From a virus, in IMG/VR virus record IMGVR_UViG_3300030389_003358, positions 1 through 22,212 of that record: a DNA stretch of 22,212 bases. One strand, written 5' to 3'. The notes below the pieces were generated by a model, which was not told the origin of the DNA, searched no databases, and saw only the letters and a list, made by a program, of their open reading frames with translations. This document shows, one piece after another, positions 1 to 22,212 of this stretch (its first letter is position 1; the number at the start of each line of letters is the position of its first letter). The position numbers were made by a program, and so were the translations under genes.

Positions 1-296
1 TCGTCTGAAACTATTTCTACACTCTTACCGTTTTCAGAATAGGTTGTACTATCGTCAGCATAAATGTCTAATGCTCTTGTAATCTCTGGATAGTGGTCCA
101 TCTCTTCATAATCTCTTATTCTATCAAGACGATCAGCACCACCTACTAGTCCTTCACCATAAAGACTTTGTGATGCTTTCTGAAAACTATCAAAGGCTCT
201 TTTCTGTGCATTACTGCCTGGCCGTTCTGTTGGGACTTTATACTGTGCAGAACCACCACGTAGTAATCTTCTCAGTATGTCAAACCTATCTGCCAT
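1..296 (-). CDS. gp20: Portal vertex protein, N-terminal fragment (T4 gp20-like)
   Basis: The gene starts with ATG at 294-296 and runs off the left edge of the window, so only about 98 N-terminal residues are visible. I translated it by hand; it opens MADRFDILRRLLRGG and contains MDHYPEITRALDIYADD. That acidic 'MDxYPEIxxALDIYADxxT' segment is characteristic of T4-type portal proteins, the dodecameric ring at the head vertex through which DNA is packaged and ejected. It lies directly downstream of the XhlA-like gene and the large terminase, so three packaging-region genes are consecutive. The identification rests on this one conserved block and on gene context. Full length and C-terminus cannot be judged here. 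Confidence 0.85.
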   Translation of the reverse strand, partial: MADRFDILRRLLRGGSAQYKVPTERPGSNAQKRAFDSFQKASQSLYGEGLVGGADRLDRIRDYEEMDHYPEITRALDIYADDSTTYSENGKSVEIVSD

Positions 297-302
297 TATT
301 CA

Positions 303-515
303 CTATCCTTGTTGTGAGAAAAATAAAACTATACCTAATACCACAGGAATCAAACCAGCAATTCCACCCCAAATACTTGCCTTTACTTTTAGGGTAGCAA
401 TCTCTACTTGAATGCTTGTGAGTTTGTCTTCTATCGTTTTAAAATCAGAGTCATGTGCATCTAATTTGTTGATAACCATTTTTTGATACTGCTCCCAACC
501 ATTTAGATCAGCCAT
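303..515 (-). CDS. Small XhlA-like membrane protein (holin-like)
   Basis: This is a 70-residue protein with a polar, heptad-like N-terminal half (about residues 10-45, likely coiled coil) and a single hydrophobic segment at about 48-66 (IWGGIAGLIPVVLGIVLFF), followed by a short polar tail. That layout matches the haemolysin XhlA family, small membrane-anchored phage proteins often found next to lysis genes. Its ATG at 513-515 lies inside the last codons of the terminase gene (13-bp overlap), so translation is probably coupled. A lysis role is inferred from architecture only. It could equally be an unrelated single-pass membrane protein lodged between terminase and portal. Confidence 0.6.
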   Translation of the reverse strand: MADLNGWEQYQKMVINKLDAHDSDFKTIEDKLTSIQVEIATLKVKASIWGGIAGLIPVVLGIVLFFSQQG

Positions 516-2158
516 CTCATGCTCTCTTTCTGACCGTTGCCGACATCAAATGTAAATTCACTGTCATTGTTATTGTTTTGATTCCCATAAACACCATACT
601 CAAAAGGTGTATTATTAAAATTGAGGCCCGAAAGCATTTCTTTCGTCACCTCTTCATTTTGAGAATTAAACTTCAAAGTTGTGTTTCTTACATACATTCC
701 CATTGATAAGGACATAACTAGATCATCATTATAACTTGACAGTGCTTCTGGTTTCCCGTTATGAAATACAAATGTCTCTAACTCAGCAATGGTTCTCTTT
801 GAATGTAAGGTAAAATCGTGTGTTCTTAAATCTTCTTCCATACGTGCAATACACGCTGGTCTACTCTTCATACTCATAGTAAAGCCAGGCACTGCATTTT
901 TTGGTACATTGTAAATATCATATTGTAATTGATTAGCGTTACTTTCATGTATTTTTGTTAGGTCTTTAATCGTCCAATACATATTCTTGTATTCCATCTC
1001 TAATATTTTCATAACAACATGATGACCCATAGAAGCATTTTCAACTACGATGTAAGCGTTGTTGTATTGAACAGCAGTGTTATGTATAAGATGAGAATAA
1101 GCATCAGTGTTTACTTTACCCTTATACTCTGCAACTTGTTCATAGTTTTCTATATCTATAACATGAAAGGCAGAATAGTCTTTTCCATCGCCACGAGAAA
1201 CGTCAGCAGAAATAAGATATTCTTTTGTGTAGTCGGGATATTTCCAAATCCATAAACCTTTATCAACCCAAGTCTTTTCTTCGGGTTCTCTTACAAATGG
1301 TCTAAAACCATCATCAGCGGGCTCTTCTTCAGTGGGGTGTTCTTCATACCATTGTAATGCTTTTACACTCACAACATTGTTACCCGATTGTAGAAAGTCA
1401 CAATCGTGTTCCTGTGCAAATGCTTGTTCACCTATTTTTCTTTTTTCTAATCTACCCCATTCAGCATCTCTGTCGGGGTGAAGATTCCACGGCAGTCTTA
1501 TTGGATTGAATGAGATTGTAGCATTACCAACTTTTTCTGTAGTCCCTGCCTCTGCCTCAATGTATGTTTTGTGGAACCAATTACCAATACCGTTTGGTGA
1601 AGACAATACAATACAATCACCACCAGTAGATAGTGTAGGTTGAGCAGCAACCCAAATAGTATCCATAGCTTTTATAAAAGCTGCCTCATCAATAATCAAT
1701 AAACTAAGTGCCTCTGAACGAGCAGCATCTTTTGAGTTTGAACCTGTAGCACCAGCTTTTATTTTACTACCGTTTTCTAATTCAATACTCTGTCTATTGT
1801 CAACTAGTAAATTACTTTTCAAAAAGTCTGGCACTTCTTCTAAGAACACTCTTACCTTATCAACTAAGTTTGTTGCTGTATCTCTCTTTGTAGCAAGGAT
1901 AAAGATTTCTTTGTCTTTGAAAAAGTTAGCCATCCATGCGGCGTAAGCTGCACACAAAGTACTAATACCTAATTGTCTGGCTTTCAGAATGACGTTGTAT
2001 GATTTGTCTAAAAACTCATTGAGTGTTTCTTCTTGGAAGTCGTATAACTCAAATGGCATCAATCCCTTCTTTGGGTGTCTTACTCTGCCATAAGTTTTGA
2101 AAAAGTATATAGGGTCTTTCCTACACTTAATGTATTCTTTTAGTTCTTCTTCTGTCAT
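503..2158 (-). CDS. terL: Terminase large subunit (T4 gp17-like packaging ATPase/nuclease)
   Basis: This 551-residue protein powers DNA translocation into the prohead and cuts the concatemer. The N-terminal ATPase domain shows the phage-type Walker A variant ARQLGIST at residues 60-67, a Walker B segment LLIIDEAA at about 153-160 and the coupling motif LSSPNG near 185-190. The C-terminal RNase H-like nuclease domain is marked by LISADVSRGDGKDYSAF, with the first acidic residue, then by VVENASMG and by YNDDLVMSLSMG, with the late acidic pair. Length is within the usual range for gp17-type proteins (about 550-610). It starts at ATG 2156-2158 and its last codons overlap the XhlA-like gene. All key motifs look intact. 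Confidence 0.95.
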   Translation of the reverse strand: MTEEELKEYIKCRKDPIYFFKTYGRVRHPKKGLMPFELYDFQEETLNEFLDKSYNVILKARQLGISTLCAAYAAWMANFFKDKEIFILATKRDTATNLVDKVRVFLEEVPDFLKSNLLVDNRQSIELENGSKIKAGATGSNSKDAARSEALSLLIIDEAAFIKAMDTIWVAAQPTLSTGGDCIVLSSPNGIGNWFHKTYIEAEAGTTEKVGNATISFNPIRLPWNLHPDRDAEWGRLEKRKIGEQAFAQEHDCDFLQSGNNVVSVKALQWYEEHPTEEEPADDGFRPFVREPEEKTWVDKGLWIWKYPDYTKEYLISADVSRGDGKDYSAFHVIDIENYEQVAEYKGKVNTDAYSHLIHNTAVQYNNAYIVVENASMGHHVVMKILEMEYKNMYWTIKDLTKIHESNANQLQYDIYNVPKNAVPGFTMSMKSRPACIARMEEDLRTHDFTLHSKRTIAELETFVFHNGKPEALSSYNDDLVMSLSMGMYVRNTTLKFNSQNEEVTKEMLSGLNFNNTPFEYGVYGNQNNNNDSEFTFDVGNGQKESMRWLI

Positions 2159-2167
2159 TCTATTTCA

Positions 2168-2470
2168 CTATGAAAAAGTTCTTGGTGAGAAATTTCTGTT
2201 TATAACCGTTACACTTCTTATATTATCTAACTTAAATCTTTTTATTCTATCATTGTTACTCACAGCTAGTGTTACATCATAACCCCAAAAATAATTATCA
2301 TCTATTTCATAGGGTTCTAAATTTCTAACAACTATATCGCCTCGTTCTTTTCTACCAAATGGTTTTGGTTTCTTGAACTCTTTATCTTCCTTCTTGTATC
2401 GGATACGAACAATTTTTCTATTGGTCATTCCCTCTTGGAGCAAACTTTTGTTTCTACTGCTTATAGGCAT
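2168..2470 (-). CDS. Small WYL-domain-like protein beside the terminase
   Basis: I place the start at ATG 2468-2470, two bases after the upstream stop, rather than at a TTG 27 bases further up. The resulting 100-residue protein has the layout of a lone WYL (SH3-barrel) domain: a short helix (LLQEGMTNRK), then IVRIRYKKED, a basic linker, VRNLEPYEIDDNYFWGYDV and a final IKRFKLDNIRSVTVINRNF. In WYL domains the equivalent parts are xIxYxxx, R-x-v-x-P-x-x-l, a Y/W-L-x-a/g strand and xRxFrldRI. These domains usually bind ligands or nucleic acid as part of larger regulators. Here there is no DNA-binding domain. The assignment is by eye and tentative; its place just before the terminase might suggest a packaging accessory. 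Confidence 0.5.
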   Translation of the reverse strand: MPISSRNKSLLQEGMTNRKIVRIRYKKEDKEFKKPKPFGRKERGDIVVRNLEPYEIDDNYFWGYDVTLAVSNNDRIKRFKLDNIRSVTVINRNFSPRTFS

Positions 2471-2471
2471 A

Positions 2472-2717
2472 TTATTTGTTATCCATCTCTGAATCAAGGT
2501 CAGTTATAATATTGCTTCTTTTTTTATAATCTTCTAAATTAGTAACTCTTATACTAAGTTGTTCTGATTCTTTTATAATATATGCAACCACCCTATCATC
2601 TACATATTGATTTACGGTCATGTTCATCTGTCTTAGTGTGTGAGCGTTTACGTGTTCATGCCACACATTCAAAATACCTACTCCTAAACCGATACCTTCT
2701 TGTGTAGTTAGGGGCAT
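2472..2717 (-). CDS. Hypothetical protein, 81 residues
   Basis: The ATG at 2715-2717 is preceded by a strong ribosome site, TAGGAG eight bases upstream. The protein begins MPLTTQEGIGLGVGILNVW and has a helical, mostly polar body (NVWHEHVNAHTLRQMNMTVNQYV) ending in a charged tail. I do not recognise the family. It sits between the last MKL-type head-associated gene and the WYL-like gene, and ends two bases before the next ATG, so the three form one translational unit leading into the terminase. Size and position would fit a packaging or head-completion accessory protein, but nothing in the residues shows this. Confidence 0.75.
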   Translation of the reverse strand: MPLTTQEGIGLGVGILNVWHEHVNAHTLRQMNMTVNQYVDDRVVAYIIKESEQLSIRVTNLEDYKKRSNIITDLDSEMDNK

Positions 2718-2734
2718 ATATTAACTCCTATTGT

Positions 2735-3787
2735 TTATGACCTTTTCTTTCTTCCTGCACAATGAGCCTTCTGGCTAAATCCTTTTGGATTATTGCAATC
2801 AATGCTCCTCTTATACTTCTGACTCCAACCCTCGTTCTTCTTCTTTGTTTTCTTTTTCATTCCATTTATAAAAGAACGATAAACACCAGCAGCTGACTTC
2901 TTACCCATTTCTCTTGCTCTTTGTTCCATTGCAACTGCCGCTTGTATTTTATGAGCGTGTGACTTACCACTACCTTTTATTTTTCTAACAGATGCTTCGG
3001 CATCTTTTACTGTGGCAAACTTCAAACCCTTGATTGTTCCTTTAGGATTTTCGTCTGTGTATAAATCACTGTGACTAGATGATTGTCTGTGTTGTCCTTT
3101 TTTTCTTGGAATCCTTTTCGCTTCGTCTAAACCATCTTCATCATTTTTTGGTGGGTTTAGACGTTCAAGTTTATTTATTTTATACTCTGGTTCTAACTCA
3201 TGTTCTAATTCATTACGAGACAATTTTGTATTTATGAAGGCGACAACTTGATAGTCTAAAACGCCTGAACCAATCTCTGCTACCTTCACAGGTGTAAGCT
3301 TATCTATCTTAATATTTTTAAGAGCAAAATGAAACTTCAGCTCATCAATTTTATCTTTTCTATTTTTCTCTGTTGTAAATGGGATTGATAACACTACCTT
3401 ATACTTTCTAACCTCTTCTTCAACATCTTCATACAACGACTTCATTATTGCCCATGAAACAGATGAAACAGATGAAACAGAAGATGCAGATAGTGCAGAA
3501 GATAAACTCATCTCTGCAACAAATGTGTCGGGATAGTCGTTGTATAGACCATACTGTGCAATGATCTTGTCAACATCTTTTTGATCTGATGCTCCTCTTA
3601 CAGAGGCAACTATTTTCTTCATAGCACCTTGACCGGCACCAAGAGAGGCCAATCTTACAGTAATCATTGATAACCACTTTTGTAGCGCTTTGTTTGAGCC
3701 ACCACTATTAGCAAGTTCAACATACTTACTTATTAGGTATTCAATGTTATTGTCATCACCCTCTTTTATAATTGAAGATAGCTTCAT
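2735..3787 (-). CDS. MKL-leader protein of 350 residues with basic C-terminal modules
   Basis: It starts MKLSSIIKEG, the shared leader of this cluster, with a possible prohead-protease site I7-K8-E9|G10. The N-terminal third is helical and contains a Ser/Val repeat (SVSSVSSVS). A middle region of about 130 residues looks alpha/beta (KYKVVLSIPFTTEK...). A second perfect (I/L)xE|A-type site, LDE|AKRIP, precedes a very basic C-terminus. That part contains HSDLYTDENPKGTIKG, a KSHAHKIQAAVAMEQRA helix and a final Cys-containing module, CNNPKGFSQKAHCAGRKK. As far as I recall, the last two occur in many marine phage proteins of unknown role. The start overlaps the previous stop by one base (TAATG). 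I infer a packaged internal head protein, probably processed, with a nucleic-acid-binding tail. Confidence 0.8.
   Translation of the reverse strand: MKLSSIIKEGDDNNIEYLISKYVELANSGGSNKALQKWLSMITVRLASLGAGQGAMKKIVASVRGASDQKDVDKIIAQYGLYNDYPDTFVAEMSLSSALSASSVSSVSSVSWAIMKSLYEDVEEEVRKYKVVLSIPFTTEKNRKDKIDELKFHFALKNIKIDKLTPVKVAEIGSGVLDYQVVAFINTKLSRNELEHELEPEYKINKLERLNPPKNDEDGLDEAKRIPRKKGQHRQSSSHSDLYTDENPKGTIKGLKFATVKDAEASVRKIKGSGKSHAHKIQAAVAMEQRAREMGKKSAAGVYRSFINGMKKKTKKKNEGWSQKYKRSIDCNNPKGFSQKAHCAGRKKRS
3454..3480. repeat. Three tandem 9-bp units (ATGAAACAG)
   Basis: The 9-mer ATGAAACAG occurs three times head to tail. Read on the coding (minus) strand it gives in-frame Ser-Val-Ser units inside the 350-residue MKL protein, so copy-number change would keep the frame. 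Confidence 0.85.
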
Positions 3788-4056
3788 TATTTATCTGCCT
3801 CTACTGACTTCAACACTTCTTGTAAGTCTGCTAGTATATCAAACATTTCGGGCCCTTGATCGTAATTACCACTCTTCTTTGTGCGGCCGTGTCGTAGCTT
3901 TAAAGCAGATTGTATTTGTTTTATAGTTTTGTCAATACCTTTTGAGTATCCTTCGTAAGCCTGTTTAGCTTGTGGATTAGGAAGTGGTGCGGCCTTCTTT
4001 TTCATTGGAGGCTTTCTGCCTGTTGGTGACTTATATCTTACTTCTGTTAATTTCAT
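3787..4056 (-). CDS. MKL-leader small basic protein, paralogue of the 6313-6570 gene
   Basis: This 89-residue protein opens MKLTEVRYKSPTG. It has the MKL(S/T) start of the cluster but lacks the hydrophobic-x-Glu cleavage position seen in its neighbours. After a Pro/Lys-rich linker, the C-terminal half (IDKTIKQIQSALKLRHGRTK, then a K-x-G-x-Y-x-Q stretch and FDILADLQEVL) aligns with the C-terminal half of the 85-residue protein at 6313-6570 (IKKIEAALKTRESRTRKKG, FYEQ, FDIQEHLGAAL). The two look like diverged duplicates of a helical hairpin. Function is unknown. Its stop overlaps the ATG of the 350-residue gene by one base, which suggests coupled translation. Confidence 0.75.
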   Translation of the reverse strand: MKLTEVRYKSPTGRKPPMKKKAAPLPNPQAKQAYEGYSKGIDKTIKQIQSALKLRHGRTKKSGNYDQGPEMFDILADLQEVLKSVEADK

Positions 4057-4073
4057 TTTATTTTCCTCATAGG

Positions 4074-4097
4074 GTGGGGCGCCCGTAGACGCCCCAC
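4074..4097. terminator. Strong GC stem-loop (terminator or processing hairpin)
   Basis: GTGGGGCG at 4074-4081 pairs perfectly with CGCCCCAC at 4090-4097 around an 8-base loop. In a region this AT-rich an 8-bp, nearly all-GC stem is striking. It lies between the stop of the 109-residue membrane protein and the next gene. No clear U-run follows it on the minus strand, so it may be a weak attenuator or an mRNA-stabilising 3' hairpin rather than a classic terminator. Confidence 0.5.
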
Positions 4098-4105
4098 ATT
4101 GTTAT

Positions 4106-4435
4106 TTACTTAAGCTCTTCAGCAGCTTTCTTTATGTCACCGAATGTTTCGGCAACTTTCTTTGAACCACCTGCAAGTAGCCCAGCAGTTAGGACTTGAC
4201 CTAACATTGTTGCATCACCATTGAATAGCATTGCAACTAAATCTACTGGAACCTCTTTGGCAATAAGAAAAGAAACACCCCAAGAAATGGGAACCTTCAA
4301 TCCCTTACCACCAACATACTTTGCATAATATTTCCAATTGAACAAGGTAGCTAAACCTCTCTCAATCACGACAGAGAGAGCGATAAGTAATGCAAATACA
4401 CTAGCTACGTTCTCCAATACGGGTCCAAACTCCAT
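4106..4435 (-). CDS. Small hydrophobic membrane protein
   Basis: This 109-residue protein starts at ATG 4433-4435 with a GGAG site upstream. It has a long hydrophobic N-terminal segment at about residues 8-32 (VASVFALLIALSVVIERGLA), amphipathic hydrophobic stretches around 48-58 and 64-72, a Gly/Ala-rich segment (VLTAGLLAGG) and a charged helical tail (KKVAETFGDIKKAAEELK). It could be a holin-like or head-membrane protein; I know no family for it. It follows the intergenic TATAAATAT element and precedes a strong GC hairpin, so it may be a separately controlled cistron inside the internal-protein cluster. Confidence 0.7.
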   Translation of the reverse strand: MEFGPVLENVASVFALLIALSVVIERGLATLFNWKYYAKYVGGKGLKVPISWGVSFLIAKEVPVDLVAMLFNGDATMLGQVLTAGLLAGGSKKVAETFGDIKKAAEELK

Positions 4436-4479
4436 AAATACTCTCCGTAATAATGATAATAATTTACATAAACCCTTTG

Positions 4480-4488
4480 TATAAATAT
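4480..4488. promoter_or_regulatory. TATAAATAT intergenic motif (copy 1 of 3)
   Basis: The 9-mer lies in the 74-base gap between the 86-residue and 109-residue genes, 45 bases upstream of the latter's ATG. The same 9-mer appears in two other gaps (10049, 14860). It contains the T4 late-promoter core TATAAATA, but on the plus strand; read with the genes it is ATATTTATA. It may be a promoter element of altered form or orientation. Confidence 0.35.
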
Positions 4489-4509
4489 TATTTTATATCA
4501 ATAAGAAAC

Positions 4510-4770
4510 CTATGCCATTAGATCAATGTTCTGGCCTTGAGTCACAAACTCTAAAGTTTTATTCATACTCTCTTGAGTTTTCTTGATGTCATTAATGCCA
4601 CCTAAAGGAGTGTCTGTTCGCATTGTTGGATTAATCATAGACCCAAGTTTCCATTCGGGACTAGTGATTCCTTTACCCTTTACTGGATCGGCGAGTTGAC
4701 CATTTGTCATTCCATAAAGTTCTACTGGAATAACAGAAGATACTGGTGGTGGTGGTTTACTAACAATCAT
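4510..4770 (-). CDS. Hypothetical protein, 86 residues
   Basis: I use the ATG at 4768-4770, which has GGAG eight bases upstream, rather than a TTG 33 bases earlier. The protein opens MIVSKPPPPVSSVIPVELYG and is Pro-, Gly- and Thr-rich with few predicted secondary elements until a short C-terminal helix (KKTQESMNKTLEFV). The ATG lies 11 bases inside the end of the cupin-like gene, so the two are probably co-translated. It lacks the MKL leader. I do not recognise it. The Pro-rich N-terminus and lack of hydrophobic segments suggest a small soluble or structural linker protein. Confidence 0.65.
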   Translation of the reverse strand: MIVSKPPPPVSSVIPVELYGMTNGQLADPVKGKGITSPEWKLGSMINPTMRTDTPLGGINDIKKTQESMNKTLEFVTQGQNIDLMA

Positions 4771-5035
4771 TATCAGTTCTCCAAGATACCACAAGGTCTT
4801 CAAATCCTTTGATGACCCTATGAAAAGTTCCTTTTGGTATAAAGTATTTACTACCTTCTACAAGTGTAGTAGGCATTTCTTCATCCATCTGCAAACACCA
4901 ACCTCCAGACTTTATTACTTCTATCAGCCTGTCTTCTTTATCACGATGCCAAACTAGTTCGTCTTCAGAAACCTCATTAGAGAAAGTTCTTACTATCTTT
5001 TCTCCTTCTTTAATTTGTTGATAAGGACTTACCAA
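4760..5035 (-). CDS. Small cupin-like protein (TTG start)
   Basis: This is a 91-residue protein with a likely single cupin-like barrel. It shows VRTFSNEVSEDELVWHRDKE, a glycine turn (KSGGWCLQMDEE), then EGSKYFIPKGTFHRVIKG, where the 'F-I-P-x-G-x-x-H-R' strand is typical of small metal-binding cupins. Candidate metal ligands are the His in VWHRD and the His in GTFHR, with acidic residues between. The only in-frame start is TTG at 5033-5035, overlapping the upstream stop. The true start might lie slightly further in, because a stronger AAGGAG sequence occurs inside the first codons. N-terminal IKE|G also resembles a prohead-protease site. Enzymatic activity is not established. Confidence 0.6.
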   Translation of the reverse strand: MVSPYQQIKEGEKIVRTFSNEVSEDELVWHRDKEDRLIEVIKSGGWCLQMDEEMPTTLVEGSKYFIPKGTFHRVIKGFEDLVVSWRTDNDC

Positions 5036-5604
5036 AATACACCACGTGCTCCAGATAATCCAAGTGACTTGGCAAATCTTGGTAATCTACATGACCAGTA
5101 ACCTGCTTTTGTTTTATCTTTTTTTGTGGGACAGTTATGTCTATCACTAAATGCCTTACGAGCCTTTGGGTCTTTTAGTTTCACGGCTAGTTTACCGCCG
5201 CCACTCTTAGCACCAAACTCTACTCGTTTTACTTTTTTAGTTTTGGGATTCATAACATAGACATAGAACTTTTTACTACCACCCCTCTTAGGTTTGTTTA
5301 AGTCAACCTTTCTACCTTGATACTCTGCCTCATTCATCTCAACCATGATGGGACAATCCAACGGCACTCTCATTCCCTCACACTCACCAAACGTCCCTAT
5401 ATCGGTTTCTAACAGTTCTTGATCAACATAGGATAATTCACCCAACTTACCCTCGTTATAAAGCCTACGGGCTTCTCTGAGTGTAGCAAAGTAACTCTCA
5501 CTATACATTCTAAAAATACTTTCAGATAGTGGGACTTTGTTTTCTCTATGATAGTCAAGAGCCTCGTTTATTGTTTCTTCTTTTATAATGTCTGTTAGTT
5601 TCAT
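5029..5604 (-). CDS. MKL-leader protein with Cys/Lys-rich C-terminal module, 191 residues
   Basis: It opens MKLTDIIKEETINEALDYH. Two possible gp21-type cleavage sites lie within fifteen residues: I7-K8-E9|E10 and I12-N13-E14|A15, the second a full match to (I/L)xE|A. The middle is helical and acidic (FATLREARRLYNEGKLGELS). The C-terminal ~85 residues are very basic and carry KKFYVYVMNPKTKKVKRVEF and a conserved-looking module, RHNCPTKKDKTKAGYWSCRL, ending at LGLSGARGVFW. I recall the same C-terminal module on many T4-like marine phage proteins of unknown function. Its ATG overlaps the upstream stop (ATGA). I infer a packaged, DNA-associated internal head protein. Confidence 0.8.
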   Translation of the reverse strand: MKLTDIIKEETINEALDYHRENKVPLSESIFRMYSESYFATLREARRLYNEGKLGELSYVDQELLETDIGTFGECEGMRVPLDCPIMVEMNEAEYQGRKVDLNKPKRGGSKKFYVYVMNPKTKKVKRVEFGAKSGGGKLAVKLKDPKARKAFSDRHNCPTKKDKTKAGYWSCRLPRFAKSLGLSGARGVFW

Positions 5605-5996
5605 TTAAAATACTTTCTTAAAATTTCTCTATCAACTTTAGGCATTTGTTTTTTGTTTGATGCATTTTTAGGATTGTTCCAAATGTCAGCCAATTGAGAT
5701 TTCAATTTACTTGTAATACCAACAGCACGCCAACCACCCTTTTCAAAACCCTGTTTATCTTTGTCTTGTTTACTCCAACTACCCGTCTGAAAATCTTGAA
5801 AGTAATCTGTATCTACATTAAAGATAACACCAGACCATCTTTCCCGAGCACCCATACTAATCTTTGAGGTGGCAAGAAAAATGTCACGTTTCTTTCCTTT
5901 GTAAAACCATGCTTGATTTGATTTAGTAACTGGTTTTGCAGATGATGGGTCTACACCACGACCAACTTTCTCTACTAGTAATTCACTTAGTTTCAT
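5601..5996 (-). CDS. MKL-leader protein, 131 residues
   Basis: It begins MKLSELLVEKVGRG, with the leader and a possible cut at L7-V8-E9|K10. The mature part would be mostly beta/alpha with many aromatics (AWFYKGKKRDIFLATSKI, YFQDFQTGSWSKQDKDKQ) and a basic helical C-terminus (KVDREILRKYFK). I do not recognise a family. It has no cysteines and no membrane segment, so it is likely a soluble protein of about 14 kDa after processing. The start at ATG 5994-5996 is fixed by the shared leader. It follows the 97-residue MKL gene after a short gap and overlaps the next MKL gene by four bases. Confidence 0.75.
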   Translation of the reverse strand: MKLSELLVEKVGRGVDPSSAKPVTKSNQAWFYKGKKRDIFLATSKISMGARERWSGVIFNVDTDYFQDFQTGSWSKQDKDKQGFEKGGWRAVGITSKLKSQLADIWNNPKNASNKKQMPKVDREILRKYFK

Positions 5997-6005
5997 TATT
6001 ATTCC

Positions 6006-6299
6006 CTATGAGATGTAAGCGTTTAACTCAAATTGATTTTTCATACCGTAGACTTGGAAGACTAGCATATTCTTTACTGGCTTTCCTCTTCTTGTCAAAC
6101 CGACTTTGAATTCATGTGTCTTACCGACACTAGGACGAGCACGATTATAACGACCACCCATTACAACTTGTGATTGAAAATCATCTTGGTCTACCTCATA
6201 ACCTTTCTTCGTTGCCATCTTTACAGCTTCTTGAGCAGCAGAAGAAAATGATTTATGATAAATCTTATAGTTTTCGTTTAGTACTTTTGATAATTTCAT
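6006..6299 (-). CDS. MKL-leader protein, 97 residues
   Basis: It begins MKLSKVLNENYKIY, with a possible cut at L7-N8-E9|N10. The remainder looks like a compact alpha/beta domain: a helix SSAAQEAVKMATKKGYEVD, then a basic turn GGRYNRARPSVGKTHEFKVG and two strands (KPVKNMLVFQVYGM, FELNAYIS). I recall similar 'K-S-F-x-x-A-x-x-x-A-V-x-x-A-x-x-K-G-Y' and 'YGM...ELNAYI' small proteins in marine myoviruses, all unannotated. Whether it binds nucleic acid or a host target is unknown. Context and leader suggest packaging inside the head. Confidence 0.75.
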   Translation of the reverse strand: MKLSKVLNENYKIYHKSFSSAAQEAVKMATKKGYEVDQDDFQSQVVMGGRYNRARPSVGKTHEFKVGLTRRGKPVKNMLVFQVYGMKNQFELNAYIS

Positions 6300-6312
6300 T
6301 TTGTCTCTCTAC

Positions 6313-6570
6313 TTAGTCAAGTTGTATCGGCGATTTTATAACAGCTAATGCAGCGCCCAAATGCTCTTGTATGTCAAAAAGTTGTTGGCTCTGCTCGTAG
6401 AAACCTTTTTTACGTGTCCGAGATTCTCTTGTCTTCAAAGCTGCCTCTATCTTCTTTATCTCTCTCTTGATGTCTTTCATCATCTTATCATATTCTTTTA
6501 TGTCTGTATCAGTTCCAGAAGTGGCTGACCCGCGCTTCTTCACTTCATCCATCGCTTTATTTAGTTTCAT
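6313..6570 (-). CDS. MKL-leader helical protein, paralogue of the 3787-4056 gene
   Basis: This 85-residue protein begins MKLNKAMDEVKKRG, with a possible cut at M7-D8-E9|V10. The body is a likely helical hairpin: KEYDKMMKDIKREIKKIEAA, a basic RESRTRKKGFYEQ turn and FDIQEHLGAALAVIK. This half aligns with residues ~37-85 of the 3787-4056 product: both share I-x-x-I-x-x-A-L-K-x-R, R-T-x-K-x-G, Y-x-Q and F-D-I in the same order. I infer a gene duplication within the cluster. The mature function is unknown; the basic turn could contact DNA. Confidence 0.75.
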   Translation of the reverse strand: MKLNKAMDEVKKRGSATSGTDTDIKEYDKMMKDIKREIKKIEAALKTRESRTRKKGFYEQSQQLFDIQEHLGAALAVIKSPIQLD

Positions 6571-6579
6571 TTTGTCTCT

Positions 6580-6888
6580 CTACTTTTGTAGTATTGCCTT
6601 TTTCTTAGGTTTACCCTTACTACCGTAATGTTTACGTTTTCTTGCAACTGCATTCTTCTTTTCTTTCTTACTCATACGATCAGCGACAGACTTCTTACGA
6701 CACTTTGGATAAGCACGTTGTCCACCTTTACGGGACTTCTTACCAGCAGATGCTCCACAAGGCGGGTGACTACCGTCTTTATTAGTACGACTAATGTCAA
6801 CCCACTTCTCTCTGAACCACTTGCCTAAACTTCCCTTAGTCTTTTCATCCATCTGTTCAAGTGTTTCTAAAACTTCACTTAGTTTCAT
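6580..6888 (-). CDS. MKL-leader, Lys/Cys-rich small protein, 102 residues
   Basis: It begins MKLSEVLETLEQMDE, with V6-L7-E8|T9 as the likely cleavage position. The rest is extremely basic and includes KWFREKWVDISRTNKDG, then HPPCGASAGKKSRKGGQRAY, PKCRKKSVADRMSKKEKK and a Lys-rich end. The two cysteines sit in 'HPPCG' and 'YPKCR'. I recall a similar KWFxEKWVDISR...HPPCG...YPKCR unit in marine phage and giant-virus proteins of unknown role. High charge and cysteines suggest nucleic-acid binding, perhaps with one metal. It is a good candidate for a DNA-packaged internal protein. Confidence 0.75.
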   Translation of the reverse strand: MKLSEVLETLEQMDEKTKGSLGKWFREKWVDISRTNKDGSHPPCGASAGKKSRKGGQRAYPKCRKKSVADRMSKKEKKNAVARKRKHYGSKGKPKKKAILQK

Positions 6889-6898
6889 AGTCTATCTC

Positions 6899-7228
6899 TT
6901 ATGAACCGGCGATACCCTTTGAGCCAGGAATATCATCTCTCTGTGTGGCATCTCTGTTGACAGCTTTCATAATCTTCTTATCAATATCTTTCAGTTGACT
7001 AAAGACTTGTTTAGCAACATTGTTGTCAATGTATCCCATCTTACCCAACAACTTAACATCATTCTGAACATCAGTAAGACGATAGCCAACAGCCTTTGTT
7101 CCAAACAGAAGACCCTTTAGTTTATTGTGTTCTCTTCTACCACCCTTCAACTTGGGCATACGTTTTGCTTCTTCAAGTACACCAGCCATCTTAACTAACT
7201 GGTCAAACTGTTCTTTCAAATCTTCCAT
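6899..7228 (-). CDS. Small protein with a candidate prohead-protease site, 109 residues
   Basis: It starts at ATG 7226-7228, within four bases of the upstream kinase stop. It lacks MKL. Its first twenty residues form an amphipathic helix (MEDLKEQFDQLVKMAGVLEE) ending in L18-E19-E20|A21, a perfect (L/I)xE|A prohead-protease consensus. The site is followed by AKRMPKLKGGRREHNKLKG. The same 'xEAKRxPxxKG' string follows the internal LDE|A site of the 350-residue protein. The remaining part is basic and helical (VQNDVKLLGKMGYIDNNVAK). I infer another processed head protein with a different leader. Function is unknown. Confidence 0.75.
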   Translation of the reverse strand: MEDLKEQFDQLVKMAGVLEEAKRMPKLKGGRREHNKLKGLLFGTKAVGYRLTDVQNDVKLLGKMGYIDNNVAKQVFSQLKDIDKKIMKAVNRDATQRDDIPGSKGIAGS

Positions 7229-7229
7229 G

Positions 7230-7949
7230 TTACTTTCCTCTCTGAGATTTCATCCAATCTTTGGCGATCTTACTTTTGATTGGCTTACCAACAAATTGTT
7301 TTATCATTCTGTTTACGACCCTACCGAAAGTAGGAACGCCTGATTTTATAACTACTGTGTCACTATTATCTACGACTATCATGTTTCCACGGAATAACCC
7401 TTGAAACTTTCCTATGTTCTTCTGAACAGACTTCCAAATAGATGTTACTAGTTTCTCTGGTAGTACTCTATCACGACCAGCATTTCTTTCTAAAGCAATC
7501 TCTAATGAAGTGTTTACAAAAATCATGTAGCAATCGTAACCTAACTTTCTAAGCTCAACAACTCTCTTCTTAATTTTATCATAGTCATCACCAGTACCAT
7601 CAATGAGTAACCCTAAACGACCATGTATGTATAATTGTTCTTTTGCTTTTGCTACTCTCTTTGCTTTCTCTCTTGGGGAATCAGCACCTGTTGTTACTTT
7701 CTGGAATTGTTTGTCTGACATCTTACCCAAAGTTTTTGGGTCAATACCTTGTTTCTTTAGAAAGTATTCAAACTCTGGATCTGAGTTTACAATCTTTAAT
7801 CCAGCAGGTGAGAAAGAACTTGCCTTTGGTATAGCAAAAATTTCACTACCTACAAAGGACTTACCACTGCCTGGCCCACCAGCTAAGAACACAGCTTTGA
7901 AAATGCCAGGGTCGTTTACGCCTTCATTAAATAAATCACCAAGTTTCAT
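7230..7949 (-). CDS. MKL-leader P-loop kinase (zeta-toxin/polynucleotide-kinase-like)
   Basis: I use ATG 7947-7949 with GGAG just upstream, not the TTG twelve bases earlier. It begins MKLGDLFNEGVND, giving a possible cut at F7-N8-E9|G10. A kinase-type P-loop follows at once: VFLAGGPGSGKSFVG, Walker A at 24-31. Later comes LLIDGTGDD (~115-122), a typical acceptor-side motif of zeta-type and AAA_33 kinases, then YDCYMIFVNTSLEIALERN and GRDRVLP, an arginine-rich lid-like region. The 239-residue length fits a single-domain kinase. The substrate is unknown: polynucleotides or UDP-sugars are the family precedents. A capsid-leader on an enzyme suggests delivery into the host at infection. Confidence 0.8.
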   Translation of the reverse strand: MKLGDLFNEGVNDPGIFKAVFLAGGPGSGKSFVGSEIFAIPKASSFSPAGLKIVNSDPEFEYFLKKQGIDPKTLGKMSDKQFQKVTTGADSPREKAKRVAKAKEQLYIHGRLGLLIDGTGDDYDKIKKRVVELRKLGYDCYMIFVNTSLEIALERNAGRDRVLPEKLVTSIWKSVQKNIGKFQGLFRGNMIVVDNSDTVVIKSGVPTFGRVVNRMIKQFVGKPIKSKIAKDWMKSQRGK

Positions 7950-7950
7950 T

Positions 7951-8493
7951 TTATACTCCAACTATCTTTTTTAATTTTGTTATATTAGTCACAACTCTTC
8001 TCTTTATCTTATCTGGCAAATTTTCAGTAGAAGATAAGAGAGAATCAATAGCATTAACTATTCTATCGTCAATTTTAACTGCCCTTTTTCTAATGTTAGC
8101 AACAGTATTCCAACCCATGATAGCATCAATAATATTTATCGGACCTGTTATTGCAGAAAACGTCACGGCATCTAGTTTTAAAAGAAAATCAATTAATTCT
8201 TCTTTGCTAACTCTCTTTTGAAGTAAATCTTTTAGTTTTACCCTTGCTTCTCTGTCTCCACCGTGCGCCTTGAAGGCATAATACATAACTTCACCCATGT
8301 ACCTGCCTGCTTTTGATAAAATAGACAATAAACCCTTACCACTACCAGCTTTTATGTTTAAACCAGCTTTTTTAGCCACTCTTATTAGTCCACCACCAAC
8401 ATTTTCATTCAATTGGTTCGGTGTCATAGACATAAACAAGGCAATTTCTAAAATTTGTTGTCTATCGTCATCAAAAACATTACTTAGTTTCAT
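7951..8493 (-). CDS. MKL-leader helical protein, 180 residues
   Basis: It begins MKLSNVFDDDRQQI. Asp replaces Glu at position 9 of the leader, but a clean (I/L)xE site occurs later at LNE|NVGG (about residue 30), so cleavage could fall there. The body is almost entirely helical: LIRVAKKAGLNIKAG, YMGEVMYYAFKAHGGDREAR, EELIDFLLKLDAVTFSAITG, then a basic C-terminal helix region. A hydrophobic Gly/Ile stretch (TFSAITGPINIIDAIMGW) might touch a membrane. I recall similar 'DFLLKLDxxTxxxxTGPIxxIDAxxGW' proteins in marine T4-like phages, without known roles. It ends directly before the kinase. Confidence 0.75.
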   Translation of the reverse strand: MKLSNVFDDDRQQILEIALFMSMTPNQLNENVGGGLIRVAKKAGLNIKAGSGKGLLSILSKAGRYMGEVMYYAFKAHGGDREARVKLKDLLQKRVSKEELIDFLLKLDAVTFSAITGPINIIDAIMGWNTVANIRKRAVKIDDRIVNAIDSLLSSTENLPDKIKRRVVTNITKLKKIVGV

Positions 8494-8925
8494 TTATTTC
8501 TTCTTCCCAAAGTTTTTAACGTCTTTGTATAGTATACCAAATAAAATTGTACTCGTCCACATAATAACGCCATAGACTGCTTCATGTTGCCAAAATTCTG
8601 TCCACTCTCTACCGCCAGGAAAACCCACAATCTTCCAAACCTCATACAAAATAGTAACAGAGATAGCAGCTGCACCACTCCAATAACCAGCTTTCTTGGC
8701 CTCTTCTTTGGCCATTTGATTTTTAGTTAGTGTAACTACATCTTTACCTAATTGTTTGTTCTCTGCCTTCAAAGACCTATTATCTGCTGCAGATGCCTTT
8801 GCAGCTGAGTTCGCTACTTTAGCACTAGTTTTATAATTGTTAATTTCTTTTCTGGCTCTTTCGTACCACTCCTTCATTTCACTTGTTGTACGTATCTTAT
8901 TATACGGCGGATAATTATATGGCAT
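8494..8925 (-). CDS. Coiled-coil plus two-TM membrane protein (holin-like)
   Basis: This 143-residue protein starts at ATG 8923-8925 with GGAG upstream. Residues ~15-80 form a charged, Ala/Lys/Asn-rich heptad region (coiled coil). Two hydrophobic segments follow: SGAAAISVTILYEVWKIVGF (about 83-102) and AVYGVIMWTSTILFGILY (about 116-133). A short basic tail (KDVKNFGKKK) ends the protein. The N-out/C-in guess is not testable here. The layout is compatible with a holin or a membrane-inserting head or tail-tube protein. It interrupts the MKL series and its stop abuts the next MKL start. Confidence 0.7.
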   Translation of the reverse strand: MPYNYPPYNKIRTTSEMKEWYERARKEINNYKTSAKVANSAAKASAADNRSLKAENKQLGKDVVTLTKNQMAKEEAKKAGYWSGAAAISVTILYEVWKIVGFPGGREWTEFWQHEAVYGVIMWTSTILFGILYKDVKNFGKKK

Positions 8926-8977
8926 TCTTTCTCTCCACTAAAATTTGTGTTATCAAACAACCTTTAGCAGAAACCTT

Positions 8978-8994
8978 AGACACCAACTGTGTCT
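8978..8994. other. Weak stem-loop in the 8926-9004 gap
   Basis: AGACAC at 8978-8983 pairs with GTGTCT at 8989-8994 around a 5-base loop. No U-run follows on the minus strand, so it is at best a weak attenuator. Just upstream (8997-9004) the minus strand reads AATAAATA, one base from the T4 late-promoter core. Confidence 0.3.
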
Positions 8995-9004
8995 CTTATT
9001 TATT

Positions 9005-9424
9005 TCATCCCTTTGTCTTTCTCCAAGTCCCACCCTTTGATTTGTAATTCTTTGCTGCCCAAGCATTGGCATAAGCAGATGGGTAAACCTTGAATTTTCT
9101 TTTAGCGGCTGCAATAGATGCTGCCCATTTCTTTTTATCGTTAGGTACATTCTTTTCAGTGAATAGTTTTATCTCGGCCATGTCTTTGCGAGTAATCTTT
9201 GAGTGTCTACCCTCAACAATACCATCTTTACCATCCATGTAATTATAAACAGATTGTAAGTAGTCCATTGACTTGGTAATCTTTGATTGCACCCAAGATG
9301 GTAACTCATCTTCACTATCTATTCTATCTCTCAACATTGTAGCATAGTCAATGGCCCTTTCTAACTGACCTCTGGCCATTCCACCTTCTTCGTGACTATC
9401 CTCAACTACTTTCTTAAGTTTCAT
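9005..9424 (-). CDS. MKL-leader protein with 'ARGQL...WVQSKITKS' domain, 139 residues
   Basis: I use ATG 9422-9424, seven bases after a GGAG, rather than an upstream GTG. It begins MKLKKVVEDSHEEGG, with V6-V7-E8|D9 as a candidate cut. Two modules follow. The first is helical: MARGQLERAIDYATMLRDRI, then ELPSWVQSKITKSMDYLQSV. I recall this as a widespread phage head-associated motif of unknown role. The second is basic and C-terminal (KKWAASIAAAKRKFKVYPSA, then YKSKGGTWRK), a 'YPSAYANAW..KxYKxxGG' unit also common in large viruses. It is the first of the MKL series in transcription order and is preceded by a 70-residue membrane protein. Confidence 0.8.
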   Translation of the reverse strand: MKLKKVVEDSHEEGGMARGQLERAIDYATMLRDRIDSEDELPSWVQSKITKSMDYLQSVYNYMDGKDGIVEGRHSKITRKDMAEIKLFTEKNVPNDKKKWAASIAAAKRKFKVYPSAYANAWAAKNYKSKGGTWRKTKG

Positions 9425-9435
9425 TTCTATCTCCA

Positions 9436-9648
9436 CTAGTCATCAACTTTATGTCCTCTTGCTCTAAGATTTCTGAGCATGGCGTCTAAATCAACTCTAT
9501 CTTCTTCTTCTTTCTCTGGTACATCTAATTCATCAAACATATAACACAAAGATGACCATACAATAACATTAAAACACAAACAACAGATTATTATTGCTTT
9601 CGCTGCATCTCCTAAAGATGCCCATTGTTCTAAGATGTATAGTAACAT
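9436..9648 (-). CDS. Small single-pass membrane protein, 70 residues
   Basis: I choose ATG 9646-9648; an in-frame TTG lies four codons upstream and neither has a convincing ribosome site. After MLLYILEQWASLG comes one hydrophobic segment (AAKAIIICCLCFNVIVWSSLC) with three cysteines, then an acidic helical tail (ELDVPEKEEEDRVDLD) ending RARGHKVDD. It overlaps the stop of the upstream gene and ends a few bases before the MKL gene at 9424. No family is recognised. Placement ahead of the internal-protein cluster gives no specific role. Confidence 0.65.
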   Translation of the reverse strand: MLLYILEQWASLGDAAKAIIICCLCFNVIVWSSLCYMFDELDVPEKEEEDRVDLDAMLRNLRARGHKVDD

Positions 9649-9983
9649 TTTTGGTAACAAGCATCAATTTTTCTTCCAACTGTAATATCTCTTGGCGTAA
9701 TTATATAGCCTTCTAACAAACAAACAGTGACTTTACTGCCATCATCTTTACTACCCACTCTCATACCATCATACTCAGTATATGTTGATTGGCGACAAGT
9801 AGGTGGTTTTGGTTTAACTTCTAATTTTTCTCTTCCAGCTATCACAATAGCAGATAGAAAATTGTCTGATGATTCTTTTGAGTTAAAAACAAATGTTCTT
9901 GTCAACTCACCATTTTTCAATGTCCAATCTAAACTTAATCTTGGTAAACCTAAATAGTCACGATATCCACGGCTATGTTGCAA
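9630..9983 (-). CDS. Hypothetical protein with a pterin-carbinolamine-dehydratase-like layout (TTG start)
   Basis: The only plausible start is TTG at 9981-9983, with GGAG seven bases upstream. The 117-residue product has a strand/helix pattern resembling PCD-like folds: LDWTLKNGELTRTFVFN, a helix SDNFLSAIVIAGREK, a strand VTVCLLEG and then ITPRDITVGRKIDACYQ, like the 'lTxxDixlAxkID' end of that family. However, the family's His-His-Pro active-site block is absent; the region instead reads VKPKPPTCR. So it is a catalytically dead relative at best, or a chance resemblance. It is the first gene after the terminator at 10058-10083. Confidence 0.6.
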   Translation of the reverse strand: MQHSRGYRDYLGLPRLSLDWTLKNGELTRTFVFNSKESSDNFLSAIVIAGREKLEVKPKPPTCRQSTYTEYDGMRVGSKDDGSKVTVCLLEGYIITPRDITVGRKIDACYQKCYYTS

Positions 9984-10048
9984 ACAATTTCTCCATTATT
10001 TAAAATAGAAAAATAAAATAGAGAAACCTTTTGCTATTTTTATTCACT

Positions 10049-10057
10049 TATAAATAT
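10049..10057. promoter_or_regulatory. TATAAATAT intergenic motif (copy 2 of 3)
   Basis: It lies immediately downstream, in gene direction, of the intrinsic terminator, in the 80-base leader of the next gene, 66 bases from its TTG. A promoter is expected at such a place. On the minus strand it reads ATATTTATA. Confidence 0.35.
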
Positions 10058-10083
10058 AAAAAAAGAGGGGAAAAATCCCCTCT
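10058..10083 (-). terminator. Intrinsic (Rho-independent) terminator
   Basis: Read on the minus strand, AGAGGGG (10083-10077) pairs with CCCCTCT (10070-10064), extended by an A-T pair across a T-loop. Six or more T follow. It begins inside the stop codon of the 277-residue glycosyltransferase-like gene. This is a canonical terminator closing the tmRNA/glycosyltransferase operon. Confidence 0.9.
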
Positions 10084-10915
10084 ATAAATTTTTATTAAAC
10101 TCATACCCACTTAAATGGTCTACATGGAAATGAAATAGGTCTTTACTTTTCAGGCACTTTGAGTTTTTTGTTCTAAATAAACAGTGACCCCCTATCTGTT
10201 CTGTCGGTTGATAATCAATTGCCAAGAACTCTGTTTCTAAAAAAAGTTTTGATGAACAAAAGTATGCTGCTCCATAAGCGCCGGCATAATAATCAGAATC
10301 ATAATTCCACAATCCATCTTCTGTATGAAGATTTACATAGTAGTTTTCATCATAATCTTTTATATCAAATGGTTCGTTAGCAACTACATAGGGATTATCG
10401 TTCTCTCTAAACATCCCAACAAAGTCCACAAACCTTTCATCACCAACTGAAAACTTTTCTTTTCTTTTAGTAACATTTTCTTTTGGTATCTGCTCAAACC
10501 TTTGTGGTGAAAAGTAAGCACCGTAATCGTTGTCTATTATTTTTTTTACACCATCTAAATCTTTGGCGTAGAGTATCTGATCCATCTCTGTGTAATAAAC
10601 GTACTTCACATTATTCTTATCATTATCATCATACGCTTCTTGTATTTTACTCACCAGAACATAGGGTAAGAACTCTGCCTTCTCTAAACCTTTAAAGTAT
10701 AGTATTCTAATTTTATTACTAGCCGCTAGTGGTTGAAGTAAGTTAAAGTCCTTCTCATTACAACACCCTACAAAAACAGGGTCTGATATTTTACTTAGAG
10801 AGTATAAGCAATACCTAAACCACTCATGTCTTAGGTCTAAGGCTTGTTGTGTATGATCGGGACTATACTCACTTATGCCACTAAAGTAGGGAACAATAGA
10901 AACTGTATCTGACAT
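10082..10915 (-). CDS. Glycosyltransferase-like protein (GT-A-type), 277 residues
   Basis: It starts at ATG 10913-10915 after GGGGATGT. The N-terminal half looks like a nucleotide-sugar-binding alpha/beta fold: VSIVPYFSGISEY, LSKISDPVFVGCCNEKDF, KIRILYFKGL. A strand ending in KYVYYTEMDQILY follows, where 'TExDQIL' occupies the place of the metal-binding DxD motif of GT-A enzymes. Downstream are YGAYFSPQRFEQIP and a Tyr/Asp-rich region (LWNYDSDYYAGAYGAAYF) with late His residues (FHFHVDHLSGYE). I recall similar unclassified glycosyltransferases in marine phages and giant viruses. Sugar and acceptor are unknown. The last gene before the terminator. Confidence 0.6.
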   Translation of the reverse strand: MSDTVSIVPYFSGISEYSPDHTQQALDLRHEWFRYCLYSLSKISDPVFVGCCNEKDFNLLQPLAASNKIRILYFKGLEKAEFLPYVLVSKIQEAYDDNDKNNVKYVYYTEMDQILYAKDLDGVKKIIDNDYGAYFSPQRFEQIPKENVTKRKEKFSVGDERFVDFVGMFRENDNPYVVANEPFDIKDYDENYYVNLHTEDGLWNYDSDYYAGAYGAAYFCSSKLFLETEFLAIDYQPTEQIGGHCLFRTKNSKCLKSKDLFHFHVDHLSGYEFNKNL

Positions 10916-10924
10916 ACATCCCCG

Positions 10925-11206
10925 TTAAACTGTTATCTCAACGGTCTTCACTACACCATCATCGCCTTTTGTTTCACTGATTATTTCATAACCATCAGCA
11001 CCATTTGCACTAACAAAAGAATCTATTTGAGAATCTACGTCAGACTCAAATACTTCTGAAAAAGTCTTTTGAATCTTTCCCTCTTTTTTATCTGCAACAG
11101 CAGCTGTCTTCGGTGCAGCACTCTTCGTTGTCTTCTTTGCAGGTACAACCTTCTGTTCCGTTTTCTCTACAGTTACAGTTTTTACCTTTGCCTTCGCCTT
11201 TGCCAT
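10925..11206 (-). CDS. Lys/Ala-rich small protein, 93 residues
   Basis: It starts at ATG 11204-11206, following GGAAAGGAAA. The first ~40 residues are disordered-looking and rich in Lys, Ala, Val and Thr (MAKAKAKVKTVTVEKTEQ, PAKKTTKSAAPKTAA). The C-terminal half is acidic, with a helix FSEVFESDVDSQIDSFV and a beta-hairpin (YEIISETKGDDG, VKTVEITV). The tail-like N-terminus recalls histone-tail or ribosomal-like basic extensions. No family is recognised. It is the first gene after the tmRNA, 38 bases from its 3' end, and is probably on the same transcript. Confidence 0.7.
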   Translation of the reverse strand: MAKAKAKVKTVTVEKTEQKVVPAKKTTKSAAPKTAAVADKKEGKIQKTFSEVFESDVDSQIDSFVSANGADGYEIISETKGDDGVVKTVEITV

Positions 11207-11244
11207 TGTTGTTTCCTTTCCTAATCATTTTTTCTCTCAGTTAT

Positions 11245-11535
11245 TGGTGGAGGTGATGGGATTTGCACCCATGTCTTGAGCGATACTAAAAACAAAAGAT
11301 ACACAAGTTTAATTACTACTCACAAGATTGACAATGCTTCTTTTCTAAATGACGTTCCACAGAGTATGAAAAGAATAAAGTTGACTTCTATGAAACGGAC
11401 GGCGGCTCTTAGGCCGCCATCTTATATTCTAACTCTTCGTCAGTTAGTTGTGGTATACTCTTTTTAGAGAGTTAGCATACTTTCTCTCACTTGCCTTTAT
11501 CAGTAGACATCCCCAATCGAACCTAAGTCACCCCC
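11245..11535 (-). ncRNA. ssrA: tmRNA (ssrA), one-piece, 291 nt
   Basis: The minus strand from 11535 starts GGGGGTGACTTAGGTTCGAT, the tmRNA 5' signature, and ends at 11245 with an encoded CCA. GGGGGTG (11535-11529) pairs with CACCTCC (11255-11249). The third pair is G-U, the G3-U70 identity element for alanyl-tRNA synthetase. A T-arm is present (ATGGG, loop TGCAAAT, CCCAT). An H-type pseudoknot precedes the message: GAGAG (11488-11484)/CTCTC (11471-11467), with loop GTATGC (11480-11475) pairing GTATAC (11458-11453). The tag's stop codon sits in a GGCGGC/GCCGCC hairpin loop. tmRNA rescues stalled ribosomes with SmpB. At 291 nt it is shorter than the 363-nt E. coli form. Confidence 0.93.
11409..11441 (-). 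other. tmRNA tag-coding segment (DEELEYKMAA, stop)
   Basis: Eleven nucleotides after the pseudoknot, the minus strand has GAC as likely resume codon, followed by ten codons reading DEELEYKMAA and TAA at 11409-11411. Ten codons is the E. coli tag length, and the final Ala-Ala matches the general proteolysis-signal end. The frame is open a few codons further up, so ACT or CTA just before remain possible resume codons. Confidence 0.7.
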
Positions 11536-11537
11536 TA

Positions 11538-11702
11538 TTAACCTTTGAGTAAAGTTTTCTTTGGTTGACCACTTATTTCATCTAAACGACCTGTACCGTG
11601 ACACTTGGGGCATATTTCGGCTTTCTTTGTTGATTCATTTATAATCAACTTCTTACCTTTACAAACTCCGCATATTAGTGTGTCGGTATTATAATTTTTC
11701 AT
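11538..11702 (-). CDS. 54-residue DnaJ-type zinc-finger-like mini-protein
   Basis: It starts at ATG 11700-11702, overlapping the upstream TGA (ATGA), and ends with TAA two bases before the tmRNA 5' end. The protein is MKNYNTDTLICGVCKGKK followed by a linker and then CPKCHGTGRL. Cys11-x2-Cys14 with a following Gly and Cys31-x2-Cys34-H-G-T-G imitate one half of the DnaJ 'CxxCxGxG' zinc-binding repeat pair, so one zinc is likely bound by the four Cys. Function is unknown. Co-transcription with the basic protein and the tmRNA is evident from the spacing. Confidence 0.75.
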   Translation of the reverse strand: MKNYNTDTLICGVCKGKKLIINESTKKAEICPKCHGTGRLDEISGQPKKTLLKG

Positions 11703-12016
11703 CGGTTCTTATACAAACCCATCTTACGACCTTTAGCTGTAGTCTTCTTTGCTTTTTTTGTAATACGAGCTTGTTTACCTTTTCTTTTGAGTGCAGACTT
11801 TCTTGCAATCCTTTTTGCTTGAGTTGGCTTTACTAGTCTAAGATGTAAGGGTAACTTCTTTTTTCTTTTCTTTACAATCTTTAACTGACCACCTACTCTT
11901 CGTAAAGTTTTCTTTCTTGGACCAGCAACAGGAAATTCTTCTAATGATCCTTCTTGTATTATCTTTTCTAATTCTTCTCTAACTATTTCTTCTATTACTT
12001 TCTTCAAATCGGCCAC
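11699..12016 (-). CDS. Very basic protein with acidic leader, 105 residues (GTG start)
   Basis: It starts at GTG 12014-12016, seven bases after AGGAG. The first ~22 residues are an acidic amphipathic helix (ADLKKVIEEIVREELEKIIQ) ending in I-I-Q-E|G, a good prohead-protease consensus. The rest is overwhelmingly Lys/Arg: VKKRKKKLPLHLRLVKP, AKRIARKSALKRKGKQARIT, ending GRKMGLYKNR. I recall similar 'ARKSALKRKGKQARI' proteins in marine T4-like phages. A DNA-condensing or head-core protein that loses an acidic leader at maturation is a reasonable inference. It lacks MKL, so it would be a second leader type. Confidence 0.8.
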   Translation of the reverse strand: MADLKKVIEEIVREELEKIIQEGSLEEFPVAGPRKKTLRRVGGQLKIVKKRKKKLPLHLRLVKPTQAKRIARKSALKRKGKQARITKKAKKTTAKGRKMGLYKNR

Positions 12017-12043
12017 TGTTTTTCTCCTAACATAAGTATAGCC

Positions 12044-12316
12044 TTAATTGAATAGCTCAAGCATATCTATCAACTCACTCTCTCTTGATTTATCAAGATT
12101 GAATCTAAGACAAATAGATCGGTTTCCCTTACTCTTAAAAGGTGTATTGTAGTTAAATGGAGTAAAGGAAGATTCCTCTAATACTTTTTCTATTCTTTCT
12201 GCTCCTACATCTTGATTTATTAAAACTAAGAAACCGTTGTTCAAATCACAAGTTTTCCAATTACCATTTGAACAACTGATTTCATATTGATCACCGCCTA
12301 CTGTTACGTTTTCCAT
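12044..12316 (-). CDS. Hypothetical protein, 90 residues
   Basis: It starts at ATG 12314-12316, one base after the stop codon of the glycosyltransferase, so translation is probably coupled. The product is mixed alpha/beta and neutral to acidic: MENVTVGGDQYEISC, CDLNNGFLVLINQDVGAERI, a short FTPFNYNTPF turn, SICLRFNLDK and a final helix SELIDMLELFN. It has no membrane segment and only scattered cysteines. No family is recognised. A role linked to the upstream glycosyltransferase is possible from context only. Confidence 0.75.
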   Translation of the reverse strand: MENVTVGGDQYEISCSNGNWKTCDLNNGFLVLINQDVGAERIEKVLEESSFTPFNYNTPFKSKGNRSICLRFNLDKSRESELIDMLELFN

Positions 12317-12317
12317 C

Positions 12318-13643
12318 TTAGTAATCCATGTTTTGTGCTATGTTTTGGTTATACCAATCTTCTTGAAACTCTTCTGCATTTCTCAAGTAAAAAGATAACC
12401 TCTCCTCGGCGTGGTTGTTTATATTATAATTACTATCAGACCATTCCTTAAATTCCAATGCTCTCTTCTTTGTCTCATCATAGTTGTCAATGTGACTTGA
12501 AATTGCATTTATCCAAGCCTTCGGTGTTGTAAAATCAATAGCAAAACCCTTCAGTGAAATATTACTTGGCACTTGATCAGCCATTGTTTTGTATCCACCA
12601 AAGTTTGAAAACACAGGTATACATCCGTAACGTGCTGACTCAACCACTTTAATTTCTGACTTACAAGAAGCAAACGTGTTATGTTCAATGTATGCCATAC
12701 TAATATCATACAAGGCATAAAACTTTCCATACTCTTCCAAAGGTAGAGCATCAAAAATCTTCATACGATTAGGGTCAATGTCTGCAAACAATGCTTCAAT
12801 ACGTCCCTTGTATGTCAGACTCTTATCTTCAATTTCTTTTTCTTCAAACTTCTTATTACCTTTTTCATCTTCAGTAATTTCAACTGCTGTGTCCTTCAAT
12901 GCCATGCCAGCTAAAATAAAATATGTATTAGGATACTTGTCGTGAATGGCTTTCATAATAGGTGCCATTCTCTTGATGTCCTCAAAGTGAGAAGTCAAGC
13001 CGGCCCAACCTATAATAATTTTATCATCTGTTGGAAACCAATCACCTAACATTTCTTTTCTTACCTCGTTCTTATCATAGTTCCACTGAGGCAAATCCCA
13101 ATCAAAATGATTAGGAAAAATGTTGACGTTATCATTAAAGTTACCAAATGTTTTTGCTAGTTTAGGTGTGGTAGTTGTAATACAATCAGAATGTTTGATT
13201 GATTGTAAAGACATCTTATCCTTACCGCTCTCTATCCAAAGTGTTTTCATTGGGTGACTATTAGGTAGATTAAACTCATTATCATCTGCATCATGTATGA
13301 TATACGGACGTTTTTCGGTCTTTGGCCACATACGAGCAACCGATAGGAAGTGTGAATGTAAGTTTCCACAACGGTGCATAACAATAACATCAGCAATCTT
13401 TATGTGATTAGGCTGTATGTTTTCTGTATACAAATAGTTTGCTTCATCGGGAAATGATTTCCACAGTGCTCGCATTGGTTCAAAAACTCTAAAATAACTT
13501 GTGCCTGTTTCTGATGGGGTAGAAAAAACTATTGTCTTCTTATTTAGATCCAAATCATTCGGTGATGTAAAATGCTCTTTGATCTTGTTTCTATCTTCTA
13601 AATCTTTAAATTGAATAACCTCAAGCAACTCTTCTTTTGTCAT
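12318..13643 (-). CDS. GT-B glycosyltransferase (GT4-like), 441 residues
   Basis: It starts at ATG 13641-13643, after GGGGG. The N-terminal domain contains KKTIVFSTPSETGTSYFRV, then IKIADVIVMHRCG and IIHDADDNEF. The C-terminal nucleotide-sugar domain begins IIIGWAGLTSHFEDIKRM and continues TYFILAGMAL, MKIFDALPLEEYGKFYALYD and ISMAYIEHN. The key SEIKVVESARYGCIPVFSNF stretch carries the E-x(4)-E pair of the GT4 'K-S-x-(I/L)-K-x-x-E' donor-binding motif. Full length fits a complete enzyme. It presumably transfers a sugar from an NDP donor, perhaps to phage or host surface molecules. Donor and acceptor are not readable. No signal peptide; cytoplasmic. Confidence 0.85.
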   Translation of the reverse strand: MTKEELLEVIQFKDLEDRNKIKEHFTSPNDLDLNKKTIVFSTPSETGTSYFRVFEPMRALWKSFPDEANYLYTENIQPNHIKIADVIVMHRCGNLHSHFLSVARMWPKTEKRPYIIHDADDNEFNLPNSHPMKTLWIESGKDKMSLQSIKHSDCITTTTPKLAKTFGNFNDNVNIFPNHFDWDLPQWNYDKNEVRKEMLGDWFPTDDKIIIGWAGLTSHFEDIKRMAPIMKAIHDKYPNTYFILAGMALKDTAVEITEDEKGNKKFEEKEIEDKSLTYKGRIEALFADIDPNRMKIFDALPLEEYGKFYALYDISMAYIEHNTFASCKSEIKVVESARYGCIPVFSNFGGYKTMADQVPSNISLKGFAIDFTTPKAWINAISSHIDNYDETKKRALEFKEWSDSNYNINNHAEERLSFYLRNAEEFQEDWYNQNIAQNMDY

Positions 13644-13655
13644 AAATCCCCCGTT

Positions 13656-14069
13656 TTAATTTTTATACATCTTATATGTTCCCATGATTGTGAACACAGC
13701 TTGTCTATTAGCTTGTCCAGAACCACCAGAACGATACATGCCAGGCGTTACGTCTACAGCTAGTTCTTCAAACTTTACACCAGCGTGTCCATTAGCAGCC
13801 AAAACTTCTGTTAGTCTTCTTACTAGACCAGCGAACTCATTTGTATAATAAGATACAAGAGCACCATGTTGATCTAACTTAGCATTTTCTGATGTGCTGA
13901 AGTTTACGGTCATTCCGTTTTCACCATCATCTGTATCAGCACCAAAAGTAACATTCATTTCTGGCACTCTAGCAACATAATTCTTTACTAGTTCATCTGC
14001 TGTTTGTGTTACTACTGGCGTTGGCCTATTTGGTGACATTACAAATGTCTCAAGATTAGCCATCATCAT
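13656..14069 (-). CDS. Hypothetical protein, 137 residues (possible structural)
   Basis: The first of three consecutive ATGs (14067-14069) lies seven bases after GGAG. The protein starts MMMANLETFVMSPNRPTP. After a helix (TADELVKNYVARVPEM) come beta-rich segments (NVTFGADTDDGENGMTVNFS), a helix (LVSYYTNEFAGLVRRLTEVL) and a Gly-rich end (VTPGMYRSGGSGQANRQAVF, TIMGTYKMYKN). No family is recognised. Lack of cysteines and of charge bias, and its group of small beta-rich neighbours, would fit a virion or tail-associated protein, but this is speculation. Confidence 0.7.
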   Translation of the reverse strand: MMMANLETFVMSPNRPTPVVTQTADELVKNYVARVPEMNVTFGADTDDGENGMTVNFSTSENAKLDQHGALVSYYTNEFAGLVRRLTEVLAANGHAGVKFEELAVDVTPGMYRSGGSGQANRQAVFTIMGTYKMYKN

Positions 14070-14313
14070 TGTTGTTCTCCGTTTTATTTTTACTAGTTAG
14101 ATAACAATGTTCACACATTCCATATTTATCGTAAAACATTATATCCCAATTTCTCATAAACCTACCACACTTTTTCTTCTCTTCTTCATCTATAATATTA
14201 GGGCAGAAATGTGGTGTGAGAGGTTTGTAATCTTCTTCTTTCTTTACCGACTTCTTCCACAGTTTAGTACTGCGAGTTGGTAACCCTAATGGGTGACCTT
14301 GACCTTCTGACAT
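14056..14313 (-). CDS. Zinc-ribbon-like protein, 85 residues
   Basis: It starts at ATG 14311-14313. After a basic N-terminus (LPTRSTKLWKKSVKKEEDYK) come four cysteines: C37 in HFCPNIID, C49 in KKKCGRFM and C67/C70 in GMCEHCYL. The layout CPxxx...C-G-R-F and M-C-x-x-C-Y is reminiscent of a small zinc ribbon, with one zinc held by C37, C49, C67 and C70, although the first two are 12 apart rather than 2. The tail is Asn-rich (KTENNNDDG). Role unknown. Its last codons overlap the next gene's ATG triplets by 14 bases. Confidence 0.7.
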   Translation of the reverse strand: MSEGQGHPLGLPTRSTKLWKKSVKKEEDYKPLTPHFCPNIIDEEEKKKCGRFMRNWDIMFYDKYGMCEHCYLTSKNKTENNNDDG

Positions 14314-14326
14314 TGAAACCTACTTT

Positions 14327-14815
14327 CTATCTATAGTCTTGATACTGACTCCAAGCATAACCACTTAGCGTTGCCTTCATTTCATTTGTTGTTACCAACC
14401 TAATCCATCTCCATTCCCCACTACCAACATAACCACTAACACTATTATCAATGGTTGCACCGCCTGGCATATCAATCCAATTACTTGCAAAATCAGAAGC
14501 TGATGCTGAAGATTCTTTTCGTGGATTTTCTTTTCCACCATAAAAACCTTTATCTACGGCTTCATTGTTTGATGATTGAAGACCTAGTTGAAGTGGTTGA
14601 AGTGAATGGCCAGCTTTTCCTTGATCTAACGCATTACTGTTATTAACTTGAATTTTAACATCGTTTTGCACACCAGCAGAGTCTTTTAGGATAATTGTAA
14701 ATGGGTGACCACCAACATAAAGACATTCTGTTCTTTTGTCATTATTAGTTACACCATCTGTTCCGGCTTCACTAAACTTTCTGAGCAGTGCATTTTCAAA
14801 TACGTTTACTGCCAT
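14327..14815 (-). CDS. Hypothetical beta-rich protein, 162 residues (possible virion protein)
   Basis: It starts at ATG 14813-14815, after a GGAG/GAGATAATG stretch. It opens MAVNVFENALLRKFSEAG, then has strand-like segments (CLYVGGHPFTIILKDSAG, NDVKIQVNN), a low-complexity Ser/Asn/Lys middle and an aromatic C-terminus (WRWIRLVTTNEMKATLSGYA, WSQYQDYR). The alternation of beta segments with Gly/Ser turns suits a small structural or decoration protein. No match is recognised. It begins 45 bases after a TATAAATAT element, so it may have its own promoter. Confidence 0.65.
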   Translation of the reverse strand: MAVNVFENALLRKFSEAGTDGVTNNDKRTECLYVGGHPFTIILKDSAGVQNDVKIQVNNSNALDQGKAGHSLQPLQLGLQSSNNEAVDKGFYGGKENPRKESSASASDFASNWIDMPGGATIDNSVSGYVGSGEWRWIRLVTTNEMKATLSGYAWSQYQDYR

Positions 14816-14859
14816 TTCATTATCTCCATATATTTTTTACTTGTAATACTATTATACCC

Positions 14860-14868
14860 TATAAATAT
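14860..14868. promoter_or_regulatory. TATAAATAT intergenic motif (copy 3 of 3), with a nearby TATAAT
   Basis: It is in the 56-base gap upstream of the 162-residue gene. On the minus strand the sequence reads ATATTTATAGGGTATAATAG, so a host-type TATAAT -10 box lies right beside it, around 14852-14857. It is a likely promoter region, but no clear -35 box was found. Confidence 0.4.
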
Positions 14869-14871
14869 AAA

Positions 14872-15408
14872 CTAGTTTTGTGCATTGTCAAAGTCAATGT
14901 ATGTAATAGTCATCTTCTTTCCATCTAACAACCACTGTGCTAGTCTTGGGTAAATTCTTCTATAGGCATTTACAGATGCACCTATAACACCATCTTTGGT
15001 AATGTTTTGTGTAGAACTATCAGCAACTAACAAACATCCTTCAGTGTGTTCATCGGTATTACCAGTATGAATCAAAATGTATTCAAAGCCTGGCACATCT
15101 TGAACGTGTAACATTCCCTTATGAAAATCAGCACCAAACTTGTTTGTATATCTACTATGAAAACCACCTACTGTCCTCAATTGTATATCATATGTACCAG
15201 CAGGTATTCTTGTTTCTGCACTAAGTTTTTCTGCTCTCCATTCATCTTCTAATGTATAAGCAAGAAACTCTCTACCGTTAGGGCCGTTCTCAAACAACAA
15301 CCCAAGTGTGCTATCAGCACCAGAAGAATACCTCAACACTTCTAAATCTAATTCGTCTTCACCTGCAATATCAACATCTTTACTTGCTTGAAAAAAGTTT
15401 CCTAACAT
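14872..15408 (-). CDS. DUF5675-like protein, 178 residues
   Basis: It starts at ATG 15406-15408. The core shows LGLLFENGPNGREFLAYTLE, DEWRAEKLSAETRIPAGTYD, then GGFHSRYTNKFGADFHKGML, HVQDVPGFEYILIHTGN and the TEGCLLVAD segment. This order (TLED-E, ETRIPAGxY, GMLxxQDVPGFEYxLIHxGN, xxGCLLV) is the pattern of the DUF5675 family. The His pair and the HTGNT/GC block resemble metal-peptidase-like or lysis-associated proteins, but no enzymatic role is established as far as I know. About forty residues precede the core (ASKDVDIAGEDELDLEVLR). It is separate from its neighbours and ends just before a possible promoter. Confidence 0.75.
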   Translation of the reverse strand: MLGNFFQASKDVDIAGEDELDLEVLRYSSGADSTLGLLFENGPNGREFLAYTLEDEWRAEKLSAETRIPAGTYDIQLRTVGGFHSRYTNKFGADFHKGMLHVQDVPGFEYILIHTGNTDEHTEGCLLVADSSTQNITKDGVIGASVNAYRRIYPRLAQWLLDGKKMTITYIDFDNAQN

Positions 15409-15418
15409 TTTTACCCTT

Positions 15419-15901
15419 CTACATTTGGTTGTGATGAGAAAATTCTTTTACTTCTGTCTTATACTTTTCTGCTTCATAAATATTTTTTCTGATACCAGAC
15501 GAACTATAGCTGTGTGATCTTGGAACGAAGTGTATGTTCTTGACAAGTCTTGGCGATACACGACCAGTTGGGCCTGTGATTTTCTTTGCATCACGATAGT
15601 CTTCTCCAAGAAACCTAATGTCTGGTGTATAAAAGTTTAGCAGATTGCTTAGCTCTTCTTCACTATTATAAGGAGCTATTTCATCTATATACGATATAGA
15701 TTTTAATATAAGCCAACGAGAATGTAAACTCATCACTGGAGTATTTTTATCTGATCTTTGCCAACTAGGATCATCTTGTAAACCAACGACTAAATAGTCA
15801 CAATGGTCTTTACAATACTTCAACATCAATGAATAACCAGTGTGGTAAATGTCAAAACTACTACAAATAAAACCTGTTTTATTATCTCTGTCAACTGCCA
15901 T
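15419..15901 (-). CDS. Nucleotidyltransferase-like protein (TagD/glycerol-phosphate cytidylyltransferase-like), 160 residues
   Basis: I use ATG 15899-15901, with AAGGA upstream, five bases after the DUF3310-like stop. It opens MAVDRDNKTGFICSSFDIYH. 'F-D-I-Y-H-T-G-Y' replaces the usual F-D-x-x-H-x-G-H of cytidylyltransferases, so the second catalytic His is Tyr. The rest follows the family: CDYLVVGLQDDPSWQ, ISYIDEIAPYNSEEELSNLL, PDIRFLGEDYRD and, near the end, HSYSSSGIRKNIYE, which corresponds to the 'S-T-(S/T)-x-(I/L)-R' nucleotide-binding end. It would join an activated nucleotide to a phosphoryl sugar or polyol; activity is uncertain because of the Tyr. Confidence 0.75.
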   Translation of the reverse strand: MAVDRDNKTGFICSSFDIYHTGYSLMLKYCKDHCDYLVVGLQDDPSWQRSDKNTPVMSLHSRWLILKSISYIDEIAPYNSEEELSNLLNFYTPDIRFLGEDYRDAKKITGPTGRVSPRLVKNIHFVPRSHSYSSSGIRKNIYEAEKYKTEVKEFSHHNQM

Positions 15902-15906
15902 AAAAA

Positions 15907-16113
15907 TTAATCCTTTATCATGTAATCTATGTACCAACGGGCTTTTTTCAAATCTTCTGTAAAGTTTCCTTTGTGTTTAGCTCTTAGTATGTATTTCAAA
16001 GCATTACCCAAACAGAAACCCTCTATCATACCTGCGTCTTCTATAATGTCTATGGCTTCTATTTGGCCGCTGTTATAATGACTAGGATGATTTACTTTTT
16101 CTTTGTTCTCCAT
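15907..16113 (-). CDS. DUF3310-like protein, 68 residues
   Basis: It starts at ATG 16111-16113. The whole protein is the known DUF3310 (SaV-type) unit: VNHPSHYNSGQIEAIDIIED, GFCLGNALKYILRAKHKG, then EDLKKARWYIDYM. This family is found as a small protein in many phages; a nucleotide-kinase link has been claimed in some annotations but is unproven. It overlaps the 3' end of the upstream membrane-anchored gene by 32 bases in another frame, and its stop lies five bases before the nucleotidyltransferase ATG. Confidence 0.9.
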   Translation of the reverse strand: MENKEKVNHPSHYNSGQIEAIDIIEDAGMIEGFCLGNALKYILRAKHKGNFTEDLKKARWYIDYMIKD

Positions 16114-16606
16114 TTTTTTCTTTCTGTAGACCTAATTCAGCTATCAGCCGATCTTCTGCTTCTTTTATTTCGGCTATCATTGCTTTCTCAGTGTTTTTAT
16201 TTTTTCTTTCTTCCATATTCTTTTTTATTCTGGCTCTACGTTCTCTATCTTCTTTACGTGCAAATTCTTTTTTTTGTCTGGCAATTCTTTTCTCTCTAAT
16301 TTCAATCCGCTCATCCCTCTCCTCTCCTCTAATGGGCTTTAATTCTAATGTATACTCACCCAGCACGCAAAGTTTTTCATTCTCTTCAAAATAATCCCAC
16401 GGCTCTAAATCTTTTTCAAGCGGCAGCTTATCCTCTGGAAAGTCGGGGTGATAATGTTCTGCCGGTTGAATGTATTCCCTATTACTATAATTCTTTTTTC
16501 TTGATTTCTTTTTCTTTTTTTTCTTAGCATAACTATAAAATAGTAATGGCATAACTACAAAATTAAAAAAAAGCATCAGACATAAAATAACATATTTAAT
16601 TTCCAC
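16082..16606 (-). CDS. Membrane-anchored, charged coiled-coil protein, 174 residues (GTG start)
   Basis: It starts at GTG 16604-16606, after AGAAGGTG. The first 26 residues are one hydrophobic segment (VILCLMLFFNFVVMPLLFYS), followed at once by a poly-Lys/Arg cluster (KKKKKKKSRKK), so the N-terminus is probably outside or in the membrane and the bulk cytoplasmic by the positive-inside rule. From about residue 95 there is a long highly charged helix (Arg/Lys/Glu-rich, e.g. RDERIEIREKRIARQKKEFA). Family unknown. It overlaps the DUF3310-like start by 32 bases. Confidence 0.65.
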   Translation of the reverse strand: MEIKYVILCLMLFFNFVVMPLLFYSYAKKKKKKKSRKKNYSNREYIQPAEHYHPDFPEDKLPLEKDLEPWDYFEENEKLCVLGEYTLELKPIRGEERDERIEIREKRIARQKKEFARKEDRERRARIKKNMEERKNKNTEKAMIAEIKEAEDRLIAELGLQKEKNGEQRKSKSS

Positions 16607-16665
16607 CCACCTTCTCCATGAGCGGCCAAAAACATTATTTTACGAAACTTTTTAAGAACTGTTTA

Positions 16666-16869
16666 TTATCTTACTTGGCCTATATTTTTAAGTGGCATAG
16701 GACGACCTTCTTTATCGTCCATAACAAGTTTACCATTAACCATACCTGTCATGTAAGAACCCTTCTTCACTGCAGTACCATCATATAACGTAGGGACAAC
16801 AATGTCTTCACCAAGATATCTTTTCTTTGTAAGACCTGTTGTATTGTTTTTACTAACCTTTTTGGGCAT
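16666..16869 (-). CDS. Hypothetical protein, 67 residues
   Basis: I use ATG 16867-16869, five bases after AAGGA. The longer reading frame upstream begins within a different gene and is not used. The product is MPKKVSKNNTTGLTKKR with a short beta-rich body (DIVVPTLYDGTAVKKGSYMT, GMVNGKLVMDDKEGRPMP) and an end in NIGQVR. It is basic, small and without cysteines. No family is recognised. Its start lies 17 bases inside the end of the 58-residue membrane gene, so the two are probably translated together. Confidence 0.7.
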   Translation of the reverse strand: MPKKVSKNNTTGLTKKRYLGEDIVVPTLYDGTAVKKGSYMTGMVNGKLVMDDKEGRPMPLKNIGQVR

Positions 16870-17029
16870 CGTTATCCTTTCTTTTTTTGTTTCTTTTACC
16901 AACAATACAAGCACATACAACAGCACTTGATAGTGCTGATTGAAATGCTAACGTGTTCATGGTTATAGTATCTTGTGGAGCTATCAAATAAAATACAGAA
17001 ATCATTCCCAACAATAATGCATAAACCAT
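16853..17029 (-). CDS. Two-TM mini membrane protein, 58 residues
   Basis: I found this by hand. From ATG 17027-17029 it reads MVYALLLGMISVFYLIAP, a hydrophobic segment, a short polar turn (QDTITMN), a second hydrophobic segment (ALSSAVVCACIVG) and a basic tail (KRNKKRKDNDAQKG), ending with TAG at 16853-16855. Lys/Arg at the C-terminus fits a cytoplasmic tail. It lies between the SNase stop, ten bases upstream, and the 67-residue gene, which starts inside its last codons. It could be a holin-like or other small phage membrane protein. The ribosome site is weak. Confidence 0.65.
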   Translation of the reverse strand: MVYALLLGMISVFYLIAPQDTITMNTLAFQSALSSAVVCACIVGKRNKKRKDNDAQKG

Positions 17030-17038
17030 GTTTTCACT

Positions 17039-17446
17039 CTAACCTTTCTTGGATTCTAAAAGAGCCGCAGCTCTTGCTCTTGCCTCTTCCTTGTTTCCTC
17101 CATCGTAAGTGTAACCGTGACCTTCTTCAACTAAAATGTCATTTGCTATTCTATTGTTACTTAGAACGATTGTTCCAAGAACTCTACCGTACTTTCCTAA
17201 CTCATGGCTTATCAAACTAAATTTATTCCCGTCTTCTTCAATCAGTTCTTTCAAACGAGCCTTAGCAGCTAAACCTTTCGCCTTCTCTTCTAAATCTCTT
17301 GTCCTTGATTCCCACGTATCCATACCAAAGAGGCGAATACGTTTCTTTACAAAAACATCAAAACCAATATCAATAAGAGCATCTAAGGTGTCACCATCAA
17401 CTATACGTAACAACTCTGCCTTGTATTGATAAACGTGATTATCCAT
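17039..17446 (-). CDS. Thermonuclease-like nuclease (SNase fold)
   Basis: This 135-residue protein starts at ATG 17444-17446. The staphylococcal-nuclease core is clear: LLRIVDGDTLDALIDIGFDV at about 12-31, then RIRLFGMDTWESR with R38, D43, T44 and E46 matching R35, D40, T41 and E43 of SNase, and ELGKYGRVLGTI with R88 matching R87. The end, IANDILVEEGHGYTYDGG, matches the 'N...LV..G.A' tail of the fold. All catalytic residues look present, so Ca-dependent DNA/RNA cleavage is probable. No signal peptide; it would act in the cell, perhaps on host DNA or in nucleotide scavenging. Confidence 0.9.
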   Translation of the reverse strand: MDNHVYQYKAELLRIVDGDTLDALIDIGFDVFVKKRIRLFGMDTWESRTRDLEEKAKGLAAKARLKELIEEDGNKFSLISHELGKYGRVLGTIVLSNNRIANDILVEEGHGYTYDGGNKEEARARAAALLESKKG

Positions 17447-17468
17447 ATATCATTTCCTATTCTGATAA

Positions 17469-17801
17469 TTAATCATCATACTTACACATATCTTCGTAAT
17501 ACTGTTCTATTATATCGTAGTGAGCTAAAACATACTGTCTGTATTCTTCATGGCTCATAACTGGTTGATCACCAAAACATTTTTTATGAGCCTTAGCAAT
17601 ACCAACTTGTGTTTGAAAACTACCTCTTCTATGTCTATAGTCAAGAACCTCAATAGCCTTTATGTTATTAATAGTAGGTATGACCGCTTCACCTCTGTCC
17701 ATAATCTCTGGTAAATCAAACTCAAAAGAAAGACTTTTATTAGTTACACCTTTACCATTTCCGTTATCATAAAACCGTTCTGAAACTATTCTCTTTTCCA
17801 T
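17469..17801 (-). CDS. Hypothetical protein, 110 residues
   Basis: It starts at ATG 17799-17801. The product has an N-terminal beta-rich part (MEKRIVSERFYDNGNGKG, KSLSFEFDLPEIMDRGEA), a middle strand (IPTINNIKAIEVLDYRHRRG) and a helical C-terminus rich in Tyr and His (EEYRQYVLAHYDIIEQYYED). It has two cysteines and no membrane segment. No family is recognised. Its neighbours are a nucleotidyltransferase upstream and an SNase downstream. Confidence 0.7.
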   Translation of the reverse strand: MEKRIVSERFYDNGNGKGVTNKSLSFEFDLPEIMDRGEAVIPTINNIKAIEVLDYRHRRGSFQTQVGIAKAHKKCFGDQPVMSHEEYRQYVLAHYDIIEQYYEDMCKYDD

Positions 17802-17832
17802 TATTCCCCTATAATAATATAACTTTTATTTT

Positions 17833-18291
17833 TTATAAACTCATTCTCTCAACAATACTAGTAGTGCTAGCTCCTTTAATCAACGGAGCTGTTGTTACCT
17901 TACCACCATAAGATTCTACTAAATCTTGTCCAACTATTCTATCTTTTTCTGCACAAGGTTTTGTGCTGTAGTCCGCGCCTTTCACTAATATATTTGGTTT
18001 GATTTTTTGTAACACAGGTAAAACACTTTTTGTATCAAAGACAACAACATAATCTATCCATCTTATTGATGATAGGATTGCTGTTCTATCTTCTTGTTTC
18101 ATTACTGGTCTTGTTGGACCTTTAAGTTCTCTTATTGACTCGTCGCTATTGACAGCAACAATGGTTGGTAAAAGTAAAGAGTAGTTACCACAAAACTCAA
18201 AAAGAGAAACGTGGCCTCTATGTATAATGTCAAAACATCCATTAGTAAAAACCCCACCTGTTAAAGCAAAGTCATCTACATGGTATACATT
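17833..18291 (-). CDS. RfaE2/HldE-C-like nucleotidyltransferase, start unresolved
   Basis: The first in-frame ATG, at 18100-18102, is too far in: the same open frame continues upstream and encodes the catalytic front of the family, FTNGCFDIIHRGHVSLFEFC, with an intact HRGH motif, then VAVNSDESIRELKGPTRP. The rest is typical: EDRTAILSSIRWIDYVVVFD, KIKPNILVKGADYS, VESYGGKVTTAPLIKG and ASTTSIVERM. The open frame runs from an in-frame TGA at 18325-18327 with no ATG, GTG or TTG before HRGH. The coordinate 18291 marks the likely N-terminus only; CTG at 18313-18315 or a frameshift from ATG 18288-18290 are alternatives. It would make ADP- or CDP-activated sugars. Confidence 0.8.
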   Translation of the reverse strand, partial: NVYHVDDFALTGGVFTNGCFDIIHRGHVSLFEFCGNYSLLLPTIVAVNSDESIRELKGPTRPVMKQEDRTAILSSIRWIDYVVVFDTKSVLPVLQKIKPNILVKGADYSTKPCAEKDRIVGQDLVESYGGKVTTAPLIKGASTTSIVERMSL

Positions 18292-18292
18292 A

Positions 18293-18697
18293 CTACTTAC
18301 TCTTTTCCGTGCCAGAGCGTCCTCTCACTTTCTCTATCGACCTACCAGCAAAATAGGCAGAATAGACTACCATTAACAATGTTTGATAAACTGGTACATA
18401 GGCTTCACTAATAGAGAATTGACCTATGTTACCATCAAATACAGAGATAACAACAAAGACCACTGTAAGAAAAATAAGTGTCAATGGTCTTATGTTTTTT
18501 GGCAACCAAGCGTCAGACTTTAAGTCAGCATCCCAACGAGCAGATACTTCTTTCTGTGCATCTTGTTCTGCTGACACCAACAACTCTTCCATCTTTTGTC
18601 TGGCTGCCATCTTTTCTTCTTTAGATGTATGTAGATCATCTATTATTTTACCAGCTTGTGGCAATACCTTACCGACTATACTTCCAATATCTAACAT
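18293..18697 (-). CDS. 3TM-type phage holin (GTA-holin-like)
   Basis: This 134-residue protein starts at ATG 18695-18697. The N-terminal half is an amphipathic, charged helix (IGSIVGKVLPQAGKIIDDLH, EEKMAARQKMEELL), then VSARWDADLKSDAWLPKNIR and PLTLIFLTVVFVVISVFDG, the first of the hydrophobic segments. A further membrane-like stretch follows (VYQTLLMVVYSAYFAGRSIE) and a basic tail ends the protein. 'WDADxxSDxWLxKNIRPLxL' is the hallmark of the holin family named for three transmembrane segments (Phage_3TM/GTA holin). I infer it makes the lysis hole. It sits next to a lipoprotein, itself a possible lysis or exclusion partner. Confidence 0.85.
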   Translation of the reverse strand: MLDIGSIVGKVLPQAGKIIDDLHTSKEEKMAARQKMEELLVSAEQDAQKEVSARWDADLKSDAWLPKNIRPLTLIFLTVVFVVISVFDGNIGQFSISEAYVPVYQTLLMVVYSAYFAGRSIEKVRGRSGTEKSK

Positions 18698-18708
18698 AAA
18701 AACCTTCC

Positions 18709-19362
18709 TTAATAATCTAAATCACCACGTTCTAACAGCAAATAGTTTTTCAAATGTGTGATGTTAAATCTTACTCCACCCCGATCATCACCAAAGTATA
18801 TTTCATCACCCGATAATATATATTTAGTCACATTCAATAAACTCCTATCCAACTCAATAAAAGATTGAGTTCTTAAATTATAACTACTACCACCAACTCT
18901 TAATAAATCTATATCTCTTTCGTTGAGTATCCTATACTTACCGTAAGAGTTATAGATAACAGGTGTGCCAATGTTTTTATGTATGGAGTTTTCAGAAGTA
19001 AATTCTGTGAAGTTATCGGTTATCACTCTTCGGAAAAAGTAATCTCCATCCCATAAGGCGTTTGGGTTTGAGAGAAATGAATAATATTCTATGTACCTAA
19101 TGTCAACATGCTCATGCTCAACACTAGATGTATCAACGTCAATACTGACACTAGCATAATTATAAGCAGCTAAACTATCAAAAAAAACTTTTATAAAATC
19201 TACTCTTGTAACTTTTATTTGATCTACTGTTGTGGTGAGAGAATCTAACCTACTGCTAATATCTTCTTGACTAGATAAAACTTTATCATTACTTTCACAA
19301 CCAACCAAAAACAAACACATCAAAAAAGCAATAAAGATAAGGGGCAGCTTATTAATAAACAT
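18709..19362 (-). CDS. Predicted lipoprotein, 217 residues
   Basis: It starts at ATG 19360-19362, after a very strong AAGGAG site. A basic-then-hydrophobic leader (KLPLIFIAFLMCLFLVGC) ends in the lipobox L-V-G-C, with C22 as the acylated residue. After it come a short helical stretch (QEDISSRLDSLTTTVDQIKV) and a beta-rich Tyr/Asp-rich domain. No family is recognised. A lipoprotein would be anchored to the inner or outer membrane facing the periplasm. Adjacent holin makes a spanin-like or superinfection-exclusion role worth considering, although its size is large for an Rz1-type protein. Confidence 0.8.
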   Translation of the reverse strand: MFINKLPLIFIAFLMCLFLVGCESNDKVLSSQEDISSRLDSLTTTVDQIKVTRVDFIKVFFDSLAAYNYASVSIDVDTSSVEHEHVDIRYIEYYSFLSNPNALWDGDYFFRRVITDNFTEFTSENSIHKNIGTPVIYNSYGKYRILNERDIDLLRVGGSSYNLRTQSFIELDRSLLNVTKYILSGDEIYFGDDRGGVRFNITHLKNYLLLERGDLDY

Positions 19363-19373
19363 CTTCTCTCTCC

Positions 19374-20072
19374 TTAAGGTAGTTCAATACTATCACCGTT
19401 GTAGTTATACTTTTCAAGTATTCTTGAAACAATGCCACTTCTCACACAATCGCTCTTGCTAAACTCCATATAGTCAACACCCTCTACATATCTAAGACGT
19501 TCCCATACATCATAGAAACCACTCTTGGCGTAATTAGAACCATACTTATCACACTGACTAAGATCACCTTGTATAATCAACTTCGTAGTATCGTGTATTC
19601 TTGTCAATAATGTTTTAACCTGCATAGGTGAAATGTTTTGTGCCTCATCCATTACAATGTACATGTTCTCAAAATTCAAACCTCTTATGTGATTTATGAC
19701 TCTAAACTCTATCTTACCATCATCAATAAGTTTCTTGGTTTGTTCTTTGCCTATTATCTTAAACAAGACCCACAAAGCACTTTCATTATAAAGTTCTATC
19801 TTTTCCATCAAACTGCCTGGCAGAAAACCGATACCATCTTCTTTACCGACATCAACTGTTGGATTTATAATACAAAGCTTTTTATACATCTTGTTTCTTA
19901 CCAGCACATCCTCTATGGCTTTTTGTAAACTTATAAACGTCTTTCCTGTGCCAGCCATGCCGTGACACATGATTATATTATTTCTTTCATCTCCAATTAT
20001 ATCGTAATAATCTTTTTGAGCATTTGTTAGAAACTCAACGGGTTTTATAATTTTTGGTAGATTAGTAGCCAA
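19374..20072 (-). CDS. phoH: PhoH-family ATPase (TTG start)
   Basis: This 232-residue protein starts at TTG 20070-20072, with AGGAG seven bases upstream and no in-frame ATG earlier. Walker A is GMAGTGKT at 38-45, preceded by ERNNIIMCH. The PhoH hallmark 'PTVDVGKEDGIGFLPGSLMEK' region is followed by a Walker B at 137-146 (MYIVMDEAQN) and by SPMQVKTLLTRI and TKLIIQGDLSQCD, all standard for the family. Phage PhoH genes are very common in marine phages. Proposed roles involve RNA metabolism or phosphate stress; the exact function is unsettled. Cytoplasmic; no extra domains. Confidence 0.95.
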   Translation of the reverse strand: MATNLPKIIKPVEFLTNAQKDYYDIIGDERNNIIMCHGMAGTGKTFISLQKAIEDVLVRNKMYKKLCIINPTVDVGKEDGIGFLPGSLMEKIELYNESALWVLFKIIGKEQTKKLIDDGKIEFRVINHIRGLNFENMYIVMDEAQNISPMQVKTLLTRIHDTTKLIIQGDLSQCDKYGSNYAKSGFYDVWERLRYVEGVDYMEFSKSDCVRSGIVSRILEKYNYNGDSIELP

Positions 20073-20100
20073 TAGGAATCTCCTATGCAGGTTAGTTTGT

Positions 20101-22212
20101 TTACATTATCTTAACACTAGAATAACCCTTCTGATTTTTGGTGATATTGATTACGTTGTTTGTAATGTCTTGCATACTCTCAATGTGAGAGATAATAAGG
20201 ACATTATCAAATTTGGATTTTAGATATCCAAGCAACATATTCATGTGATTGATATTTTCTGAATCAAGTGTACCAAAACCCTCGTCTATAACGAATAGGT
20301 TACAGGTGGGGAGCAAACTAATGTTTGATAACGCTGACCGAATGGTAAGAGCGGTCAATGTTTTTTCCATACCCGACCCTAACTCTACTCTACGTTTTGA
20401 AGTGCCATCATCAATAAATATACTTAGGTTTTGGTCTTCTGTATCTATTTCTAACGAAACTTCAAAATTTGTAACATTGGATAGAATTTTTCTTATTTCA
20501 TTGTTAATGAGAGGTATTGTCTTGTTCATAATCATCAGAGGAATACCGTCATTGCTAAATGCCTGCATCAAAAGAGCATGAAGATTATACTTCTTCTCAA
20601 GCTCTTTCAGCATCTCAATGTTACCACCCAAGTCAGTAATCTTTTGTGTCAACTGAGAAAGATAACTATTTGCTTTTGCTAACTCACTACTGTTACTTTT
20701 TATGTTACTCTCCGTTGAAAGCAACTTACTTTCTACAGTGGAAATCTTCTTATTAACTTGATTGTTGTGTGTAATAAATTCTTGGTTCTGAATATAGAGT
20801 TCTTCTTCTTTATCATAAGCACTCAACTTATTGTTTTCTAATTCTAACTGCAAGGCAATGTTAGACTTATTGGCTTCATTGAGTTCTAACTTAGAAACAA
20901 TCTTTTCTTTATCAGAAAGTAACTTTTGGTATTTGTTGTAGTCTGATTCAACGGTGGAGTTCTTGTTTAACCACAACTGTTGCTCTTCCATCTTTACATC
21001 TGCTTCTTCTAACCACTTACTCTCTTCTTCTATTTGAGTTTTAGCCAAACGAGTGTTATCTAAGAAACCATGTCTATCTAAAATGGTAGTACACTTTTTA
21101 CACAACTCAGCAGGTTCAAACTTATACTCTTGTTGTTTGGTATCTATCAACTTCTTTCTCAAGCGTATTTCTGTTTTAAGTTCTGCGTTTTCACTTTTAG
21201 TTACTTTGTAATTCTTTAATTTGTTTGATAGTGTTTTTGCATCGGCGAAACCATCTATCTCACCCATTACATTATCTATACTTTGAGAATACTTTTCCAA
21301 ATTTGATTCACTATCAGATAGTTGGATAGTCAGCTTGTCAATGTTCTTGGTTGCCCTCTTCTTATCAGAGACAATAAAATCAATATCTCTAACACCATCA
21401 ACGACATTATTCAAAGACCTTACAAGAGCCTCTTTCTCTGTTAGCAATACCTTACTAGTATTTTCTAAGTCTTCCTTCTGCTTGTTAAGTTTACTTATGA
21501 CATCAACAGTTTCTAATCTCTGGTTCTCAAAATTATTCAACACAGATGGAAAGTCATTTTGTTGATACTCTTTCAATAGTGTTCTCAACGAAGATGTTTC
21601 TTCTTTGATACTCTTTTGTAAATCATCAATAATGTTTAGACCCAAGAACCGAGCAAGCAAATCTTTACGATTTGTTTGTCCGTGGTCAATCCATCTTGTG
21701 ATGTCAAACTGTTGACTAAATGTTGTCATCGTGTGTTCTTCATACGTACCGAGCATAGTTCTGATAGTATTTTCAGTTTCTCTAACATTAGCATCGCCAC
21801 TAACATTCACACGTTCACCACCAATAACTTGAAACAACTCTACCTTATTTGTTGCTCTGTTGGGATTCTTTTTACTTCTCTTAAACTTACGCTCAATAAC
21901 AAATCGTTTATCGTCAAGAGAAAAATCAACCTCAATAAATCCTTCATCTTTGTTCTTATGGATTACATCAGCAACATTACGACCACCTGTTCTATTACTA
22001 CTATTAAAGAAAGCCTGTAGAATAGTATAGAGGATACTAGACTTACCAGAAGCATTCGGTGAAAAGATACCCGTCAAACCTTTTAGGTTATCAAAGTTGA
22101 TTACATTTGCTGGACCATAAGAGAAAACATTTTCAAAGATCACCTTATGTATACACCACTTACTACCACGATACGTATCGTATTCTTCTGTAGCACTGGT
22201 GTCATAAAACTC
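20101..22212 (-). CDS. gp46: SMC/Rad50-like recombination ATPase (T4 gp46-like), 5' end not in window
   Basis: The frame stays open from 20101 to the right edge. An internal GTG at 22141-22143 would give 680 residues, but the frame continues upstream as coding-like sequence with no ATG, GTG or TTG, so the true start probably lies outside. Counting from that GTG, Walker A is FSPNASGKSS (27-36), a CxxC zinc hook is at C348/C351 between two long coiled-coil arms, the ABC signature is ELGSGMEKTL near 587-596 and Walker B is LFVIDEGFG near 616-624. It would pair with a gp47-type nuclease in DNA-end processing and recombination-dependent replication. Confidence 0.9.
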   Translation of the reverse strand, partial: EFYDTSATEEYDTYRGSKWCIHKVIFENVFSYGPANVINFDNLKGLTGIFSPNASGKSSILYTILQAFFNSSNRTGGRNVADVIHKNKDEGFIEVDFSLDDKRFVIERKFKRSKKNPNRATNKVELFQVIGGERVNVSGDANVRETENTIRTMLGTYEEHTMTTFSQQFDITRWIDHGQTNRKDLLARFLGLNIIDDLQKSIKEETSSLRTLLKEYQQNDFPSVLNNFENQRLETVDVISKLNKQKEDLENTSKVLLTEKEALVRSLNNVVDGVRDIDFIVSDKKRATKNIDKLTIQLSDSESNLEKYSQSIDNVMGEIDGFADAKTLSNKLKNYKVTKSENAELKTEIRLRKKLIDTKQQEYKFEPAELCKKCTTILDRHGFLDNTRLAKTQIEEESKWLEEADVKMEEQQLWLNKNSTVESDYNKYQKLLSDKEKIVSKLELNEANKSNIALQLELENNKLSAYDKEEELYIQNQEFITHNNQVNKKISTVESKLLSTESNIKSNSSELAKANSYLSQLTQKITDLGGNIEMLKELEKKYNLHALLMQAFSNDGIPLMIMNKTIPLINNEIRKILSNVTNFEVSLEIDTEDQNLSIFIDDGTSKRRVELGSGMEKTLTALTIRSALSNISLLPTCNLFVIDEGFGTLDSENINHMNMLLGYLKSKFDNVLIISHIESMQDITNNVINITKNQKGYSSVKIM

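Follow-up and report, generated by a model that had tools for sequence, protein, structure and literature searches.

Gene content of the window

The window, meaning the whole stretch of DNA analysed, is an entire virus record of 22,212 bases, probably a genome fragment, and its minus strand carries nearly all of the genes. Along this strand we observed the start of a portal gene, a large terminase gene, a cluster of genes whose products begin MKL, and then more replication and accessory genes. The adjacent terminase and portal genes named in the original prediction were both found:

3..296, minus strand: T4-like portal protein, N-terminal 98 residues, cut by the record end (PF07230, E=6e-6)
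503..2158, minus strand: T4-like large terminase

A cytidylyltransferase-like gene without an obvious ATG near its 5' end was also observed at 17833-18258 on the minus strand (PF01467, 2.5e-17). All ten MKL starts predicted between positions 2735 and 9424 are present there, all on the minus strand (arrows mark candidate cleavage positions):

2735..3787, minus strand: 350 aa, pI 9.7, MKLSSIIKE↓G (leader 3761-3787)
3787..4056, minus strand: 89 aa, pI 9.9, MKLTEVRYK, an outlier leader with only LTE at residues 3-5
5029..5604, minus strand: 191 aa, pI 9.5, MKLTDIIKE↓E (leader 5578-5604)
5601..5996, minus strand: 131 aa, pI 10.0, MKLSELLVE↓K (leader 5970-5996)
6006..6299, minus strand: 97 aa, pI 9.9, MKLSKVLNE↓N (leader 6273-6299)
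6313..6570, minus strand: 85 aa, pI 9.5, MKLNKAMDE↓V (leader 6544-6570)
6580..6888, minus strand: 102 aa, pI 10.4, MKLSEVLE↓T; weak DUF5872 match, under the Pfam cut-off
7230..7949, minus strand: zeta-toxin-like P-loop kinase, 239 aa, pI 9.9, MKLGDLFNE↓G (PF06414, 1.8e-9; leader 7923-7949)
7951..8493, minus strand: 180 aa, pI 9.9, MKLSNVFDD
9005..9424, minus strand: 139 aa, pI 9.7, MKLKKVVE↓D

MKL starts were found in 10 of the 17 genes inside 2735-9424 and in 0 of 26 outside (Fisher, 1e-5). For the genes starting at 7949 and 9424, a longer non-ATG reading also appears in the mechanical list of open reading frames; a good ribosome site goes with the ATG reading, and relatives keep this same start. 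As predicted, the protein bodies are unrelated save for one duplicated pair, 3787-4056 and 6313-6570, which form one family. The ten proteins have basic pI values throughout, from 9.5 to 10.4, compared to a median of 6.2 for the other window genes (p=1e-4). Across the lineage, families with the leader have a median length of 100 aa and a median pI of 9.8, versus 5.9 (p=2e-5). A structure model of the 2735-3787 protein (pLDDT 68) contained a ferredoxin-like middle domain whose PDB matches were weak, none with E below 0.001, and the AlphaFold model of the 7951-8493 protein was poor (pLDDT 53).

The leader is conserved as residues, not as DNA

Nine of the leaders had been predicted to place hydrophobic-x-(E/D) at residues 6-9; this is exact for eight, and in MKLSEVLET the motif is shifted by one, with E at residue 8. 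The tenth, MKLTEVRYK, is an outlier to hydrophobic-hydrophobic-x-(E/D) at these positions. Eight leaders end in hydrophobic-x-E (hxE) and one, at 7951-8493, in D. Residue 4 is mostly polar, and residues 6-7 form an aliphatic pair. When residues 4-15 were shuffled, a mean of 0.19 out of 10 fitted the pattern versus the 8 out of 10 observed, a number never reached in 20,000 trials. Hydrophobic-hydrophobic-x-(E/D) at residues 6-9 was present in 0 of the 32 non-MKL genes of the window.

Codons within the leader vary (CTA, TTA and CTT for Leu3, GAA and GAG for Glu), and the DNA upstream of the MKL genes has little in common beyond a purine-rich ribosome site. The residues rather than the DNA are thus conserved. 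A DNA-level repeat or translation signal as the source of the leaders was ruled out by the variable codons and unshared upstream DNA, chance likeness by the shuffles and counts, and a signal peptide by the length of the hydrophobic stretch, which is only two or three residues.

Recurrence in related contigs

Related contigs yielded 75 nonredundant MKL N-termini in 38 families, with the consensus M-K-L-x-(E/D/N)-(V/I/L/A)-(L/I)-x-E; 54 of them have E, D or N as the fifth residue. The strict pattern was found in 32 of these 75, a set that includes plain nonleaders such as a glycosyltransferase starting MKLEDIGVVMLSHG, compared to 1.5 expected and to 10 of 407 non-MKL N-termini. In nine other T4-like genomes, of which parts were sampled (about 890 genes), no MKL start followed by hhxE was seen. 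For family 18, apparent homologs lacking a leader were ruled out, as an in-frame leader (V/MKLK..LIREG) lies upstream.

Two further types of start were observed. Nine of the 75 N-termini begin MKLxEA (for example L012 1346 and L016 7242); here LxE↓A at residues 3-5 would itself fit the protease motif, and these starts are possibly a shorter class of leader. A second, longer leader, approximately MKIxKxxLxxLIxExLxE, is borne by genes that neighbour the prohead protease in several lineages, and a relative of the window's 6313-6570 gene, L012 16863, has a leader of this type in place of MKL. The genes with the longer leader are as follows:

L012 16435-17123
L183 5155-5400
L184 10121-10936
L001 3278-4343

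Prohead protease and capsid protein in relatives

The original prediction implied a matching prohead protease. The closest long relatives do encode a gp21-type enzyme; in the window none was seen, the record breaking off within the portal gene, so that our PF03420 search of the window covers a fragment ending there. The relatives G001 and G002, whose terminases are 86 and 85% identical to that of the window, carry a gene for a prohead protease of the Peptidase_S77 family (PF03420, E 1e-26 to 1e-27). This protease aligns with T4 gp21, including the His of GELxHP and the Ser of SSRG, which are the catalytic residues in T4. More genes with MKL or MKI leaders directly follow the protease gene in relatives.

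The capsid protein was read at the position aligned with the T4 gp23 cut. It has QMLNE↓E, QLISE↓A, QLIDE↓A or SFLTE↓A there; the motif is MLNE↓E in the lineage of the window and LISE↓A, LIDE↓A, IVSE↓A or FMTE↓S in others.

Leader exchange and internal sites

Many marine T4-like phages encode relatives of the 7230-7949 kinase. From EG(V/I)(N/Y)DP onward the body does not vary, and the preceding residues differ by phage: EG follows MKLGDLFN or MKLADLFN in the lineage, and MKSFQQYLD, MLSFKTYLE or MKTFAELQ in other phages.

Similar motifs were found inside the proteins. In the 5029-5604 protein, MNE↓A (5329-5337) immediately precedes an EYQG domain (phrog_7595), and in the 9005-9424 protein, IVE↓G (9212-9220) precedes an ITRK domain, which directly follows the leader in L016 and L027. 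An hxE motif precedes the EYQG domain in all 12 distinct contexts, N-terminal or internal, and stands directly before the DUF5872 domain in 0 of 7 contexts. From their sequences, the hxE motifs before the ITRK and EYQG domains would be either protease sites or cases in which E is the conserved start of the domain. The 2735-3787 protein may have an internal site at LDE↓A (3122-3130), within a low-confidence linker that precedes its basic C-terminal part, and in the 7951-8493 protein a second candidate, LNE↓(N/G/A) at residue 30 (8404-8412), is conserved.

In phage S-SM2, SSM2_108 begins MKTLKQFLKE and ends with the C-terminal domain of the window's 350-aa protein. The C-terminal part of that protein is also 71% identical over 101 aa to SSM2_109 (T4-GC 119), which joins in one chain relatives of the 2735-3787 and 9005-9424 proteins and, weakly, of the 6580-6888 protein. 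GC119 relatives were detected in virions of S-SCSM1 (42662-44215) and S-CREM2 (ORF160 and ORF137), as copies lacking those segments that best resemble the window's proteins.

We tentatively propose, at somewhat under even odds, that marine T4-like phages have a modular cargo system in which small basic domains come in two formats and one protease releases many of them. In one format, each domain would be encoded by a single gene with a lineage-specific head tag; in the other, domains would be joined in longer proteins (S-SM2 SSM2_109, Melnitz_18) with the protease site of the tag between them. One protease would then free many packaged proteins out of both formats.

Virion proteomes of cyanophages

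We know of no cultured member of the window's lineage. For cyanophage S-CREM2, a virion proteome has been published (PMC10665884). Using a pattern based on the T4 leader and written after some of the detected proteins had been seen, we found that 5 of 6 matching S-CREM2 genes were virion detected, compared to 21 of 185 other nonstructural ORFs (p=1.8e-4). The five encode a SAM hydrolase, ORF13, an APH-like kinase, ORF136 and a cytidylyltransferase. With the same pattern fixed beforehand, 1 of 4 matches in the first 200 kb of S-SCSM1 was virion detected, which is not significant (p=0.24). A protein beginning MKTFKQFMSE beside the S-SCSM1 terminase (L214 44215-44535) is not listed among the virion proteins, although a protein this small could be missed.

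The virion cytidylyltransferase of S-SM1 (GC190) starts MKKFSAFLNE↓A and the virion NMNAT of S-SCSM1 starts MKSFLQFLKE↓A. In S-CRM01, the genes adjoining the kinase bear the same kind of leader, and the Cas9-like virion protein of S-CREM2 has an internal version, FASFMAE↓A. We further observed that the Cas9-like ORF12 of S-CREM2 and kinase neighbours in related phages have an SRW..W start and an internal hydrophobic-x-E↓A near residue 23-26:

L201 7704-10313 (S-CREM2 ORF12)
L205 4922-5473
L206 4743-6971
L207 4638-6389
L208 4716-6944

The S-CREM2 authors could not exclude copurification (PMC10665884), and for NMNAT, kinase, SAM hydrolase and Cas9-like proteins, authors of cyanophage virion proteomes were unable to decide between cargo and contamination. 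Our observation that these proteins carry a leader resembling a capsid-targeting sequence bears on this question.

Interpretation of the shared leader

We consider the shared start, M-K-L-x-(E/D)-(V/I/L)-(L/I)-x-E, to be a lineage-specific capsid-targeting propeptide, with a probability of about 0.78. Of the original prediction, the reading as a head-targeting, protease-removed propeptide is best supported, by the protease of the relatives, the hxE site of the capsid protein and the S-CREM2 proteomics; the likeness to T4 stopped short of identity with the leader of the T4 internal proteins (IPs). Further points in its favour are the leader counts, the basic bodies, the change of leader on a constant kinase body and the hxE before the EYQG domain. 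Counting against a propeptide are the lack of Y4/F7-type aromatics, the single D end, the one leader without hxE at residues 6-9, the nonsignificant S-SCSM1 result and the possible copurification in S-CREM2. By analogy, we infer capsid targeting, cleavage, packaging and ejection in the window's phage: the leader would direct each small basic protein to the capsid, a gp21-type protease would remove it after the E, and the basic proteins would be packaged and ejected.

In T4, gp21 cuts after L/I-x-E and the IP propeptides target the core; Asp at the leader end permits targeting but blocks cutting, such that the two functions are separable (PMC9026906). This separability, together with the D end in one of the ten genes and the conservation of positions 3, 5, 6 and 7 about as strongly as the E, would fit a leader that targets the prohead core or another head part and stays uncut, its hydrophobic-x-E end being part of a binding helix. 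We regard this as unlikely, since the same motif stands at the cleavage position of the capsid protein and also precedes the same domains where they are internal. Distinctly less probable is a localisation or interaction tag for a target outside the head, such as the host membrane, a tail part or a shared chaperone. A short hydrophobic and acidic N-terminal motif could bind many partners; however, this one is too short for a signal peptide, the genes adjoin those for terminase, portal and prohead protease, and the analogous S-CREM2 leaders track with virion detection.

We give hardly any weight to chance or an effect at the level of translation, whether through a preference for lysine-rich starts behind the ribosome site or through copying of the leaders as DNA. 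The neighbouring genes 6006-6299 and 6313-6570 do have a short ribosome-site sequence in common. The counts nonetheless already contradict this explanation: shuffling never gave the observed number and MKL with hhxE is missing from the other T4-like genes sampled, while the residues are kept despite varying synonymous codons.

As a capsid-targeting propeptide, the tag may label head cargo that the phage passes to its host, by analogy with the similarly tagged proteins detected in virions of related ocean phages. It provides a rule by which such candidate cargo, possibly injected as infection begins, can be picked out from ocean phage sequences. No prior report of such leaders in marine T4-like phages was found in the literature searched, which left most subscription journals outside.

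Comparison with known systems

In phiKZ and SPN3US, a protease related to gp21 cleaves large sets of ejected head proteins after Glu (PMC5694885, PMC9026906). These phages belong to another group and differ from the window in that several of their propeptides exceed 100 residues. In S-CREM2, S-SM1, S-SCSM1 and S-CRM01, T4-like cyanophages from marine and fresh water, a leader is likewise found on unrelated nonstructural proteins, several of them virion detected. Unlike those of the window, the cyanophage leaders have the aromatic T4-like form M-K-x-F-x-x-F-L-x-E, ending FLxE, FMxE or similar, and their genome neighbourhoods differ.

The nearest T4 match in style is the gp24 propeptide, MAKINELLRE, with K-(L/I)-x-E-L-L-x-E; gp24 is a shell vertex protein rather than an internal one. 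With T4 IPI, IPII and IPIII (ipII and ipIII begin MKTYQEFIAE), the window has in common about ten N-terminal residues with an MK start and a hydrophobic-x-E end, a leader common to otherwise diverse small basic proteins and, in its relatives, a gp21-type protease adjoining portal and capsid genes. In contrast to the three IPs of T4, there are ten leader genes, for putatively packaged proteins, in one cassette. The window's leader has nine residues instead of ten, and Leu3 and aliphatics at 6-7 instead of Y4 and F7. Aromatics at residues 4 and 7 matter for targeting by the T4 IP leader. Since they are absent here, we do not file the window's leader as a T4 capsid-targeting sequence but describe it as probably working like one.
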